NCBI RefSeq assembly: GCF_003025005.1
Contig: NZ_PVSS01000006.1
Coordinates: forward strand, 1 to 64,000
Length of the DNA stretch: 64,000 bases
Direction of reading: 5' to 3'
DNA from: Brumimicrobium mesophilum
Lineage (GTDB): Bacteria; Bacteroidota; Bacteroidia; Flavobacteriales_D; Crocinitomicaceae
Positions within the stretch are counted from its first letter, which is position 1. The number at the start of each line of letters is the position of its first letter. This document shows positions 1 through 64,000 of this stretch, piece by piece. A program made the position numbers and the translations under genes. The notes beneath the pieces were generated by a model. The model worked only from the letters and a program-made list of their open reading frames with translations. It was not told where the DNA came from and did not search any database.

Positions 1-220
1 GTCTTTAAATTCCAAAACAACTTTTTTTCTTCTCCTTTTTTTTCTCAATCACCGCAGGTGAAAAAAACTCTGCGACCTTCGCGATACCTTTGCGACCTCC
101 GCGGTTAAAAACCTCAATTACAACGCATTTGGAATTTAATATCTCACTAATTCGTAATTCTCCTAACAAACGCATTTGGAATTAAAATACCCCCCGAATT
201 TTTCATTATTAATTTTTCAT
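1..220. repeat. intergenic repeat-rich segment, no gene
   Basis: No credible coding frame is seen. The stretch holds the 10-mer ACCGCAGGTG (51-60), which recurs twice near 9.5 kb, followed by a G+C-richer tract of repeated GCGACC/TTTGCG units ending in GCGGTTAAAA. Two near-direct copies of ACGCATTTGGAATT lie at about 123-136 and 171-184, and an inverted match, AAATTCCAAA, occurs near position 6. It resembles the degenerate GCAAAG-type intergenic repeats common in Bacteroidota. That resemblance is from memory, not from a search. Confidence 0.5.
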
Positions 221-1759
221 TTATTTCGCCCAATCCTCTCTATCCAAACTCCTAAACTGTATCGCCTCTGAAATATGCGCCGTTGTAATCACTTCCGTTT
301 CCTCCAGATCAGCAACAGTTCTTGCAACCTTCAAAATTCTATCATACGCCCTTGCTGAGAGCCCCAATTTATCCATCGCTTGTTTCAGAATCGCATTACA
401 TGCGTCGTCTATATTGCAATATTTTCTTAGTTCTTTGCTCGACATTTGGGCATTACAATGCGTTTCCTCAGATTCTTCAAATCTTTTTTCTTGAATTAAT
501 CGTGCCTTGATTACTCTTTCACGAATATCTTTGCTCCCTTCATCAGGTTGATGAAAAGCCAATTCATCGAAACTTACGGGTGTAACTTCCACATGTAAAT
601 CAATTCGGTCGAGTAGAGGACCACTTATTTTATTCAAGTAGTTTTGTACAATCCCTGGTGCGCAAACACAGTCTTTGTCCGGATGATTGTAGTAACCACA
701 TGGACAAGGATTCATTGCAGCGATTAACATAAATCCCGCAGGGTATTCTACCGTGAATTTAGCTCTTGAAATTGTTACATATCTGTCTTCAATGGGTTGT
801 CGCATGACTTCCAAAACAGACCTCTTATATTCAGGTAATTCATCTAAAAATAAAACACCGTTATGAGCCAAGGAAATTTCTCCTGGTTGAGGGTAACTTC
901 CACCACCTACCAAAGCCACATCTGAAATCGTATGATGAGGTTTTCTAAACGGTCTTTCTGTGATTAATCCTGCTCCAGCTTTTACTTTTCCAGCTACAGA
1001 ATGAATTTTTGTGGTTTCCAAAGATTCATTGATGCTCATCGGCGGTAGGATTGTGGGTAAACGTTTAGCCAACATTGATTTTCCAGCACCTGGAGGACCA
1101 ATTAAAACAACGTTGTGACCACCAGATGCCGCTATTTCAAATGCTCTTTTGATATTCTGTTGTCCTTTTACATCGCGGAAATCGACTGTAAATTCATCTA
1201 GTTTATTGTAGAACTCTTGACGGATGTCAATTCTGGTTGGTTCTAATCCTGTTCCATCGTTTAAGAATGTAATAACTTCGTTAATGGTGGAAGCTCCATA
1301 CACATCTAACCCGTCAACAATGGCGGCTTCTCTTACATTTTCTAGTGGTAGGATAATACCTTTGAAACCTTCTTCCTTCGCTTTGAGGGCAATGGGTAAA
1401 ACTCCTTTCATGGGTTGTAAACTTCCGTCGAGTGATAGTTCTCCCAGTAAAATATAATCGCTTAATGATGCTGTATCGACTTGTTCGCTGGCAGCCATTA
1501 TTCCTATACCAATGGGGAGGTCAAATGTGGAACCTTCTTTGCGAATGTCAGCGGGCGCCATATTCACAGTAATTTCCTTCATTGGGTATTTATATCCGTT
1601 ATTCGAAAGCGCAGCTTTTATCCTTTGCTGACTTTCTTTTACCGCGCTATCAGGCAGGCCAACTAAAATAAAACTGATTCCTTTATCGATATTTACTTCG
1701 ATAGTGATTGTGGTGGCTTCTATGCCAAATACGGCACTGCCAAATGATTTGACTAACAT
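221..1759 (-). CDS. comM: YifB/ComM family Mg-chelatase-like AAA+ ATPase
   Basis: Full-length 512-residue protein of the YifB/ComM family. The N-terminal 170 residues form the ChlI-like domain, starting with MLVKSFGSAVFGIEA. The AAA+ core has Walker A GPPGAGKS near residue 220 and Walker B LFLDELPE near residue 300. A cysteine cluster (NPCPCGYYNHPDKDCVC) follows, then the C-terminal Mg-chelatase domain. ComM is known from other bacteria as a hexameric helicase that helps branch migration during natural transformation; a role here is inferred. It stands alone, with a start 183 bp from the next, divergently transcribed gene. It is intact, with no unusual residues. Confidence 0.93.
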   Translation of the reverse strand: MLVKSFGSAVFGIEATTITIEVNIDKGISFILVGLPDSAVKESQQRIKAALSNNGYKYPMKEITVNMAPADIRKEGSTFDLPIGIGIMAASEQVDTASLSDYILLGELSLDGSLQPMKGVLPIALKAKEEGFKGIILPLENVREAAIVDGLDVYGASTINEVITFLNDGTGLEPTRIDIRQEFYNKLDEFTVDFRDVKGQQNIKRAFEIAASGGHNVVLIGPPGAGKSMLAKRLPTILPPMSINESLETTKIHSVAGKVKAGAGLITERPFRKPHHTISDVALVGGGSYPQPGEISLAHNGVLFLDELPEYKRSVLEVMRQPIEDRYVTISRAKFTVEYPAGFMLIAAMNPCPCGYYNHPDKDCVCAPGIVQNYLNKISGPLLDRIDLHVEVTPVSFDELAFHQPDEGSKDIRERVIKARLIQEKRFEESEETHCNAQMSSKELRKYCNIDDACNAILKQAMDKLGLSARAYDRILKVARTVADLEETEVITTAHISEAIQFRSLDREDWAK

Positions 1760-1942
1760 AATGATTTAGGTTTTTAAATTATTCTAAATTAAGATAGTGA
1801 AATAATTTACATCAAAAAAATAAATCAAAATTAAATAAGGTGATTTTGTTTGGATTATTGAGCACGGTAAATTGATTTGGAAGATTTGCAAATCACTCCT
1901 TTTATTATTATTTTTAAGGAAATCATTTAAAAATTTTAAATA

Positions 1943-2203
1943 ATGGGTTATTATAAAACAATTGACGGTAATAAGTATGATGGTGAATTATTGGAATTGG
2001 CTGATAAATTAACAGCAGGCGCTAATGATGGAAGAATTTCAAAAGATGATGCTTCACAACTTTTGAAAAGCGTAAAAGACGGCGATTCTTACACAGATAT
2101 CGAAAAATCAACTGTGGCTTACATAAGAGAAAATTTCAAATGGACAGATGCAGCTGACGAATGGTTCAGAACTGAAATTAGAAAATGGGCTTCTACAAAA
2201 TAG
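1943..2203 (+). CDS. small conserved hypothetical protein (86 aa)
   Basis: An 86-residue soluble, charged protein starting MGYYKTIDGNKYDGELLELA, with no signal peptide or membrane segment. It appears mostly helical. A central GANDGRISKDDASQLLK stretch resembles a loop-and-helix calcium-binding-like or TerB-like pattern, but no specific domain can be claimed. The WTDAADEWFRTEIRKWA tail is rich in Trp. I recognise it as a short protein widespread in Bacteroidota with no assigned function. It is monocistronic, and the start follows an A-rich leader. Confidence 0.75.
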   Translation: MGYYKTIDGNKYDGELLELADKLTAGANDGRISKDDASQLLKSVKDGDSYTDIEKSTVAYIRENFKWTDAADEWFRTEIRKWASTK

Positions 2204-2407
2204 AAGTTTTTCCCAAAAGAATTTATGAGGACGTTTTGCAAAATTAAAATCTGTAATCCGTCCTTTTTTTTGAACTAATATTTCGGTCTACTAAATGCTT
2301 TTAGATAGTGGTTACACTAGGTTATTAATCGTTAATCCTTATTAGTGAAACTTTGTACCAATAACAATTAGAAATTAACCACTAAACATTAATAATTAAA
2401 TATTTAA

Positions 2408-2992
2408 CTAAAGGTTTCTTTCCACATAATCAATCAAACTATGAATAACTTTGATGTGAATCTCCTGCGCTCGATCTGCATAATTCGCGTGAGGTGCTCG
2501 AATTTCAACATCACATAGTTCAGCCATTTTTCCTCCATCTTTTCCCGTTAATCCTATAACTTTCATTCCTTTGGATTTAGCAACTTCGATGGCGTTAATT
2601 ACATTTTTAGAATTTCCGCTAGTCGAAATAGCTAACAAAACATCACCATTTCTTCCAACGCCCTCTACATATCTTGAGAAAATGTATTCGTAACCATAAT
2701 CATTGGCAACGCACGATATATGTGATGGGTCAGAAATAGAAACAGCACCTATTGCTGGTCGGTCATTGCGATATCTCCCCGTTAATTCCTCTGCGAAGTG
2801 CATGGCATCACACATAGAACCTCCATTTCCACAACTGATGGCTTTTCCTCCATTTTTGAAACTTTCAACCAAAATTTCACCAGCTTCGGCAATGGCCATA
2901 AAATTTTCTTCAGTATTGAATTTCTTCAATGTTTCTAGTGCTTCATTAAATTGGTCTACTATTTGTTTCATGCTTTTCGCTTTAAATTTCAA
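2408..2992 (-). CDS. gmhA: D-sedoheptulose 7-phosphate isomerase
   Basis: A SIS-domain phosphosugar isomerase of 194 residues, the usual GmhA length. Diagnostic stretches are the phosphate-binding [19 protein letters not shown] (about residues 55-75), the STSGNSKNV loop and the C-terminal [12 protein letters not shown] helix carrying the catalytic His region. It converts sedoheptulose 7-phosphate to D-glycero-D-manno-heptose 7-phosphate, the first step to ADP-heptose for surface glycans. The next enzyme of the pathway, the heptose-7-phosphate kinase, is encoded at 58.5 kb. A second Met at residue 8 is an alternative start. Confidence 0.92.
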
Positions 2993-3040
2993 AATTATAA
3001 AAAATTAAAGATAATCATCATCGGAGTTGAAGCAATTTAT

Positions 3041-3048
3041 TATATTTG
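3041..3048 (+). promoter_or_regulatory. -7 promoter element TATATTTG
   Basis: TATATTTG fits the Bacteroidota -7 consensus TAnnTTTG and lies 33 nt before the start of the secreted protein at 3082. No well-placed TTG -33 element is obvious. Confidence 0.5.
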
Positions 3049-3081
3049 AAAACCTGAAAAAACTATGTTAAACTATATACC

Positions 3082-3531
3082 ATGAGAAAAACTTTACTAA
3101 TTGCGATTTCGACATTTTTTCTTTTGAACGCTGGAAATTCCATAGCACAAGAGGAGGAAGAGAAGGAGTTGAATTGCTTTGAAAAATATGAGGAGGCATT
3201 CAAAGAAAGAGGTTCATATACAATTTCTGATAATATTTACAGAAATGTTATGATTTCATTTTTTGAAGGCGAAGAGGTTTTTTGCGTTCGTGGAAAAGTG
3301 CGTGTGGAAAATGGATATGTAAGCGCTATTTTTTATTACTATGATGACAATACTGAAGAACTTTATGACAAAAATTTCCAAAGTTTATCTAGTGAGCCAC
3401 CATCAATTGTGAATGGAATATCAGAAATGATTGTAAACGCAGATCGAGAAAGATTGAGGGTTGTTTTCATCGACAAACTTAAGCCAAAAAGAAAGAAACT
3501 TCAAAAAATGTCTATCCCAGACGATTTATAA
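3082..3531 (+). CDS. secreted acidic hypothetical protein
   Basis: A 149-residue protein with a clear signal peptide (MRKTLLIAISTFFLLNAGNSIAQ) followed by an acidic EEEEKE start to the mature chain. The rest has alternating hydrophobic residues suggesting a small beta-rich periplasmic domain, and the tail is very basic (KLKPKRKKLQK). It has two cysteines, at about residues 32 and 73. No family is recognised. It is transcribed alone, with a -7 element at 3041 and a terminator at 3564. Confidence 0.75.
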   Translation: MRKTLLIAISTFFLLNAGNSIAQEEEEKELNCFEKYEEAFKERGSYTISDNIYRNVMISFFEGEEVFCVRGKVRVENGYVSAIFYYYDDNTEELYDKNFQSLSSEPPSIVNGISEMIVNADRERLRVVFIDKLKPKRKKLQKMSIPDDL

Positions 3532-3563
3532 GTATCATTAGTTTTAGCGAATAAAAGCATTGT

Positions 3564-3591
3564 AAGACTGTCAGAAATGGCGGTCTTTTTT
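3564..3591 (+). terminator. rho-independent terminator
   Basis: A 9-bp stem (AAGACTGTC / GGCGGTCTT, two G-T pairs) with loop AGAAAT is followed by a run of T. It lies 33 bp after the secreted-protein gene. Confidence 0.75.
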
Positions 3592-3664
3592 ATTGAGTAA
3601 AAAGCTTGACTTTAAATGACGAATGTTTTAAGCAATTGATTGCATGCGATTAGCAAGTCGATCT

Positions 3665-4288
3665 TTAGTGCAATTGCACATATACCACCTTCTTTGTTTC
3701 GAAAAATTCTTCTGCAAAAAACTCGGGAATATTGAAAGTTTCATGAAATGTTTGAACTGTACTCATTTCTTCTGTTAAATCTCCACCTTTTAAATATAAA
3801 ATCCCATTCGGAAGCCCATTCTTATGGACTTTATTGATTTTATTTCTTACCCATGGAATAAAAACAGGCATTTTTGTAACAGCTCTACTCACAATAAAAT
3901 CGAACTTGAAATTGATTTCTTCAGCTCTTTTGTGATTGAATTGCACGTTTTTTAAGTCCAAGGCCTCCACAACTGCTTCTACAACTTTTATCTTTTTACC
4001 AATAGAGTCAACCAAGTGAAATCTTGATTTTGGAAACATAATCGCCAAAGGAATTCCGGGAAATCCACCTCCAGTTCCAACGTCCATAATTGTTGTTCCA
4101 GGCTTAAATCGAATCACCTTAGCAATCGCCAATGAATGCAGTACATGTCGCTCATAGAATTGATCCATGTCTTTTCTACTGATCACATTGATCTGTTGAT
4201 TCCACTCCTCGTATAGTGGTTTCAAACGCTCAAATTTTGAAATTTGATCCTGAGTTAAATTGGGGAAGTATTTTTTAATCAATTCCAT
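3665..4288 (-). CDS. rsmG: 16S rRNA (guanine(527)-N(7))-methyltransferase
   Basis: A 207-residue GidB/RsmG protein. The SAM-binding motif DVGTGGGFPGIPLAI is near residue 70, and a second one, HLVDSIGKKIKVVE, follows. The family motif SRAVTKMP is near residue 133. It methylates G527 of 16S rRNA in the 530 loop; loss in other bacteria gives low-level streptomycin resistance. A perfect -7 element (TATTTTTG, minus strand) ends only 4 nt before the ATG, so the transcript is probably leaderless. Confidence 0.95.
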   Translation of the reverse strand: MELIKKYFPNLTQDQISKFERLKPLYEEWNQQINVISRKDMDQFYERHVLHSLAIAKVIRFKPGTTIMDVGTGGGFPGIPLAIMFPKSRFHLVDSIGKKIKVVEAVVEALDLKNVQFNHKRAEEINFKFDFIVSRAVTKMPVFIPWVRNKINKVHKNGLPNGILYLKGGDLTEEMSTVQTFHETFNIPEFFAEEFFETKKVVYVQLH

Positions 4289-4292
4289 ACCG

Positions 4293-4300
4293 CAAAAATA
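4293..4300 (-). promoter_or_regulatory. -7 promoter element TATTTTTG of rsmG
   Basis: It matches TAnnTTTG on the minus strand. Only CGGT separates it from the rsmG start codon, implying a start of transcription at or beside the ATG. Confidence 0.55.
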
Positions 4301-4569
4301 GCATAATCCACCACTTGTAGTAAAAGATTTATCAAGAAAATGTATTGCTTATGTAGCGATTACAGATAACAAGCCAAGTTCTATTCAAAAAGCTGCTTGT
4401 TTGAGAATAGGTTGAGTTTTCGAGCCAAGTAAGTGGGTGTGTTTAGTTTTTAAAGCAATGCTGATCGGTTCCAAGGTGTAAACGCTTGCCAATGCATTGT
4501 CTTGAGTTTATAGATGTAACTGCTTAAAAAATTAGATGCAACGTGGGCAATGTACAATATAATCAGAAA

Positions 4570-5175
4570 CTAGATTGTGTCGCGAGTCTTTTTCATAACA
4601 TTAGCCAAAAACTCCCTCGCCCTAAATAACTGCGCTTTAACCGTTCCCAAAGGTAAATCCAACTCCTCAGCTATTTCGTCATAGGTAAGTTCTTCAAAAT
4701 ACCTTTTGACAATTAATTCTTTGTAACGTGGTTTTAATTTATCTACAACTTCTCGCATCGTTTTTACCTTCTGATTCTTAATGAAGGTTTCTTCTGGATC
4801 TAATAAGCCTCCATCCACTTGTAAGCCTACTGGTTCACCATTTTCATTGGTGTAGGCGTGGTCCATTGAGGTCATTGAAACCCTTTTCTTACGAATAAAA
4901 TCAATGCAATTGTTTGAAGCAATTTTAAACAGCCAAGTACTGAAAGCGTAGCTTGGTGAATATTGATGGATGCGGTTAAATGCTTTTCCAAAAGCTTCGA
5001 TGGTTAAATCATCAGCGTCATCTGTGTTTTTTATCATTTTCAAAAGCATAAAATATACAGGTTCACGATAGCGACTCATCAATTCAGCAAATGCTGCTTG
5101 ATCTCCTTCTCTCGCACGATCCACGATAATTAAATCTCTTTTTCCTTTTTCAGATAAATTACTTCCTACTTCCAT
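4570..5175 (-). CDS. ECF-type RNA polymerase sigma factor
   Basis: A sigma-70 family ECF factor of about 201 residues. Region 2 covers the stretch from FAELMSRYREPVYF to DADDLTIEAFGKAFNRI and WLFKIASNNCIDFIRKKR. Region 4 is LTYDEIAEELDLPLGTVKAQLFRAREFL. I start it at the internal Met of MEVGSNLSEKG (5175), not at 5259. The longer frame runs back through the previous gene and adds Cys/His-rich residues foreign to the family. This start overlaps the upstream glycosyltransferase stop by 10 bp, indicating translational coupling. No anti-sigma gene is adjacent, so the signal it responds to is unknown. Confidence 0.88.
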   Translation of the reverse strand: MEVGSNLSEKGKRDLIIVDRAREGDQAAFAELMSRYREPVYFMLLKMIKNTDDADDLTIEAFGKAFNRIHQYSPSYAFSTWLFKIASNNCIDFIRKKRVSMTSMDHAYTNENGEPVGLQVDGGLLDPEETFIKNQKVKTMREVVDKLKPRYKELIVKRYFEELTYDEIAEELDLPLGTVKAQLFRAREFLANVMKKTRDTI

Positions 5176-6302
5176 TTTGACCCTGTTATTTTTGCAGAGG
5201 TGAAATATATGATGGGTGTAAAAATTGCATACAAAATGTCCCAAAATATTATCCCCCAAACAAACGAGGTTTGCTTAAGTTTATTAAAAGCCTTTCCAAA
5301 AACAATCCATTTAGAAATGATAACTAATGCTATAACACCGAGTGTAATCCATGTTATTCCTCCAATAATTAACAAAGTAACTAAAGAAATGATCATCATA
5401 AGCAGTGATAAAGGATATATTCCTAACAATAGCTTCTTGAAAAGTGGATAGCGCCCTGAAGTAGAGTAGTGTCTGGATTTTTGAACCAACCAATCCGACC
5501 ATGAATTTTTGGCTTCAGAATAACAAAAAGTTTCTGGCGATAATACGATAGAATAGTTTCTTTTTTGTACTACTTCTTGAACAAATAAATCATCATCTCC
5601 TGAAGAAATAGAGTAGTGTGTTTTAAATCCACTATTGTTCATGAATAGTTTTTTTGTATAAGCTAAATTTCTTCCCACTCCCATATATGGAACACCAGCT
5701 TTGGCAAATGATAAATAATTCAAAGCGATCATCGAAGTGTCTAACCGAATTATTTTATTTAAAAATCCAGGAACTGTGTAATGTGGTCCATAACCTAAAA
5801 TAATTTCTTTTTTGTCCACGAATTCATTCGCCATTGAACGTAGCCATTGGTTTGAAGTTGGTTTGCAATCTGCGTCAGTCATTAATAAATGCTCATATTT
5901 AGCACCTTTTATCCCTAAAGTTAAGGTCAGTTTTTTTCCTTGAGCTAAGTGATTGCTTCGTTCTAAATTAATGATTCTTAGGTGAGTATATTTTGCTTGA
6001 AAAGCCACTAAAATATCTGCGGTGTTATCAGTCGATTGGTGGTTGACTACAATCACTTCAAATTTAGGATATTCTTGTTCCAGAATGAATGGAAGCAGTT
6101 CAAAAAGGTTATCTTCTTCGTTCCTTGCCGAAATTATGATACTTACTGGCGGTAAATTTTCATTTTGAGAATTTTTTTCGCGATGAAATGCAATTCTACT
6201 GTAGAAGAAAAAGATCCAAAAAAGCTGCGTTAACGCCATGCTCCATAACAAAATAGAGACAAAGGTTTCATAGGGATCAGAAAAATTAGGAATGAAATCC
6301 AT
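5166..6302 (-). CDS. membrane-bound family 2 glycosyltransferase
   Basis: A 378-residue GT2 enzyme. One N-terminal membrane segment (residues 12-33) is followed by a GT-A domain beginning VSIIISARNEEDNL, with the nucleotide/metal site LMTDADCKP near residue 143 and a downstream SSGDDDLFVQE acid cluster. Two or three C-terminal membrane helices lie at about 290-370. The NEED and TDAD motifs are those of processive or lipid-linked sugar transferases. The substrate is not evident. It is cotranscribed with the sigma factor gene, which overlaps its 3' end, and diverges from tgt. Confidence 0.85.
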   Translation of the reverse strand: MDFIPNFSDPYETFVSILLWSMALTQLFWIFFFYSRIAFHREKNSQNENLPPVSIIISARNEEDNLFELLPFILEQEYPKFEVIVVNHQSTDNTADILVAFQAKYTHLRIINLERSNHLAQGKKLTLTLGIKGAKYEHLLMTDADCKPTSNQWLRSMANEFVDKKEIILGYGPHYTVPGFLNKIIRLDTSMIALNYLSFAKAGVPYMGVGRNLAYTKKLFMNNSGFKTHYSISSGDDDLFVQEVVQKRNYSIVLSPETFCYSEAKNSWSDWLVQKSRHYSTSGRYPLFKKLLLGIYPLSLLMMIISLVTLLIIGGITWITLGVIALVIISKWIVFGKAFNKLKQTSFVWGIIFWDILYAIFTPIIYFTSAKITGSKWK

Positions 6303-6346
6303 TTGTATAGTTTTCTACAAATATGGCACACTTGTTTAAATACAGT

Positions 6347-6354
6347 TATCTTTG
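6347..6354 (+). promoter_or_regulatory. -7 promoter element TATCTTTG of tgt
   Basis: A TAnnTTTG match lies 23 nt before the chosen tgt start codon, inside the 75-bp divergent gap with the glycosyltransferase. The element argues for the downstream ATG at 6378, because the upstream in-frame ATG at 6303 lies before the promoter. Confidence 0.55.
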
Positions 6355-6377
6355 TGTTTTTATTTTTCAACATATTT

Positions 6378-7508
6378 ATGCACTTCGAATTATTACATCA
6401 AGATAAAAGCTCTCAAGCACGAGCAGGAAAGCTAGTTACAGACCACGGTGAGATTGAAACTCCAATCTTTATGCCAGTAGGAACTGTGGGTTCTGTTAAA
6501 GGAATTCACCAACATGAAATCGAAAATGAAATTAATGCCCAAATTATTTTGGGAAATACTTATCATTTGTTTTTGCGTCCAGGAACTGAAGTTTTGGAAG
6601 CGGCTGGAGGTTTACATAAATTCATGAATTATAATCGTCCAATTCTTACAGATAGTGGAGGTTATCAAGTGTATTCTATGTCGGGTTCTCGTAAAATTAC
6701 AGAAGAAGGTGTAAGATTTCAATCGCATGTGGATGGTTCTTATCACTTTTTTACGCCTGAAAGAGCAATAGATATTCAGCGTTCAATTGGAGCGGATATT
6801 ATCATGGCCTTCGACGAATGTACTCCTTATCCTTGCGATTATCAGTATGCGAAACGTTCCATGAAAATGACTCACCGTTGGTTGGATAGGTGTTTTGCAC
6901 AAATGAATAACACAGAGCCAAAGTATGGTTATGAACAAGCGTTATTTCCAATTGTGCAAGGAAGTGTTTATACAGATTTAAGACAAGAATCAGCTAAATA
7001 TATCGCAGATACAGATTCTTTGGGGAATGCAATTGGTGGACTTTCAGTAGGTGAGCCAGCAGAAGAATTGTATGCTATGACTGAAGTGGTTACGGCAATT
7101 CTTCCAAAAGAAAAACCACGTTATTTAATGGGAGTAGGAACGCCAATCAATTTGTTGGAATGTATCGCCCTAGGAATTGATATGTTCGACTGCGTGATGC
7201 CAACAAGAAATGCTCGTCATGGAATGTTGTTTACGAGCGAAGGAATCATTAACATTAAAAATAAAAAATGGGAGAAAGATTTTTCACCTATTGATCCTAA
7301 CGGAACTTCATCAGTGGATACTTTTTATACCAAAGCTTATTTAAGGCATTTAATAAAAACGAAGGAGAGTTTAGGTCTACAAATTGCGTCAATTCATAAT
7401 TTAGCTTTTTATTTAGCGTTAATGAAAGAAGCGAGAGTAAGAATCATCGATGGAACTTTCACCGAGTGGAAAAATATGATGGTTGTGAAAATGGCAAATA
7501 GATTGTAG
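6378..7508 (+). CDS. tgt: queuine/preQ1 tRNA-ribosyltransferase
   Basis: A 376-residue TGT starting MHFELLHQDKSSQARAGKL. It exchanges guanine at position 34 of GUN-anticodon tRNAs for preQ1. The substrate pocket TDSGGYQVYSMSG, the AFDECTPY segment, GGLSVGEP and the DMFDCVMPTRNARHG region are all present. The C-terminal stretch that normally carries the Cys zinc ligands instead reads DPNGTSSVDTFYTKAYLRHL, with no cysteine. I believe Bacteroidota homologues share this. The frame is open upstream to 6303, but that part is hydrophobic, foreign to the family and lies before the promoter. Confidence 0.93.
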   Translation: MHFELLHQDKSSQARAGKLVTDHGEIETPIFMPVGTVGSVKGIHQHEIENEINAQIILGNTYHLFLRPGTEVLEAAGGLHKFMNYNRPILTDSGGYQVYSMSGSRKITEEGVRFQSHVDGSYHFFTPERAIDIQRSIGADIIMAFDECTPYPCDYQYAKRSMKMTHRWLDRCFAQMNNTEPKYGYEQALFPIVQGSVYTDLRQESAKYIADTDSLGNAIGGLSVGEPAEELYAMTEVVTAILPKEKPRYLMGVGTPINLLECIALGIDMFDCVMPTRNARHGMLFTSEGIINIKNKKWEKDFSPIDPNGTSSVDTFYTKAYLRHLIKTKESLGLQIASIHNLAFYLALMKEARVRIIDGTFTEWKNMMVVKMANRL

Positions 7509-7540
7509 ATAAATATTCTAAATAAGATTGTAAGTGACTT

Positions 7541-8629
7541 ATGCTTAAAATATTAGATCGATATATCATTAAGAAATACTTGATTACCTTCTTCTTTATG
7601 TTGGGAGTAATAATGATTTTGGCCATGGTTTTTGACCTTGCTGATCGATTAGGAGATTTTATTGAGAAAGAAGCTCCAATCAGTGCTATATTTTTTGACT
7701 ATTACCTCAATTTTATTGTCTATTTTGGAAATCTTTTCTCTCCATTGATCGTTTTTGTTGCTGTAATTTGGTTTACCGCAAAAATGGCTCAAAACACAGA
7801 GATTATTCCCATGTTAAATAGTGGAAGACCATTCAGGAGAATTCTTAGACCGTATATGATAGGTGCAACAATTTTAATGTTGATATCCCTAGCTTTGAAT
7901 CATATTGTTTTGCCAGAATCGAACAAGGTTAGGCTACAATTTGAAGATGATTATTATAGAAACGTTAGAACAATTTCTGATTATTTTGCTGAGTTTCCAG
8001 GGAAAAAAGTAGTGTATTTTGACTCTTACCGTTCTGATAAAAGTCGTGCCCTTGGTTTTGTAATGGAAAATAGGAATGAAAAAGATCAACTGGTTTCCAT
8101 AATGAAAGCTAATCAGGTGTTTAATCCAGATAGTACAGATGTTTGGCGATTAAGTGATTATCATATCAGATATATTGGAAGTCCAAATGATTCGCTGGTT
8201 CATCCTGCAAATAGTGGTGTTCAATTAGATACCATTTTACCTTTTAAGTTAAGTGAAATGGCACAACGAAATTCAGTTGTTCAAACCATGGGATATGCTG
8301 AATTGAAAGAATTTATAGCCTTGGAAAAAGATAAAGGTTCTGCGGATATTGCTTTCTACGAAATTGAATTCTATCAAAGAACTTCATTTCCTTTTGCAAC
8401 CTATGTTCTTACTTTAATTGGTATGTCGGTATCCTCTAGAAAATCACGTGGAGGAATTGGTGTGAACATTGCTGTGGGATTACTGCTGGCATTTATCTAC
8501 ATTTTTGCTATGAAAGTTACTTCTGTAGCAGCAGAGAATGTTGGTTTCCCCGCTATTATTGCAGTATGGATTCCAAATCTAATATTCGCTGTTTTAGGGC
8601 TGATTCTCTATAGAATGGCACCGAAATAG
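7541..8629 (+). CDS. LptF/LptG family lipopolysaccharide export permease
   Basis: A YjgP/YjgQ family permease of 362 residues. An N-terminal amphipathic stretch, LDRYIIKKYLITFFFML, leads into TM1. Two further helices precede residue 130, then comes a periplasmic beta-jellyroll domain (about 130-270), and three C-terminal helices. In the LPS bridge this class pairs with LptB and LptC to extract lipid A-core from the inner membrane. The fold alone does not separate LptF from LptG. It lies 32 bp after tgt and is probably cotranscribed with it, an arrangement common in Bacteroidota. Confidence 0.88.
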   Translation: MLKILDRYIIKKYLITFFFMLGVIMILAMVFDLADRLGDFIEKEAPISAIFFDYYLNFIVYFGNLFSPLIVFVAVIWFTAKMAQNTEIIPMLNSGRPFRRILRPYMIGATILMLISLALNHIVLPESNKVRLQFEDDYYRNVRTISDYFAEFPGKKVVYFDSYRSDKSRALGFVMENRNEKDQLVSIMKANQVFNPDSTDVWRLSDYHIRYIGSPNDSLVHPANSGVQLDTILPFKLSEMAQRNSVVQTMGYAELKEFIALEKDKGSADIAFYEIEFYQRTSFPFATYVLTLIGMSVSSRKSRGGIGVNIAVGLLLAFIYIFAMKVTSVAAENVGFPAIIAVWIPNLIFAVLGLILYRMAPK

Positions 8630-8633
8630 AGTC

Positions 8634-8707
8634 AATTATGAATTAAAAACAAGACCACGAGTCGCAGACTCGCGGTAGTACCCGGGTCTTGGTTTTAATT
8701 CGTAATT
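8634..8707. repeat. nested inverted repeat (possible bidirectional terminator or small repeat element)
   Basis: Two 23-nt arms (8634-8656 and 8685-8707) match 21 of 23 when inverted. They enclose a second perfect hairpin, CGAGTC-GCA-GACTCG (8658-8672). It sits between the convergent lptF/G-type gene and the NifU-type gene. There is no strong T tract, so terminator function is inferred from position only. Confidence 0.6.
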
Positions 8708-8720
8708 TAAAAATTCGTAA

Positions 8721-9323
8721 TTAACTCTCAGCTATTACCTCAGTAACCTCTGGAATATGTTGTTTTAATATTTGTTCAATTCCGCCTTTCAATGTGTTTG
8801 TGGATGAAGGGCAACCAGAACAAGCTCCTTTTAAGATTACAGTAACGACACCATTTTCAAAGTTTCTGAATTCAATTGCACCACCATCTCCTTCTACGGC
8901 TGGCCTAACATATTGGTCTAATAAATCCTTAATTGCATCATCAAACTGCGATGGAGAATAATTAGTTGTATCAATTGTCTTGTCTTCTGCAACTGGCGCT
9001 GGTCTTTCCTCAGGAATCTCTGTTATTACAATGTTTCCTTCTGCAATGAAATTGCGAATATAATCGCGTAGCTCAGTTAATACATAATCCCACGCTAAAC
9101 TGTCGTCTTTAGTTATCGAAACAAAGTTGTTTGCGATATAAATTCCTTTAACAAATGGAAAATTAAAAAGTTGATCTGCCAATGGTGAAAAACCTTTAGT
9201 TTCTTGTTGTGATTTAAACTCTGCTGTTGCTGAAGGGTCAATCAAGTAATTGTTGGCTACGAATTTCATTGTATTTGGATTCGGAGTCATTTCAGCATAT
9301 ATAGTAACCGGTATTTTTGACAT
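8721..9323 (-). CDS. NifU-type iron-sulfur cluster scaffold (Nfu)
   Basis: A 200-residue Nfu protein. The N-terminal Nfu_N domain (about 1-100, starting PVTIYAEMTPNPNTMKFVAN) is joined by a short linker to the NifU C-terminal domain (about 125-195). That domain holds the cluster-binding CSGC pair in LKGACSGCPSSTNTLK. It carries and delivers 4Fe-4S clusters to client enzymes in the cytoplasm. Its promoter has a -7 element TACTTTTG 19 nt before the ATG. It converges with the LptF/G permease across the nested hairpin. Confidence 0.92.
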   Translation of the reverse strand: MSKIPVTIYAEMTPNPNTMKFVANNYLIDPSATAEFKSQQETKGFSPLADQLFNFPFVKGIYIANNFVSITKDDSLAWDYVLTELRDYIRNFIAEGNIVITEIPEERPAPVAEDKTIDTTNYSPSQFDDAIKDLLDQYVRPAVEGDGGAIEFRNFENGVVTVILKGACSGCPSSTNTLKGGIEQILKQHIPEVTEVIAES

Positions 9324-9701
9324 AATTGTTGTTTTAATATTGCAAAAGTAGCAAGGAATAAGTGAATAAAGTTTATTTCATGGAAAGAATCCTTCGATAC
9401 AACTCCATAAACTCTGTTTCGAATAATTTTATAAGCAACTCTTTTATCCTTCACCCTTCCTTTTTCTCCTTAATTAACCGCAGGTGAGGCTCCGTTTTCC
9501 TCCGTGAAAAAAAACACAATCACTTTGCAGAAGAGATTCCAGCACCCTACAATTTACAATTATCAATTCTCTGCAATTTCAACACCGCAGGTGTCCTATT
9601 CTGCCTTCAGCCAGAACCTCCCCGGCCTTTGCGGTTAAAAAAAACACAATCACTTCGCAGAAGGGATTCCTACATCCCGGCATTCAGAAGCACCCATAAA
9701 A
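9324..9701. repeat. intergenic region with repeats, no gene
   Basis: No coding frame is convincing. Two 34-nt direct copies differing at two bases lie at 9507-9540 and 9637-9670. The 10-mer ACCGCAGGTG occurs at 9477-9486 and 9584-9593 and again at 51-60 of the window. The repeats are richer in G+C than the surroundings. The -7 element TACTTTTG of the NifU-type gene is at 9343-9350 on the minus strand. Confidence 0.6.
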
Positions 9702-9758
9702 TTGTTAATTACAAGTTATATGTTCTCTTTTAAACTAAGAATTGCTTATTTTTACCTC

Positions 9759-10196
9759 GTGAAACAGAAATCAAACATATTTCTTCTCTTTCTAGTTGCG
9801 CTGTTTTTTGTTAGCACAACTGGTGTAACCATCTACAAGCATCATTGTAGTCATGGGGGAGAATTTTATGGAGTTTATGTGGATGTTGAACATGGTTGCG
9901 AACCAGAGGTGATTGAAGAGGTTGAAATCGCTCATGAATGTTGTTCTTCGGGTAATGAAAATACCCTTCAAGTTGAAGATGATTGTTGTGATAATGATGT
10001 GCAAGTTTATCAAATTGACACAGACCTAGCTACTAACGATGTTAAAATTGATTTCATCAACAACTTTGCTTTACCTTTCTCTAATTCAGTTTTTGTTTCA
10101 TTTCCTGAATATAAGAATATATCGACATCCAATAAGGCGCCGCCTTCCCTAACTACGCTTGAGAGACTTTCCTTGTTTCAATCCTATTTGATTTAG
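9759..10196 (+). CDS. HYC_CC_PP-type secreted cysteine-rich protein
   Basis: A small exported protein of about 145 residues if started at the GTG (VKQKSNIFLLFLVALFF), which places a standard signal peptide at the N-terminus. The frame is open to ATG codons at 9702 and 9720, which would add 19 or 13 residues before it. Motifs that name the family are visible: KHHC after the signal peptide, two CC pairs (HECCSSG and DDCCDND) and a C-terminal APPS. These paired Cys and His residues suggest metal binding, inferred. In other Bacteroidota such genes precede a TonB-dependent receptor and an HMA protein, as here. Confidence 0.75.
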   Translation: MKQKSNIFLLFLVALFFVSTTGVTIYKHHCSHGGEFYGVYVDVEHGCEPEVIEEVEIAHECCSSGNENTLQVEDDCCDNDVQVYQIDTDLATNDVKIDFINNFALPFSNSVFVSFPEYKNISTSNKAPPSLTTLERLSLFQSYLI

Positions 10197-10303
10197 AATA
10201 AACTATTGTATATGTTGGTTTTCTTAATGAATTCCACCAGAATGTAGTCAGTATTTTATCGCTGATGATTTAATCAATAGTAATAAGTCAAATAATATCA
10301 AGA

Positions 10304-12553
10304 ATGAAAAATAGTTTAATATTAATAGTAATCCTGTTCAGTGGATTCTCTTTTGGTCAAAAGTTAAGTATTCAAGGAACAATAAATAGTTATATTGACG
10401 GCAAGACAACAGAACCTTTATTTGGAGCTGAGGTTTTTATGAAAAATGCCCGAGAAGGTGCTATCTCAGATGAAGAAGGTAAATTTTCTTTTAAAACGGA
10501 GGCAATTTTACCCGATACGCTAATAATTCGCGCATCAGGTTATTATTCAGATACAGCAATAATTTCAGACCGTGAATCAGTAAATTTTAAAATCACACTT
10601 TATCCAGAATTTGTTACAGACGAAATAAGAATTATCGCCAAAAGAGATAATTCTAGCATCATGCGTCTTGATCCAAGAAACGTGGAAAACTTAACGCAAG
10701 GAGAGCTACGTAAAGCAGCATGCTGTAATCTTTCAGAATCTTTCGAAACAAATGCTACAGTTGATGTAAGTTTAGCGGATGGTGTTTCTGGTTCTAAAAG
10801 AATTCAAATGATGGGGTTAAATGGGAGGTATACACAGCTTCAATTCGAAAATATACCTTTTATGCATAATCTCGATCAAGCATTTGGATTAGCATCTGTT
10901 CCTGGAACTTGGATTTCTTCAATTCAAATAACGAAAGGTGCTGGGACCGTAACAAATGGTTATGAATCTATGGCAGGGCTGATCAATTTGGAATATATGA
11001 AGCCAGATAATGTGGAGCGACTTTTTGTAAATGGATATGGAAGTATTCAAGGTCGTGCAGAATTAAACCTTCATGGAGGAAAGCAAATAAACGACAAATT
11101 AAGTACAGCTTGGTTTGTTCATGGTGCATCTGTTAAGGCAGAAAACGATAGGAATAAAGATGGTTTCAGGGATATTCCTCTGGGTGATAATTTAATTTTA
11201 ATGAACCGCTGGAAATATTCATCGGAACTTTTTAGAGGTCAAATAGGAGTGAAGGCTAGTCACACTGATCAACAAGGTGGTCAAATTGGATATGACCGAT
11301 ATTCTAATCAGTCTGCTCAAAATTTGTATGGTGTAGGTATTAGAAATACTAATGTTGAACTTTTCGGTAAAACAGGTTTCTTATTTAAGGAAGATTTGTT
11401 TAGTTCAATTGGAGTTGTGTATTATATGAAGTACAATAAATTGAATACAGTTTTCGGCAATCGAACTTTAGATGCATCGGAAAAACGTGGGTATGTGAAT
11501 GCAATGCATGAAACAATTCTTGGGAATACCAATCACAAATTAAAATCAGGATTAAGTTTTGTGTATGATGATTTAGTCCAAACAATGGAAGATAATCTAC
11601 CGAATGATACAATTCAAAGAGATTTTAACAGAACAGAAGTCGTTCCTGGAATATTCTCAGAATATACCTATACTGGATCGCGTTCAATTGTAGTTTTAGG
11701 AGCAAGGGCAGATTATCATAATCTTTATGATTGGCAATTTACTCCACGGGCAAATTATAAATATGATTTGACAGAGCACATGGATATTCGTTTAACTGCT
11801 GGGAGAGGTTTTAGAGTTTCAAATTATGTAACAGATAATCTTTCTCTAATGGCTACGAATCTTCCTTGGTATGTTGATAATGATATTCAACCTGAGGTTT
11901 CATGGAATTTTGGAGGAAGTTGGTTGTGGGATTTTAAACTGTTTGGAAGAGATGCAACTTGGACAGCAGATTTCTATCATACTTTCTTCGAAAATCAATT
12001 GGTAGTGGATAGAGATGAGTCTTCAGAATATATTAGAATGGGGAACCTTGATGGTTCATCATTCTCAAATGTTTTTCAAACAGATATAAAGTTTCAGCCA
12101 ATCAAGAGATTTGAAATTAAAGCAGCGTATAAGTTTTTAGATGTTCGTGCCACTACTGGAGGAAACTTAGAATCAGTATTAATGGTGCCTACTCATCGAG
12201 GATTTGTCAACTTTGCTTATGAATCAAGAAATCTAAGGTGGAATTACGATCTAACACTTTCTGTTTTTGGAGCACAGCGTTTGGCAAAAGTTATGCGTCC
12301 TGATGGAACATTCACAGAAGACAATGTAAGTAAACCATTCCCAATGTTAAGTGGACAGATCTCACACAAGTTTAAGCATTTTGAAGTTTACCTTGGAGGA
12401 GAAAATCTATTGGATTACAGGTTGGAGAATCCGATAATTGATGCAGAGAATCCATTTGGAGAAAGATTTGATGCTACTCGTGTATATGCATCTATTTTTG
12501 GTGTAAATGTTTATGCAGGATTTAGATATGCTTTAGAATATAAAAAGAAATAA
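10304..12553 (+). CDS. TonB-dependent outer-membrane receptor, probably for a metal
   Basis: A 749-residue receptor. The signal peptide (MKNSLILIVILFSGFSFGQ) is followed by a carboxypeptidase-like regulatory beta-sandwich (about 20-105), a plug domain (about 115-225, with KAACCNLSESFETN, IQMMGLNGRYTQLQ and ITKGAGTVTNGYESMAG) and a beta-barrel ending in an aromatic strand, FRYALEYKKK. It imports a ligand across the outer membrane with TonB energy. The ligand is unknown. Flanking Cys-rich and HMA-domain genes suggest copper or another soft metal. It follows the HYC_CC_PP gene by 107 bp. Confidence 0.88.
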   Translation: MKNSLILIVILFSGFSFGQKLSIQGTINSYIDGKTTEPLFGAEVFMKNAREGAISDEEGKFSFKTEAILPDTLIIRASGYYSDTAIISDRESVNFKITLYPEFVTDEIRIIAKRDNSSIMRLDPRNVENLTQGELRKAACCNLSESFETNATVDVSLADGVSGSKRIQMMGLNGRYTQLQFENIPFMHNLDQAFGLASVPGTWISSIQITKGAGTVTNGYESMAGLINLEYMKPDNVERLFVNGYGSIQGRAELNLHGGKQINDKLSTAWFVHGASVKAENDRNKDGFRDIPLGDNLILMNRWKYSSELFRGQIGVKASHTDQQGGQIGYDRYSNQSAQNLYGVGIRNTNVELFGKTGFLFKEDLFSSIGVVYYMKYNKLNTVFGNRTLDASEKRGYVNAMHETILGNTNHKLKSGLSFVYDDLVQTMEDNLPNDTIQRDFNRTEVVPGIFSEYTYTGSRSIVVLGARADYHNLYDWQFTPRANYKYDLTEHMDIRLTAGRGFRVSNYVTDNLSLMATNLPWYVDNDIQPEVSWNFGGSWLWDFKLFGRDATWTADFYHTFFENQLVVDRDESSEYIRMGNLDGSSFSNVFQTDIKFQPIKRFEIKAAYKFLDVRATTGGNLESVLMVPTHRGFVNFAYESRNLRWNYDLTLSVFGAQRLAKVMRPDGTFTEDNVSKPFPMLSGQISHKFKHFEVYLGGENLLDYRLENPIIDAENPFGERFDATRVYASIFGVNVYAGFRYALEYKKK

Positions 12554-12603
12554 TATGAGTCTTATTCTTTTATAGGAATAAGAACAACGAAAAATAGAAA
12601 ATT

Positions 12604-12951
12604 ATGAAAAAGGGAATTTTATTAATAGTAGTGTTTATGACTTTAATAACAAGTTGTGCTACTACCAAGAATAGCGAGCCTACAAAATTAACTGCTTTTA
12701 TAGAGACAAATGCAGAGTGTGGACAATGTAAAGAAAGAATTGAAGGATTAATGAATTTTGAAAAGGGTATTTATTATTCAAATCTAAATGTTGAATCAAA
12801 AATTTTAGAGGTAAAGTACAACTCAAAGAAAACCTCATTAGATAAAATAAAAAAAACAATTTCGGAGTTGGGGTATAATGCTGATGATGTTAAGGCGTTG
12901 GATTCGGCTCAGAAGGCGTTACCCGCATGTTGTCAACCAGGAGGGATGTAA
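12604..12951 (+). CDS. HMA-domain lipoprotein (metal binding)
   Basis: A 115-residue lipoprotein with lipobox LITSC near residue 18. It has one heavy-metal-associated domain with the metal site NAECGQCKERIEG (CxxC near residues 39-42), in place of the usual MxCxxC, and a C-terminal CCQPGGM. The fold keeps the usual beta-alpha-beta pattern (SNLNVESKILEVKYN; ISELGYNAD). It would sit in the periplasm and bind Cu(I)-like ions. It is 50 bp after the receptor and likely cotranscribed, forming a three-gene metal locus. Confidence 0.82.
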   Translation: MKKGILLIVVFMTLITSCATTKNSEPTKLTAFIETNAECGQCKERIEGLMNFEKGIYYSNLNVESKILEVKYNSKKTSLDKIKKTISELGYNADDVKALDSAQKALPACCQPGGM

Positions 12952-13112
12952 AAGAATAAATGTCAATTGAGCAAATGAATTCATGAAAATAGGTGTTATT
13001 TTCGGAATCCATTTGCTCACTATTTTACATAGATTTAATAAAGTAATTAACAAACATATCGCAATTGTGGAAAAAAATAGATTATAATCCGTCGAGTACG
13101 AAATAAATAACC

Positions 13113-13120
13113 TATCTTTG
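13113..13120 (+). promoter_or_regulatory. -7 promoter element TATCTTTG of atpDC
   Basis: A TAnnTTTG match followed by CG lies 33 nt before the atpD start, in a 202-bp gap. No clear TTG is found at the -33 position. Confidence 0.6.
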
Positions 13121-13153
13121 CGCCCAAATTGAATAACTTAAAAGACAGAATAG

Positions 13154-14656
<1,503 letters not shown>

Positions 14657-14668
14657 AACGATATAAGT

Positions 14669-14962
14669 ATGTGGTTAGAAGTTATTACTCCAGAGAAAAA
14701 AATGTTTGAAGGTGAGGTTGATGCTGTTCGTTTCCCAGGAATCGATGGCTCATTCCAAGTTCTTAGAGGACACGCTCCAATTATATCTTCACTTACTGAA
14801 GGTAAAATAAAAGTTGATTTGGCAAATCATGAAACAGACTTTGATGAGTTTTCAGGCTCTTTTGAACCAGATGATTCTTCAAACTCTCGTGTGATTCGAA
14901 TTACAATCAGCGGTGGAGTAATGGAGATGCAAAATGATAAAATTATTGTACTTGCAGATTAA
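14669..14962 (+). CDS. atpC: F-type ATP synthase subunit epsilon
   Basis: A 97-residue epsilon subunit consisting only of the N-terminal beta-sandwich domain (LEVITPEKKMFEGEVDAVRFPG, GSFQVLRGHAPIIS). The C-terminal helical hairpin that in E. coli inhibits ATP hydrolysis is absent, as is usual for short Bacteroidota forms. It is 12 bp after atpD and is followed by a strong terminator. It forms part of the central stalk of F1. Confidence 0.93.
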   Translation: MWLEVITPEKKMFEGEVDAVRFPGIDGSFQVLRGHAPIISSLTEGKIKVDLANHETDFDEFSGSFEPDDSSNSRVIRITISGGVMEMQNDKIIVLAD

Positions 14963-14980
14963 ACTTATAATAAATTTGGT

Positions 14981-15011
14981 AAAAGGGAGTTGTATAAAGC
15001 AATTCCCTTTT
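14981..15011 (+). terminator. rho-independent terminator after atpC
   Basis: A 12-bp stem (AAAAGGGAGTTG / CAATTCCCTTTT, one G-T pair) has a 7-nt loop and ends in a T-rich tract. It lies 19 bp after atpC. Confidence 0.85.
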
Positions 15012-15207
15012 CTTGTTATACTAGGTGAGGATTGCTAAATATTTTTTTTAATAGTTAATAAAATAAAGTATGCTATTAAAAGTTATTGGTAAAACATTAA
15101 GCTTGATGTAAAATGATCAAATTATAATCTGTTAAACAACGTTAAGGATAATGTGATTTTTAGGCATTAATCCTTTTTGTTATTGTAAATTAGTCGACGT
15201 ATAAATT

Positions 15208-15951
15208 ATGAGTCTTTTAAATAAAATAAATCTTGAAAAATGTCCGAAGCATATTGCCATCATTATGGATGGGAATGGACGTTGGGCTAAACAACAAGGT
15301 GAAGTTCGATTGTTTGGACATTCTATTGGTGTGGAAGCAGTTAGAGAAGTACTAAAAGCTTGTGTTGACCTAGGTGTTAGACACTTGACCTTGTATGCTT
15401 TCTCTACAGAAAACTGGAATAGACCCCAAGAAGAAGTAGATGGACTTATGAATTTAATGGTAGAAACTATTGCGAATGAAGTTTCTGAACTAGACGAAAA
15501 TAATATTAGACTTAGAAGTATTGGTGATAAATCAAGACTTCCTGATGCCTGTAGAAATGAGCTGAATAGAGCCATGCATGCTACAGAAAAAAACGATTCA
15601 CTAGATCTTATTTTAGCATTAAACTATAGCGCACGCTGGGAAATAGTTGATGCAGCCAAAAGATTAGCACAAAAAGTAGAAGCAGGAACATTGAAATCAG
15701 ATGATATCGATGAAAATGCGCTTTCTAATGAGATGTGTATTAATGATATACCCGATCCAGAACTATTAATTAGAACTTCTGGCGAATGTAGAATAAGTAA
15801 TTTTATGCTATGGCAAATCGCTTATTCAGAATTATATTTTACTGAAACTTTATGGCCTGACTTTAAAAGAGAAAATCTTTTTAAAGCGGTTGTAGATTAT
15901 CAAAATAGAGAAAGACGTTTTGGTCAAGTATCTGAACAATTGAAAAATTAA
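15208..15951 (+). CDS. uppS: isoprenyl (undecaprenyl) diphosphate synthase
   Basis: A 247-residue cis-prenyltransferase. The diphosphate-binding motif IIMDGNGRWAKQQG is near residue 18, with HSIGVEAVREVL, LTLYAFSTENWNRP and the C-terminal LLIRTSGECRISNF and FTETLWPDF signatures. It makes the C55 lipid carrier for peptidoglycan and other envelope polymers. It ends 1 bp before bamA and heads a conserved cell-envelope cluster (uppS, bamA, two Skp-like genes, murI). Confidence 0.96.
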   Translation: MSLLNKINLEKCPKHIAIIMDGNGRWAKQQGEVRLFGHSIGVEAVREVLKACVDLGVRHLTLYAFSTENWNRPQEEVDGLMNLMVETIANEVSELDENNIRLRSIGDKSRLPDACRNELNRAMHATEKNDSLDLILALNYSARWEIVDAAKRLAQKVEAGTLKSDDIDENALSNEMCINDIPDPELLIRTSGECRISNFMLWQIAYSELYFTETLWPDFKRENLFKAVVDYQNRERRFGQVSEQLKN

Positions 15952-15952
15952 T

Positions 15953-18460
15953 ATGAGACATATAACTGCTGTATTTTTATCAATTTTATTGTCTTCAATC
16001 GCTTTTGGACAAACCATCAATTATGAAGCTCCTGAAACTTATGAAATCGGACCGATTGCTGTAAATGGTGCAGATAATTTTGATCATCAAGCAATAAAAT
16101 TAATTGCAGGATTGAAACAAGGTGCTAAAATTGTTATTCCTGGTGAAGAAATTACAAAAGCAATTAGAAATCTATGGGCGGAAGAATTATTTTCTGATGT
16201 CAAAATTAAACTAGTTAAAACTGTTGGAGATATAGCTTATTTATCAATTGACCTTAAACCAAGACCAAAGCTATCACGATTTAAATTTGTTGGAGCTAAG
16301 AAAAAAGATGCAGATAAAATTCGAGAAGATATTAATTTATTCTCAGGAAAAAGCATTACGGAAAACTTGCTTTACAATACACGCGCAAAAGTTATTGGCT
16401 TTTATAGAGAAAAAGGTTTTTATAACGTTAAGGTAGATATTCAACGTGTAAACGATTCTTTAATGAATAACTCTGAAATATTCATAATTAATATTGATAG
16501 GGGAGAACCAGTTAGAATTGCAGAAATTAATTTCTATGGTGTTGAGTCTTTAAAAGAAGGTAAACTTCGTCGTAAGATGAAAGATACTAAACAAAAAGCG
16601 TTTTGGAGATTTTTCAAAAGATCTAAATTTACAGAATCTGCTTACAGTAGAGATAAGGCTTTAATGATGCTTGAGTTTGAAGAAATCGGACTTAGGGATG
16701 CAAAAATTACTAGTGATACCGTTTACAGTAGAGATGAGAAAAATTTAATTATCGACTTTACAATCGATGAAGGTGAAAAATACTATTTCGGAAATATTAC
16801 ATGGGTTGGGAATGCAAAATATTCGTCAGGCTATCTTGATACAGTACTAGGTATTAAATATGGAGATCTCTACAATAAGACATTGTTAACCATGCGACTG
16901 GAACAAAGTATGGATGGTAGAGATATTACTTCCTTATATATGGACAAAGGTCATTTGTTTTTCCAAATTAATCCAGTTGAAATTAATGTAGAGAACAATC
17001 ACATCGATTATGAAATTAGATTGATTGAAGGAAAAGAGGCACGCGTTAAAGATATTATAATAAAAGGAAACCTTAAAACGAATGATTATGTTATTCGAAG
17101 AGAAATAAGAACCAAACCTGGGGATCTGTTTAATAGAAACGATATTATTCGTACGCAGCGTGAATTGGCCCAATTAGGATATTTTGATGAACAAGCATTC
17201 CAAATTAATCCTTTACCAAATCCTGCCGATGGAACTGTTGATATTGAATATGTGGTGACAGAAAAATCTTCTGATCAAATTGAACTTTCTGGTGGTTATG
17301 GTAACGAAAGAATAATTGGGACTTTAGGATTGACATTCAATAATTTCTCAATTCAGAATATGTTTAATAAGGATGCTTGGGCTCCACTTCCAACAGGAGA
17401 TGGTCAAACTTTTTCAATTCGTGCACAAACAAACGGTCGCCAATACCAATCTTATAACTTGGCTTTTACTGAACCTTGGTTAGGAGGTAAAAAACCAAAC
17501 GCCCTTTCATTATGGATGAATCATTCAACTTTTAGTAGCTATGCAGATAGAAGTTCTGAAGCTTATTACAACGTGGGAATTACTGGTTTAGGACTTGGTT
17601 TACAAAGACGAAAGAAAATTCCTGATGATTATTTTAGTGCATATTATGAAATGTCTTATAGCTACTATGACATTACAAACTATCCTCAATTTGTTTTTGA
17701 TGAAGGGTATTCTAATGATATTGCATTTAAATATATTTTAGCAAGAAACTCTGTTGATTCACCAATCTATCCTCGAAGTGGTTCAAAATTAACTTTCACA
17801 GCAAAAGCAACATTACCTTATTCTTCTTTTGATGGAGTTTCTGACTATAGTGGTTTGAATGCTCAAGAAAAAAATAAATTTGCAGAATACTATAAATTGA
17901 AATTCACAGGTGAATGGTATTTACCATTAACACCAGATAGAAAATTGATTTTAATGCCTAAAATTGGTTTTGGTTTCCTTGGAGCGTATAATGATGCAAA
18001 AGGGTTGTCTCCGTTTGAAAGATTCTATTTAGGTGGAAATGCATTAACTGGAATTGGTCAGTTGGATGGTCGAGAAATTATTTCACTCCGTGGTTATGAT
18101 AATGAGGAGATTTCTTCTACTGCCGGAGATCCATTAATTTCAAGATTTACAATGGAGTTAAGATATCCAATTTCATTAAATCCATCAGCAACTTTCTTCG
18201 TATTAGCATTTGCTGAAGCTGGAAATACTTATACAGGCTTCGATACATTTAATCCATTTAATGTAAAAAGAACTTTAGGAGGTGGTGTTAGAATTTATCT
18301 TCCAATGTTTGGAATGTTAGGATTTGATTATGGTTGGGGATTCGATGCACTTGATCCTCATAGTAAAGGTCATGCTGGAAACAACGATTTATTAAGACGA
18401 ACAGGAAAACCAGTAGGGCAATTCCAATTTATATTTGGAGCAAATCTTGGTGATTTATAA
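15953..18460 (+). CDS. bamA: outer-membrane protein assembly factor BamA
   Basis: An 835-residue Omp85 protein. The signal peptide ends around SSIAFGQ. About 400 residues of POTRA repeats follow (for example ITWVGNAKYSSGYLD and IKGNLKTNDYVIRREI), then a 16-strand barrel with the late FERFYLGGNALTG and RGYDNEE motifs; RGYDNEE lies in the substrate-engaging L6 loop. It folds beta-barrel proteins into the outer membrane. The gene is coupled to uppS, and two periplasmic chaperone genes follow, matching its role. Confidence 0.95.
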   Translation: MRHITAVFLSILLSSIAFGQTINYEAPETYEIGPIAVNGADNFDHQAIKLIAGLKQGAKIVIPGEEITKAIRNLWAEELFSDVKIKLVKTVGDIAYLSIDLKPRPKLSRFKFVGAKKKDADKIREDINLFSGKSITENLLYNTRAKVIGFYREKGFYNVKVDIQRVNDSLMNNSEIFIINIDRGEPVRIAEINFYGVESLKEGKLRRKMKDTKQKAFWRFFKRSKFTESAYSRDKALMMLEFEEIGLRDAKITSDTVYSRDEKNLIIDFTIDEGEKYYFGNITWVGNAKYSSGYLDTVLGIKYGDLYNKTLLTMRLEQSMDGRDITSLYMDKGHLFFQINPVEINVENNHIDYEIRLIEGKEARVKDIIIKGNLKTNDYVIRREIRTKPGDLFNRNDIIRTQRELAQLGYFDEQAFQINPLPNPADGTVDIEYVVTEKSSDQIELSGGYGNERIIGTLGLTFNNFSIQNMFNKDAWAPLPTGDGQTFSIRAQTNGRQYQSYNLAFTEPWLGGKKPNALSLWMNHSTFSSYADRSSEAYYNVGITGLGLGLQRRKKIPDDYFSAYYEMSYSYYDITNYPQFVFDEGYSNDIAFKYILARNSVDSPIYPRSGSKLTFTAKATLPYSSFDGVSDYSGLNAQEKNKFAEYYKLKFTGEWYLPLTPDRKLILMPKIGFGFLGAYNDAKGLSPFERFYLGGNALTGIGQLDGREIISLRGYDNEEISSTAGDPLISRFTMELRYPISLNPSATFFVLAFAEAGNTYTGFDTFNPFNVKRTLGGGVRIYLPMFGMLGFDYGWGFDALDPHSKGHAGNNDLLRRTGKPVGQFQFIFGANLGDL

Positions 18461-18534
18461 TCATATCGATAATTAATTGTTGTACAGACTTGATCTTTAA
18501 TTATATACATTGAAATTTAATAAATAATACGAAC

Positions 18535-19053
18535 ATGAAAAACTTACTTTTAATATTAGCCGTAGTTTTTGGTACATCATTTGCTTCACATGGTCAGAAG
18601 TATGCGTACATAGATTCAGACTTCATTCTAGAAAGTATGCCTGAATATAGTGACGCAAAAGATCAGTTAGATAATTTAGCCACAAGATGGCAAGGTGAAA
18701 TAGATGAGCGCTATAATCAAATTAAAAAAAGGAAAGACGAATTTTTACGAGTGGAGGCAATTCTTCCAGCTGAAGAAAGAGAAAAAAGACAAGAAGAAAT
18801 TGAAACAATGGAATCGGAAGCTTTGGAAATGCAACAGTTAAGATTCGGGGTGAGTGGAGATTTATTTGCAAAACGAAAAGAATTAATTGAACCAATTCAA
18901 GATAAAGTTTTTGAAGCTTTAGGAAAAGTAGCAAGTGATAGAAATTTTGCCTTCGTTTTTGATAAAGCAAACCAATCAAATCTTATCTTTGCCGATTCTA
19001 AGTATGATATCAGTAAAATGGTACTTAGAGAAATGGGAATTAATGCACGATAA
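18535..19053 (+). CDS. OmpH/Skp family periplasmic chaperone (first copy)
   Basis: A 172-residue Skp-like protein. The signal peptide (MKNLLLILAVVFGTSFASHGQ) is followed by the beta motif KYAYIDSDFILESMPEY and a long charged coiled coil (about residues 45-125) forming the Skp tentacles. The closing segment is FAFVFDKANQSNLIFADSKYDIS. It holds unfolded outer-membrane proteins in the periplasm for BamA. It is one of two tandem paralogues directly downstream of bamA. Confidence 0.9.
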   Translation: MKNLLLILAVVFGTSFASHGQKYAYIDSDFILESMPEYSDAKDQLDNLATRWQGEIDERYNQIKKRKDEFLRVEAILPAEEREKRQEEIETMESEALEMQQLRFGVSGDLFAKRKELIEPIQDKVFEALGKVASDRNFAFVFDKANQSNLIFADSKYDISKMVLREMGINAR

Positions 19054-19085
19054 TTATAAATAAGAATAACAACAAGAACAGAATC

Positions 19086-19616
19086 ATGAAAAAATTAATG
19101 TTAATATTATTAATGGCAGTTACAACTTTTGGTGCTGCTTACAGTCAAACTTCTATTGCACATGTAAATACTCAAAAAGTATTAGACACAATGCCATCTC
19201 GTATGAGTGCTATGAAAGAGTTGGAAAACTTTGAAAGAAGAGCAGTTAAGGAATTGCAAGAAACACAACAAAAATTGCAAGCTGATTACAGTAAACTTCA
19301 ACAGGAAAAACCAACTATGAGCCCTACAGCTTTTAAGTTTGAAGAGGAGCGTTTAATGAAAAAATCTCAAGAATTTCAAACACGTCAACAAGAGTTAGAT
19401 GAGCAAATTCAGATTTTAAGTCAAGAATTGAACGCGCCTATATTAAAAACGGTTCAAGATGCAATTGCAAAAGTGTGTAAAGCAGAGAAAATCAACTACG
19501 TTATCGATGAATCTTCTTTGTTGTATAGTGGTGGTAGAGATATTACTACTATAGTTGTAAAAGAAGTATTAGAAATGGAAAAAGCTGCTGCAGCTAAAGC
19601 AACATCAGGTGAGTAA
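19086..19616 (+). CDS. OmpH/Skp family periplasmic chaperone (second copy)
   Basis: A 176-residue paralogue of the preceding gene. It has a signal peptide ending AAYSQ, an IAHVNTQKVLDTMPS N-terminal strand, a Gln/Glu-rich coiled coil (ETQQKLQADYSKLQQEKP onward) and the C-terminal INYVIDESSLLYSGG strand. The tail is Ala/Lys rich. It is 32 bp after the first copy, and a perfect terminator hairpin lies 31 bp downstream, which ends the envelope transcript before murI. Confidence 0.9.
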   Translation: MKKLMLILLMAVTTFGAAYSQTSIAHVNTQKVLDTMPSRMSAMKELENFERRAVKELQETQQKLQADYSKLQQEKPTMSPTAFKFEEERLMKKSQEFQTRQQELDEQIQILSQELNAPILKTVQDAIAKVCKAEKINYVIDESSLLYSGGRDITTIVVKEVLEMEKAAAAKATSGE

Positions 19617-19647
19617 AACATTTTTGTCAACGATTATATAGAAACGG

Positions 19648-19677
19648 GCCGTTATGATTTTCATAACGGCTTTTTTT
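19648..19677 (+). terminator. rho-independent terminator between ompH-like gene and murI
   Basis: A perfect 10-bp stem (GCCGTTATGA / TCATAACGGC) with a TTT loop is followed by seven T. It is one of the clearest terminators in the window. It ends just before the murI promoter element. Confidence 0.92.
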
Positions 19678-19678
19678 G

Positions 19679-19686
19679 TACTTTTG
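19679..19686 (+). promoter_or_regulatory. -7 promoter element TACTTTTG of murI
   Basis: A TAnnTTTG match directly follows the T tract of the terminator, and three nt separate it from the murI ATG. This suggests a leaderless transcript started immediately after the upstream operon ends. Confidence 0.5.
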
Positions 19687-19689
19687 AGT

Positions 19690-20514
19690 ATGAATAAATC
19701 TAATCCAATTGGTTTTTTTGATTCAGGATACGGTGGATTAACTGTTCTTAAAGAAGTACAAAAAATATTGCCGACTTACGACTATTTATATTTAGGAGAT
19801 AATGCCAGGGCGCCCTATGGAGCCAGAACTGCTGATGTAGTTTATGAGTATACATGGGAGGCTGTAAAAACATTGTTTAAATATGGTTGTGATTTGGTTG
19901 TTTTGGCTTGTAACACAGCCTCGGCTAAAGCTCTAAGGAGGATTCAGCATGAGAATTTACCTGAATATCCTGGTAAAAGAGTGTTGGGTGTTATTCGTCC
20001 AAGCGCCGAAGTTGTTGGAGACTTTAGTAAATCAAACAATATAGTTGTCCTAGGTACAGAAGGAACAATTGCTTCAAATACTTATGTAGATGAGTTTAGC
20101 GTTTTGAGTCCAATCACAAAAGTAAACCAATATGCATGTCCTCTATGGGTACCTTTAATAGAAAATAAAAAATACAATTCACTTGAAGGGAAAGCATTCA
20201 TAAAAAATGATGTTGAAATGGTATTGTCCTCTTTTCCACGGGCAGATGTTATTTTATTAGGTTGTACACATTATCCTATACTTCAGTCTTTTATCGAAAG
20301 TATCGTCCCAAAAACTGTAAGAATTGTGAGTCAAGGTGAAATTGTTGCAACTTCATTGAAATTGTACCTTGAACGACATGAAGGGTTGGATCAGAAAATT
20401 ACGAAGAATAGTTCATCTCAATATTTAACAACTGAAAATCATGAGGTATTTGAAGATTTAGCTTCAACTATTCTAGGGATTGATGTTAATGTTGAGCAAA
20501 TAAAATTTAAATAA
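19690..20514 (+). CDS. murI: glutamate racemase
   Basis: A 274-residue racemase starting MNKSNPIGFFDSGYGGLTV. Both catalytic cysteines are visible, in VVLACNTASAKALRR and ILLGCTHYPIL. It supplies D-glutamate for peptidoglycan. The frame is open back to 19654, but that part encodes the terminator hairpin (MIFITAFFVLL), so I start at 19690. It overlaps the next gene by 1 base. Confidence 0.95.
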   Translation: MNKSNPIGFFDSGYGGLTVLKEVQKILPTYDYLYLGDNARAPYGARTADVVYEYTWEAVKTLFKYGCDLVVLACNTASAKALRRIQHENLPEYPGKRVLGVIRPSAEVVGDFSKSNNIVVLGTEGTIASNTYVDEFSVLSPITKVNQYACPLWVPLIENKKYNSLEGKAFIKNDVEMVLSSFPRADVILLGCTHYPILQSFIESIVPKTVRIVSQGEIVATSLKLYLERHEGLDQKITKNSSSQYLTTENHEVFEDLASTILGIDVNVEQIKFK

Positions 20515-21032
20515 TGGCACTTATATTAGAATGCAGAGGATTTACACCTCAAATCGCAGAAAGTTGTTGGATAGCTGAAAACGCAACAATAGTTGGAGAT
20601 GTTAAAATGGGGGAGGGGTGTTCCGTTTGGTTTTCGGCAGTAATCCGAGGTGATGTAAATACAATTGAATTTGGAGAGAATTGCAATGTTCAAGATGGAG
20701 CAGTAATTCATTGTACTTATGAAAAGTCAAAAACTATTATTGGCGATAATGTTTCTATTGGTCATAATGCGATTGTTCATGGTTGTATTGTGGGAAATAA
20801 TGTTTTAATAGGAATGGGTGCAATCGTGATGGATAATGCTGAAGTTAAAGATAATGTTTTGATTGCTGCTGGTTCGGTTGTGCTTGCAAACACTGTTTTG
20901 GAACCGAATTCTATTTATGCTGGAGTACCTGCGAAAAAGGTGAAAACCTTATCACCCGAAACTTTTAAGGGGGAAGTAAAAAGAATCGCAAATAATTATG
21001 GAATGTATGCAAGTTGGTTTTCTGATAAGTAA
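20514..21032 (+). CDS. gamma-carbonic anhydrase-like hexapeptide protein
   Basis: A 172-residue left-handed beta-helix protein of the PaaY/YrdA gamma-carbonic anhydrase group. Hexapeptide repeats run from about residue 15 to 135 (ATIVGDVKMGEGCSVWF, VLIGMGAIVMDNAEVKDN). Three histidines in the zinc-ligand pattern are seen in AVIHCTYEK and SIGHNAIVHG. Carbonic anhydrase activity varies in this group and is inferred only. The gene shares one base with murI. Confidence 0.88.
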   Translation: MALILECRGFTPQIAESCWIAENATIVGDVKMGEGCSVWFSAVIRGDVNTIEFGENCNVQDGAVIHCTYEKSKTIIGDNVSIGHNAIVHGCIVGNNVLIGMGAIVMDNAEVKDNVLIAAGSVVLANTVLEPNSIYAGVPAKKVKTLSPETFKGEVKRIANNYGMYASWFSDK

Positions 21033-21077
21033 ATATAGACTTGTATACTTACGAAATACTTTACGTATTAACAAATA

Positions 21078-21106
21078 TTGTATTTTAAATAATCCTTATA
21101 TCTTTG
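21078..21106 (+). promoter_or_regulatory. promoter TTG-N18-TATCTTTG for the TonB receptor operon
   Basis: The -33 TTG (21078-21080) and -7 TATCTTTG (21099-21106) are at the standard Bacteroidota spacing. It lies 117 bp before the receptor start, giving a leader of roughly 110 nt in which I see no riboswitch-like structure. Confidence 0.75.
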
Positions 21107-21223
21107 TTTAAGACAAAAGTGAAATTAGATCATATTTTTCGGGAGATGTTAAATAACCTAAATGAAATTTTTCTATATTTACACTTTTTGATTAAAATAA
21201 GTAAGAATAAATAATATAAACTT

Positions 21224-24200
21224 ATGACACGTAGACTCTACCTTTTGTTTTTAAGCATCACATTGTCAGTCGGTACTGTTTTTGGGCAAGCCGGTAACGG
21301 ATCCATTAAAGGTTCCGTAATTGACAGTGAATCAAGTGAACCAATCCCTTTTGTGAAAGTCGTCCTATATCAAGGAGGTATAATTAAAGGTGGTACAGAA
21401 TCAGATTTTGATGGTAAATTCCAATTTCCTTCAATTTCATCTGGTACATATGATGTGGAATTTCGTTCGCAAGAATACCAAGCGATGAAAATTGAGAACG
21501 TTGCGGTTTCGGCTGAACGTATTACATTTATGGATAAAACTGAATTGTCTAAGCCAGAAGATGTTCAACAAATGGATGAAGTGCAGATTATTGCCTATAA
21601 AGTTCCGTTGATTAACAAAGATGGTGGAGCACAAGGTTCTACTGTAACACGTGAAGATATTTCTAAGCTTCCAGTTCGTTCTGCAAGTGGTGTAGCTTCT
21701 ACTGTTGGTGGTGTTAATGAGTCAGAAGGTTCTGGTGAAATTAGCGTTAGGGGTTCTCGTGAGGGTGCTTCTTACTATTATATAGATGGTATTAAAGTAC
21801 GTGGTTCTTCAAACCTTCCTAAATCAGCGCTTGAAGAAGTTCAAGTAATTACTGGTGGTGTTCCAGCAAACTACGGTGATGCAACAGGAGGGATTATCTC
21901 TGTAACTACAAGAGGTCCTTCTAGACAATTTTTTGGTAGTTTAGAAGCAGTTACTTCTGGATTCTATTTTCAAGGAGAAAACGAACTAGGATATGATGGT
22001 AAAGTAATTGGTTTAGATCAATTCGGTTATAATCTAGTTGAGGGAATGTTCTCAGGACCTTTATTAATGAGAAAAGATTCAACAGGAAAGAAAACGGAGC
22101 CGATTTTAGGATTCTTAGTTTCTGCAACCTTTAATGATTTAATTGATCCTCGTCCAGTGGCTGATGGTTCATGGAGAATTACAGAAGAAGCAAGACAAAC
22201 ACTTATTGATAATCCATTAAGACCTTCTTCAGATGGTCAAGGTTATTTCAATAACTCTGACTTCCTGAGAAAGGATAACTTTGAGAAAACAAATTATAGA
22301 ATGAATGCTCGTCGAACAGTTTTTACTGCTGCAGGGAAAATTGATGTGAATACAGGACCAACTGTGAATTTAACTTTTGGTGGTTCGATGAACTACAATG
22401 GAGGTAAAGCATATAGTTATGCTAACTCATTATATAATTTTGAAAATTTTGGTAATACAAGTCAATTTGACTGGAGGGTATATGGTCGTTTAACTCAACG
22501 TTTTAGAAATGATACTGAAGGTACAAGTTCAAAAGTGAAGAGCTTTTACTATAACTTAATGGTTGACTACTCTAAATCTTCAAGTAAATCATTTGATGAA
22601 GATCATGAATTTGATGTATTTAATTATGGACATGTTGGTTATTTTAACTCAACGTTTAGACCAACTTATAATTTCAATGAAGGTCAGGATAGTTTAATTC
22701 ACAATGGATTTGAATCTGTAATTGTAGATTTTACTCCATCTGATATTAATCCTACATTAGCTGCAATTACCAATCAATACTATGAATTGAATCCTAATCC
22801 AGCAGGAAGTTACCAAAATATTGAACAAATTAATCTTGGTGGTGGACTTAGAAATGGTGATGCCCCAGAAAGTGTTTATGGAATCTGGAGCAACTTTGGT
22901 ACGCCTTATAATGGTTTTGCAAAATCAGATGCAGAGCAATTGCGTATTACAGGATCTGCTTCAATCGTAATTGGTGGTCATAACATTTCTTTAGGAGTTG
23001 AGTATGAGCAACGTTGGGATCGTAGCTGGGGTTCAGGTGCAAGTGGACCAATGAGTATTTGGACAATTTCTCGTCAATATATGAACAGTCACATTACTGG
23101 TTTAGATTTTAATCAACCAAACTATGACTTTTATGGAACTTACCCACGTGTTACTTATGAACGTTTAAATACTGGTTTTGCTGCAAACGGAGGTAATGGT
23201 GAATATGGTGGAGCTGTGGAAGGAGACAATCAATATTTCTTTGATTATAACTTCAGAAAGGCACTTGGTCTTGATCCAGCGGGAACAGATTTAGTAGATA
23301 TCGATAGTTATGATCCAAGTTTATTTACTTTGGACATGTTTACTCCAGATGAGTTGTTTAACCAAGGAAATAACATTATTACTTATTATGGATATGACCA
23401 TACAGGAGAAAGAGTTTCTGGTGCTACTGATATCAACAAGTACTTTAATGAAACAGATGAAAACGGAAACTACACAAGATTTATCGGTGCATTCCAACCT
23501 ACTTATGTATCGGGTTACATTATGGATAAATTCTCTTTTGATGACATCGTATTCAACGTTGGTCTTCGTGTAGATATCTTTGATGCAAATCAACCTGTGT
23601 TGAAAGATCCTTACTTATTCTATAATGCAAATTCTGTAACAGAGGCAAGAGCACTTAAAAGTGCTGATCCAGGTACATATGACTGGGTAAATATTCCAGA
23701 AAGTATTGGTGATGATTATGTTGTTTACGTTAACGATATTTCAAACCCAACTCAAATTAATGGGTTTAGATCTGGAGAAGAGTGGTTTGACGCAAATGGA
23801 ACAATAGTGCAAGACCCAACAACTTTAAGAGGGCCTGCTGGAATTGCACCATGGTTGTTGGCTCCTAATCAAACGACTCCAACTGCAGATGCTTTTGAGG
23901 ACTATAAAGCGGCAATCAATTTAATGCCACGTATCGCATTCTCTTTCCCGATATCTGATGAAGCTAATTTCTTTGCTAACTATGATATCTTAACAAGACG
24001 TCCACCATCAGGAGTTCGTTTTGACCCAATTGACTATCAATTTGCAACTGCAAGAAGTTCAATTATCAATAATGCAAATTTACGTCCAGAAAAAACAATT
24101 GATTACTCGTTCGGTTTCCAACAAGTATTAACACGTACTTCATCTTTAAAGATGAGTGTTTTCTACCGTGAGTTAAGAGATCAAGTTCAAATTCGTAATA

Positions 24201-24967
24201 TTTTCGAAGCTTATCCTGTAACTTACAGAACTTATGGTAACCGTGATTTTGGTACTGTAAAAGGTTTAACTTTAGAATATGACTTAAGAAGAACTGGTAA
24301 TTTAAGAATGACTGCTAATTATACTTTACAATTCGCAGAAGGAACAGGATCTGATGCAAACTCTGCATTATCTTTTGTAAACTCAAACCAACCAGATTTA
24401 CGAGTTGTTTATCCATTTAGCTATGACCAAAGACATGCATTCTCTTTCTCTGTTGATTACCGATATGGTTCAGGAAAAGACTACAATGGTCCAGTAATTA
24501 AGGATATCAATATTTTAGAAAATACAGGTTTAAACATTATTACATTAGTAAATTCAGGAACTCCTTATTCTGATCAAAAGAATATTACTAGTCTTATCGG
24601 TGGAACACCACAATTAACAGGTGGATTGAATGGATCACGTAAACCATGGACTTACCGTCTAGATATTCAATTGGATAAATCATTTAATTTAGAATTCGGT
24701 GATGAAAATGAAAAGAAAAAACGTGCTAATTTGAATGTTTATGTAAGGGTTACCAACCTTCTTAACCAATTCAACGTAATTAATGTATATAGAGCAACTG
24801 GTAATGTTGATGATGATGGTTATTTAGCTGCGGCACAATGGCAATCGACAATCCAAAATCAATTGGACGAACAATCATACAGAGACTTATATAGTATGTA
24901 CATGAATAACCCATACAACATAAGTCAACCAAGAACAATAAGACTAGGTGTTAAGTTTGATTTTTAA
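21224..24967 (+). CDS. large TonB-dependent outer-membrane receptor
   Basis: A 1247-residue receptor. The signal peptide ends SVGTVFGQ. A carboxypeptidase-like regulatory domain follows (GSIKGSVIDSESSEPIPFVK, about 25-110), then a plug domain (about 130-240, with GEISVRGSREGASYYYIDG and ALEEVQVITGGVPANYGDA) and a very large barrel with extended loops that ends in RTIRLGVKFDF. It is larger than typical siderophore receptors and closer to SusC-like or secretion-associated receptors. No SusD partner follows. Instead come a giant secreted protein and a PorV-family barrel, so a role tied to surface protein display is possible but unproven. Confidence 0.88.
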   Translation: MTRRLYLLFLSITLSVGTVFGQAGNGSIKGSVIDSESSEPIPFVKVVLYQGGIIKGGTESDFDGKFQFPSISSGTYDVEFRSQEYQAMKIENVAVSAERITFMDKTELSKPEDVQQMDEVQIIAYKVPLINKDGGAQGSTVTREDISKLPVRSASGVASTVGGVNESEGSGEISVRGSREGASYYYIDGIKVRGSSNLPKSALEEVQVITGGVPANYGDATGGIISVTTRGPSRQFFGSLEAVTSGFYFQGENELGYDGKVIGLDQFGYNLVEGMFSGPLLMRKDSTGKKTEPILGFLVSATFNDLIDPRPVADGSWRITEEARQTLIDNPLRPSSDGQGYFNNSDFLRKDNFEKTNYRMNARRTVFTAAGKIDVNTGPTVNLTFGGSMNYNGGKAYSYANSLYNFENFGNTSQFDWRVYGRLTQRFRNDTEGTSSKVKSFYYNLMVDYSKSSSKSFDEDHEFDVFNYGHVGYFNSTFRPTYNFNEGQDSLIHNGFESVIVDFTPSDINPTLAAITNQYYELNPNPAGSYQNIEQINLGGGLRNGDAPESVYGIWSNFGTPYNGFAKSDAEQLRITGSASIVIGGHNISLGVEYEQRWDRSWGSGASGPMSIWTISRQYMNSHITGLDFNQPNYDFYGTYPRVTYERLNTGFAANGGNGEYGGAVEGDNQYFFDYNFRKALGLDPAGTDLVDIDSYDPSLFTLDMFTPDELFNQGNNIITYYGYDHTGERVSGATDINKYFNETDENGNYTRFIGAFQPTYVSGYIMDKFSFDDIVFNVGLRVDIFDANQPVLKDPYLFYNANSVTEARALKSADPGTYDWVNIPESIGDDYVVYVNDISNPTQINGFRSGEEWFDANGTIVQDPTTLRGPAGIAPWLLAPNQTTPTADAFEDYKAAINLMPRIAFSFPISDEANFFANYDILTRRPPSGVRFDPIDYQFATARSSIINNANLRPEKTIDYSFGFQQVLTRTSSLKMSVFYRELRDQVQIRNIFEAYPVTYRTYGNRDFGTVKGLTLEYDLRRTGNLRMTANYTLQFAEGTGSDANSALSFVNSNQPDLRVVYPFSYDQRHAFSFSVDYRYGSGKDYNGPVIKDINILENTGLNIITLVNSGTPYSDQKNITSLIGGTPQLTGGLNGSRKPWTYRLDIQLDKSFNLEFGDENEKKKRANLNVYVRVTNLLNQFNVINVYRATGNVDDDGYLAAAQWQSTIQNQLDEQSYRDLYSMYMNNPYNISQPRTIRLGVKFDF

Positions 24968-24988
24968 TAGAGAAAAAACAGTAAGATT

Positions 24989-27900
24989 ATGAAATTATTT
25001 TTATTAGTATTAATCGGGTTAAGTTTCACATTTGGAACGAGTGCCGCGATAGATCCAACTGCGAGTGCAGGGAACAAGCCTTTAGGTGGAAACCAGGATT
25101 ACAACAAGGCCAACTGTCCTCCATCAGATGCTAGATTATTTATGGATTTCAATGATGTGCGAGCATTGGTTGAAGTTGGTGGATCTCTTTGGCAAAACAG
25201 AGCTACTACTTCTGCTTCATATGAAGTGCCATTGGGAGGTGGAAATCACGTTCTTTTCTCTGGTTCCATTTGGATGGGTGGAGTAGATGTTAATGGTCAA
25301 TTAAAAATTGCTGCTGTTCTTTTTAGAACTCAAGGTAATGATTTTTGGGGTGGACCTTTAACTGTAAGTCCTGGAAGTGGTAATTATGACCCAAGTCAAT
25401 CTGTTAGTGATAACGCTATCAGGCCTTTTGGTCCTGCTGAAATTGATCCTGCAGTTTGTATTGAATATGACAAGTTTTTCCCAATAGCAAAAGCTGAAGT
25501 AATCAATTATACTTTGAGATTTGAATGTAGTTTAGACCCAACTTGTACTGATGAATTTCCATTGACAAATGATGCAATTCAACGTATTAACAACTGGCCT
25601 GCACATGGTGATATTACTAAGCAGCAAGATTATTATTTAGCTCCATTTTATGATTATCCATCTGTAGGTGGTGCTGGAGATGGTAACTATGACCCAACTC
25701 AAGGTGATGTTCCATGGTTTGATGACATTCTTGGAAGAGATGATGTTAAATGTGGATTTGATAGACGTGTAACATTGTTTGGTGACAAAACCAACTGGTG
25801 GGTATTTAACGATAAAGGAAATATTCACACTGAAACTGGTGGTGATCCAATTGGAATGGAAATTCGTGCCCAAGCTTTCTCTTTCGCTACAAATGATGAA
25901 GTAAATAGAATGACATTTTATAATTATGAAATGATTAACCGTAGTACAACTACTTTAGAGAATACATACTTTACACAATATGCAGATGCTGATGTGGGAT
26001 TCTCTGAAGATGATTATGTTGGTTGTGATGTTTCTAGAGGTTTAGGTTATGCTTATAATGGTGACAATGACGATGAAGGTCAAAGTGGTGCTCCAGGTTA
26101 TGGTAAAAATCCACCAGCGGTAGGTATCGATTTCTTTGAGGGACCTTACCAAGATGCTGATAACATTGATAACGTTGGTCCACGTTTTGAAGAACAAAAT
26201 GGCGATATGGTATATGTTGTTCCAACTGTAAACGAAGCAAGAACAGGAAACGGTATTGTATACGAAGGTATTGGTATTGGGTATTCAGATGGTATTATCG
26301 ATAACGAAAGATTCGGAATGCGAAGATTTAATTACTTCAATAGAGGTGACTTAGGAACTCCAGCAACGGATGACCCTTCTACACCAAGTGATTTCTACTT
26401 ATATATGACTGGATTCTGGAAAGATCAATCTCCTTTCTATTACGGTGGGACTGGTTACACAGGTTCTCCTGGAGTAACAAACGTGCCTGCTGCATACACT
26501 TATCCTGACAATACTGACCCTTTACACTTTGGTACTAACGGACAAGATATGGGATGGAACTGGTCTGAGTTTAACGTTGATGGTAATGGAGCATCTAATC
26601 CAATTGGAGATAGACGTTTCTTACAATCGGCTGGACCATTTACATTAACACCAGGAGCTGTAAATAATTTAACAGTAGGTGTAGTTTATGGACGTGCTTA
26701 TGAAGGAAATGGTTTCGCATCAGTTGAAATTTTACGTAAAAATGATACAAAAGCACAAGCATTATTCGATAACTGTTTTGAAATTCTTGATCCTCCATCA
26801 GCTCCAATATTGAGCGTTGTTGAATTAGAAAATGAATTGGTTCTAATGATTGAAAATCCTTTCGGAAATAACGTTGATGAATCATACGCTGAAGAAGACA
26901 ATATTAATATTGTAGATCCAATTGATGGAAGTGTTATTGATAAAGTTTATTCTTTTGAAGGTTATCAAATTTATCAAATTAAAGATGAAGAGTCTGGAGT
27001 TTCTGATATAGGAGATAACGATAGAGCTAGATTAGTTGCACAATGTGATATCAAAAACGATATTTCAAGAATCATTAACTTTGAATTTAACGAGGAACTT
27101 GGATTTGCCATTCCAACTGAAAAAGTTGATGGGGACAATACTGGGATTCGTCATTCTTTCCAAATAACAGAAGATTTGTTTACAGGAAATGCATTGGTAA
27201 ATCATAAGACTTATTATTATATAGCAATTGCTTATGCACACAATGAGTTTAAAGAGTATGATCCAACAGATGCAGCGTTATTAGATGGACAGAAAATTCC
27301 ATATATTAGTTCTCGTTTATCTGCTGATGGAACTGCAATTAAAGCAACTGCTGCAATTCCACATTCTCCTAAACCACGTTTTGATGGAACAATAGTTAAA
27401 TTACCTTATGGTTCTTCTCCAGAAATTACAACATTAGATGGTAGAGGAAATGGAAATAGAGTAATTGATTTAACAACTGCTTCAGAAGACTTTATTGTAG
27501 CAAATGGTTCTATCGATACTCCTACTTACCAAAGAGGTAAAGGTCCAATCGATGTTAAAGTAATTGATCCTTTAAACCTTGTTGATGGTTATTTCACATT
27601 AGCGTTTGATGATTATTCATTGATTGATACTGCTAGTTGGACAATTAATCGTTATACATCGAAAGGAGGTACTTTGATTGAGTCTATTACATCAGACAGA
27701 ACAATTGGTGAAAGAAACGAACAGTTGATTCCGGAATGGGGACTTTCAGTATCTATCTTCCAAGATATGTACCCTTGTGCTAGTGAGGCTGCAACTTGTG
27801 TGTTCAGAGAAAGGATAGCATTACCTATTGAAACAACTCTTCAATTTGCAGATAGTTCTCAAAGATGGTTATCTGGAATAAGTGATGTAAATTCATTTAA

Positions 27901-29176
27901 TCCGCAAAACTGGATTGCCGCTGGTGATTATTCTGCTGGTGAAAATGAATGTGATGATGCATTTGGTTTGAATAATCCATGTTGTTATAATGACATTATT
28001 GGAGTTGACCCTTCACAAGTGTTTGCCAATTTATTTGATGGTACTGTAACTTTAGGACAAGTAGCAAGAAGAAATGATTGTGGATTTATGACAATTGGTG
28101 TACCAAGTAATATTACAATTTCAAGTGCTTTTGGTAGTATTGAGAAGTTGAAAATGCCTTCTGTATTCCAAACGAGTGTAGATGTTGTATTAACAAATGA
28201 CAAATCAAAATGGACACGTAGTCCAGTGATTGAATTAGGAACAGATGAAAACCTAAATATTAATGGTGGTATTCCTGGTTTCTTACGTCAAAGTCCATCA
28301 ATCGATAAAAACGGTAATCAAGTAGGTGATGCTGGTTATAATGCTGCTGAAGCAGATCCAAATGGAACTACACCAGTTGGGATGGGTTGGTTCCCAGGAT
28401 ATGCTATCGATGTAGAAACTGGTCGTAGATTGAATGTTGCTTATGGTGAGAATTCTTTCTTAGTTGGTGAAAACGGTGCAGACATGGTTTGGAATCCTAC
28501 TTCAGCAATGTCTAATTCTACAGGTAGTCCTTTATTTGGTGGACAACATGTTATTTATGTATTCGGTAATGAAGATGAAGAGATACCTGCTTATGACCAA
28601 GGAGCTTATATCTACGAACAATTGGCTTTAGAAAACGTAAGTGGTTATAGATCTGTATATGGTGGTTTATCATGGGTTGTTAATCCATTGTTAGCTCAAA
28701 ATAGTACGCTTCTTGCAACTGATGTTCGTATGAGAATCAGAATCAACAAGCAATATGATAACTATAATCAAACAGCTGCTTTTGGTGGAAAACCAACTTA
28801 CGAATGGTCTATGGATGATTTCAGAACTATTAAAAGTGATGAAGAAACATTGGCTGAAGCACTTGACATGATTAATGTAGTACCTAATCCTTATTATGCA
28901 TTCTCTGAATACGAAAGAAGTAAATTAGACACTCGTGTTAAAATTACAAACTTGCCAGAACGCTGTAAAGTAAGAATCTACAATACTTCAGGTAAATTGA
29001 TTAGAGCTTACGATAAAGATAGTCCGATTACTTCAATTGACTGGGACTTGAAAAACAGTGATAACATTTCAGTTGCGGGTGGAGTTTACCTAATTCATGT
29101 TGATGTACCAGAAATTGGAGAACGCGTTATTAAGTTCTTCGGAGGGTTACGTCAAGCAGATTTAGAGAACTTATAA
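24989..29176 (+). CDS. giant secreted protein with type IX secretion-like C-terminal domain
   Basis: A 1395-residue secreted protein, 21 bp after the receptor. A signal peptide (MKLFLLVLIGLSFTFGTSAA) precedes a long, acidic, Asn/Gly-rich beta region with no recognised catalytic domain. The last 85 residues look like a type A T9SS sorting domain: VPNPYYAFSEYE, then KITNLPERCKVRIYNTSGKL, then GVYLIHVDVPE followed by ERVIKFFG. Such domains direct export through the PorV-containing translocon. The usual terminal motif is extended by GLRQADLENL. Function is unknown. The conserved neighbour order suggests it works with the receptor and the PorV-like protein. Confidence 0.82.
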   Translation: MKLFLLVLIGLSFTFGTSAAIDPTASAGNKPLGGNQDYNKANCPPSDARLFMDFNDVRALVEVGGSLWQNRATTSASYEVPLGGGNHVLFSGSIWMGGVDVNGQLKIAAVLFRTQGNDFWGGPLTVSPGSGNYDPSQSVSDNAIRPFGPAEIDPAVCIEYDKFFPIAKAEVINYTLRFECSLDPTCTDEFPLTNDAIQRINNWPAHGDITKQQDYYLAPFYDYPSVGGAGDGNYDPTQGDVPWFDDILGRDDVKCGFDRRVTLFGDKTNWWVFNDKGNIHTETGGDPIGMEIRAQAFSFATNDEVNRMTFYNYEMINRSTTTLENTYFTQYADADVGFSEDDYVGCDVSRGLGYAYNGDNDDEGQSGAPGYGKNPPAVGIDFFEGPYQDADNIDNVGPRFEEQNGDMVYVVPTVNEARTGNGIVYEGIGIGYSDGIIDNERFGMRRFNYFNRGDLGTPATDDPSTPSDFYLYMTGFWKDQSPFYYGGTGYTGSPGVTNVPAAYTYPDNTDPLHFGTNGQDMGWNWSEFNVDGNGASNPIGDRRFLQSAGPFTLTPGAVNNLTVGVVYGRAYEGNGFASVEILRKNDTKAQALFDNCFEILDPPSAPILSVVELENELVLMIENPFGNNVDESYAEEDNINIVDPIDGSVIDKVYSFEGYQIYQIKDEESGVSDIGDNDRARLVAQCDIKNDISRIINFEFNEELGFAIPTEKVDGDNTGIRHSFQITEDLFTGNALVNHKTYYYIAIAYAHNEFKEYDPTDAALLDGQKIPYISSRLSADGTAIKATAAIPHSPKPRFDGTIVKLPYGSSPEITTLDGRGNGNRVIDLTTASEDFIVANGSIDTPTYQRGKGPIDVKVIDPLNLVDGYFTLAFDDYSLIDTASWTINRYTSKGGTLIESITSDRTIGERNEQLIPEWGLSVSIFQDMYPCASEAATCVFRERIALPIETTLQFADSSQRWLSGISDVNSFNPQNWIAAGDYSAGENECDDAFGLNNPCCYNDIIGVDPSQVFANLFDGTVTLGQVARRNDCGFMTIGVPSNITISSAFGSIEKLKMPSVFQTSVDVVLTNDKSKWTRSPVIELGTDENLNINGGIPGFLRQSPSIDKNGNQVGDAGYNAAEADPNGTTPVGMGWFPGYAIDVETGRRLNVAYGENSFLVGENGADMVWNPTSAMSNSTGSPLFGGQHVIYVFGNEDEEIPAYDQGAYIYEQLALENVSGYRSVYGGLSWVVNPLLAQNSTLLATDVRMRIRINKQYDNYNQTAAFGGKPTYEWSMDDFRTIKSDEETLAEALDMINVVPNPYYAFSEYERSKLDTRVKITNLPERCKVRIYNTSGKLIRAYDKDSPITSIDWDLKNSDNISVAGGVYLIHVDVPEIGERVIKFFGGLRQADLENL

Positions 29177-29202
29177 GCAACAGACACTTAACTTTGTAAA
29201 CG

Positions 29203-30267
29203 ATGGATATGTTAAAAACAATAATAAAAGGATCAATGATTGTGGGAGCTCTAGCTATGAGCTTCACAACTTTGGCCGGTAACGAAGATAGAATCGGTTC
29301 AGCAGGAGCTAGTGAAATGTTAGTTAATCCTTGGGCTCGTTCTACAGCATTTGGAACAGCAGGTGTTGCTTCCACGAATGGTTTGGAGGCTCAATTTACA
29401 AACATTGCTGGACTGGCTTTTACAGAAAAGACTCAGATAAAGTTTAACTATACCAATTGGCTTGGTGATGCTGATATATCATTAAACTCTGCTGGTATAG
29501 CACAACGTGTTGGTGATCAAACTGTAATCGCATTGTCTCTTCAAGCTTTTGGATATGGAGATATTGACATTACAACTGTTGATCTACCAGAAGGAGGTAT
29601 TGGTGAATTTAGCCCGAGAAAAAACATTATTAATATTGGTTTTGCTAGAGAATTTTCAAACTCAATTTACGCTGGTTTAAACGTAAAAGTGATGAATGAG
29701 AATATTTCTAATTTAAAAGCGACTGGTGTGGCTTTTGATGCCGGAATTAGATATGTAACTGGAGAGCAAGATCAAATGAAATTTGGTATTACTTTGAAAA
29801 ACGTTGGTACTCCAATGACTTTTGAAGGAGACGGAACTTCGCAAGAGATTTTGTATCAAGGAACTGGTGGAAATGCTACATTAGTTCAGCGTTCTGCAAC
29901 TTTTGAAATGCCTTCTTTATTAGCAATGGGATTCTCTTATGATTTCATTTTTGATGAATCAAAGAAGTTAATTGTAGCTGCTGCATTTCATGCTAATTCA
30001 TTCACGAATGATCAATTCAATATTGGACTTGATTATGGAATGGCTTTTAAAAAGGCAGCTTTTAATGTAAGAGCTGGTTTTGTAGGTGAAAAAGCAATCT
30101 TTGATCGTGAGGAATCTACAACTTCTTTAACTGGATTGACTGCTGGTGTGTCAATTGACGCATTATTAGGAGATAAAGCAATTCCTTTTGGATTTGAATA
30201 TGCTATTCGTACTTCTAATCCATTCGGTGTAATTAATACTTTTGGTGTTACACTTAGTTTGAAGTAA
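29203..30267 (+). CDS. PorV/PorQ family outer-membrane protein
   Basis: A 354-residue FadL-like barrel of the PorV/PorQ type. The signal peptide is followed by the family start AGASEMLVNPWARSTAFGTAGVAS, then repeated barrel strands, and it closes with NTFGVTLSLK. PorV carries cargo from the T9SS translocon to the attachment complex. This copy lies 26 bp behind the gene for a giant T9SS-type cargo, so it may be a dedicated shuttle for it (inference). Residue 3 is a second possible start Met. Confidence 0.85.
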   Translation: MDMLKTIIKGSMIVGALAMSFTTLAGNEDRIGSAGASEMLVNPWARSTAFGTAGVASTNGLEAQFTNIAGLAFTEKTQIKFNYTNWLGDADISLNSAGIAQRVGDQTVIALSLQAFGYGDIDITTVDLPEGGIGEFSPRKNIINIGFAREFSNSIYAGLNVKVMNENISNLKATGVAFDAGIRYVTGEQDQMKFGITLKNVGTPMTFEGDGTSQEILYQGTGGNATLVQRSATFEMPSLLAMGFSYDFIFDESKKLIVAAAFHANSFTNDQFNIGLDYGMAFKKAAFNVRAGFVGEKAIFDREESTTSLTGLTAGVSIDALLGDKAIPFGFEYAIRTSNPFGVINTFGVTLSLK

Positions 30268-30280
30268 GATAAAATTTAAT

Positions 30281-30288
30281 TATATTTG
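30281..30288 (+). promoter_or_regulatory. -7 promoter element TATATTTG of greA
   Basis: A TAnnTTTG match starts 13 bp after the PorV-like gene stop. The hairpin at 30295-30318 follows directly, so a transcript from here would begin with that hairpin. Confidence 0.5.
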
Positions 30289-30294
30289 TTGGAA

Positions 30295-30323
30295 CGAGAG
30301 AGTCTTATGGCTCTCTTGTTTTT
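30295..30323 (+). terminator. hairpin with T tract before greA
   Basis: A 10-bp stem (CGAGAGAGTC / GGCTCTCTTG, two G-T pairs) with a TTAT loop is followed by a T-rich stretch. It terminates the 21-30 kb operon. Because the greA -7 element lies upstream of it, it may also form the 5' end of the greA mRNA. Confidence 0.7.
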
Positions 30324-30342
30324 GTTTATTAATATTTTTATT

Positions 30343-30816
30343 ATGTCGAAAATTAGTTATTATACAGAAGAAGGTCTTAAAAAACTGAGAGATCAGTTGC
30401 AAGACATGGAACGTGTACAACGTCCAATTATATCTGCTCAAATTGGTGAAGCTATTGATAAAGGAGATTTATCTGAAAACGCAGAATATGACGCGGCAAA
30501 AGAAGCACAAGGTATTTTAGAAATGAAAATTGCTAAACTACAAACTGTGATAATGAATGCACGTGTTATTGATGATAAGGATATTGATGCCACACGTGCA
30601 CTTATTTTGTCTACCGTTAGAATTAAAAATCTTTCTAACAACGCAGAAGTGACTTATACACTTGTAGCAGAAAACGAATCTGATTTAAAAGAAAAGAAAA
30701 TTTCTGTAGATTCTCCAATTGGAAAAGGTTTGTTAGGTAAATCACTTGGAGACATTGCTGATGTAGAAACGCCTAGAGGGATTATTCAATTTGAAATTAT
30801 GGAAATCACAAGATAA
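30343..30816 (+). CDS. greA: transcription elongation factor GreA
   Basis: A 157-residue GreA starting MSKISYYTEEGLKKLRDQL, the typical family start. The frame is open back to 30286, but that part covers the hairpin and is discarded. The N-terminal coiled coil has the acidic tip GDLSENAEYDAAKEAQ (the DxxE residues that stimulate RNA cleavage), and the C-terminal FKBP-like domain includes SPIGKGLLGKSLGD. It rescues backtracked RNA polymerase. The stop overlaps the HIT gene start by one base. Confidence 0.96.
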   Translation: MSKISYYTEEGLKKLRDQLQDMERVQRPIISAQIGEAIDKGDLSENAEYDAAKEAQGILEMKIAKLQTVIMNARVIDDKDIDATRALILSTVRIKNLSNNAEVTYTLVAENESDLKEKKISVDSPIGKGLLGKSLGDIADVETPRGIIQFEIMEITR

Positions 30817-31205
30817 TGAGCACAATTTTCACGAAAATTATTAACGGAGATATCCCAAGTTATAAGGTAGCAGAGAATGATTCATTTCTTGCTTTTCTGG
30901 ATATTCAACCAATTACGAAAGGACACGTTTTAGTAATTCCTAAAAAGGAAATCGATAATATTTTTGATGTTGACGATCAACTTTTGAGTGATTTTATGGT
31001 TTTTACAAAATCTGTTGCAAAGAAAATGGATAAAGTTTTCGATTGTAAAAAAATTGGAATGACTGTCATTGGATTAGAAGTTGCGCATGCTCACATTCAT
31101 TTAATGCCGATTAACGGTATTGCTGATATGGATTTTAGTAAATCAAAATTAAGCTTATCTAATGATGAAATGGAAGGAATTGCAAATATGATACAGGAAG
31201 CTTAA
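30816..31205 (+). CDS. HIT family protein
   Basis: A 129-residue histidine-triad protein. It starts STIFTKIINGDIPSYKVAEN, with the LAFLDIQPITKGHVLVIPK strand and the catalytic triad VAHAHIHLMP near residues 91-100. HIT proteins of this branch hydrolyse nucleoside phosphoramidates or dinucleotide polyphosphates; the substrate here is not determined. It is translationally coupled to greA, a pairing common in Bacteroidota, and converges tail to tail with ruvC with no gap. Confidence 0.92.
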   Translation: MSTIFTKIINGDIPSYKVAENDSFLAFLDIQPITKGHVLVIPKKEIDNIFDVDDQLLSDFMVFTKSVAKKMDKVFDCKKIGMTVIGLEVAHAHIHLMPINGIADMDFSKSKLSLSNDEMEGIANMIQEA

Positions 31206-31781
31206 TTATTTCTTATTTATCTCTGGACTCTTATTTCGGTCCGGGTTCTGACTAACAAAGGCCTTCCAATTGGAGGCTTTTGTTTTATTGTGTTCACCCA
31301 CTCCTTTGGAATAGTAATGACAAATTGCTGCAGCTAGACCGTCTGTTGCATCAAGTTGTTTAGGTATTTCTTTTAACCCTAGCAAACTTTGTATCATTAA
31401 AGCAACTTGTTCCTTACTGGCTGATCCTTTTCCAGTAATGGCTTGTTTTATTCTTCTTGGCGCATATTCCTCAAAAGGTACATTTAGATTTAGTGAGGCT
31501 GCAATACAAACCCCTTGCGCACGTCCCAGTTTTAGCATAGATTGAACATTCTTACCAAAGAACGGAGCTTCAATTGCCATTTCGTCTGGTTTATATTCTT
31601 TGATCAATCCGTCAACACGTTCGAAAATTCTTTTCAATTTGTCAGGATGAGTTGCTAACTTAGCCAAATGAATAACTCCATAAGTGACAAGAGACATTTT
31701 CTTGTTTTTTATATGAATAATTCCATATCCCATTATTGTAGTTCCGGGATCTATTCCGAGAATTATTTTATCTTCAACCAT
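31206..31781 (-). CDS. ruvC: Holliday junction resolvase RuvC
   Basis: A 191-residue RuvC. The acidic active-site residues lie in GIDPGTTIMGYG (residues 9-20), MAIEAPFFGKNVQS and QLDATDGLAAAICHYY, with the GKGSASKEQVA motif between. It resolves Holliday junctions together with RuvAB. A C-terminal extension of about 30 polar residues is unremarkable. It is divergent from the flippase-like gene, whose GTG start is only 8 bp away, so the two must share or interlace promoters. Confidence 0.95.
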   Translation of the reverse strand: MVEDKIILGIDPGTTIMGYGIIHIKNKKMSLVTYGVIHLAKLATHPDKLKRIFERVDGLIKEYKPDEMAIEAPFFGKNVQSMLKLGRAQGVCIAASLNLNVPFEEYAPRRIKQAITGKGSASKEQVALMIQSLLGLKEIPKQLDATDGLAAAICHYYSKGVGEHNKTKASNWKAFVSQNPDRNKSPEINKK

Positions 31782-31789
31782 TGTAAAAA

Positions 31790-32737
31790 GTGAACGTGAC
31801 TAAAAATATAAAGGTACAAAAGTCTTTGGTGTGGACATTAAAAATGGTCCTGTTTATCTTCGTATTGTATTTTTTTATTCGTCAAATTTCTCAAATTGAG
31901 TTTAATCAGTTTAAATCTCTTGAAGTACGAAATCCTATATGTTTTGTAGTGGTTGTATTACTGTTGCCTGTTAATTGGGGATTAGAATTACTAAAATGGC
32001 AAAGTATTTTAAAAGTTAATTCTATTAGATTCAGCGTTAAAGAATTAATCTATTCACTTTTTTCAGGTGTGAGTACTGGGATTATAACACCTAATCGGAT
32101 TGGAAACTTCATAGGAAGAATGATATTTTTTAAGGGTAAAGTCAGAGGTCAATTAATTCTAGGAACCCTTTATAGTAATTTCGCTCAATTCTTAGTGACT
32201 TTATTATTTGGTGCGGTAGCATTTCTTTATTTTTTTGATTTTGAATTTTCATCATTTAAAGATTCTGGTAAGCTTCTTTTAATTTCAATCTTATTCCTTT
32301 CTATTCTGTTTTATTTTTTAGTTCCTTTTATTCCTTTATCAAAAATTAGAAGGCTTAATAGGAAACAGAATATTCTCGTTCTATTTCAAAAACAAGCTAC
32401 AAAAATATTTCTACCTTTAATAGGCTTAAGTTCATTACGTTATTTTGTATTTTCTATACAATTTCTTCTAATGTTAATGACTTTTGGGGTTGAGCCATCT
32501 TTCATGCTTTACTCTGGAATTTTAACAGTGTATTTAGTGAGCACTTTAACACCTAGTTTACTCTTTGGTAAATTGATTATCCGCGAAACAGTTGGATTAT
32601 TAATTTTGGGCTTTGTATTAGAAAATGATTCTATAATTGTGGCTTCATCATTACTTTTATGGCTAGTTAATCTTGGTGTACCGTCTCTATTGGGCTTGTT
32701 CTTTATTCTTAAAAAGAAAACTTATGTCAATGCCTGA
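31790..32737 (+). CDS. lysylphosphatidylglycerol synthase-type (UPF0104) membrane protein
   Basis: A 315-residue integral membrane protein with about eight helices, of the LPG synthase transmembrane / UPF0104 family. Characteristic features are the VNWGLELLKWQSIL segment and FSGVSTGIITPNRIGNFIGRM. There is no aminoacyl-transferase domain, so it is a flippase-like or lipid-handling membrane part rather than a full MprF. The start is GTG. The gene overlaps the following glycosyltransferase by 14 bp, suggesting joint action in glycolipid or surface-polymer export. Confidence 0.82.
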   Translation: MNVTKNIKVQKSLVWTLKMVLFIFVLYFFIRQISQIEFNQFKSLEVRNPICFVVVVLLLPVNWGLELLKWQSILKVNSIRFSVKELIYSLFSGVSTGIITPNRIGNFIGRMIFFKGKVRGQLILGTLYSNFAQFLVTLLFGAVAFLYFFDFEFSSFKDSGKLLLISILFLSILFYFLVPFIPLSKIRRLNRKQNILVLFQKQATKIFLPLIGLSSLRYFVFSIQFLLMLMTFGVEPSFMLYSGILTVYLVSTLTPSLLFGKLIIRETVGLLILGFVLENDSIIVASSLLLWLVNLGVPSLLGLFFILKKKTYVNA

Positions 32738-33809
32738 AATATATTTGGTTTTCTTGCTTTTCAGTTTTCTGTTATTTACAGGACTGAGAATCTTTCCAAT
32801 GTGGAAAAAGGATTCTAAACCTGGGAAAATAACCTTGAATCAAATATCAGTTGTTATTCCTTTTAGAAATGAAGAGAAAAATTTACCTGAATTGTTATCA
32901 TCCATCTTATTGCAGGATCAATTTCCAAACGAAATTCTATTTGTAAATGATCATTCGGATGATGAATCAATAACTATAATTCAAACATTCATCGATAAAC
33001 AGAAATTAGGAAATCTATTTTCTTTGCCTGTAGAAAAAACGGGTAAAAAGTCGGCTCTTGCTTATGGAGTCCAAAAAGCTGAATCAAGATATATTTTGAC
33101 TTTAGATGCAGATGTCGTTTTAAATATTGAATATTTTAATTCTTATCATTTATTGAATTCTACTGGTTTATCTTCTTTACCGGTTAAAATGAAAGGTAAA
33201 GGTTTTCTTGGGAAATTGTTTAGTACTGAATATTCATTTTTCAATGCATTTAATTTTTTAATATCATCAATTTGGCCAATTTCTGTTAGTGGTGCTAATC
33301 TATTATTTGATTCAAAATTGATGAATTATGACCAACAATTAGAATCTCATCAACATTTAGCTTCAGGGGACGATTATTTTCTATTAAAGAATTTTAGAAA
33401 CAATAATCTACCAATTCATATTCGAAACGATCATTCATTGAGTGTTGAAACGGCTGCTCCGAATTCATTAAAAGCCTATTTTGATCAAAGGGTACGGTGG
33501 TTAAGCAAGAGTAAATATCAAGTAGATTGGGTTGATTCATTGATTGGTTTGTTTGTTTTGCTTTATTTCGTTGGAGGAATTATTGCTTTATTTTCGGCTT
33601 TAATTAATGGTCTGTGGCTAATTTTAATTTGTGTATTTGTATTAAGATTTTTAATTGACGTTTTGGTCTATTTGAATTATTCTCAAAAATTAAAGTATTC
33701 TAAAAATGTATTAATTCTACCTCTTTTTCAGATTGTTTATCCTATTTTGTTCATTTTAGTAGCTTTATTGGCAGTGTTTTATAAACCAAAGTGGAAAGGC
33801 CGATTTTGA
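32724..33809 (+). CDS. membrane-bound family 2 glycosyltransferase
   Basis: A 361-residue GT2 enzyme. One N-terminal membrane helix is followed by the GT-A domain (ISVVIPFRNEEKNLPELL, LTLDADVVL), a QRVRWLSK motif typical of processive GT2 enzymes, and three C-terminal helices. I start it at MSMPEIYLVFL; the frame extends upstream to 32673 inside the previous gene. It resembles the glycosyltransferase at 5.2 kb in layout. The acceptor is unknown. The preceding flippase-like gene overlaps it. Confidence 0.85.
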   Translation: MSMPEIYLVFLLFSFLLFTGLRIFPMWKKDSKPGKITLNQISVVIPFRNEEKNLPELLSSILLQDQFPNEILFVNDHSDDESITIIQTFIDKQKLGNLFSLPVEKTGKKSALAYGVQKAESRYILTLDADVVLNIEYFNSYHLLNSTGLSSLPVKMKGKGFLGKLFSTEYSFFNAFNFLISSIWPISVSGANLLFDSKLMNYDQQLESHQHLASGDDYFLLKNFRNNNLPIHIRNDHSLSVETAAPNSLKAYFDQRVRWLSKSKYQVDWVDSLIGLFVLLYFVGGIIALFSALINGLWLILICVFVLRFLIDVLVYLNYSQKLKYSKNVLILPLFQIVYPILFILVALLAVFYKPKWKGRF

Positions 33810-33818
33810 TGATGAATT

Positions 33819-34790
33819 CTACAATATTTTTTTATTTTTCAAAATATTTTTCAAAATATTAATTACATTTGGTTCATCGTAAATTTTATTGTTTATTATT
33901 AAAGTTGGAGTTTGATAAATAAAATGATCTTTTAATATATCGTTGTTGTCGAGCATTTGATTATGAATTTTCACAGAGTTGTAGTCCTCAACAAATTTAT
34001 TTATATTAAGATTTAATTTTTTAGCATAATCTATTATGAGTGAGTCGTTTATGGTTCCTTCTTTTACTTTTTCAAACACGAATTCATTCATTTCGTCAAA
34101 GGAGTTTTGCAAGTTAGCGGCAATTGGAGCTTTAGAAAATTTCAATAAATTATTGCTTAAATAAACAAACTTGAATTGAGCAATATCTTTGTATTCATTT
34201 ACTAATTCTTTTAGTTCATTATGCATTTTATAACAATACGAACACTCATAATTAGATACAATAATAATCTCAACACAGCAACCAGTATTGGATTTGTATA
34301 AGAATGGACCTTCTAATTTTTTATTGAAATCTCTATGAAAATCTTTTTCTAAAGAAATTGAAATTCTATTATTTTCTAAAATATTATTCCGTAGTCCCTT
34401 GATTTTAGCTTGATAAACAGCTTTTTTGTAAATTATATTAGCCTTTATAGAATCAGTTTTTACAATATTGGTGTAACTATTATTTGCTAATTCTATTTTT
34501 AAATACGGATCATTATCTTCTAGTTTAGTTGCGTTTACGTAGTCGAATCTGCTTAGGTTATTATTTTTAGATTCTTTATCCAAAAGTAAGTTTGAAAAGT
34601 ACTCGTTTATGGCATTTAACTTAACTTGATAAACCATATCAGAAATCATAGAATCTAGTTGATACTCAAGAAGCTTATCATCTTCAAATTCAGCAACAAT
34701 TAAATCTTTATTTTTAATTGAATTTATTTCTTTAGGTGTACAGCAATTAAATAAATTCAATATCAAAAATATAATTATAACTTTTCTCAT
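33819..34790 (-). CDS. lipoprotein with DsbA-like thioredoxin-fold domain
   Basis: A 323-residue lipoprotein (lipobox near LNLFNCC, residue 16). The first 150 residues are a helical, Lys/Asn-rich region. The second half is a thioredoxin-fold domain opened by VEIIIVSNYECSYCYKMHNEL, where CSYC is the redox pair, and later the cis-Pro loop IYQTPTLIINNKIY. It resembles periplasmic DsbA/DsbG-type disulfide proteins. It is unusually AT-rich. It follows the 353-residue lipoprotein gene across a perfect palindromic terminator and may act on it. Confidence 0.75.
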   Translation of the reverse strand: MRKVIIIFLILNLFNCCTPKEINSIKNKDLIVAEFEDDKLLEYQLDSMISDMVYQVKLNAINEYFSNLLLDKESKNNNLSRFDYVNATKLEDNDPYLKIELANNSYTNIVKTDSIKANIIYKKAVYQAKIKGLRNNILENNRISISLEKDFHRDFNKKLEGPFLYKSNTGCCVEIIIVSNYECSYCYKMHNELKELVNEYKDIAQFKFVYLSNNLLKFSKAPIAANLQNSFDEMNEFVFEKVKEGTINDSLIIDYAKKLNLNINKFVEDYNSVKIHNQMLDNNDILKDHFIYQTPTLIINNKIYDEPNVINILKNILKNKKIL

Positions 34791-34801
34791 AAAAGTATTT
34801 T

Positions 34802-34833
34802 TTAAAAGGAGAGATAATTATCTCTCCTTTTAA
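34802..34833. terminator. perfect 32-bp palindrome, bidirectional terminator
   Basis: Two exact 16-nt arms, TTAAAAGGAGAGATAA and its complement, meet with no spacer. A/T tracts on both sides allow termination in either direction. It lies 15 bp after the 353-residue lipoprotein gene and 11 bp before the next gene start. Confidence 0.8.
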
Positions 34834-34848
34834 GTTTATAATAGGAAA

Positions 34849-35910
34849 TTACAGTTCACTTAATTTATAAGACTTTATCAGCAAATCTCTTTGCCAAACA
34901 TATTGCTTACCAACTGCATCATTTGGTATTTTGACAACTTTACAATGTGCTCCATCAAATCCACTTCCAACTTCAGGTAGCCAAGGACAAACATTTCCAT
35001 TTATAGGAGTATATAGGAACCATGTCCCACCTGAACCTCCATAATTAAAATCAAAAGCATTCGTTCCTACTGGTACAGTACCATAATAACATTCAGCGTA
35101 ATTATTGTTATTATAATTTCCAATTGGACATTCTTTTGAATAGGCATTATTCGCATCGAGGCTATATATTACATAGTAGTTAATTCCGGTTTGTCGATTG
35201 TCGCTTTGCACTATCATCTCTACCTTACGAGGGTTCGAATATTCGTACCACCAATATCGGAAGTAAGAACTAGAGCCAGGTGTAATATACCATGCATTGA
35301 AACCACCTGAACTTAAGTGTTTCCAGCTAAGATTTAAACCGCTTTTATAACGAAATCTTACCAAGTTATTGTATCCAGTTCCGTTGTGAATAGCACCGAT
35401 ATGAGTTTGAGTATTCGTATTAGCTGTCCAAGTAATACTAATTCCAGGTACAAAAGATTTTGTATTATTTGTACTTTCAATTCCTAATGTAAAATGTTTT
35501 TTAGTTGTATTAAAATTATGTTTTATAACTTCTATTACTAAACTTGATTCTTGATTTTCAGTTCCTTGAAAATCATCTTTTACTTCATGGTTGTTCAATA
35601 ATTCTTGTTTATTATCAATTATAGAGTTTACACCTTTTTCTATATTAGTATTGGAAGGGTTAATTATTATTCTATTGTTCTTGTTAAATTCATTAATAAC
35701 ATCCAAATCATCTGCGTGCAATGCAATCATAATATAGCTTTTGTTGTCATCGTCGTAAATAACTAGTTCATGTTTGAAGTTTCGAGTCTTGGATTCTTCA
35801 TAGTTAGAAATACCTTTAGTTTCATTTGAATTTTTTGGAATTAATTCTTGTTTTTGACATGATACAATTCCAAAAAATAAAATGGCTGTAATTAATAGTA
35901 GTTTTTTCAT
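34849..35910 (-). CDS. AT-rich lipoprotein of unknown function
   Basis: A 353-residue lipoprotein (MKKLLLITAILFFGIVSCQ, lipobox VSCQ). Residues 25-150 are polar, Asn/Lys-rich and probably flexible. The C-terminal 200 residues are dense in Trp, Tyr and Gly (SSSYFRYWWYEYSNPRK, YGGSGGTWFLYTP), as in beta-sandwich binding domains, with four cysteines. No family is recognised. The -7 element TATCTTTG at 35964-35971 (minus strand) is 53 nt upstream. Codon use is more AT-rich than in the core genes, consistent with recent gain. Confidence 0.72.
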   Translation of the reverse strand: MKKLLLITAILFFGIVSCQKQELIPKNSNETKGISNYEESKTRNFKHELVIYDDDNKSYIMIALHADDLDVINEFNKNNRIIINPSNTNIEKGVNSIIDNKQELLNNHEVKDDFQGTENQESSLVIEVIKHNFNTTKKHFTLGIESTNNTKSFVPGISITWTANTNTQTHIGAIHNGTGYNNLVRFRYKSGLNLSWKHLSSGGFNAWYITPGSSSYFRYWWYEYSNPRKVEMIVQSDNRQTGINYYVIYSLDANNAYSKECPIGNYNNNNYAECYYGTVPVGTNAFDFNYGGSGGTWFLYTPINGNVCPWLPEVGSGFDGAHCKVVKIPNDAVGKQYVWQRDLLIKSYKLSEL

Positions 35911-35963
35911 AATAGTTTTTTTTAATTAGAAATTAGTCAAGCTTTATAAATAAGGCTCTGATA

Positions 35964-35971
35964 CAAAGATA
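35964..35971 (-). promoter_or_regulatory. -7 promoter element TATCTTTG
   Basis: A minus-strand TAnnTTTG match lies 53 nt before the 353-residue lipoprotein start. No -33 TTG is evident. Confidence 0.45.
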
Positions 35972-36031
35972 ATAAAAATTACTACTTCCTCATATTTTAC
36001 CTGTAAATCTTAGAAACTGCTAAGTTAATCT

Positions 36032-36898
36032 TTATAAAACCCTGTTGCAGAAGTTTCTGCGCTTAAGTTTGGGACAAAACTCATTCAGATATGATTGTAA
36101 ATATTTTCCTTTTATTTTGTGAAACTCACTCAGCAAAGTTCTTTTAGCATTGCTAATTGCAATATAAACCCACTTTAAAATAGTTTTAGTAAATTGATTA
36201 TTAGACTTTCTCTGTTATATGTGTTTCTAAATAATTGGCAATATCTAAGTAACTACTGTTTTTATTGGAAAGAACAATTGCGGATTCGTCAAAATTTTCC
36301 TCAACCAATTCTGAATTTGTATAAGCATTGTGATAAGTAAATACTTGCATTTTAAAAAATCGGCATTGGTTACTTTTATGCCCTGTTTCTATATATTTGA
36401 GAGTAGGTGACTCAGCCATAACTGCTACATTTTGACACTTATGGGCACCCTACCTCGTTTCAATTTAATCTTTTTTGGGGTTGCCTTAGCAAAATATCCT
36501 TCATAAAATTCAATAGAGCCCTCCAATGGGTGTAAGTTATCACGTTTCCCTATTACTCCTCTAAATTTTATACCTAAATGGCCAGATTGAATAGTACTTT
36601 GGGTGATCCAACTGTCGTTGAAGTCCATTCGCTGAAATTTTTTTATTATTGTTAGTCATATAAGCCATAGCTTGGTACCAATAATAAAAATTGACTTTAG
36701 AACCATGCTTACTACCACTTTTAAGAGTAGTCCTAAAAGAACAGTTCTTGTATTCTAATTGAATTTTACTTAGAAGGCAATAATGATCCATGTTGTCCAC
36801 TATTTACATTTTACAACTTCCTTTTCTCTTTTAATTCTAAAATGAGCCTTGCAAGTTTCATTATTCGGGAATTCTTCCATAAATCTTAGTAAATTCAT
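36032..36898 (-). pseudogene. degenerate IS1595 (ISXO2-like) transposase
   Basis: Fragments of one transposase of about 290 codons lie in order on the minus strand but in different frames. They are: start MNLLRFMEEFPNNETCKAHF (36898), YKNCSFRTTLKSGSKHG, IGKRDNLHPLEGSIEFYEG, the KMQVFTYHNAY region, and the tail AISNAKRTLLSEFHKIKGK then LNEFCPKLKRRNF ending at 36032. Frameshifts and in-frame stops (for example after KEVVKCK and after HITEKV) make it dead. A -7-like TACCTTTG is 14 nt before the start codon. The element ends were not resolved. Confidence 0.8.
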
Positions 36899-37022
36899 CT
36901 TCTTTTTTTCTTCAAAGGTAGATGTCAAGCACATAATTTATTTATGCACTGGTATTCTTAGGGGGAAGAATATTAAAATATATAATATAATTTCAGATCT
37001 ATTCTGTATCTCACATGATCGA

Positions 37023-37372
37023 TTATTTTGAATGAGATCCAGAATTATAGGGATTTTCTGCCATCTCTAGTGAATTTATCGTTTTAGTTTTTACCATTTT
37101 TTTAATATAATATAAGCAATCCCAATTACAATAAAAAAGCTGGCAAACAAGAGAAACTAATCGTACTTTGGAATTATAGGGGAACCTAAAATTAATTCTG
37201 CAGGCTTATAGAATATCACGAATTCAGTTATTGCGAACCCTAAATCATAGTATCTTAAATCTATTTTATTCAATCGAATAAGTTCCGTTTTGTCAAGTAA
37301 TGCCAATAAACCCATTATAACCACTCCAAGAAAAAACCAATGTAGAAATCCAATAGTTGAACTAAACCGATT
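37023..37372 (-). pseudogene. C-terminal fragment of the split His-rich membrane protein
   Basis: The minus-strand frame reads NRFSSTIGFLHWFFLGVV, then GLLALLDKTELIRLNKIDLR, then FAITEFVIFYKP and PKYD-stop-FLLFASFFIVIGIAYIIL. These look like the last three membrane helices of the same protein whose N-terminal part is at 40.1-41.0 kb, interrupted by an in-frame TAG. The fragment begins exactly where the mobile element ends. Read alone it looks like an 80-residue protein (37157-37399), but that start lies in element sequence. Assignment rests on my recall of homologues plus the continuity of the two pieces. Confidence 0.7.
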
Positions 37373-37408
37373 TGAAAATCGGTAATTCCCCCTACTCATC
37401 TCATTGAC

Positions 37409-37443
37409 ATAAATTTATGGAAGTATTAATCCATAAAATTTAT
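37409..37443. repeat. inverted repeat before the recombinase gene
   Basis: Arms ATAAATTTATGGA (37409-37421) and TCCATAAAATTTAT (37430-37443) pair apart from one extra T. It ends 4 bp before the recombinase start, so it could be a recombination or autoregulatory site. Confidence 0.45.
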
Positions 37444-37447
37444 TGAA

Positions 37448-38299
37448 ATGAAAAATCAATTTTCAAAATGTATCGACAAACTCCAACTCGAATTGGAGTA
37501 CAGAAACTTCAGTCCAAGTAGTGTTAAAAGCTATTGTACGACAATGTCAGCAATGGAAAAGCGTTTAAATAAAGCGCTTTCTTCGATTACCACAGAAGAG
37601 TTTAAAGTCTACCTCCATGACTTAATTTTTAATCAAAAACGGTCAACCTCGTTTATCAATCAACACATCAGTGCTTTTAAAATTTTCTATTCAGATATTT
37701 TAAAAAATGATTGGGAAAGAATTAAAATTAAACGACCTAAAAAAGTTCAAAAACTTCCTGTGGTTTTATCAATGGACGAAGTCGAACGTCTTATTTCTGT
37801 AATCATTAACATTAAGCATAGAGCCATGGTAATGTTACTATACTCGGCTGGTTTGAGAAGATCTGAACTTCTTCAAATAAAACCATCTGATATTGATTCA
37901 GAAAATATGAAAATACATGTTAGACAGGGAAAAGGAAAGAAAGATCGATTTACTATTTTATCTTCGAAATGTCTTGAGTTATTGAGGTTGCATTACAAAC
38001 TAAACCGGCCTAAAACCTATCTTTTTGAACCTCAAGGAAACGAAGGAAGTACAATAGCTCCTACTTCTTTAGCAAATATTCTAAAGAAAAATGCTCAAAA
38101 AGCCAATATTAAAAAGGAAGTATCTCCCCATACTTTAAGGCATTCTTTTGCTACTCACATGTTAGAACAAGGTGTGAATATTAAACTCATCCAACGGTTT
38201 TTAGGGCACACCACACTAAAGACAACCTCGGTTTATTTGCATCTAACAAATATCGACCTTACAAAAGTGAAGTCACCATTAGAAAGTATGAATGTTTAA
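37448..38299 (+). CDS. tyrosine-type site-specific recombinase
   Basis: A 283-residue XerC/D-like recombinase. The N-terminal SAM-like core-binding domain covers about 1-95. The catalytic domain has all expected residues: Arg in SAGLRRSELLQI, Lys in GKGKKDRFTIL, HxxR in PHTLRHSFATHML, His/Lys in LGHTTLKTTSVY, and the Tyr nucleophile in the same stretch. It appears intact. Such genes are commonly paired with an IS91-type transposase in Bacteroidota elements, and here the next gene begins 11 bp after its stop. Confidence 0.9.
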   Translation: MKNQFSKCIDKLQLELEYRNFSPSSVKSYCTTMSAMEKRLNKALSSITTEEFKVYLHDLIFNQKRSTSFINQHISAFKIFYSDILKNDWERIKIKRPKKVQKLPVVLSMDEVERLISVIINIKHRAMVMLLYSAGLRRSELLQIKPSDIDSENMKIHVRQGKGKKDRFTILSSKCLELLRLHYKLNRPKTYLFEPQGNEGSTIAPTSLANILKKNAQKANIKKEVSPHTLRHSFATHMLEQGVNIKLIQRFLGHTTLKTTSVYLHLTNIDLTKVKSPLESMNV

Positions 38300-38766
38300 A
38301 ATCTTAGCTATGGAAAATAAAAGACAAACAATCGAACTTTCTGACATTTTTGAGGAGAATAAAGAGACCTTTCTTTCATCATCGAAATTGGTAAGTACTC
38401 AAAAAAAGGCTTTTAGAGATATTCTAAGTTGCAGAACTGAAAAACTAGGTGGACATGTGAGAGAATGTAATAACTGTGAAACAAAAGAGCAAGCCTACAA
38501 CTCTTGTAGAAATAGGCACTGTCCAAAATGTCAGTTTACAAAAAAAGCTAAATGGGTAGATAAACTAGCTTCAAATCTTCCTCCAGTAAAGTACTTTCAT
38601 CTTGTATTCACTGTTCCAGATAGCCTAAATGCTTTGTTTTATCTTAATCAAGCACAGGCCTATAATTTACTTTTCAAGGCTGCCAATGAAACAATAATGC
38701 AAACTGCCGAAAACATCAAGTATCTTGGAGCAAAAGCAGGAGGTGTTGCAATACTCCATACACCTG

Positions 38767-38779
38767 CCCCGTTAGAAAT
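38767..38779. repeat. left terminal inverted repeat of GIY-YIG unit
   Basis: CCCCGTTAGAAAT is the exact inverse of 39048-39060. On the minus strand it contains the last Phe codon and TAA stop of the GIY-YIG gene. Confidence 0.85.
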
Positions 38780-39032
38780 GGAGCTGATGTTTTAATCTAT
38801 TCTTTAAATACCTTCTACCCATACCTGATTTTAGATACTTTTCTCGTGCTATTACATCTGCTTTACTGAAGGAAACTTCGTAGTAAATAACTTTCCAGGG
38901 CATTTTTCGACTTGTTGTAATCGTTTTCCCTGAATTATGTTGAATTATGCGACTTTCTAGGTCTGATGTATACCCAATGTACCAAGAATTATCTTTTTTT
39001 GATGAGAGAACATAAACATAAAATCTTTCCAT
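38772..39032 (-). CDS. GIY-YIG nuclease family protein
   Basis: An 86-residue stand-alone GIY-YIG domain starting MERFYVYVLSSKKDNSWYIG. The GIY and YIG strands appear as YVYVL and YIG, followed by the Arg of DLESRIIQHNSG, the PWKVIYYE strand and the Glu of AREKYLKSGMGR, the usual catalytic set of the YhbQ/UPF0213 group. The longer frame start at 39089 lies in transposase DNA. The -7-like TATATTAG (one mismatch) is 5 nt before the ATG inside the unit. The stop codon lies within the terminal repeat. It appears intact and could make a nuclease. Confidence 0.88.
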   Translation of the reverse strand: MERFYVYVLSSKKDNSWYIGYTSDLESRIIQHNSGKTITTSRKMPWKVIYYEVSFSKADVIAREKYLKSGMGRRYLKNRLKHQLHF

Positions 39033-39047
39033 TGTACTAATATATGA

Positions 39048-39060
39048 ATTTCTAACGGGG
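39048..39060. repeat. right terminal inverted repeat of GIY-YIG unit
   Basis: ATTTCTAACGGGG is the exact inverse complement of 38767-38779. It sits 15 nt before the GIY-YIG start codon. Confidence 0.85.
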
Positions 39061-39759
39061 TGTGGGTCAAACATTAGTTTACCATCCACATATTCACATG
39101 ATCGTTCCAGCGGGTGGACTTTCTGAAGATGGTAGAGAATGGATACCTGCTCACAATAAGTTTTTTATCCCTTTTAAAGTTTTGAGTGCCATTTTTAGAG
39201 GTATTCTTTTTAAACACTTCGAGAAAGTCATTCAAAAAGGTGAGATTAAATTAACCAATGACATTAAAGATGTAGAAACATTAAAAGGAATATGGTACAA
39301 GAAAAAATGGGTAGTTTATACCAAAAAACCTTTTGCAAAACCTAACAATTTGATCAATTATTTAGGCAATTACACACACAGGGTGGAGATCTCCAATCAA
39401 CGTATATTAAAGCACACTGATGGCAAAGTTATCTTTGGTTATAAGGATTATAAAAATGCTGGTTTAAGAAAAACAATGTCGCTTTCAGAAGAAGAGTTTA
39501 TTAGGCGTTTTCTACAGCATATTCTTCCTTCAGGTTTTAGAAGAATACGCTACTTCGGGTTTATGTCCTTGCGGTTCTTAAAAGATAAATTAGTAAATGT
39601 GTTGAAATATTAAACAAAGCGGTGTTTCTACCAATCTTGGAAGGTTTAAACGCATTAGAAGTAGTGAGTTTTGTCATCAATAAGGACATTACTTCTTGCA
39701 AAAAATGCAAAAAAGGAAGAATGAGAGCAAAACACAAAATCATAGCTTCACCTACATGA

Positions 39760-40113
39760 GGCACTTGATTTTATTGAACGTTCTTTTACTTATTGTAATG
39801 ATCGCCAAACGCTAAAAAAGTGTAATGGGATAAATATGTCTTTTTACAAATGAATTTATATGAAGAGGGTTTTATTACATATCGAAATCATTTTAGTCCT
39901 TCATTTTACCACTCCAAAAATGAAGGAAATATCCATCCCAATCAAATCGGCCCTATAGTTTACCCAAAGTGCGGCATAGTCCAACTCCGTTTTATCAGTT
40001 GTTTTCTACTCGTCAATTAATCGACTGTTGGGTTGGCAATTAATTTTTTACGATTATCTTTAGCTACTGAAAGAAAACAACTGATAAAACGCTATTAAGT
40101 TAGGTAGGTGTTG
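39760..40113. other. non-coding right end of the IS91-type element
   Basis: No gene is visible between the transposase remnant and the resumed membrane-protein pseudogene. The stretch holds the 20-bp inverted repeat described separately and is probably the terminal signal region of the element. Confidence 0.5.
39988..40091. repeat. perfect 20-bp inverted repeat at element end
   Basis: CGTTTTATCAGTTGTTTTCT (39988-40007) is matched exactly in inverse at 40072-40091. The 64-bp loop contains a further near-palindrome, GTCAATTAATCGAC. It lies about 20 bp from the deduced right end of the mobile element, where IS91 elements keep structured end signals. Confidence 0.75.
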
Positions 40114-41030
40114 TTACTGATTATCTCGGCTGTGTATTGAAATGAAGCTAAGAGTTGCATTATCCTTTTAATCAGAAGTAACAAGAAGGACCAACGCAGA
40201 AGTTGCCATGCGATTTTTCCGAAAACAAGTCCAATATCAATATAATAATTTCTAACAAAATTAAAAAGGAAGAGCAACCCTGTTAATTGAATTAATGAAC
40301 CTAAAACCGAAATTACGTTTGCAATAATATGAGGTTCACTAAATAGAATAGAAATAAAGTGAGTATTATTCCGATATTGAAAGTGATCGAGAATCGTTTA
40401 ATTAGCGTTTTATCAATAATGATATCATGATTTTTCAGAACTTTAAGGAAAACACTTATCACACCTAAAATCATCCAAGCGTTATACTGAAAATGAAGAT
40501 ATAAAATAAATTGAGGTACGGTACCAAAGCTATTCAGGACCTAAAGTTGCCATCACTCCACCAATTGCCCATGGTCCGATACTTGAAATCAGTAAATAGA
40601 TTATCGCGTATTTTATTGTTTTGAAAGCAGGTGAACTTCTTTCTTCTAGAGTTACGTACTTAAAAAACGGCCATGCATAGAAATAGCTAGCAAATAGAGA
40701 TAGGTTGGAGAAGATAATAGAAAACAATGCTTAGCCCGTAAAAGGAAAAGTGACCATCATTCCGATTAGCGTAACTAAAGTAAAATTGAAAATTCTATTG
40801 TAGACTTTCGATGGAATTGAATCTTTTAGGAAGTAGTAAGCAATGAGTGTAATTAAAGCAAAATATACCCAACCCAAAAGGGCTTCATGAGAGTGTGCAT
40901 GAACGACATATCAGTATTCAAAATCAATTGACGAAACTGCAAAGTGGAGCAATACAATCCTAATAACGCCGCAGCTAAAAAGAAAAGTAACGCAATAATA
41001 GTGTGTTACTTAAATCTAATCACTGATAAT
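40114..41030 (-). pseudogene. N-terminal part of a His-rich multi-membrane respiratory-type protein
   Basis: Minus-strand pieces in shifting frames read HTIIALLFFLAAALLGL, YVVHAHSHEALLGWVYFALI, LIAYYFLKDSIPSKVYNRIF, IIFSNLSLFASYFYAWPFF, SSIGPWAIGGVM, LYLHFQYNAWMILG and FVRNYYIDIGLVFGKIAWQ. There is an in-frame TGA in FEY-stop-YVV, a TAA in FTG-stop-ALF, and several frameshifts. The HAHSH and HFQYN motifs in membrane helices recall cytochrome-oxidase subunit I-like proteins; that link is inference. The rest of the gene is on the far side of the IS91-type element. It was probably cotranscribed with the cytochrome c gene upstream. Confidence 0.75.
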
Positions 41031-41172
41031 CAGTTTTGTAAAAAATGCTTAATTAAAAGTTTTGATTTATTTTAATTATATCGAATCAAAACAACATTGC
41101 TGACAAGATTTACTGCTCAATTTACCTACTTAATATAAAAAAAATCATACATCTATTTTTGAATTGTGTTTC

Positions 41173-41694
41173 TTACAAAGTTCTGATGTATTCTAATATC
41201 GCTCTTGCTTCATCCTCTGTGATACCCTGATTGGTCATCGGAGAACCATGAAATTCAATCAGTAAATCTTTAGCTAAAGGATCTTCTTGAACCATTTTGT
41301 CAGGATTGATAATCATGTTCATAACCCATTCAGGACTTCTTCTTTTAAGAATATCCTTTGGTGCGGGGCCAATGAATTTCTTATCAACTTTATGACATGC
41401 TGTACAATTTTTTTCGTAGATTTCTTTTCCTTTTTCCGCTAAAGCTTCATCAATGGTTTCAGGAATGGTGACGCTCTTTATAGGCCCAACTCCTTTGTTT
41501 TCTAAATCCACGCGTTGAGATGCACTAACTTTTTCATCTTCATGTTCTTCTGCGCCAGATTTAGAGGCTGAATTGTTAGGGTTGTTAGGATTAACAAGTA
41601 CTTTTTCTTCTTTTGCGCTTTCTGCTTCTTCGCCTCCACAGCTGTAAAGTGAAACGGCTAAAAGGAGCAATCCAATTTTAAAGTAATTTTTCAT
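41173..41694 (-). CDS. monohaem cytochrome c lipoprotein
   Basis: A 173-residue lipoprotein (lipobox LYSCGG near residue 19) with an acidic linker to about residue 80. A class I cytochrome c domain follows: haem site CTACHK near residue 97, a GPAPKDI loop, and a probable Met ligand in GSPMTNQGIT. The final helix is EDEARAILEYIRTL. It is a periplasmic electron carrier anchored to a membrane. The promoter and a Crp/Fnr-like dyad are upstream. Its presumed partner downstream is a pseudogene, so its present role is unclear. Confidence 0.9.
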   Translation of the reverse strand: MKNYFKIGLLLLAVSLYSCGGEEAESAKEEKVLVNPNNPNNSASKSGAEEHEDEKVSASQRVDLENKGVGPIKSVTIPETIDEALAEKGKEIYEKNCTACHKVDKKFIGPAPKDILKRRSPEWVMNMIINPDKMVQEDPLAKDLLIEFHGSPMTNQGITEDEARAILEYIRTL

Positions 41695-41722
41695 AATTTG
41701 TTCTTTTAGTTAATTTATGATT

Positions 41723-41750
41723 CAAAAATAGACGTATGAAATCTATGCAA
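41723..41750 (-). promoter_or_regulatory. promoter TTG-N17-TATTTTTG of the cytochrome c gene
   Basis: On the minus strand, TTG (41750-41748) and TATTTTTG (41730-41723) have ideal Bacteroidota spacing. The expected transcript start is about 22 nt before the ATG. Confidence 0.75.
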
Positions 41751-41774
41751 TGGCAAAATAATGAAAAACTATGG

Positions 41775-41798
41775 CTTTTATGATATAAGTCATAAAAG
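41775..41798. promoter_or_regulatory. Crp/Fnr-type palindromic operator
   Basis: CTTTTATGA-TATAAG-TCATAAAAG is a perfect 9-bp dyad with a 6-bp centre. The TGA-N6-TCA core is the half-site layout of Crp/Fnr family regulators. Its centre is about 70 bp upstream of the predicted cytochrome c transcript start, a usual activator position. Confidence 0.65.
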
Positions 41799-42179
41799 AC
41801 TATTATATCTTTTATCAAGCTGATTCTTTACCATAATTAGAAAATAGATATCTCATGTATTATATGGTCTAGGTGACTGCAATTAAGGATAAGAAATGAG
41901 TTAAGAAATAATTATAGATGATAAATAACTAGTCAATTTTTCTATTAAACAAAATTGGAGTTGCCAAAATCAGCCTTTATAACTTTTCAAGGTTTTTAAG
42001 AATTCGCTTCGTTTTATTACGAAATGAAATACCGTTTGAATACACAGAAGCTTTGAAATATTCATGAATTAAATTGCAGGGCTATGCACTAATAATAAAG
42101 AATAAGAATTAAGTAAGTATGTTTATTGGATTTCAAACTTTACAATCGACTTGTCAATTTCTAAGCTTTAGTAAAGTTA

Positions 42180-42208
42180 TTGTTTTTGATAAATTTAAAC
42201 TAAATTTG
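42180..42208 (+). promoter_or_regulatory. promoter TTG-N18-TAAATTTG of the Rrf2 gene
   Basis: TTG at 42180-42182 and the -7 match TAAATTTG at 42201-42208 are well spaced and lie 31 nt before the regulator start codon. Confidence 0.65.
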
Positions 42209-42239
42209 AATTCTTGAATTTCAAATAAAAAATATAAGG

Positions 42240-42677
42240 ATGTTTTCTAAAGCGTGCGAATATGGTATTAAAGCAACCTTGCATATAGCAGAACAAGCTT
42301 TGAATAGCAATGAGAAAACAGGGGTTAAAGATATATCAAAGCACATTGACTCACCTGAAGCATTTACAGCCAAAATAATGCAAATTCTATCTAAAAATAA
42401 TATTGTTAAATCTGTAAAAGGGCCATCTGGAGGATTTTATATAAATAAAAAGGATTTAGAAAAAATTAAATTAAGCGCAATCGTTAAGGCTATTGATGGG
42501 GATAAAATTTATGTTGGTTGTGGCTTAGGCTTAAGTCAGTGCAATGAGGCTAAGCCTTGTCCAGTGCATGATCAATTCAAAGTTGTTAGAGATGAATTGG
42601 CTAAAATGTTAACAAATACCACTTTACTGGAGCTAGCTACTGGATTAGATTTTGGTTTAACATTTCTGAAAAGATAA
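42240..42677 (+). CDS. Rrf2 family transcriptional regulator
   Basis: A 145-residue Rrf2 regulator. The N-terminal winged helix (MFSKACEYGIKATLHIAEQA, KIMQILSKNNIVKSVKGPSGGFY) is followed by a cysteine-bearing loop, CGLGLSQCNEAKPC, with spacing C-x6-C-x5-C, resembling the Fe-S or NO-sensing members IscR and NsrR. It probably senses NO, oxygen or iron-sulfur status. Its position beside the cytochrome c and respiratory-type pseudogene suggests it once controlled that unit. An AAGG precedes the ATG. Confidence 0.9.
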   Translation: MFSKACEYGIKATLHIAEQALNSNEKTGVKDISKHIDSPEAFTAKIMQILSKNNIVKSVKGPSGGFYINKKDLEKIKLSAIVKAIDGDKIYVGCGLGLSQCNEAKPCPVHDQFKVVRDELAKMLTNTTLLELATGLDFGLTFLKR

Positions 42678-42960
42678 ATTTCCACGTTTTTACAATTACA
42701 AAATAATTTAACTAGATTTGAATTAAAAGATGAAAAGGTCTTTTTTTGCTTTGATGGTTATTTATTTTGAAAAACTTCTGGCATCATTTGAATAGTTTAG
42801 GCTAAAATTATTAGTATTCACTATTTAAGCATTTTTAAGGATTTATTCGATGCATAATCACTCAAAACGATCAATTCGGAATATTACATTATATTGAATT
42901 AATAAAAGTTGTTATTTTTAGCGTGTGATAAAATCAAGCTATTAAAATTTTATTTAGACT

Positions 42961-43854
42961 ATGAGCGAAGAAAACAAAACAAAGGATCTATTGAATAAAC
43001 TGGTTAAGAAGTATGAAGATTTAGGAGAAAATCCAAATTTATACTTAGAAGGTTTATTGCAAGCTTCACCAATTTCATATTGGGACTATATAGAGGTTGA
43101 TACTTTGTTCTCACTCCAAAAACCAAGAACGGATTATAAGGATGAAAAAATCTTTATCATGTACCATCAAGTAACAGAATTAGTTCTAGGAATGATGATG
43201 CATGAATTAAAGCAATTGGTAAATGAGGAGCTAGCTGATGGTGTTTGGATTGATAAAATAAATAGATTGAACAGATATACTTCAATGTTGATCACTTCAT
43301 TTAGCGTTATGAGTCAAGGAATGAGTTATGATGATTACAATGTATTTCGTAAAACGTTAGCTCCTGCAAGTGGTTTTCAAAGTGTTTCTTTCAGAGAAAT
43401 TGAAATTTATTGTACTGAGTTAAAGAATCTTTTGAATGAAAACGGGAAAGCACGTATTTCTGAGAACCCAACCACAGAAGAATATTTCGAACATATTTAT
43501 TGGAAGGACGCTGGAATGAACCGTGAAACAGGAGAGAAGAAATTGATGTTGAGAATGTTTGAGGATAAGTATCAAGAAGATTTGATTGCTTTAGCAAATG
43601 ATTTAAAAGGGAGGACCTTGCAGGAAAAATTCGATAAAATTGAGAATCCCTCTCCAGAATTAGTAGAAAGTCTTCAAGAGTTTGATCAAATGTATAATGT
43701 AAAATGGCCTATGGTTCATTTAGATACTGCACAACATTATTTAGATAAAAAAGGTGAGAATCAAGCAGCTACTGGAGGAAGTGAGTGGAAGAAATATTTA
43801 CATCCTAAACATCAACAAAGAAAATTTTTCCCTCAGATATGGAAGGAAGAATAA
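42961..43854 (+). CDS. tryptophan 2,3-dioxygenase
   Basis: A 297-residue haem dioxygenase that opens the indole ring of tryptophan to N-formylkynurenine. Family motifs include FIMYHQVTELVLGMMMHELK with the distal-site His, the MSQGMSYDDYNVFRKTL stretch, the proximal region MVHLDTAQHYLDKK and ATGGSEWKKYL. The C-terminus is slightly short but complete. The following fumarylacetoacetase-type gene is 50 bp away and probably cotranscribed. Other kynurenine enzymes are not in the window. Confidence 0.88.
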   Translation: MSEENKTKDLLNKLVKKYEDLGENPNLYLEGLLQASPISYWDYIEVDTLFSLQKPRTDYKDEKIFIMYHQVTELVLGMMMHELKQLVNEELADGVWIDKINRLNRYTSMLITSFSVMSQGMSYDDYNVFRKTLAPASGFQSVSFREIEIYCTELKNLLNENGKARISENPTTEEYFEHIYWKDAGMNRETGEKKLMLRMFEDKYQEDLIALANDLKGRTLQEKFDKIENPSPELVESLQEFDQMYNVKWPMVHLDTAQHYLDKKGENQAATGGSEWKKYLHPKHQQRKFFPQIWKEE

Positions 43855-43904
43855 TAAGTTGAGAAGCCACATAGGAATTAAATAAAGAAATTTATAGTAG
43901 AGAA

Positions 43905-44891
43905 ATGAAATTAGCCTCAATAGATAATAACACAAGAGATGGTCAATTAGTTGTCGTAAGCAAAGACTTAACGAAGGCGGTAAGAGTACCCGAATTAGCA
44001 ATTACTATGCAGTCAGCAATTGATAATTGGAATGCGCTTGAAGTTGAGTTGCAAGCTGTATATAAAAGGTTAAATTCGAGTGGAATAGAAGGTTCATTTG
44101 ATTTTTCAAGCAAACGTGTTTTAGCAACTTTGCCTCGCGCTTATCATTGGGCTGATGGAAGTGCATACGTTACTCACGTGGAATTGGTAAGAAAAGCTAG
44201 AAATGCGGAGTTACCTGAGTCATTTTGGACAGATCCTTTAATGTATATGGGCGCTTCAGATGCTTTTATTGGAGCAAACGATGACATTGAGATAGAAAAA
44301 GAGGAATGGGGAATTGATTTCGAATCAGAAGTCGCTGTTATTACTGATGATGTACCGGCTGGAACGGACTCAAAAGATGCTTTGAGCCACATTAAATTAA
44401 TTACCATAATTAATGACGTTTCTTTAAGGAACTTAATTCCTAATGAATTATCAAAACAATTTGGTTTTTACCAATCAAAACCATGGACAACATTTGCTCC
44501 AGTGGCTGTGACACCAGACGAATTAGAAGGCGTTTGGGAAGAAGGAAAACTTCATTTACCTTTAGAATCTACATTAAATGGAGTTCTTATTGGTTCTCCA
44601 AATGCTGGAGTTGACATGACCTTTAATTTTGGGCAATTGATTGCGCATGCTGCAAAGTCTCGTTCATTGATGGCGGGAACAGTAATTGGATCGGGAACAG
44701 TTGCCAATCAAGGTAGTCCAGATGGATCAAGTTGTTTAGCAGAAGTAAGATGTTTGGAGATTATTAAAGATGGTAAGCCGACTACTTCATTTATGAATTT
44801 CGGCGATAGAATTGAAATTGATATGAAGAACAAGGAAGGCCAGTCAATCTTTGGGCGAATTAATCAATCAGTAAAGGAATATAAAAAGTAA
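43905..44891 (+). CDS. fumarylacetoacetate hydrolase family protein
   Basis: A 328-residue FAH-fold enzyme. The metal site is seen in KEEWGIDFESEVAVITDD, with FAPVAVTPDEL, GQLIAHAAKSRSLMAGTVIGSGTV and a closing GDRIEIDM motif. The N-terminal 80 residues match the bacterial FAH form. It cleaves a carbon-carbon bond in fumarylacetoacetate or a related beta-keto acid, the last step of tyrosine breakdown in many bacteria. Its place behind tryptophan dioxygenase suggests a role in aromatic amino-acid catabolism. A terminator follows. Confidence 0.9.
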   Translation: MKLASIDNNTRDGQLVVVSKDLTKAVRVPELAITMQSAIDNWNALEVELQAVYKRLNSSGIEGSFDFSSKRVLATLPRAYHWADGSAYVTHVELVRKARNAELPESFWTDPLMYMGASDAFIGANDDIEIEKEEWGIDFESEVAVITDDVPAGTDSKDALSHIKLITIINDVSLRNLIPNELSKQFGFYQSKPWTTFAPVAVTPDELEGVWEEGKLHLPLESTLNGVLIGSPNAGVDMTFNFGQLIAHAAKSRSLMAGTVIGSGTVANQGSPDGSSCLAEVRCLEIIKDGKPTTSFMNFGDRIEIDMKNKEGQSIFGRINQSVKEYKK

Positions 44892-44911
44892 AAGTCTAAT
44901 TAATACTATCG

Positions 44912-44947
44912 AAAGCCTCTTAATAATTGTTTGTTAAGGGGCTTTTT
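44912..44947 (+). terminator. rho-independent terminator after FAH-family gene
   Basis: Stem AAAGCCTCTTAA / TTAAGGGGCTTT, one mismatched (G-T) pair and a 10-nt loop, ends in a T tract. Confidence 0.85.
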
Positions 44948-45100
44948 ACGGGATTGAAAAATTGAATCAACCAACCTGTATTCTTTTATTAATCAAATCA
45001 ATTTCTAAGGCTTTGTAATTAATAATTCATAGTTCAACTTTGCAGGAACTATTGCTAAATATGAACTTTGAATTTGTTACTTTTAGGGAAAATTTTTTAC

Positions 45101-46321
45101 GTGGAAAATCAAGTATACGACATCGCAATTATTGGAGGGGGAATCGTTGGAGCGGCAACATTTTACAAGCTACAAAAACGTAACCCAGAATTAAACATCA
45201 TTTTAATTGAAAAAGAAAAGCGTTATGCTGATCACCAAACAGGTAATAATTCTGGTGTTATTCACTCGGGTTTATATTACCAACCAGGTTCTCTTAAAGC
45301 AGAAAATTGTGTAAAAGGTCGTCATGAATTGGTTCAATTTGCAAAAGATAACAAGGTTCCTCATGATGTTTGCGGAAAAGTTGTTGTTGCCACAAAAGAA
45401 AGTGAGCTTCCGTTTATGGATAAGATTTTTGAAAATGGTTTAGCCAATAACACGGAAGGAATTGAAAAAATAACTGGTGAACAAGTAAAAGAGCATGAAC
45501 CTTTCGTTGAAGGAATTGCAGGTATTTGGGTTCCTTGTACAGGTATTATTGATTACCGAAACGCCACTGAAAAAATGGTTGCAAATGCCGAGGGGATGAA
45601 TAGCAACTCAAAGACCGTTCTTGGTGAAGAAGTTATAGGTGTTGAAAAAAACGACGATTATTCGACAGTTATTGGAGCAACTAAAAAGTTTAAAGCAAAA
45701 CATTTGATTTTCTGTGCAGGATTGCAAGCTGACCGTTTGGCAAGAAAAGATGGCGTGAAATTGAAAGAACAAGTGGTTGGTTTTAGAGGAGATTATTATG
45801 AACTCACAGATCAAGCGCAACATAAAGTGAAGAACTTAATTTATCCAGTTCCGAATCCAGCCTTCCCATTCTTAGGTGTACATTTCACAAGAATGACGAA
45901 CGGACATACGGAATGTGGACCAAATGCGGTATTTACTTTCAAGCGTGAAGGTTACGGTAAAACCGACTTCAGCATGAAAGATACTTTTGATGCTTTGGCG
46001 TATAGCGGAACTTGGAAATTATTCTTTAAAAATATGAAATTTGGAGTGGATGAATACAGAAGAGCATTTTCTAAGAAATTGTTCTTAAAAACACTTCAAG
46101 GTTTAATTCCTTCATTAGAAATGGATGATTTACGCCCAGGTGGTTCGGGAGTAAGAGCTTTGCTTTTAGGTCAGGATGGTGATACAAGAGATGATTTCAG
46201 AATCGAGTACCACGGACACTCCATTCACGTATTGAATGCGCCTTCTCCAGCAGCTACAGCTTCTTTGGCTATTGGTGGACAAATTGCAGAGAAAGCGGAG
46301 AAACATTTTGCATTGAAGTAG
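45101..46321 (+). CDS. lhgO: L-2-hydroxyglutarate oxidase
   Basis: A 406-residue FAD enzyme of the DAO family. I start it at GTG 45101 (VENQVYDIAIIGGGIVGAAT), which puts the dinucleotide fold at the usual distance from the N-terminus; the frame is open to a TTG at 45068. Family features are the HQTGNNSGVIHSGLYYQPGS segment, FCAGLQADRLA, the GPNAVFTFKREGY site and the C-terminal SPAATASLAIGG. It oxidises L-2-hydroxyglutarate to 2-oxoglutarate and passes electrons to the membrane quinone pool. It is monocistronic. Confidence 0.92.
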   Translation: MENQVYDIAIIGGGIVGAATFYKLQKRNPELNIILIEKEKRYADHQTGNNSGVIHSGLYYQPGSLKAENCVKGRHELVQFAKDNKVPHDVCGKVVVATKESELPFMDKIFENGLANNTEGIEKITGEQVKEHEPFVEGIAGIWVPCTGIIDYRNATEKMVANAEGMNSNSKTVLGEEVIGVEKNDDYSTVIGATKKFKAKHLIFCAGLQADRLARKDGVKLKEQVVGFRGDYYELTDQAQHKVKNLIYPVPNPAFPFLGVHFTRMTNGHTECGPNAVFTFKREGYGKTDFSMKDTFDALAYSGTWKLFFKNMKFGVDEYRRAFSKKLFLKTLQGLIPSLEMDDLRPGGSGVRALLLGQDGDTRDDFRIEYHGHSIHVLNAPSPAATASLAIGGQIAEKAEKHFALK

Positions 46322-46639
46322 TTTTTGTATGAACAATCCGAATTCTGTGTTAATGAAATACGGTATCGTTGTTAACAATGTTGTTTTTGAAATAGAATTA
46401 TTAAAATCAATTGGAAAAAAAAACTAAACCACGAGGTAAAACCTAGTGGAAGAACTCTTGTTTAATCTTAACTTATTCCAATAAGCCCACATTGATATAC
46501 TTAATCAGTGGAAAATATCGAGGATGTTAGAGTACTCCGTCCAATTTAAGTTATTACTTTCCAACAAGTAACAATTGTTACACCCTATATTTTTAAGCTT
46601 AGTTATATTCAACAATTAATATTAAACCGTATTATAGCG
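46322..46639. other. intergenic region with hairpin and palindrome
   Basis: No gene is seen. An imperfect hairpin, CCACGAGGT-AAA-ACCTAGTGG (46429-46449), lies near the lhgO side. The perfect 14-bp palindrome GTAACAATTGTTAC is at 46568-46581, about 60 bp before the DsrE-like gene. Confidence 0.55.
46568..46581. promoter_or_regulatory. 14-bp perfect palindrome, possible operator
   Basis: GTAACAATTGTTAC is fully self-complementary and lies 58 bp upstream of the DsrE-like secreted protein gene. A regulator site is suggested by position only. Confidence 0.4.
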
Positions 46640-47089
46640 ATGAAGAAAACGATTCAATTTTTAAGTTTAGTAGTAGCAATGATATTTTCAACAGTTGCGT
46701 TAGCACAAGATGCCCCAAAATTTATAGGTAAATCAGTTGTGGAATCACTGAATAAAACACCCAATTATGGTTTTGGAGTTTCCGCTGAGCGTGCAATGCG
46801 TTCTGCATTTATGATGTATGATAAAATGAAGAAGAGCGGTGTGGAAATTAATAATTATGAGATTGTTATTTGGGGAATGGTTGTAAGAGACATCAAAGAA
46901 GACAAGGAGTTGTTCGATTTTTTAAGCAAATATAGTACCGATGGACTCAAGGTAACAGTTTGTTCTGTGGCAATGAATAGGTTGGGAATTGAAAAGGAGG
47001 ATTTACCAAAAGGTTTTGAAGTTGTTGATGATGCTTATGTTAGAATATTTGAATTACAAGCATTGGGTTATAATGTTTTGATTCCATAA
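46640..47089 (+). CDS. secreted DsrE-like protein
   Basis: A 149-residue protein with a signal peptide (MKKTIQFLSLVVAMIFSTVALAQ). The mature part resembles DsrE/DsrF-fold proteins: SAERAMRSAFMMYDKMKKSG, NNYEIVIWGMVV, a central VTVCSVAMNRLGI with a single cysteine in the usual active-site area, and AYVRIFELQALGYNVLIP. DsrE-fold proteins bind or transfer sulfur or nucleotides; an exported form has no known reaction. It is monocistronic behind a palindrome. Confidence 0.65.
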   Translation: MKKTIQFLSLVVAMIFSTVALAQDAPKFIGKSVVESLNKTPNYGFGVSAERAMRSAFMMYDKMKKSGVEINNYEIVIWGMVVRDIKEDKELFDFLSKYSTDGLKVTVCSVAMNRLGIEKEDLPKGFEVVDDAYVRIFELQALGYNVLIP

Positions 47090-47175
47090 ACTTATTAGTT
47101 GGGTTCAATAAAATTCATTTTATAGAATCCTATCATGGCAAAATATTTGCATTCATTCTTTCGTTAATATAATTA

Positions 47176-47901
47176 ATGATGAATATATCTCTAAATAAAA
47201 CTTTAAAATCTTTAACAACTTTGTTGTGTGGAATATTGATTTCTGGTTTTTCTATCGGTCAAGAAACTCCAGCAAACAACAGTTACAATGATTCTATAAT
47301 CAGTCGACTTCAAGTTTACGAGAGTTTTGATTTACCAAGTGATTTTAAATCACAATATAGAAATGCTTTAAGAAGAGTAAGGAAAGTTTACCCTTTGGCA
47401 TTGGAAGCGGCGCGCGTAATTGATTCTTTGGAGAATGAATTAGCAACGATAGATAAAAGTCGAAAGCAACGAAAATTAATGCGAAATACAAAGAAAGAGC
47501 TGGTAAGCGATTTCAAATACCTTCTAAAAGATTTGTATATTTCTGAGGGAAAAGTATTAACCAAATTGATTTATCGTGAAACAGGAATGACAGCTACTGA
47601 GATTATTTCCAAATACAAAAACGGATTTGAAGCTTCACTTTATTCTGGAATGGCAGGATTTTTTGAACAAGATCTAGATGCCAAATACTACCCAAACACT
47701 GAAGACTTTGTTCTTGAATGTGTGATTAACGATATTAAAAGCGGGAAGGTTGATTTCGATCCAACATTTGAAATTTTGAGTAAGGCAGAATACAAAAAAG
47801 AAAAGAAAGAGTATAAAGAAAGTAAGAAGCAGAACAAGAAGAAAATTAAACAATTAGAGGAAATTGCTAGGCAAAAACAATTGGAAAGTAAAAACAATTG
47901 A
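47176..47901 (+). CDS. DUF4294 domain protein, exported
   Basis: A 241-residue protein with an N-terminal signal segment (LLCGILISGFSIGQ) and the DUF4294 core (about 45-200): RVRKVYPLALEAARVIDSLE, RKQRKLMRNTKKELVSDFKY and KLIYRETGMTATEIISKYK. It ends in a very Lys/Glu-rich coiled tail (about 200-241). The domain is widespread in Bacteroidota and its function is not known. The gene stands alone before a convergent terminator. Confidence 0.85.
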   Translation: MMNISLNKTLKSLTTLLCGILISGFSIGQETPANNSYNDSIISRLQVYESFDLPSDFKSQYRNALRRVRKVYPLALEAARVIDSLENELATIDKSRKQRKLMRNTKKELVSDFKYLLKDLYISEGKVLTKLIYRETGMTATEIISKYKNGFEASLYSGMAGFFEQDLDAKYYPNTEDFVLECVINDIKSGKVDFDPTFEILSKAEYKKEKKEYKESKKQNKKKIKQLEEIARQKQLESKNN

Positions 47902-47913
47902 AAGCCAAAAAAA

Positions 47914-47941
47914 CCAGTCTAACAATTAATGTTAAGACTGG
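47914..47941. terminator. convergent terminator between DUF4294 gene and yajC
   Basis: Stem CCAGTCTAACA / TGTTAAGACTGG (one bulged base) with a 5-nt loop is flanked by A-rich sequence on the left and T-rich sequence on the right. It can serve both converging transcripts. Confidence 0.8.
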
Positions 47942-47988
47942 CCTTTTAATTTTTCTACGAGAAATTAGATAGTTTCTAATTAGAAAAT

Positions 47989-48276
47989 CTATTTACCGGC
48001 TTGTGCCAATTGTTGCTCATCAGCTCCTGTAGAAACAGCAGATTTTTCAACACGAATTTTTGCGCTTCCTTCACAACTTAACAAGATAGTTGTATCAGCA
48101 ATTTCTAAAACTTTTCCGTGGATTCCACCGATAGTAACAACCTTGTCACCAACAGTTAAAGTTTCACGAAATTTCTTTAATTCCTTTTGTTTCTTCATTT
48201 GTGGTCGTATCATAAAGAAATAAAATACTCCCAAAATCAGCAATAACATAACCAATTGCATTCCTCCTTCACCCAT
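47989..48276 (-). CDS. yajC: preprotein translocase subunit YajC
   Basis: A 95-residue protein with one N-terminal membrane helix ([16 protein letters not shown]) followed by the family motif [31 protein letters not shown]. YajC associates with SecDF in the inner membrane. It is the last gene of a minus-strand operon with the DUF1573 protein, nusB and leucine dehydrogenase. Confidence 0.95.
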
Positions 48277-48310
48277 AACTTACTTTTTAAATTTATTATT
48301 AATATTTATT

Positions 48311-48709
48311 CTAATCAATTACCGTTGCTTGAAGCATGATAACCGTTGACGAAGGTCTTGTGTTTGCCGATACTGTAATCGGTTTTTTAATTACACCTTT
48401 CCCTGTTTCGTCTGTATCTATCGTTGCATTTATGATTGTTGTTTCTCCAGGCTGAATAGGGTCTTTTTCGAAATTAGAAACAGTACACGCACATGCTGCT
48501 GATATGTCTGCAATCATAAGTGGATAATCACCAGTGTTTTTCATCTTGATGTCAAACTCTACTTTTTCTCCTTTAGCTACAGATCCTGCATTATGAAAAT
48601 CTTGTACTTCTACTGTTGTATATTGTCCTATTTGACCTTCTGATTTTGCTCCATCTCCACAAGAAAATAGACCCAAAGAAATGGCAGCCAATAAAAAAAC
48701 TTTCTTCAT
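48311..48709 (-). CDS. DUF1573 lipoprotein
   Basis: A 132-residue lipoprotein (MKKVFLLAAISLGLFSCGDG) with one Ig-like DUF1573 domain: VEFDIKMKNTGDYPLMIADI, then SAACACTVSNFEKDPIQPGE with its Cys pair, and a closing beta strand. It is very common in Bacteroidota beside nusB and yajC. Function is not established. It lies 34 bp upstream of yajC and 12 bp after nusB. Confidence 0.88.
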   Translation of the reverse strand: MKKVFLLAAISLGLFSCGDGAKSEGQIGQYTTVEVQDFHNAGSVAKGEKVEFDIKMKNTGDYPLMIADISAACACTVSNFEKDPIQPGETTIINATIDTDETGKGVIKKPITVSANTRPSSTVIMLQATVID

Positions 48710-48721
48710 CGTTTAAACTTT

Positions 48722-49672
48722 TTACTTCATTAAACCTCGACCAACTTTTTGAATTTCACCTTGACTTTCAAGTTTAGTGATCGCTTTGTCTAATATTCCG
48801 TTGATAAATAGATTACTTTTTGGAGTACTGTAAAATTTAGAAATTTCAATGTACTCATTCAATGTAACTTTTGTTGGAATGTTGCTGAAAGTTGTTAATT
48901 CAGTAATCGCCAATTCCATCAAAAGAACATCCATTTTTGCAATACGATCAAGTTCCCAATTTTGGGTTAAATCATCGATTACCTTCAGGTTTTCAGGACG
49001 GTTTTTTATCGCTTGTCTCAAAAGGTCAGCAATAAAATCTTCCTCATCATCATTCGGCTTAAATAAAGGCAATATTTTATGGTCTTCGCTATCTTCTTTA
49101 AAAGATTTGATTGTTTTAATAACCATAGAACAAGCTAAATCTATATCATCCATCCAGTAAACGCTTCTTTCTTCTAAAAAGTCGTATAGCAGTGGAAAAT
49201 TCGCTATTTCTGTTTTAAACAATTGAACAATAAACTCTTTATCCTCCTCGAAACCTTCTTTTTCATTATTCATGAACTCAAAGTAAAGTTCTGATTGGCG
49301 AATGTGATTATACATTTTACGCATCAACTCTTGTCTGTCATCACCAATCCAATTGGCTTTATGATCTTCGGCTTGATGGCGTAATTCTGCATTTTCTTCA
49401 AGAATTTGAATAATTTTATTGTCGATAAACTTCATGTTGGGATTGATATCCTCTTCCTTCGGTAACATCTTCTTCTTATTCTCATCAACTCTGTGTTCTC
49501 CCTTCAATTTTAACTCAGGGAAAATCATTAGTAACGAAATGTACAATTCATACATTTGGTCAACAGCTTTGAATAACTCTTTTTTTGCCCACAAAAATTC
49601 TTTGTCCTCATGCTGTGAAAAAGCATATAAGGTTTGTAGTACTTTTATACGTAAATGTCTTCTGTTTAACAT
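48722..49672 (-). CDS. nusB: transcription antitermination protein NusB (long form)
   Basis: A 316-residue NusB, about twice the E. coli length. The start MLNRRHLRIKVLQTLYAFSQ matches the NusB N-terminus. About 150 extra helical residues follow, then the C-terminal half (NWELDRIAKMDVLLMELAITEL, VTLNEYIEISKFYSTPKSNLFINGILD). The insert is typical of Bacteroidota. NusB with NusE binds boxA RNA to prevent early termination in rRNA operons. It ends 12 bp before the DUF1573 gene. Confidence 0.92.
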   Translation of the reverse strand: MLNRRHLRIKVLQTLYAFSQHEDKEFLWAKKELFKAVDQMYELYISLLMIFPELKLKGEHRVDENKKKMLPKEEDINPNMKFIDNKIIQILEENAELRHQAEDHKANWIGDDRQELMRKMYNHIRQSELYFEFMNNEKEGFEEDKEFIVQLFKTEIANFPLLYDFLEERSVYWMDDIDLACSMVIKTIKSFKEDSEDHKILPLFKPNDDEEDFIADLLRQAIKNRPENLKVIDDLTQNWELDRIAKMDVLLMELAITELTTFSNIPTKVTLNEYIEISKFYSTPKSNLFINGILDKAITKLESQGEIQKVGRGLMK

Positions 49673-49677
49673 CGATT

Positions 49678-50775
49678 TTAATAAGGTAATTTAACTTTAC
49701 CAACAGCCTCAATTCTTTCCTCAGCTACTTTATTTGCAATAGCATAAGCAGGAATATTTTCGTCTGATGAACGTTTTATGATTTCGTAGATAGTATTGTA
49801 AATTCCTTCTGCTTTATGTAAAGCCCATTCAGGAGTATTGTTCGTTAATTCAGCATATACGTTTATTACACCACCTGCATTAATTGCATAATCTGGAGCA
49901 TAAACGATACCTCTGTCAAGCACAGCTTGTCCATGAATAACTTCATTTGCCAATTGGTTGTTTGCAGAACCTGCAATGATTGAACATTTTAATCTGTTCA
50001 AGGTGTCATCATTTACTGTAGCACCTAGTGCACAAGGAGCATAAATGTCCATGTCAATGTCGTAAATTTCATCTAAACCAACAACTTTTGCACCGTATGT
50101 ATTAGAAACATGCTTCAAGCTATCTTGATCAATATCTGAAATGAATACTTCTGCATTCTCTTCACGCAAATGTTTTACAAGGTATTCACCAACGTGTCCA
50201 ACTCCTTGAACAGCGATTTTCTTACCTGCTAAACTATCGCTACCGAATTGTTTTTTGGCACAAGCTTTCATTCCAACATAAGTTCCCAAAGCTGTAATTG
50301 GAGAAGGATCTCCACTTTTACCTGGTAAACCAACAACATGGTCTGTTTCCATGTTTACCCAAGTCATATCCAATGGGTTAATTCCAACATCTTCAGCAGT
50401 AATATACTTTCCTGCAAGACTGTTTACAAATTTTCCAAAACGGCGGAATAAAGCTTCCGATTTCATTGTTTTAGAATTCCCAATGATTACAGCTTTTCCA
50501 CCTCCAAGGTTCAATCCTGAGATAGAATTTTTGTAAGTCATTCCACGTGATAAACGTAAAACATCGTTTAAAGCTTCGATTTCATTGTTGTACATCCACA
50601 TTCTGGTCCCCCCTAATGCAGGTCCTAATGTAGTATTGTGTACAGCGATAATCGCTTTTAATCCCGAATCATTATCATTACAAAATAATAGTTGTTCGTG
50701 ATTGTACTGACTCATTGCTGCAATGACTGGATTGTCTACCAAATCCTCAGCAGTTATTTTTCTAGTTTCTATCAT
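49678..50775 (-). CDS. Glu/Leu/Phe/Val dehydrogenase (leucine dehydrogenase type)
   Basis: A 365-residue amino-acid dehydrogenase. The catalytic Lys region is GMTYKNSISGLNLGGGKAV, the Asp site TAEDVGINPLDM, and the NAD-binding fold starts at KKIAVQGVGHVGEYL, with CALGATVNDDT and YAPDYAINAGG. It deaminates a branched-chain amino acid to its 2-oxo acid with NAD. It heads the operon with nusB. A -7 element on the minus strand lies at 50858-50851. Confidence 0.92.
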   Translation of the reverse strand: MIETRKITAEDLVDNPVIAAMSQYNHEQLLFCNDNDSGLKAIIAVHNTTLGPALGGTRMWMYNNEIEALNDVLRLSRGMTYKNSISGLNLGGGKAVIIGNSKTMKSEALFRRFGKFVNSLAGKYITAEDVGINPLDMTWVNMETDHVVGLPGKSGDPSPITALGTYVGMKACAKKQFGSDSLAGKKIAVQGVGHVGEYLVKHLREENAEVFISDIDQDSLKHVSNTYGAKVVGLDEIYDIDMDIYAPCALGATVNDDTLNRLKCSIIAGSANNQLANEVIHGQAVLDRGIVYAPDYAINAGGVINVYAELTNNTPEWALHKAEGIYNTIYEIIKRSSDENIPAYAIANKVAEERIEAVGKVKLPY

Positions 50776-50814
50776 TGTATTAAGCTTTTTATACTTCTTC
50801 TAAAATCAAATGGC

Positions 50815-50858
50815 TATTTTTGTAGAACAAAAAATGCACATATTCAAGTGCAAAAATA
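50815..50858. promoter_or_regulatory. face-to-face -7 elements of leucine dehydrogenase and ABC exporter genes
   Basis: On the plus strand TATTTTTG is at 50815-50822, for the ABC exporter. On the minus strand TATTTTTG is at 50858-50851, for the leucine dehydrogenase. Each promoter points towards the other, so the two transcripts would overlap by a few bases at their 5' ends. Neither has a clear TTG. Confidence 0.5.
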
Positions 50859-50870
50859 GGAAATTAATAG

Positions 50871-52628
50871 ATGAAGTCTCTAAGCTATCTCAACAAATAT
50901 TTATTTAAGTACAAATGGCGCCTTTTACTCGGTGTTGCCTTTATTATTGGTTCTAACTTTTTTTATGTTAACATGCCTTTGATTGTGGGTGATGCGGTAG
51001 ATCAATTTAAGTCTGGATTTGATGCAGATAATTGGCTGAGTTTTGCTTTGAAATTGGGTGGAATGTATGTTTTACTCTCGCTAGGAAAAGGCTTGTTTTT
51101 ATTCATGCAAAGACAAACAATCATAATTGTATCGCGGTTCATCGAATTCGATTTGAAAAATGAGATTTATGAGCAGTACCAACGCTTATCTTATAATTTC
51201 TATAAAAAAAGCAATACCGGCGATTTAATGAACAGAATCTCTGAAGATGTTTCTTATGTTAGGCAATATTTAGGACCTGGAATAATGTACACCATCAGTA
51301 CAACTATTCTTTTTGCTTTTACTGTTACATATATGGCGAACATTAGTGTAGAGTTAACAATTTACACCTTAATTCCTCTTCCTTTACTAACTTTTATTAT
51401 TTATAAGGTTTCAAGCATTGTAAATAGGCAAAGTGTGGAGGTTCAAAAGCAACAGTCTAAGATTTCTACGATAGTTCAAGAATCTTTTTCTGGTATTACT
51501 GTGTTAAAAGCTTATGGAGCGGAAGAAAAATTTCAAAAAGATTTTAATGTTGATGTGAAAGGTTATTTACAAAAACAAATGAGCTTAGTGAAAACCAATG
51601 CTTTCTTTATGCCAACAATAACTTTCCTAATTGGTCTAAGTACGATTATGGTGATTTATTTTGGGGGGATTTTATCTTTTGAAACTCAAAATGGATTGTC
51701 TTCAGGGAATATTGTTGAATTTATTTTTTATGTTAACATGTTGACTTGGCCTCTGGCAAGTGTAGGTTGGGTAACATCTATGATCCAAAGAGCAGCGGCA
51801 AGTCAAGAACGAATCAATGAATTTCTGAATGAAGAGCCAGAAGTGAAAAACACAAACCTTCAACCTTTCGATTTTAATGGAGCGATAGAATTTAAAAACG
51901 TGAGTTATACTTTTCCGTCTTCTGGGATTCAGGCAGTAAAAAACTTGAGTTTTTCAATTAAAAAAGGTGAAACCTTAGCGATAATTGGTAGAACAGGTTG
52001 TGGAAAGACGAGTGTTATTAATCTTTTAATGAGACAGTTTGATCCAACATCAGGAGCGATTGAAGTTGACGGCAAAGATTTGAAAAATATTAATCTAAAT
52101 GAATATAGAAGTCATGCGGGTGTAGTGCCACAAGGGGTTTTCTTATTTTCAGATTCTATTCGAAATAATGTTCGATTTGGTTTAGCAGAAAATCAGGATG
52201 CTACTGAAAAAGAAGTAATTAAAGTGTTGGAAACCACTCATGTTTGGAACAATATAAAAGACTTTAAACAAGGTCTGGATACTGTTTTAGGTGAGCGAGG
52301 AGTGAATTTGAGTGGTGGTCAAAAACAAAGAATAAGTATTGCAAGAGCTTTAATTAGAAATCCTAAATTGATCATTTTTGATGATTGCTTATCTGCTGTG
52401 GACACAGAAACAGAAGAAATTATTCTGAATAATTTAAAAGATACTCTTGCCGAAACAACTTCTTTAATCGTAAGTCATCGTGTATCTTCAATCAGAAATG
52501 CAGACAGGATTTTAGTGTTGGATGATGGTGGGAAAATTGAAGAAGGAACGCATGATGAACTTTTAGCTTTGGATGGTGTTTATTCCGAAATCTACAATAA
52601 ACAATTGCTGGAAGAACAGGAGGATTGA
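50871..52628 (+). CDS. ABC exporter, fused permease and ATPase
   Basis: A 585-residue half-transporter of the MsbA/lipid-drug exporter type. Six membrane helices lie in residues 1-310. The nucleotide-binding domain has Walker A IGRTGCGKTS, the signature LSGGQKQRISIARALI, Walker B LIIFDDCLSAVD (with Asp before the conserved Cys) and the switch His in IVSHRVSS. It acts as a homo- or heterodimer in the inner membrane. The substrate is unknown. It is divergent from leucine dehydrogenase and 47 bp before uvrA. Confidence 0.92.
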   Translation: MKSLSYLNKYLFKYKWRLLLGVAFIIGSNFFYVNMPLIVGDAVDQFKSGFDADNWLSFALKLGGMYVLLSLGKGLFLFMQRQTIIIVSRFIEFDLKNEIYEQYQRLSYNFYKKSNTGDLMNRISEDVSYVRQYLGPGIMYTISTTILFAFTVTYMANISVELTIYTLIPLPLLTFIIYKVSSIVNRQSVEVQKQQSKISTIVQESFSGITVLKAYGAEEKFQKDFNVDVKGYLQKQMSLVKTNAFFMPTITFLIGLSTIMVIYFGGILSFETQNGLSSGNIVEFIFYVNMLTWPLASVGWVTSMIQRAAASQERINEFLNEEPEVKNTNLQPFDFNGAIEFKNVSYTFPSSGIQAVKNLSFSIKKGETLAIIGRTGCGKTSVINLLMRQFDPTSGAIEVDGKDLKNINLNEYRSHAGVVPQGVFLFSDSIRNNVRFGLAENQDATEKEVIKVLETTHVWNNIKDFKQGLDTVLGERGVNLSGGQKQRISIARALIRNPKLIIFDDCLSAVDTETEEIILNNLKDTLAETTSLIVSHRVSSIRNADRILVLDDGGKIEEGTHDELLALDGVYSEIYNKQLLEEQED

Positions 52629-52637
52629 TAATTGACA

Positions 52638-52661
52638 AATGATAATTCGTAATTTATCATT
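52638..52661. repeat. hairpin with ATTCGTAATT repeats before uvrA
   Basis: Perfect 8-bp arms AATGATAA / TTATCATT enclose TTCGTAAT. ATTCGTAATTT occurs twice here and also at the arm of the nested hairpin near 8.7 kb. The second copy is followed by a T tract, so it may end the ABC exporter transcript. Confidence 0.5.
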
Positions 52662-52675
52662 CGTAATTTTTTTTA

Positions 52676-55465
52676 ATGATGAGAAATGAATACATACATA
52701 TAAAAGGAGCAAAAGAACACAATCTTAAAAACATTGAAGTCAAAATTCCACATGGAAAAATGACAGTAATCACTGGATTGTCGGGTTCTGGGAAATCCTC
52801 TTTGGCTTTTGATACTTTGTATGCTGAAGGTCAGCGCCGTTATATTGAAAGTTTATCTGCATATGCAAGACAATTTCTTGGAAAACTAGATAAACCAAGC
52901 GTTGATTTTATTAAAGGAGTTGCTCCTGCTATTGCAATTCAACAAAAAGTTACCTCTACCAATCCAAGGTCAACAGTTGGAACAGTCACAGAGATATATG
53001 ATTATTTAAAGGTTTTATTTGCCCGAGTTGGTAAAACTTATTCCCCAATTAGTGGAAATGAAGTGAGAAAACATGATGTTACAGATGTTGTGGATTTAAT
53101 CAATAAACGTGAAGTTGGTGAGAAGTTTATGGTTTTGTCACCAGTTAAGAATTACGAACGCTACGGAATAGAACGTCAATTGACCATCTTTAAAGAACAA
53201 GGTTTTGCGAGGGTTCGAATTGATGGTGAAATTCTAAAAGTTGACCAAGCAATTGAAAAGTCTTTAAAGAAAATTAAAAGTTTAGAATTAGTTATTGACC
53301 GTCTTGGTGTGCGTTTAGATGATGAAGATCATCAATCAAGAATAGCAGATTCTGTACAATTGAGCTTTGCAGAAGGAGATGGAGAATGTTGGATTTACTT
53401 TCCTAAAACTGATGAGATTTTTCCGTTTTCCAATAAGTTTGAATTGGATGGAATTCAATTCGCTGAACCAAACTTGCATTTCTTTACGTTTAACAATCCT
53501 TATGGAGCTTGTGATACTTGCGAAGGATTCGGATCTGTGATTGGTGTTGATGAAGACTTGGTGATTCCAGATCGTTCACGTTCACTTTATGATCAAGCTG
53601 TTCAACCATGGAAGGGAGAAAAAATGGGACGTTATTTAGACACTTTTATTAGCCAATCGGCGTCAATCGATTTTCCAATTCATCGTCCAATAAAAGACTT
53701 ATCGGAGAAAGAATATGATATTCTTTGGAATGGAAAAGGGAAAATAGAAGGAATTAATGACTTTTTCGAATATTTAAATACTAAGAAATATAAGATTCAT
53801 GTTCGTGTAATGTTGGCACGCTACCGTGGGAAGACAAAATGCCCAGATTGTAAAGGTACTAGATTAAGAAAAGATGCGAATTATGTAAAACTAGGAGGGA
53901 AGAATATTTCAGAGATGATTTTAACTTCGATCGAAGATAACTTGACATTTTTTAGAAATATAGAATTAGATGACCAGCAATTAGAAATTGGAAAACGAAT
54001 TTTAGTTGAAATTCAAAGCCGATTAAATTGGTTGAACGAAGTTGGTTTGGGTTATTTAACTTTGAATCGTCAAGCGAATACCTTATCAGGTGGTGAATCT
54101 CAACGTATTAATTTAGCTACTTCTTTAGGGAGTAGTTTAGTGGGTTCAATGTATATTTTAGATGAACCAAGCATAGGATTGCACCCAAAAGATATTGAAA
54201 AATTGGTGGGTGTTTTGAATGAATTAAAAGATTTGGGAAACACCGTGATAATTGTGGAGCATGAGGAAGCTATCATGCAAGCGGCAGATGAAATCATCGA
54301 TATTGGTCCTTTGGCAGGAGTAAATGGAGGGGAATTGGTTTTCCAAGGGACACACAAGGAGTTGGTGAATGCCAAAAACAGTTTAACGGCAGATTACTTA
54401 ACTGGAAAAGCTAATATTTCAGTACCAAAGAAAAGAAGAAACTTAAAAGATGCGATTCACATAATTGATGCATCAGAAAATAATTTAAAGAAAATCAGTG
54501 TAAAAATCCCTTTGCATGGAATGGTTTGCGTTACAGGGGTAAGTGGTTCCGGTAAGTCAACATTGATTAAAGATATTTTGTATCCGGCATTATCGAAAGA
54601 ATTAGGAATTCATGGAAACCCGATTGGAAAACATGGTGAAATAACTGGAGATTTCTCTCAAGTTGAGGCAATTGAGTTCGTTGATCAAAATCCAATTGGA
54701 CGTTCTTCAAGAAGTAATCCTGTTACTTACGTGAAGGCTTTTGATGAAATCAGAACTTTATATTCACGCTTGAAAATTTCAAAAATGAGAAATCTCAAGC
54801 CTGGTTTCTTTAGTTTTAATGTTCCTGGAGGAAGATGCGAAGTTTGTGAAGGAGAAGGTTTAATTACCGTTTCAATGCAATTCATGGCGGACATTCAGTT
54901 GACGTGTGAAACTTGTAATGGTTCAAGATATAAAGATGACGCCCTTGAAGTAAAATACCAAGATAAATCGATAGCTGATCTTTTAGCAATGGATATTGAG
55001 GAAGCATTAGAATTTTTTAAAGCACAAGAAGGAAATTTAGAGAAGAAAATAGTTGATAAAATTCAGCCTTTAGTGGATGTTGGATTGGGTTATTTAACCA
55101 TGGGACAATCTTCTTCAACTTTATCTGGAGGTGAAGCCCAACGTATAAAATTAGCATCTTTCCTTGTAAAAGCGAAGAATCCAACGAAAACGATGTTCAT
55201 ATTTGATGAGCCAACCACAGGATTGCATTTTGATGATGTTAATAAATTATTGATTTCCTTAAATCGCTTGATTGATATTGGTCATTCCGTTGTGATTATT
55301 GAACACGATATGGATGTGGTAAAAAATGCAGATTGGGTAATTGATTTAGGTCCGGAAGGAGGAGTGAATGGAGGGAATCTTGTTGCACAAGGCACACCTG
55401 AGGATTTGGTGAAAATTAAGGAAAGTTTTACAGGTCAATTTTTGAAGGGAAAGCTTTTGAACTAA
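52676..55465 (+). CDS. uvrA: excinuclease ABC subunit A
   Basis: A 929-residue UvrA. Two ABC modules are present with Walker A motifs GLSGSGKSS (about 34) and GVSGSGKST (about 622), and signatures LSGGESQRINLA and LSGGEAQRIKLA. Zinc-finger pairs are CDTCEGFGS/CPDCKGTR and CEVCEGEGL/CETCNG. It recognises DNA damage and loads UvrB in nucleotide excision repair. ATG codons at 52676 and 52679 are both possible starts. It appears intact, of usual length. Confidence 0.97.
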   Translation: MMRNEYIHIKGAKEHNLKNIEVKIPHGKMTVITGLSGSGKSSLAFDTLYAEGQRRYIESLSAYARQFLGKLDKPSVDFIKGVAPAIAIQQKVTSTNPRSTVGTVTEIYDYLKVLFARVGKTYSPISGNEVRKHDVTDVVDLINKREVGEKFMVLSPVKNYERYGIERQLTIFKEQGFARVRIDGEILKVDQAIEKSLKKIKSLELVIDRLGVRLDDEDHQSRIADSVQLSFAEGDGECWIYFPKTDEIFPFSNKFELDGIQFAEPNLHFFTFNNPYGACDTCEGFGSVIGVDEDLVIPDRSRSLYDQAVQPWKGEKMGRYLDTFISQSASIDFPIHRPIKDLSEKEYDILWNGKGKIEGINDFFEYLNTKKYKIHVRVMLARYRGKTKCPDCKGTRLRKDANYVKLGGKNISEMILTSIEDNLTFFRNIELDDQQLEIGKRILVEIQSRLNWLNEVGLGYLTLNRQANTLSGGESQRINLATSLGSSLVGSMYILDEPSIGLHPKDIEKLVGVLNELKDLGNTVIIVEHEEAIMQAADEIIDIGPLAGVNGGELVFQGTHKELVNAKNSLTADYLTGKANISVPKKRRNLKDAIHIIDASENNLKKISVKIPLHGMVCVTGVSGSGKSTLIKDILYPALSKELGIHGNPIGKHGEITGDFSQVEAIEFVDQNPIGRSSRSNPVTYVKAFDEIRTLYSRLKISKMRNLKPGFFSFNVPGGRCEVCEGEGLITVSMQFMADIQLTCETCNGSRYKDDALEVKYQDKSIADLLAMDIEEALEFFKAQEGNLEKKIVDKIQPLVDVGLGYLTMGQSSSTLSGGEAQRIKLASFLVKAKNPTKTMFIFDEPTTGLHFDDVNKLLISLNRLIDIGHSVVIIEHDMDVVKNADWVIDLGPEGGVNGGNLVAQGTPEDLVKIKESFTGQFLKGKLLN

Positions 55466-55672
55466 TGATGAACGAAAGATAAAAAGTGAAATACGAAAGG
55501 GTTAGGCAGATGAGTGTTTAATTTGAGATTTTTAGGGTAGGGATGTCAGTATATTGGAGTAACTTCTCACTTTCGAGAATTTTAATTCGTTCTAGAAAAT
55601 AAATAAGAGACTTTTAATTTTGATGTTTGGGTTCTAAACAATATTTTTGGGAAACATTTTATAATACTTATA

Positions 55673-56092
55673 ATGAAAAATAGCTTTAAAATTATCCTTT
55701 CTGTTCTAACTCTAGCATTTGTTCTTGGAGGGTGTGGTAAGTACGAACAAGGTCCTGCTTTCTCTTTGTTAACGAAAAAAGCCAGAATAACTGGGTTGTG
55801 GGTTGCTGAATCTTTAACTACTCCATCAGGTGATGTTACTTTTTATGATGAAAAGCACACTTTGAAAATTAATAAAGACGATTCTTTTTTAAGACAAAAT
55901 CTAGTAACTGATGAATTAGAAGAAGGGACTTGGACATTTACTTCTGAAAAAGAAAGTATAATACTTACTTATAAAAAGAGTGGAAACCCTTATGTTGAAG
56001 AATTAGAAATTGTAAAGTTGAAAAACAATGAGTTTTGGGTTAGAAACTCGGGTGGAGATCAAATCAATTATAAAAGCGACGGGAGTAATTAA
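55673..56092 (+). CDS. lipocalin-like lipoprotein of unknown function
   Basis: A 139-residue lipoprotein (lipobox VLGGC near residue 21). After a short linker, ITGLWVAESLTTPSGDVTFY begins a single beta-barrel or sheet domain like the lipocalin-like small proteins of Bacteroidota, with the usual GLW start and GTWTFTSEKESIILTY strand. No specific ligand is inferred. It converges with the tlpA-like gene across a shared terminator. Confidence 0.7.
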   Translation: MKNSFKIILSVLTLAFVLGGCGKYEQGPAFSLLTKKARITGLWVAESLTTPSGDVTFYDEKHTLKINKDDSFLRQNLVTDELEEGTWTFTSEKESIILTYKKSGNPYVEELEIVKLKNNEFWVRNSGGDQINYKSDGSN

Positions 56093-56112
56093 TTCTTGAT
56101 AAAATATATTTT

Positions 56113-56141
56113 AAAGGTCGTTGTTTCAACGGCCTTTTTTT
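56113..56141. terminator. convergent terminator
   Basis: Stem AAAGGTCGTTG / CAACGGCCTTT (one G-T pair) with a TTT loop and seven T on the plus side. It lies 4 bp from the end of the TlpA-like gene on the other strand. Confidence 0.85.
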
Positions 56142-56145
56142 GTGC

Positions 56146-56721
56146 TTAGTTTTCAAGCATTCCGTCAATCTTCGCTAAAAAGCTGTCGCTATACCAATCA
56201 TGTGCACCAACTTCTTCCATAATTATCTTTCCTTCTTGGTCTAAAACATAAGTTGTGGGTAAGCTATTGGATTCAAATTCTTTTGGATAATTGCTTCCAG
56301 GAATATAAACTGGGAAAGTATATTCTTTCGCCTTCAGGAACTTATTTAGAGTGCTTGGCTTTTCATTGCTTACAAAATAAAACGCCAATTGATCATCATA
56401 TTTGTCATAGAGTTTCTGCAAAGAGGGCATTTCTGCAACACAAGGAGGACACCAAGTAGCCCACATATTTACAACAGTTATTTTTCCATGAGCAGCAGAG
56501 AAATTATGCTCTTGTCCTTTCAGATCCAATAAAATCCAGTCAAAAGAGCTGACAGTTTTTTGATTTTCAATCGAAATTTCGGAAGGCGAACCAGCGAATA
56601 TTCTTTGGATTGTTGACATAACAAGCATTCTAATGCTTGGGATAAACATCAGCCCAATAAATGCGATAAAAAGAATATCCCACTTTCTTTTCTTTAACCA
56701 AGTTTTAGTTTTATCGTTCAT
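56146..56721 (-). CDS. TlpA/ResA-like thiol-disulfide oxidoreductase
   Basis: A 191-residue membrane-anchored thioredoxin-fold protein. The N-terminal helix (WDILFIAFIGLMFIPSIRML) is followed by the periplasmic domain with WCPPC near residue 90 and the cis-Pro loop SNSLPTTYVLD. Such proteins reduce periplasmic disulfides, often in cytochrome c maturation. The gene starts 2 bp after the CoA-binding protein gene, so the two form an operon. Confidence 0.9.
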   Translation of the reverse strand: MNDKTKTWLKKRKWDILFIAFIGLMFIPSIRMLVMSTIQRIFAGSPSEISIENQKTVSSFDWILLDLKGQEHNFSAAHGKITVVNMWATWCPPCVAEMPSLQKLYDKYDDQLAFYFVSNEKPSTLNKFLKAKEYTFPVYIPGSNYPKEFESNSLPTTYVLDQEGKIIMEEVGAHDWYSDSFLAKIDGMLEN

Positions 56722-56723
56722 TT

Positions 56724-57089
56724 CTAGTAGCTATTTGTGCTCAATAGCACAAGTGTACAAGCAATTTCAGATTCAATTCCATTTTCTTTTAACTGTTTTT
56801 CGAAAGCGAAATTTTCTGTACCAGGATTAAAAATCACTCGTTTGGGCTTTAAATCAATGATCTTATCATAATATTCTGTTTGATTTCGAGCGGAAAGATA
56901 CAAAGTCACTGTATGAATATCTTTGTTAGTCGGAAACTCAGTTGAAATTAAAGTTTCATTGATTTTCCCTGCTCGGTTTCCAAAAGCAATTACCGGAACG
57001 CTATGATTTTGCAACATTCTAACTGCTTTGTTCGCATAACGATTCGTCTTTTCACTTGCTCCTATAACCAAAGTTTTCTTTGTTTCCAT
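56724..57089 (-). CDS. CoA-binding (YccU-type) protein
   Basis: A 121-residue Rossmann-fold protein of the CoA_binding_2 family (LVIGASEKTNRYANKAVRML, VPVIAFGNRAGKI, VIFNPGTENFAFEKQLKENG). Function in this branch is unknown. A -7 element TATCTTTG at 57102-57095 (minus strand) ends 5 nt before the ATG, implying a leaderless mRNA. It is cotranscribed with the TlpA-like gene. Confidence 0.88.
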   Translation of the reverse strand: METKKTLVIGASEKTNRYANKAVRMLQNHSVPVIAFGNRAGKINETLISTEFPTNKDIHTVTLYLSARNQTEYYDKIIDLKPKRVIFNPGTENFAFEKQLKENGIESEIACTLVLLSTNSY

Positions 57090-57094
57090 AGTTA

Positions 57095-57102
57095 CAAAGA
57101 TA
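57095..57102 (-). promoter_or_regulatory. -7 promoter element TATCTTTG of the CoA-binding protein gene
   Basis: A perfect TAnnTTTG match on the minus strand, with only TAACT between it and the start codon. Confidence 0.55.
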
Positions 57103-57265
57103 AGTAAAGGTGGTCAAGAAACCCATTCAAAATTCTTTACAAATGTTAAGAGTGATAAAAGTTACATGAGATTTAGGGAGAGGAGAAGTCACTGCTCTCT
57201 TTCTCTTTCTCGCTCTGAATTCCATCATTCTTTACATAAACCAAAGGAAAAGCCTAAAATAATTT

Positions 57266-57273
57266 TAAATTTG
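57266..57273 (+). promoter_or_regulatory. -7 promoter element TAAATTTG of the aminotransferase operon
   Basis: A TAnnTTTG match lies 25 nt before the aminotransferase start codon. Confidence 0.5.
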
Positions 57274-57298
57274 CCTATTAAATTAAACTATAAGTTGA

Positions 57299-58492
57299 AT
57301 GGTACAATTATCTGATCGTTTGTTAGCCATGGAGGAATCGGCAACATTAGCAATGTCTCGAAAAAGTCGTGAATTAAAAAGTCAAGGACTAGATATCATA
57401 TCTTTGAGTTTAGGAGAACCAGATTTTCCAACTCCAGATTTTATTAAAGAGGCTGCTGTTGAAGCGATGGAACAAAATTATACTACTTATACACCTGTTC
57501 CAGGTTTCGATGATTTACGTCAAGCGATTGCTGACAAATTCAAGCGTGATAATGGTTTGCATTATGATTTGGACCAAATCGTTGTTTCAACAGGAGCAAA
57601 GCAATCCATTGCGAACTTAATGATGAGTTTAATTAATCCTGGAGATGAGGTTTTAATTCCTGCACCTTATTGGGTTTCATATATTGAAATTGTTAAAGTG
57701 GCTGGAGGAGTTCCTGTAATTATTGATTCTACAATAGAATCTGACTTTAAAGTTAATAGTGCTGCGATAAAAGCAAAGATTACAGATAAAACAAAAGCGA
57801 TTATCTTTTCTTCACCTTGTAACCCAACGGGATCGGTTTATTCAAAAGAAGAATTAAAAGATTTTGCGAGTGCATTTGTAAATCATAAAGACATCGTAAT
57901 TATTTCTGATGAGATTTATGAACATATTAATTTTGATGGAAAACACGAAAGTATAGCTCAATTTGAAGAGGTTTATGATCAAACTGTAACCATCAATGGA
58001 ATGTCCAAAGCTTGGGCAATGACAGGATGGAGAATTGGATATATAGGTGCGCCAAAAGCAATTGCTGCGGCATGTGGTAAAATGCAAGGTCAATCAACAA
58101 GTGGTGCAAATTCTATTGCTCAACGCGCTTCGATTGCAGCATTGAAAAAAGATCCTGCTTATTTAAAAGATATGTTGGCTGCATTTAAAAAGAGAAGAAC
58201 TTTAGTCTTGGATGCATTAAGGTCAATGGATGGAGTAGAAGTGAATGAACCTGAAGGAGCGTTTTATTTCTTCCCTGATGTTTCTAGCTTTTTTGGAAAG
58301 TCATTTGAAGGGAAAACCATTAAAGACGCTGATGATTTAGCACTATATTTATTGGAGGAAGCCCTAGTTGCTATTGTAACGGGAGGAGCATTTGGAGACC
58401 CTAACTGTATGCGTATTTCTTATGCTACGGATGAAGCAACCTTAACTAAAGCAATGGACCGAATTAAATTAGCTTTACAAAAATTGAAATAA
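57299..58492 (+). CDS. class I/II pyridoxal-phosphate aminotransferase (aspartate type)
   Basis: A 397-residue fold-type I aminotransferase. The substrate and PLP motifs are SLSLGEPDFPTPDFI, STGAKQSIANLMMSL, SSPCNPTGSVYSKEEL, ISDEIYEHI and the PLP-Lys region NGMSKAWAMTGWRIGY near residue 235. The conserved Arg at the end lies in NCMRISYAT. It most resembles bacterial aspartate aminotransferases of the 1-gamma group, which may also act on prephenate. It shares one base with the heptose kinase gene. Confidence 0.9.
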   Translation: MVQLSDRLLAMEESATLAMSRKSRELKSQGLDIISLSLGEPDFPTPDFIKEAAVEAMEQNYTTYTPVPGFDDLRQAIADKFKRDNGLHYDLDQIVVSTGAKQSIANLMMSLINPGDEVLIPAPYWVSYIEIVKVAGGVPVIIDSTIESDFKVNSAAIKAKITDKTKAIIFSSPCNPTGSVYSKEELKDFASAFVNHKDIVIISDEIYEHINFDGKHESIAQFEEVYDQTVTINGMSKAWAMTGWRIGYIGAPKAIAAACGKMQGQSTSGANSIAQRASIAALKKDPAYLKDMLAAFKKRRTLVLDALRSMDGVEVNEPEGAFYFFPDVSSFFGKSFEGKTIKDADDLALYLLEEALVAIVTGGAFGDPNCMRISYATDEATLTKAMDRIKLALQKLK

Positions 58493-59484
58493 TGACATTG
58501 GAAGCGCTCTTCGAAGAGTTTAAAACGAAAAAAATTATCGTTCTGGGAGACGTCATGATTGACGCATATCTCACTGGAAAAGTAGAACGTGTGAGCCCAG
58601 AAGCTCCTGTTCCTATTGTGAATTTTTTGAAACGTGAAGAGCGTTTAGGTGGAGCTGCCAATGTAGCGCTAAACTTGATAAGTCTAGGGGCACAGGTTAC
58701 AATGAGCACGGTAATTGGTCAAGATAAAGAGGCTGAAACGCTGCTTGAACTTTTAGAAAAACGATCAATTTCTACTTCTGGAATTATTCGTTCTAAATCC
58801 CGTCAAACAACAATTAAAACGAGAGTTATAGGCAATCATCAACAATTGTTGCGTGTGGATCAGGAGCAAACAGATGATATTTCCAGTTCGGAAGAAGAAA
58901 GGCTGTTGAAAGATCTTGAAGTTTTATTGAAATCAGGTTATGACGCATTAATTTTCCAAGATTATAATAAGGGAGTGTTGACAGCTTCCTTGATAGAAAA
59001 AGTGATTGCTTTAACCAAGAAGTATAATGTTTTAACAACCGTAGATCCAAAATTAAAGAATTTTTTGGCTTATAAAGGTGTAACATTGTTTAAGCCAAAT
59101 TTGAAAGAATTGAGTGAGGGAATGCAAATGAAAATTGATTTTGCCAACGACTCAACTCAGTTTAATAAAGCTATTGAAAAGTTTAAATCTATCGTTCACC
59201 CTGAAATTGTGTTTGTTACGCTAAGTGAAAATGGGGTTTTTATTGAAAACGAAGCCAATAAACACCACATTCCTGCACATGAACGAACTATTTCAGATGT
59301 TTCAGGAGCAGGGGATACGGTAATTAGTGTTGCAACATTGTGTTTATGCGCTGGTTTAAAAATTGAAACTTTGGCATCTATGGCTAATTTAGCGGGCGGA
59401 ATTGTTTGTGAATACCGTGGTGTAGTCGCAATAAATGCTGAAGAACTATTTGATGAAGCAAATAAACTAGACATTAAATGTTAA
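58492..59484 (+). CDS. rfaE1: D-glycero-beta-D-manno-heptose-7-phosphate kinase
   Basis: A 330-residue PfkB-family kinase matching the N-terminal domain of HldE: VLGDVMIDAYLTGKVERVSP, VPIVNFLKREERLGGAANVA, TVDPKLKNFLAYKGVTLFKPN and the catalytic DVSGAGDTVISVA near residue 265. The adenylyltransferase domain of HldE is absent, so the next step must be encoded elsewhere. It phosphorylates the heptose 7-phosphate made by the gmhA product (2.4 kb). It overlaps the next gene by 7 bp. Confidence 0.92.
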   Translation: MTLEALFEEFKTKKIIVLGDVMIDAYLTGKVERVSPEAPVPIVNFLKREERLGGAANVALNLISLGAQVTMSTVIGQDKEAETLLELLEKRSISTSGIIRSKSRQTTIKTRVIGNHQQLLRVDQEQTDDISSSEEERLLKDLEVLLKSGYDALIFQDYNKGVLTASLIEKVIALTKKYNVLTTVDPKLKNFLAYKGVTLFKPNLKELSEGMQMKIDFANDSTQFNKAIEKFKSIVHPEIVFVTLSENGVFIENEANKHHIPAHERTISDVSGAGDTVISVATLCLCAGLKIETLASMANLAGGIVCEYRGVVAINAEELFDEANKLDIKC

Positions 59485-61304
59485 GCGGTTTTAGAGAGAA
59501 GGTTAATTTAAGCCTGTACAATTCTAAAAACACAGTGCTTTCATTATTTCGATGGTTGCATATCATCATTGCATTAGGAATGATAAGTGTGCTGATTTAT
59601 TACTATGGATTTCCGCAAACTGATGAGTCTCAAAAGTTTTTAACCAGAATTATTCAGTTTAGTTTTCTATTCTATATCATTCGATTTTTCATAAAACTGA
59701 TTTATGATTACGATCCCCTTCATTACATCAAGAAAAATTGGGTAGAAAGCGCCATCGTCTTTCTATTGGTTATAGAGGGTGTAATGTATAATCTGTTTGG
59801 AGTTATTTTATTTTCTAAATTCTTTGAATCTATTGGTTTAGAGGGTTTTAAAGATTTTTCTAATTTAACTGTTCAGTTCTTTTTTGTGGCGTATGTTTTC
59901 ATGGAAATATTTAAGAAGCGAGATTTTAGACAGTACTTTAAAATCCATCCAGGGCTCTTATTTACTTTGTCAATTTTAAGTATAATACTCATAGGGTCAG
60001 GACTTTTGATGCTTCCCGAAATGACTCAAACGGGATATGATATTTCTTTTATTGATAGTTTATTTCTCTCTACTTCGTCAACAAGTGTAACAGGGTTAGC
60101 CACAGTTGATGTAGCCAGTATTCTTACTGTGAAAGGTCAGGTGGTTGTGTTGTTTTTAATTCAGGTTGGTGCCTTAAACACAATTGCATTTGCAGCACTT
60201 TACTTATTGGTAGCTAAATTTGGTGTTGGAATTAAACAACATGATGTAATCGAAGACTTTGTAAATAATACGTCATTTTTAGATACGGAAACAATGTTTT
60301 TCAAAATTGTAAAATGGACATTAGCCATCGAACTTCTGGGTTTTATATGTATATTTATTTTACTGGAACCTTCAGGAATGTTTGCAGACAATTCCGATAG
60401 AATGTTCCATGCTTTATTTCATTCGATTTCTAGTTTTTGTAATGCAGGTTTAACAACTATTCCAAATGGATTAATGAATTCGCTGGTTATAGATAATTAT
60501 TTACTGCATATAATTACAATGGGACTTTTCTTTTTAGGAGGTTTTGGAATGATATATTTGTTCGATATTTTTGGGATCAGAAGTTTGAGGAAGCGAATGA
60601 AGTATCCGTGGAAAACCTTGAGATTCGATACAAGAATAACTTTATACACCACATTAACTTTGTTGGTTTTAGGGGCAGTAGTGTTTTATGTATTTGAATA
60701 CAATAAAAGTTTAGCGGGCCAATCTGGATTTGGAGCAATGGTTACAACTTTGTTTAGTTCCATGACTACAAGAAATGCAGGATTCAGCACGGTGAATATT
60801 TCAACCCTAAGTCTTCCTGTTCTTGTGTTTTTCTTGTTTTTAATGTTTGTAGGAGCGAGTTCTGGGTCTTCTGGAGGAGGTATTCGAGTTTCAACATTCG
60901 CAATTATGGTGAGTTCGGTTGTTTCAACCATAAAGAGAAAGCCACATGTAGAGTTGTTTAAACGAACAATCGACAATGATTTGGTATTAAAAGCATATTC
61001 TATCTTCGTATTTTTCGTGGTAGGAAACTTAATTGGTATTTTTGCACTTTTAATCACAGAGTACCAAGCAATAGAAGCGGGGAAATTTGAATTGATTGAT
61101 ATAATTTTTGAGCATGTTTCTGCTGCCAGTACGGTTGGATTATCAACTGGAATAACAGCAGATTTAACGGAACCAGGTAAAATTGTGTTAATTTTCGCGA
61201 TGTTTATTGGTCGTGTTGGAACATTAACAATAGCATATTTGTTTGGTAAACAAGTAATGAGTAGAAGATATAAATACCCAAGTGGGCATACAATGATTGG
61301 TTAG
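59478..61304 (+). CDS. trkH: TrkH family potassium uptake protein
   Basis: A 608-residue membrane protein of the TrkH/KtrB type. An extra 150-residue N-terminal part with four helices precedes the four pore-like repeats. Pore loop motifs are SFIDSLFLSTSSTSVTGLAT, HSISSFCNAGLTT, MTTRNAGFSTVN and HVSAASTVGLSTG. It takes up K+ through the inner membrane, normally with a TrkA/KtrA partner, which is not nearby. It ends 2 bp before ubiE. Confidence 0.9.
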   Translation: MLSGFREKVNLSLYNSKNTVLSLFRWLHIIIALGMISVLIYYYGFPQTDESQKFLTRIIQFSFLFYIIRFFIKLIYDYDPLHYIKKNWVESAIVFLLVIEGVMYNLFGVILFSKFFESIGLEGFKDFSNLTVQFFFVAYVFMEIFKKRDFRQYFKIHPGLLFTLSILSIILIGSGLLMLPEMTQTGYDISFIDSLFLSTSSTSVTGLATVDVASILTVKGQVVVLFLIQVGALNTIAFAALYLLVAKFGVGIKQHDVIEDFVNNTSFLDTETMFFKIVKWTLAIELLGFICIFILLEPSGMFADNSDRMFHALFHSISSFCNAGLTTIPNGLMNSLVIDNYLLHIITMGLFFLGGFGMIYLFDIFGIRSLRKRMKYPWKTLRFDTRITLYTTLTLLVLGAVVFYVFEYNKSLAGQSGFGAMVTTLFSSMTTRNAGFSTVNISTLSLPVLVFFLFLMFVGASSGSSGGGIRVSTFAIMVSSVVSTIKRKPHVELFKRTIDNDLVLKAYSIFVFFVVGNLIGIFALLITEYQAIEAGKFELIDIIFEHVSAASTVGLSTGITADLTEPGKIVLIFAMFIGRVGTLTIAYLFGKQVMSRRYKYPSGHTMIG

Positions 61305-61306
61305 TT

Positions 61307-62041
61307 ATGGCAGAAAATAAAGTTGTTAAACCGTATTACAAGGACGATAAGTCCAAAAAAGAGGAGGTTGCTGAAATGTTTGATAATATATCAGCAAAAT
61401 ATGATTTCTTAAATCATTTTATGTCTATGGGCATTGACCATCTATGGCGTAAAAGAGCGATTAATATGTTGCAAGCAAGCAAGCCAAAAAAGATAATTGA
61501 TCTTGCAACAGGAACAGGGGATTTCGCTTTAGCGGCATTGAAATTAAACCCAGAAAAAGTGGTTGGAGTAGACATTTCTAATGGGATGTTGGAAAAAGGC
61601 CGCGAGAAAATGAAGAAAAGAGGGAAAGAAGATATCATTTCAATGATGTACGGAGATTCTGAAGACTTGCCTTTCAAAGACAATGAATTTGATGCCCTAA
61701 CAGTTGGATTTGGTGTAAGGAATTACGAAAATCTTGAAAAAGGATTGGGCGAAATGTTACGTGTAATTAATCACGGGGGTACAGCAGTTATTCTGGAATT
61801 CTCAAAACCAAAGAAATTCCCGGTGAAACAATTCTTCGGGTTTTACTCAAAATACATCATCCCAATGCTAGGGAAAACTATTTCTAAAGATAATTCGGCT
61901 TACGAATATTTACCGGAATCAGTAGCAGCCTTTCCAGAAGGACAAGCTTTTCTTGATATATTGACGAAAGTGGGATACAAGAATGTGAAAGCGAAAATGG
62001 TTTCAGGCGGGATTGCAACTATTTATACTGGAGTAAAATAA
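61307..62041 (+). CDS. ubiE: menaquinone/ubiquinone methyltransferase
   Basis: A 244-residue UbiE/MenG. The SAM motif IIDLATGTGDFALAAL is near residue 65, with YDFLNHFMSMGIDHLWRKRA and the family motifs DALTVGFGVRNYENLEKGL and GGTAVILEFSKP. In Bacteroidota the product is menaquinone, so it most likely methylates demethylmenaquinone. It lies 2 bp after trkH and 28 bp before porT, a pairing seen across the phylum. Confidence 0.94.
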   Translation: MAENKVVKPYYKDDKSKKEEVAEMFDNISAKYDFLNHFMSMGIDHLWRKRAINMLQASKPKKIIDLATGTGDFALAALKLNPEKVVGVDISNGMLEKGREKMKKRGKEDIISMMYGDSEDLPFKDNEFDALTVGFGVRNYENLEKGLGEMLRVINHGGTAVILEFSKPKKFPVKQFFGFYSKYIIPMLGKTISKDNSAYEYLPESVAAFPEGQAFLDILTKVGYKNVKAKMVSGGIATIYTGVK

Positions 62042-62069
62042 ATTAAGTCGTTTAGCGTTTGTAAAAGCC

Positions 62070-62795
62070 ATGATGAAAAAGTTAATCTTCATATTGATAT
62101 TTACCTTTCTTGGAATTGAATTTGGATTAGCACAACGAATTCCACAGGCAAGAAACTATCGAAAATTTGACCGTAATCTTTTTCATTTCGGTTTTATGTT
62201 GGGAGTAAATACATCTGATTTTTCAACACAGTATAAACCAAATATGGTTAACGAGTTTGGAACTTATTCTGTTACGAATAGAAGTCAACCTGGTTTTCAA
62301 TTGGGATTAATTAGTTCTATGAAAATAGGAACTCCTTTGATTCGATTGCGTTTTATTCCTTCATTGTCTTTTCAAGAAAGAATTTTAGAATATAATTTTG
62401 TTCCAATTCAACCAAACGAAGATTTTGAATTTCAGGAAGAAAGGGTTGGATCCACAAACTTGGACTTTCCTCTTTTATTGAAATTTAGAACAAAAAGATA
62501 TAATAATTTTGCAGCCTACATTATTGCTGGCGCTCAGTATTCGCTGGATTTACAGTCGAAAGAAACCAATTCTCAAAAATTTGGGGATCCCTTTATAAAG
62601 CTTTACAGAGATGACTTTCAAGGTCAAGTTGGTGCAGGAATGGATTTTTTCTTGCCTTTCTTTAAGTTTGGAATCGAACTTAAATTGTCTCACGGATTTA
62701 ATAACGCATTAATTCAAGATAATTCTCGATTATCACAACCAATTGAAAGTCTGCGTAATAGGGTATGGTGGTTCTCTTTAACTTTTGAAGGATAA
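62070..62795 (+). CDS. porT: PorT family outer-membrane beta-barrel protein
   Basis: A 241-residue barrel with a signal peptide ending FGLAQ. The PorT family pattern is seen: FHFGFMLGVNTSDFST, RLRFIPSLSFQERILEY and LDFPLLLKFRTKRYNNFAAY, ending with a WWFSLTFEG strand. PorT is required for type IX secretion in Porphyromonas and Flavobacterium. Its ubiE-linked position supports the call. The stop overlaps the next gene start by one base. Confidence 0.9.
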   Translation: MMKKLIFILIFTFLGIEFGLAQRIPQARNYRKFDRNLFHFGFMLGVNTSDFSTQYKPNMVNEFGTYSVTNRSQPGFQLGLISSMKIGTPLIRLRFIPSLSFQERILEYNFVPIQPNEDFEFQEERVGSTNLDFPLLLKFRTKRYNNFAAYIIAGAQYSLDLQSKETNSQKFGDPFIKLYRDDFQGQVGAGMDFFLPFFKFGIELKLSHGFNNALIQDNSRLSQPIESLRNRVWWFSLTFEG

Positions 62796-64000
62796 TGGAA
62801 AATTTAATTCAAATTCAAGTTCTGCCAGAACAATTGCATGATGAAGCATTTATTCTTAAAACGGCAAACAATAAAAACAGAGGGAGTAAATTTGATTACC
62901 CTTACTTTTATATTCGTAAACGTTCTATTGACGCTAGAAGAAATCCTGTAAAATATAATTTACAAGTTGTTTTATCCGAGGTAAAACAAGAATTGACAGT
63001 TCCTGAAGTTCAATATGGTAATGTTGAAAATGGAACGCCGGTTCATATCATTGGTGCGGGACCTGCAGGTTTATTTGCTGCACTTGAAGCTGTTGAATTA
63101 GGTTTGAAACCTATTGTTTACGAACGAGGAAAAGATGTTCGAGAACGCCGAAGAGATTTAGCAAAAATTAATAAAGAACATATCGTAAATCCTGAATCAA
63201 ACTATTGTTATGGTGAAGGAGGAGCAGGTACATACTCAGATGGTAAATTATATACCCGATCTAAAAAAAGAGGAAATGTACTTAAGGTTTTAGAACTTTT
63301 TGTTCAATTTGGTTCTCCTTATGATATTTTAGTAGATGCACATCCGCACATTGGAACTAATAAATTACCAGCGATAATCACAGCAATGCGTGATCAAATT
63401 ATCGCATCAGGAGGAGAGGTTTGTTTTAATTCCAAGGTTACCGATTTTATTATTGAGAACAATAAATTAAAAGGGCTAGAATTAAATAACACTGAGCAAA
63501 TTGATGCTGAACATGTTATTTTAGCTACTGGACATTCGGCAAGAGATATTTTTGAACTTCTACATCAAAAAAATGTAAAAATTGAAGCGAAAGGATTTGC
63601 TCTAGGTGTTCGTATTGAACATCCGCAAGAGTTAATCGATAAAATTCAATACCATGGAAGGTTGAATGATGAGTTTTTACCACCATCAACTTATAGTTTG
63701 GTTACACAAGTAAATAAAACTGGAGTTTATTCATTTTGCATGTGTCCGGGAGGAATTGTAGCGCCTTGTGCAACATCACCTGGAGAAGTTGTGACGAATG
63801 GTTGGTCTCCTTCAAAAAGAAATAATCCTTATTCTAACTCGGGAGTTGTGGTAGAACTTGATCCAACTCGTCTTCCCAATTATGATCCAAATAATCCTTT
63901 TATTGGATTGGAGTTTCAAGCCTCTGTGGAAAAAGCATGTTGGGAAGCAGCAGGGAAAACTCAAGCAGTTCCAGCACAAAGAATGGTTGACTTTGTAAAT
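62795..64000 (+). CDS. FAD-dependent oxidoreductase (partial, cut by window end)
   Basis: The first 402 residues of a larger flavoprotein, starting at an ATG that shares one base with the porT stop. An N-terminal domain of about 85 residues is followed by the FAD fold VHIIGAGPAGLFAALEAVELG, then GEGGAGTYSDGKLYTRSK, VILATGHSARDIFELL and GFALGVRIEHPQELID, and a cysteine pair in FCMCPGG. This architecture matches the large NAD(P)/FAD-dependent proteins (YtfP-like) widespread in bacteria. The reaction is unknown. The frame is open to the last base. Confidence 0.9.
   Translation, partial: MENLIQIQVLPEQLHDEAFILKTANNKNRGSKFDYPYFYIRKRSIDARRNPVKYNLQVVLSEVKQELTVPEVQYGNVENGTPVHIIGAGPAGLFAALEAVELGLKPIVYERGKDVRERRRDLAKINKEHIVNPESNYCYGEGGAGTYSDGKLYTRSKKRGNVLKVLELFVQFGSPYDILVDAHPHIGTNKLPAIITAMRDQIIASGGEVCFNSKVTDFIIENNKLKGLELNNTEQIDAEHVILATGHSARDIFELLHQKNVKIEAKGFALGVRIEHPQELIDKIQYHGRLNDEFLPPSTYSLVTQVNKTGVYSFCMCPGGIVAPCATSPGEVVTNGWSPSKRNNPYSNSGVVVELDPTRLPNYDPNNPFIGLEFQASVEKACWEAAGKTQAVPAQRMVDFVN

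Follow-up and report, generated by a model that had tools for sequence, protein, structure and literature searches.

A GIY-YIG unit, probably an intronless homing endonuclease, at a shared point in IS91-family transposase genes

Results

Six GIY-YIG units occupy one point of the transposase gene

What is new here is that six closely related GIY-YIG units all sit at one exact point of a transposase gene. One of them lies in the window, the whole 64,000-nt stretch of Brumimicrobium mesophilum DNA that was analysed, where it is nested in an IS91-family element that itself interrupts a membrane protein gene (Table 1). Judged by comparison of loci, the unit is probably an intronless homing-endonuclease unit that has specialised in the transposase genes of IS91 elements.

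Table 1. Features of the nested insertion in the window.
Feature	Position	Strand	Basis
Host gene, N part	40099..41023	-	aligned to nt 9-929 of the G004 gene, and by tblastn; in-frame TGA, TAA and TAG, several frameshifts
Host gene, C part	37078..37355	-	aligned to nt 931-1209 of the G004 gene
Cytochrome c gene, intact neighbour	41173..41694	-	Pfam PF00034 2e-11; 63% to the G001 neighbour
IS91-family element, 2.74 kb, carrying its own tyrosine recombinase	37356..40099	+	ends fixed by copies elsewhere
Left-end heptamer GTTGAAC	37356..37362	+	found in every left end seen
Tyrosine recombinase, XerA/integron-integrase-like, 283 aa, intact	37448..38299	+	Pfam PF00589/PF13495
IS91 transposase, N part as far as LHT, with the zinc-binding domain	38292..38761	+	NF033538 positions 1-143
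GIY-YIG mobile unit, 302 nt, in place of 3 nt	38762..39063	-	absent from the G005 and G001 type A copies
13-bp terminal inverted repeat CCCCGTTAGAAAT	38767..38779	+	contains the GIY-YIG stop codon of the opposite strand
GIY-YIG endonuclease ORF, 85-86 aa, intact	38775..39032	-	Pfam PF01541 1e-16
13-bp terminal inverted repeat ATTTCTAACGGGG	39048..39060	+	
IS91 transposase, C part (GQ..., HPHIH, Y2_Tnp)	39064..39613	+	Pfam PF04986 4e-52; NF033538 145-315
Right end: GTCCAAC box, arms 39988-40007 / 40072-40091, CTATTAA, G/TT; attC-like (or IS91 origin) hairpin	39979..40101	+	

The unit is inserted at transposase codons LHT^WGQ, and the identical point was found for 6/6 of the closest GIY-YIG units (the window, L130, L131, L132, L133 and L134, from five genomes), even though the other host transposases are merely 32-45% like that of the window. 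The closest units form a single clade (support 99/96) in a tree that holds five of the six loci; L131 was omitted, its unit being identical to the one in L130. Between the window and L130/L131, DNA identity is 88% in the unit versus 60-64% in the 300-nt flanks, and the transposases share 37-39% (tblastn). For L132, L133 and L134, compared with the window or with each other (except L132 with L133), the unit is 67-75% identical and the flanks 54-73%, some of them close to the unit figure.

Empty sites exist in relatives. The unit is exactly what the G005 copy of the element lacks, with 3 nt there instead, and the type A copy in G001 is likewise empty. These GIY-free type A copies are 92-94% identical to the window element, and the copy in a sister genome is 94% identical. 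Empty type B copies in G002 (L203 and L208) lack about 302 nt at the same place and are 83-89% identical to L131; each type was therefore empty not long ago. The insertion point falls within the second-best of 1453 20-nt segments of the transposase gene (conservation 0.83, median 0.54), as computed on 20 uninterrupted transposases not chosen by site pattern; an earlier test was biased because it took only genes matching that pattern. A random position of the unit is ruled out by the shared point in 6/6 units and the high conservation of the site. That the position is not arbitrary was missing from a sequence-only reading that preceded this work.

The residues Y7, Y18, G20, R28 and E64, which we take to be the key residues of the GIY-YIG catalytic domain, are present in the window protein and invariant across 11 alignment rows, and the protein matches the UPF0213-type structure PDB 1zg2 (7e-8). 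At L133 the GIY-YIG gene has a stop codon at residue 21. The unit brings stop codons into the transposase frame, and a search of 36800-41200 for a self-splicing intron or structured RNA gave no Rfam match up to E = 1. Scanning viral contigs with the GIY-YIG alignment returned 83 stretches, none of them a relative. At L134 four nucleotides (CCCA) are cleanly duplicated at the borders of the unit, and the W codon is present at both. Extra nucleotides flank the unit in 5/6 loci, and simple homing does not account for them.

A conversion tract is centred on the unit in one pair of copies

L130 and L131, two copies in one relative, have 0 differences in 294 nt of the unit and 205 in 2434 nt outside it, a contrast with P of about 6e-12 if differences were uniform. 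The differences increase with distance from the unit, leaving a low-difference tract whose two arms measure about 100-150 bp and about 650 bp. In this one pair, the pattern appears to be a conversion tract centred on the unit, as flank co-conversion would produce; gene conversion between the two IS copies could also be unrelated to the unit. The units of L132 and L133 differ at 8/296 positions, with divergence of only about 5-10% in one flank, so this pair alone is no proof of separate movement.

The carrier is an IS91-family element with attC-like ends

The sequence-only reading had described an element of about 2.7 kb with a tyrosine recombinase and an IS91 transposase, holding the GIY-YIG unit within it, and all of this was borne out. 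The element ends are set by copies in G005, G001, G002, G004, G007 and G071. The zinc-binding and Y2 transposase domains of the family are both present (PF14319, 2e-30; PF04986, 4e-52), and the two transposase halves score 179.8 and 204.4 bits on NF033538, both above the cut-off of 125. The C part has a frameshift near 39600, and the other frame runs on past that position. Outside the element, a Pfam search of two reading frames at 36428-36800 gave no lead.

The recombinase, present in 16/16 Bacteroidia IS91 loci, matches IntI4 in the PDB (6e-35). It reaches 215.6 bits on NF040815, narrowly below the cut-off of 220, and falls short of the integron-integrase cut-off (TIGR02249, 192 bits versus 265). 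The right-end box is complementary to the left end, and the order is box-spacer-arm-loop-arm-spacer-GTT. An attC site has this same architecture, including the complementarity of its box to the left end. The right-end stem covaries: 10/13 pairs are changed on both sides, with 0 one-sided changes. A strict hairpin scan (arms of at least 7) detected 3/24 loci and a looser one 10/23, against 1.13 expected from shuffles, with L177 among the ten doubtful by eye. Across 7/10 genomes of the genus 26 hairpins were found. The 10 hairpin loci inspected in full contained 0 cassette arrays, the solo hairpins resembling element relics, and a second 'AAGTT' site in L124 had no hairpin.

The element ends look like integron attC sites, and an IS91 origin hairpin is compatible with those features too. 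We give an even chance to the alternative that the termini are those of an ordinary IS91 element (terminal repeat GTTGAAC/GTTCAAC and an origin hairpin by GTT), with the recombinase a passenger or resolvase. Both models predict identical junctions with GTT at each end, and the likeness of the solo hairpins in the genus to 3'-end relics rather than cassette arrays, together with the sub-cut-off score of the recombinase, favours ordinary ends; the attC-like order of box, arms and GTT, the covarying stem and the recombinase in every Bacteroidia IS91 locus speak against them.

The element struck a gene of a lost nos cluster

The minus-strand fragments on either side of the element belong to one membrane protein of about 405 residues, one being its N part and the other its C part, as alignment to an intact gene from the same genus revealed (G004, L042:1384-2601). 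On that gene the two parts are contiguous at nt 929/931, with 0 overlap and 0 residues missing, and their residue identity to it is 61% and 64% (tblastn). The sequence-only reading had taken 40114-41030 and 37023-37372 for the two ends of one multi-helix protein and proposed that an intact homologue would run continuously across the deleted element, which it does. The fragments are real, but the outer limits of 37023 and 41030 were some bases too wide, the aligned span being 37078-41023. The decay reported for the host gene, with in-frame stops and frameshifts, was also found in the N part. Fragments from different families, or overlapping parts of one protein, are ruled out by the alignment and tblastn.

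The target of the element in the host gene is GTTAGGT. GTT stands at each junction and once in the intact gene, so that a 3-nt duplication is indistinguishable from a shared GTT. The nesting had been read as giving the order of events; it stands that the IS91-type transposase predates the entry of the unit, but it does not tell if the element already lay in the host gene when the unit came in.

The host-gene homologue terminates the nos (nitrous-oxide-reductase) cluster in 4/10 genomes of the genus, namely the relatives having nosZ. It adjoins nosY in G002, G004 and G005 and lies near it in G007, with NosZ in 4/4. The cytochrome c gene adjoins the host gene in G001 and G007 as well. NosZ and NosY are absent from the genome of the window, where the host gene is a pseudogene, a relic of a nitrous-oxide-reductase cluster lost from the genome, and is interrupted at a GTT site by an IS91-family element. 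Pfam and NCBIfam searches with the intact protein (L042) gave no family assignment, with no Pfam match at all, and a profile of its homologues hit one PDB entry, at chance level; one of eight homologues matches COX1 (PF00115, haem-copper oxidase subunit I) weakly (E 0.0021). This weak match and the nos-cluster position support the earlier label of a 'respiratory-type' gene, which the context makes plausible.

Discussion

The shared site in 6/6 units, the empty sites in relatives, the conserved target and one unit-centred conversion tract support homing. We propose that the unit in the transposase gene, about 300 nt holding a single GIY-YIG endonuclease gene flanked by 13-bp inverted repeats, is an intronless homing unit. 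The predicted endonuclease would cut uninterrupted IS91 transposase genes at the near-invariant DNA for HTWGQ, just upstream of the HUH motif. Repair would then use an occupied copy as template, bringing in the unit together with part of its flanks and disrupting the transposase, and the unit would spread since its IS91 hosts are present in many copies and are mobile in their own right. Unlike transposases share only short flanking homology, so homing of the classical kind would have to work with very short stretches of it.

Descent from one ancestral insertion, with the transposases diverging around the unit, would also yield a single clade at an identical position. We consider it very improbable: the empty copies of both types, 92-94% and 83-89% identical to occupied ones, count against it, and for the window and L130/L131 the gap between unit and flank identity refutes it, unless the unit evolves far slower than the HUH transposase core. 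Rather unlikely, though better placed, is an IS-like transposon that ends in 13-bp inverted repeats and has a strong target preference, moved by the GIY-YIG protein or by a transposase in trans. The 4-nt target duplication at L134 fits such a transposon, as does a sister group (L138, L140, L142-L146) that shares one terminal-inverted-repeat type (CCCYGTKRRAT...) and is scattered over dissimilar locations (23S_rRNA_IVP genes, a XerD-like recombinase, a DUF772 transposase and intergenic DNA). Against it, the clade of the window keeps an invariant site, and the tract between L130 and L131 extends beyond what transposition alone gives.

If homing is the right reading, a homing gene specialised in a transposase would naturally hold the transposon in check, because each success breaks the transposase. 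With a GIY-YIG gene at the same spot in unrelated jumping elements, the unit seems a parasite of a parasite, a case of one selfish gene tracking another across species, and it offers a compact GIY-YIG enzyme with a predicted target of about 20 nt. Should the attC-like ends prove functional, they would connect integron recombination with the rolling-circle elements of the IS91 family. As a speculation that we hold to be possible but doubtful, Bacteroidota may harbour a large family of GIY-YIG homing units of about 300 nt that occupy the best-conserved stretches of repeated genes (chiefly those for tRNA, but also 23S_rRNA_IVP, recombinase and transposase genes), with one clade preying only on IS91-type elements; the latter would be transposon-integron hybrids whose HUH transposase makes single-stranded circles, which their IntI-like recombinase then integrates at GTT sites by way of a folded attC-like end.

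A literature search, mostly not at full text, found no description of GIY-YIG units in IS91 transposases or of attC-like end architecture for IS91-family elements. ISWz1 and other insertion sequences of this family carry a recombinase gene. ISWz1 is named as an IS91 member from Weeksella in PMC11322121. The carrier resembles such elements in its zinc-binding and Y2/HUH transposase, which scores over the cut-off, and in the recombinase directly upstream; it differs in its interruption by the GIY-YIG unit and its attC-like ends. With integron cassettes and IntI it shares an attC-like end, the GTT target and a XerA/IntI-like recombinase, but here the recombinase lies inside the mobile unit, the integrase score is below the cut-off and no array was found. 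The host gene is like a nos-cluster accessory membrane gene, its homologues lying at or near nosY alongside NosZ (G002, G004, G005, G007), whereas the window copy is a pseudogene and its genome lacks both NosZ and NosY.

Small UPF0213-type GIY-YIG proteins (PDB 1zg2) are similar in size and domain. They are ordinary stand-alone genes and are not known as terminal-repeat units in a transposase, whereas the window protein belongs to a unit with terminal repeats inside one. Free-standing GIY-YIG homing genes include the phage seg genes, I-TevI resides in introns, and free-standing homing genes need no intron or intein. Like them, the window unit has a single GIY-YIG domain, lies in its own conserved target and has empty relatives and a conversion tract. 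It differs in that it interrupts the transposase gene outright, with no intron or intein, in its terminal inverted repeats and in its host, a bacterial insertion sequence.

Insertion of an IS91-family element into a host gene

When the window's two minus-strand fragments were aligned to the intact host gene of a related genome, G004, they covered nt 9-929 and nt 931-1209, adjoining at nt 929/931 with no overlap and with continuity across the element. The fragments are therefore parts of a single gene, as the sequence-only reading had proposed. The decay that it described was corroborated as well: we found TGA, TAA, and TAG stops and several frameshifts, which mark the window's copy as a pseudogene. 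Of the nine other genomes of the genus that were searched, five have an intact homologue, about 405 residues long. At the target, the uninterrupted gene of a second relative (G001) reads CCAATAGTTAGATAAG, and the window reads CCAATA, the element, and GTTAGGTAGG.

Both halves of the element's transposase passed the IS91 cut-off, and its recombinase is XerA/IntI-like. IS91 transposases were detected at E <= 1e-15 in 21 of 295 class genomes; a recombinase ORF lay directly upstream of the transposase in all 16 loci fetched from those 21.

Coordinates of the nested features in the window and of two features in compared genomes
Feature	Location	Strand	Observation
Host-gene halves	window, within 37023-41030	minus	
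IS91-family element	window 37356-40099		
GIY-YIG unit	window 38762-39063		
Three short overlapping frames	window 36201-36800	minus	our reading: insertion-sequence transposase relic; no Pfam match for the two tested
Element copy (L115)	G001:C8:101868-102569		internal deletion, both ends retained, MITE-like
Tandem GIY-YIG genes	G254:C9:906046-910398		ten genes, period ~457 nt

The host gene and its nos-cluster setting

Pfam and NCBIfam gave no name for the host-gene family when the intact protein was searched. Since the family has conserved histidines (H42, H44, H46, H177, and H315) and one of eight homologues gave a weak COX1 match, a haem-copper-type role would be plausible. Directly upstream of the host gene lie two ORFs in G002, G004, and G005, which we named nosF and nosY (ABC ATPase and permease) from sequence and setting, and in G007 a cytochrome c gene and then nosY. 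NosZ over its cut-off was found about 4-5 kb away in all four. In the window's genome (a draft of 3.88 Mb in 89 contigs) and in G001, searches turned up nothing matching NosY, and no NosZ passed the cut-off. Because of this distribution, the host gene looks like a remnant of a lost nitrous-oxide cluster. The gene is still intact in G001, adjoining a cytochrome c gene.

The GIY-YIG unit has a fixed target in unlike IS91 transposases

The 302-nt unit has 13-bp inverted terminal repeats and an intact GIY-YIG ORF of 85-86 residues, whose stop codon lies within one repeat. A scan of genome contigs gave seven related loci. Brumimicrobium sp. 4-911 contributes two of them, and Flavobacterium segetis, F. 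weaverense, and a Crocinitomicaceae MAG contribute one apiece; all five lie in IS91 transposases. The remaining two are distant loci from MAGs, each adjoining tRNA genes. In the five, as in the window, the unit sits between residue 157 (LHT) and GQ, and the transposases hosting the five are 32-45% identical to the window's (tblastn). The insertion point falls within the second-best conserved of 1453 20-nt segments across 20 uninterrupted transposases, all 20 of which have TGGGG. Five of the six loci have in common a slightly altered border, with an extra nucleotide or two; at L134, CCCA is cleanly duplicated and the tryptophan codon stands on both sides of the unit. A stop codon interrupts the F. 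weaverense copy at residue 21.

Between the window and L130/L131, two elements of another kind (type B) within one genome, the unit is 88% identical and the 300-nt flanks 60-64%. Compared with each other, L130 and L131 show 0 differences over the 294 positions of the unit; outside it, 205 of 2434 aligned positions differ, with differences near zero beside the unit and rising on one side to about 18% at greater distance. Break repair with the unit at its centre would be expected to give this pattern. In G002, the sequence on either side of empty type B sites matches L131 at 83-89% identity. Taken alone, a nested insertion in a decaying gene is ordinary; the fixed target in unlike transposases together with the conversion tract is not, and our literature searches found no description of such a target. 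Judged from these comparisons, the unit is probably homing and specialised on IS91 transposases.

The order of events had been read from the nesting. The element's transposase must indeed be older than the unit inside it; the unit may have boarded before or after the element reached the host gene. Copies of the window's kind of element (type A) seen at full width elsewhere, in G001 and in G005 (94% identical to the window's), lack the unit, and a search of the window's genome found no second GIY-bearing copy.

Relatives of the unit

GIY matches were found in 50 of 149 relatives at 1e-10 and in 86 of 395 class genomes at 1e-15, and ARAGORN placed a tRNA gene within 450 nt of 50 of 69 GIY ORFs (61 loci). 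On a tree of 62 rows, whose deep forks are weak because the alignment has few columns, the IS91-borne units form one clade (support 99/96), and target labels cluster (28 changes versus 43.8 in shuffles, with 0 of 200 as low). Sister units have an inverted repeat of the same kind; their hosts, named by Pfam except for the C part of L146 (no match), are 23S_rRNA_IVP genes (L138, L144), an XerD-like gene (L140), and a DUF772 transposase (L146), with L142, L143, and L145 in other places. L142 is flanked by what may be a variable-protein gene and by a bAvd-like gene (Pfam match below threshold), perhaps in a diversity-generating retroelement.

Smaller GIY-YIG tandems occur at L063, L076, L079, L147, and L165. 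At L055, L057, L063, L068, L076, L079, L141, L150, and others, units adjoin tRNA genes accompanied by partial tRNA copies, with a short palindrome at the broken end of the copy; after insertion, one tRNA gene seems to stay whole. By eye, the terminal repeats of protein-gene units (L143, L140), CCCCGTTAG / CCCCGTAGG, resemble the Bacteroidota tRNA-Arg gene start (GGCCCCGTAG), as at L057, which is a possible origin of these repeats.

Ends of the element

Every left end found starts with GTTGAAC, a motif present within 450 nt upstream of the recombinase in 9 of the 16 loci (7-mer odds by themselves would give about 0.4), and every type A right end terminates in ..AAGTT. The end plan, a GTTCAAC box, short spacer, stem, spacer, and GTT, occurred in 10 of 23 loci scanned (1.13 expected from shuffles), and with different sequences in two exact copies each in G007 and G187. 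Among seven short hairpin versions, 10 of 13 pairs were changed on both sides with no one-sided changes, and 98.9% of cells were paired versus 30-52% when slid. Because the scan that yielded six of the seven demanded a first arm of at least five pairs, the first six stem pairs were in part chosen by the scan; the inner seven were not.

A hairpin model search of 10 genus genomes found 26 hairpins in seven. With 10 of the 26 loci inspected in full, those lacking a transposase look like remnants of the 3' ends of elements, and we therefore claim no cassette array. The ends may be attC sites, whose plan they match, and we consider this about as probable as an IS91 origin hairpin, which would also fit the box-stem-GTT plan and the covarying stem.

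Follow-up and report, generated by a model that had tools for sequence, protein, structure and literature searches.

The window analysed here, a stretch of 64,000 nucleotides from Brumimicrobium mesophilum, contains an IS91 transposase gene that is split in two by a block of DNA carrying a single GIY-YIG nuclease gene (Table 1). As a preliminary description of the locus had proposed, the transposase frame breaks off after GVAILHT and restarts at GQTLVYHPHIH, the block is bounded by 13-bp inverted repeats, and an intact nuclease gene lies between them. When the sequence was read directly, the two arms were found to be complementary at 13 of 13 positions with 268 nt between them. The gene is antisense to the IS91 frame, which the element interrupts with stops, and its TAA stop sits within one arm (TTTC-TAA-CGGGG). 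It is the sole gene of the element; no DDE/RNase H transposase gene is found inside, and the one antisense ORF leaves no space in the 294 bp for a known group I or group II intron core. The tyrosine recombinase encoded directly upstream is XerA/integron-integrase-like in NCBIfam, with scores below the cut-offs, and integrases of this kind were observed elsewhere as targets of sister elements (L030-L032, L034, L035 and L129).

Table 1. Features of the interrupted IS91 locus in the window.
Feature	Position	Strand	Basis
Tyrosine recombinase gene, directly upstream of IS91 transposase (context)	37448..38299	+	PF00589, 1.6e-37
Host IS91 transposase, 5' part (zinc-binding domain)	38292..38766	+	PF14319 (Zn_Tnp_IS91), 1.5e-30
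Whole element, 294 bp	38767..39060	- (orientation of its gene)	Boundaries as in relatives L009-L015; uninterrupted IS91 in L258
Terminal inverted repeat, 13 bp, CCCCGTTAGAAAT	38767..38779		Gene's 3' end; stop codon inside
GIY-YIG nuclease gene, 86 codons + stop	38772..39032	-	PF01541, E=7e-17; single domain + C-terminal helix
Terminal inverted repeat, 13 bp, ATTTCTAACGGGG	39048..39060		Gene's 5' end
Host IS91 transposase, 3' part	39061..39613	+	PF04986 (Y2_Tnp), 3.9e-52

The AlphaFold2 model of the window nuclease (pLDDT 91.5) consists of one GIY-YIG domain and a C-terminal helix, and its closest solved structures in Foldseek are UPF0213 proteins and Slx1, with which it has active-site motifs in common. 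The protein meets the criterion for the GIY-YIG superfamily, namely a domain with the catalytic Tyr, Arg and Glu, and it matched no family in PHROGs or NCBIfam. Five residues (Y7, Y18, R28, H32 and E64) are kept in 74-75 of 75 elements with terminal inverted repeats (TIRs). The dN/dS ratio is 0.065 between the window and Brumimicrobium copies and 0.09, 0.13 and 0.14 in three other informative pairs; judged from these ratios, the nuclease is maintained under purifying selection.

A comparison of filled with empty sites, which the preliminary description had suggested, was possible as an uninterrupted IS91 with 92% nucleotide identity to that of the window occurs in a Brumimicrobium genome (L258). 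The empty site reads CATAC-TTG-GGGTCAAAC, and the window reads CATAC-ACCTG-[element]-TGT-GGGTCAAAC. The ACCTG ahead of the element differs from the empty site, and the 3' part of the window gene opens with TGT-GGGTCAA where the corresponding empty-site stretch is TTGGGGTCAA. Reading these flanks as a clean target duplication was rejected, given ACCTG and TGT in the window against TTG at the empty site. The tryptophan codon between GVAILHT and GQTLVYHPHIH has also been lost, which makes the junction less than perfectly clean.

The Brumimicrobium genome with the empty IS91 also holds two filled copies, in which the insertion lies at the same codon. Their element is 88% identical to the window element at the nucleotide level (91% in amino acids) whereas the right halves of the IS91 transposases are only 40% identical in amino acids; the element and IS91 therefore differ in their history. 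The same codon is occupied in Brumimicrobium, Flavobacterium, a Saprospiraceae, a Crocinitomicaceae and a Sphingobacteriales genome, and CPR lineages and one Omnitrophota genome hold relatives at other sites. The best explanation, which together with the mobility mechanism proposed below we hold to be reasonably probable, is that the window copy is one of a clade that would insert specifically at the conserved HTWGQ codons of IS91 transposases. The window genome contains a single copy of the element; neither further copies nor the exact TIR 13-mer were found elsewhere in it. Two distant GIY-YIG genes are present in this genome (L002 and L003, on C7 and C78; 36-38% identity), with no tRNAs nearby and with flanking inverted repeats whose scores, 11 and 9, do not stand out from shuffles.

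A scan of 84,980 genomes yielded 20 relatives, nearly all of which have the same ends. Profile matches were found in 89 of 296 Bacteroidota genomes (E<=1e-15) and in 106 of 380 Patescibacteria genomes (E<=1e-22). A flanking inverted repeat score of at least 12 was reached by 86 of the 228 distinct family ORFs (38%) against 0.09% of shuffles, and by 15 of the 18 closest relatives. Conversely, of 16 TIR pairs found at full-element spacing, 14 have a GIY-YIG gene inside (reversed control, 0) and the remaining two are clusters of short copies. The search for repeat-flanked GIY-YIG genes that the preliminary description had called for was thus answered in many genomes, the layout being kept at unrelated sites in Bacteroidota, Patescibacteria (CPR) and Omnitrophota. 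No relatives were found in viral contigs, phages or plasmids. Many of the CPR genomes in the sample are metagenome bins; the Flavobacterium isolates DSM 19741 and DSM 19727 carry the element, the copy in DSM 19727 being decayed with a stop in the ORF and one end mutated. The end sequences vary by protein clade (GTTAGAAAT, GTGAGATA, GTTAAATAA, GCACATAAC, GCCTAAGTTTT and CACACCTAAT), most of them keeping an outer CCC(C)G. Divergence of the left TIR and of the protein are correlated (Mantel r=0.59, null sd 0.06), although such a result is also to be expected from co-inheritance alone.

Several comparisons bear on movement. Two integrase genes in one Bacteroidota genome (G148) are 82-89% identical and the elements within them 98.7% identical, and similar elements with unrelated flanks were observed in four pairs of loci (L078/L220, L024/L194, L195/L198 and L228/L248). 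Target duplications of at least 4 bp occur in 28 of 76 gene-bearing elements, against a null mean of 6.3 and a maximum of 15 in 1000 null runs; one example is a TGGG duplication within an IS91 (L014), where the flanks were read by eye and the automatic tally places it one base off. The target duplications asked for at the outset are therefore present as 4-bp repeats in family members, with no clean one at the window copy. At the level of sequence, the mobility of the unit, which is transferred entire to unrelated sites and between diverged IS91 copies, is well supported, and so are its ends and its duplications.

In CPR genomes, insertion was frequently observed at start codons. In 37 of the 76 gene-bearing copies, the start codon of a same-strand ORF of at least 80 codons lies -3 to +6 of the right end (control, 9%). 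From their N-terminal sequences, read without a database test, we take the host genes to include gyrA (L201), dnaG (L074), tsaD (L223), tsaE (L250), thrS (L196), lysS (L248), ychF (L240) and def (L228). The preferred CPR target T-N-N-A would often lie within a start codon (A|TGAA). For such a target, the last base of the element (A or G) followed by the duplicated TG gives ATG or GTG, which explains the start-codon pattern. With its ATG or GTG re-created, the host gene would still have a start codon, with the nuclease gene placed behind the host promoter. In some copies (L023 and L025), the nuclease gene has no start codon other than the host ATG as copied upstream, and its stop overlaps the regenerated ATGA. 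Such a start-codon fusion was considered as a uniform rule and rejected, as it holds for only 9 of 28 upstream ATGs. The enrichment may reflect target preference, selection against harmful insertions, or both.

CPR genomes were also found to hold dozens of gene-less copies of 60-145 bp that have the same ends and 4-bp T-N-N-A duplications; the ends are all that they have in common with the gene-bearing copies. The 10-mer end CCCCGTTAGA occurs 85+88 = 173 times in genome G560 against 1+2 = 3 for the control, corresponding to about 86 short copies, and tens of times in other CPR genomes. A strict 4-bp duplication was found in 30 of 43 short-copy pairs (61-132 bp) against 3.6 under the null (maximum 11 in 2000 runs), and the duplicated sequence is almost always T-N-N-A (consensus TNNA). 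Two short copies of one genome (L360 and L361) are 99% identical with unrelated left flanks. Short-copy pairs occur in 25 of 362 Patescibacteria genomes, and a close GIY-YIG relative is present in 24 of these 25 against 79 of the other 337 (p=1.8e-13); the exception, G319, has short copies and no GIY-YIG match at the threshold used. In the 393 kb read of genome G387, we found 20 short copies and two GIY-YIG elements, with two short-copy end types that match its two nuclease clades, and no gene other than GIY-YIG between family ends. Nine of these 20 short copies lie at start codons, both ends being counted. A 1.1-kb inverted pair in the same genome (L379, 16240-17460) was considered as a larger family member and rejected. 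It is an inverted repeat of more than 20 bp, with different ends, around a sigma-factor-like gene, and no transposase is present.

We think it probable, if well short of certain, that the family represents minimal DNA transposons that encode a single protein, a GIY-YIG nuclease resembling Slx1 and UPF0213, and are mobilised by it, and that the gene-less copies are non-autonomous derivatives; catalysis by the GIY-YIG protein is inferred. An autonomous copy would comprise about 265-345 bp, with TIRs around one gene for a nuclease of 80-90 residues, the TIR having an outer end of CCCCG or TCCCG and an inner part specific to the nuclease clade. The protein is inferred to recognise the inverted ends, or a cruciform that they could form, to cut at the element ends and to make a staggered 4-nt cut in the target; host repair would seal the product, and the gene-less copies would be moved in trans. 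To our knowledge, no GIY-YIG enzyme joins DNA strands, and we know of none that drives such transposition. If the protein can only cut, the joining must come from host repair. The known GIY-YIG cutters mostly make staggers of 1-2 nt and not 4, which counts against the proposal. The stronger statement, that this is a new transposon class with a GIY-YIG nuclease as the sole transposase, elements of about 280 bp, 4-bp TNNA duplications, gene-less copies mobilised in trans and regenerated start codons, is one towards which we lean only slightly.

The preliminary description had left open whether the block is a minimal mobile element that encodes nothing but the nuclease or a passenger that a transposase moves in trans. 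Its mobility has stood; whether it moves itself remains unproven. An unrelated transposase, for example an IS1380/piggyBac-like enzyme, may act on the ends with the GIY-YIG gene as mere cargo, which we regard as unlikely while taking it seriously. Such transposases have CC-type ends and short TTAA-like duplications, and the ends, the 4-bp duplications and the gene-less copies are all expected traces of a DDE transposase family. However, the IS1380 transposase (PF13701, DDE_Tnp_1_4) was found in none of 10 genomes, including G560 with its many short copies (control genomes were positive), and DDE_Tnp_1 (PF01609) was absent from 16 of the 18 genomes searched, mostly short-copy ones, being present in G667 and G558. 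Both families were accordingly rejected as autonomous partners. These absences, the co-occurrence of short copies with GIY-YIG genes over the 362 genomes and the fact that no other ORF stands between family ends in the sequence examined favour a self-moved element, and the purifying selection on the nuclease and the clade-specific ends also speak against cargo. A DDE transposase acting in trans, the main rival, loses support without being ruled out, as the two families searched do not exhaust the transposases.

A free-standing homing endonuclease would cut a specific site in empty alleles and have its gene copied by recombination, the repeats being incidental or an aid to folding. Homing is a classic activity of the GIY-YIG family, the IS91 group occupies a single conserved codon position in diverged IS91 copies, and two elements at one integrase site (L129 and L131) are more alike than their flanks. 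One conserved target site matches the IS91 and integrase clades in position but not the family at large; homing leaves the 4-bp duplications, the unrelated target genes and the gene-less copies with the same ends unexplained, and the window and donor-like IS91 flanks are too diverged for ordinary recombination. The family also fails the homing criterion of no target duplication and no trans-mobilised gene-less copies, and we consider this reading rather improbable. The preliminary description had remarked that homing enzymes normally live in introns or inteins, which is incomplete as free-standing ones exist; the conclusion is unaffected. We give still less credence to an intron-like or RNA-processed insertion whose ends pair in the transcript so that the insert is tolerated or removed at the RNA level. 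Some copies do lie in RNase P RNA genes, in which pairing of the ends would give a stem, and a published paper on CPR rRNA genes (PMC11270868) locates the insertions there at stem-loop tops or bases, but the window copy lies antisense to the frame that it interrupts and puts stops into it, the start-codon insertions require no splicing, and tolerance is accounted for without spread. Coincidental repeats around an ordinary GIY-YIG gene, the outcome named in advance as refuting, can be practically dismissed: nothing beyond the single locus favours them, only the small fraction of shuffles given above reaches the score, and the repeat pair recurs around GIY-YIG genes in three phyla.

The transposon reading can be set beside known systems. 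DDE insertion sequences with their MITEs have TIRs, short target duplications, one gene and gene-less derivatives in common with the family, which differs in having no DDE transposase and only a single-domain GIY-YIG nuclease within about 280 bp; of the corresponding criteria, TIRs are met, the fixed-length 4-bp duplication is met in the family and is not clean at the window, and the DDE gene is not met. Free-standing homing endonucleases such as SegA-H of phage T4 are likewise small selfish GIY-YIG genes, some with conserved target sites, but without the inverted ends, 4-bp duplications, many unrelated sites and gene-less copies (moved in trans, by inference) of the family. REPIN/RAYT systems resemble it in that many short palindromic copies stand in trans to a single nuclease-type gene. 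RAYTs, however, are HUH/Y1 enzymes without target duplication, a criterion not met here given the duplications in the short copies. The UPF0213 and Slx1 nucleases have the same fold and active-site motifs as the element nuclease but are cellular and have no bounding inverted repeats; Slx1 cuts branched DNA.

No description of such elements was found in the open literature searched (subscription papers were not covered), and a text search for the TIR 10-mer returned only unrelated subjects, judged by title and abstract; the family is apparently widespread and undescribed. The closest account reports GIY-YIG insertions in CPR rRNA genes that are sparse, lie at unconserved sites and qualify neither as introns nor as homing, together with many unexplained ORF-less insertions of less than 200 bp (PMC11270868; J Bacteriol 2024). 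The GIY-YIG content, the lack of an intron and the position outside homing are likenesses to the family. That paper covers rRNA genes only, and neither inverted ends nor duplications occur in the passages found in it, whereas the family here joins ends, duplications, protein-gene targets, Bacteroidota and gene-less copies. The rRNA insertions probably belong to the same family, an inference made without examining the rRNA copies themselves.

The known enzyme classes of DNA transposition are the DDE, HUH, serine, tyrosine and Cas1-like recombinases. If our proposal is true, an element with TIRs and target duplications that a GIY-YIG nuclease of about 86 residues drives adds an enzyme class and ranks with the smallest of autonomous transposons. 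Such an element would help to explain the abundance of single-domain GIY-YIG genes in Bacteroidota and CPR genomes, account for the dozens of short repeats in the latter and provide a compact trans-acting DNA mobility system for study. The start-codon insertions suggest a route into essential genes of streamlined genomes by which the host is not killed.

Further arrangements were observed at other GIY-YIG loci. Distant Bacteroidota GIY-YIG genes without family ends lie at tRNA genes (L040, L045, L046, L048, L049, L051-L054, L135 and L160), flanked by an intact tRNA and, opposite it, a broken 5' half that often has a GC-rich palindrome in its D-loop, as if the element supplied a replacement tRNA half. 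Tandem identical or near-identical GIY-YIG units beside a tRNA occur in L141 (G236:C1:119500-122770), L157 and L160, for example five matches with 450-bp spacing, as if a regenerated site had been hit repeatedly. In L037 and L039, a gene resembling sugar-nucleotide epimerases (MNILVTGGAGFI) has a GIY-YIG unit in its start, and a second, diverged copy of the first codons of that gene is found on the opposite side of the unit. Family end pairs surround a complete tRNA gene in three CPR genomes (L390 381-494, Met-CAT; L391 379-484, Thr-TGT; L392 367-462, Pro-CGG); these are possibly mobile tRNA cassettes, and no clean duplications were seen. The RNase P RNA gene is targeted convergently by different end types in Bacteroidota (L043, L044 and L047) and CPR (L124 and L209), as called with Rfam RF00010 except for L209, which was called by sequence only. 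Finally, the element in a Buchananbacteria genome (L019) directly abuts a CIRCE heat-shock operator half (GAGTGCTAA), and TGCTAA occurs again on the far side of the element.
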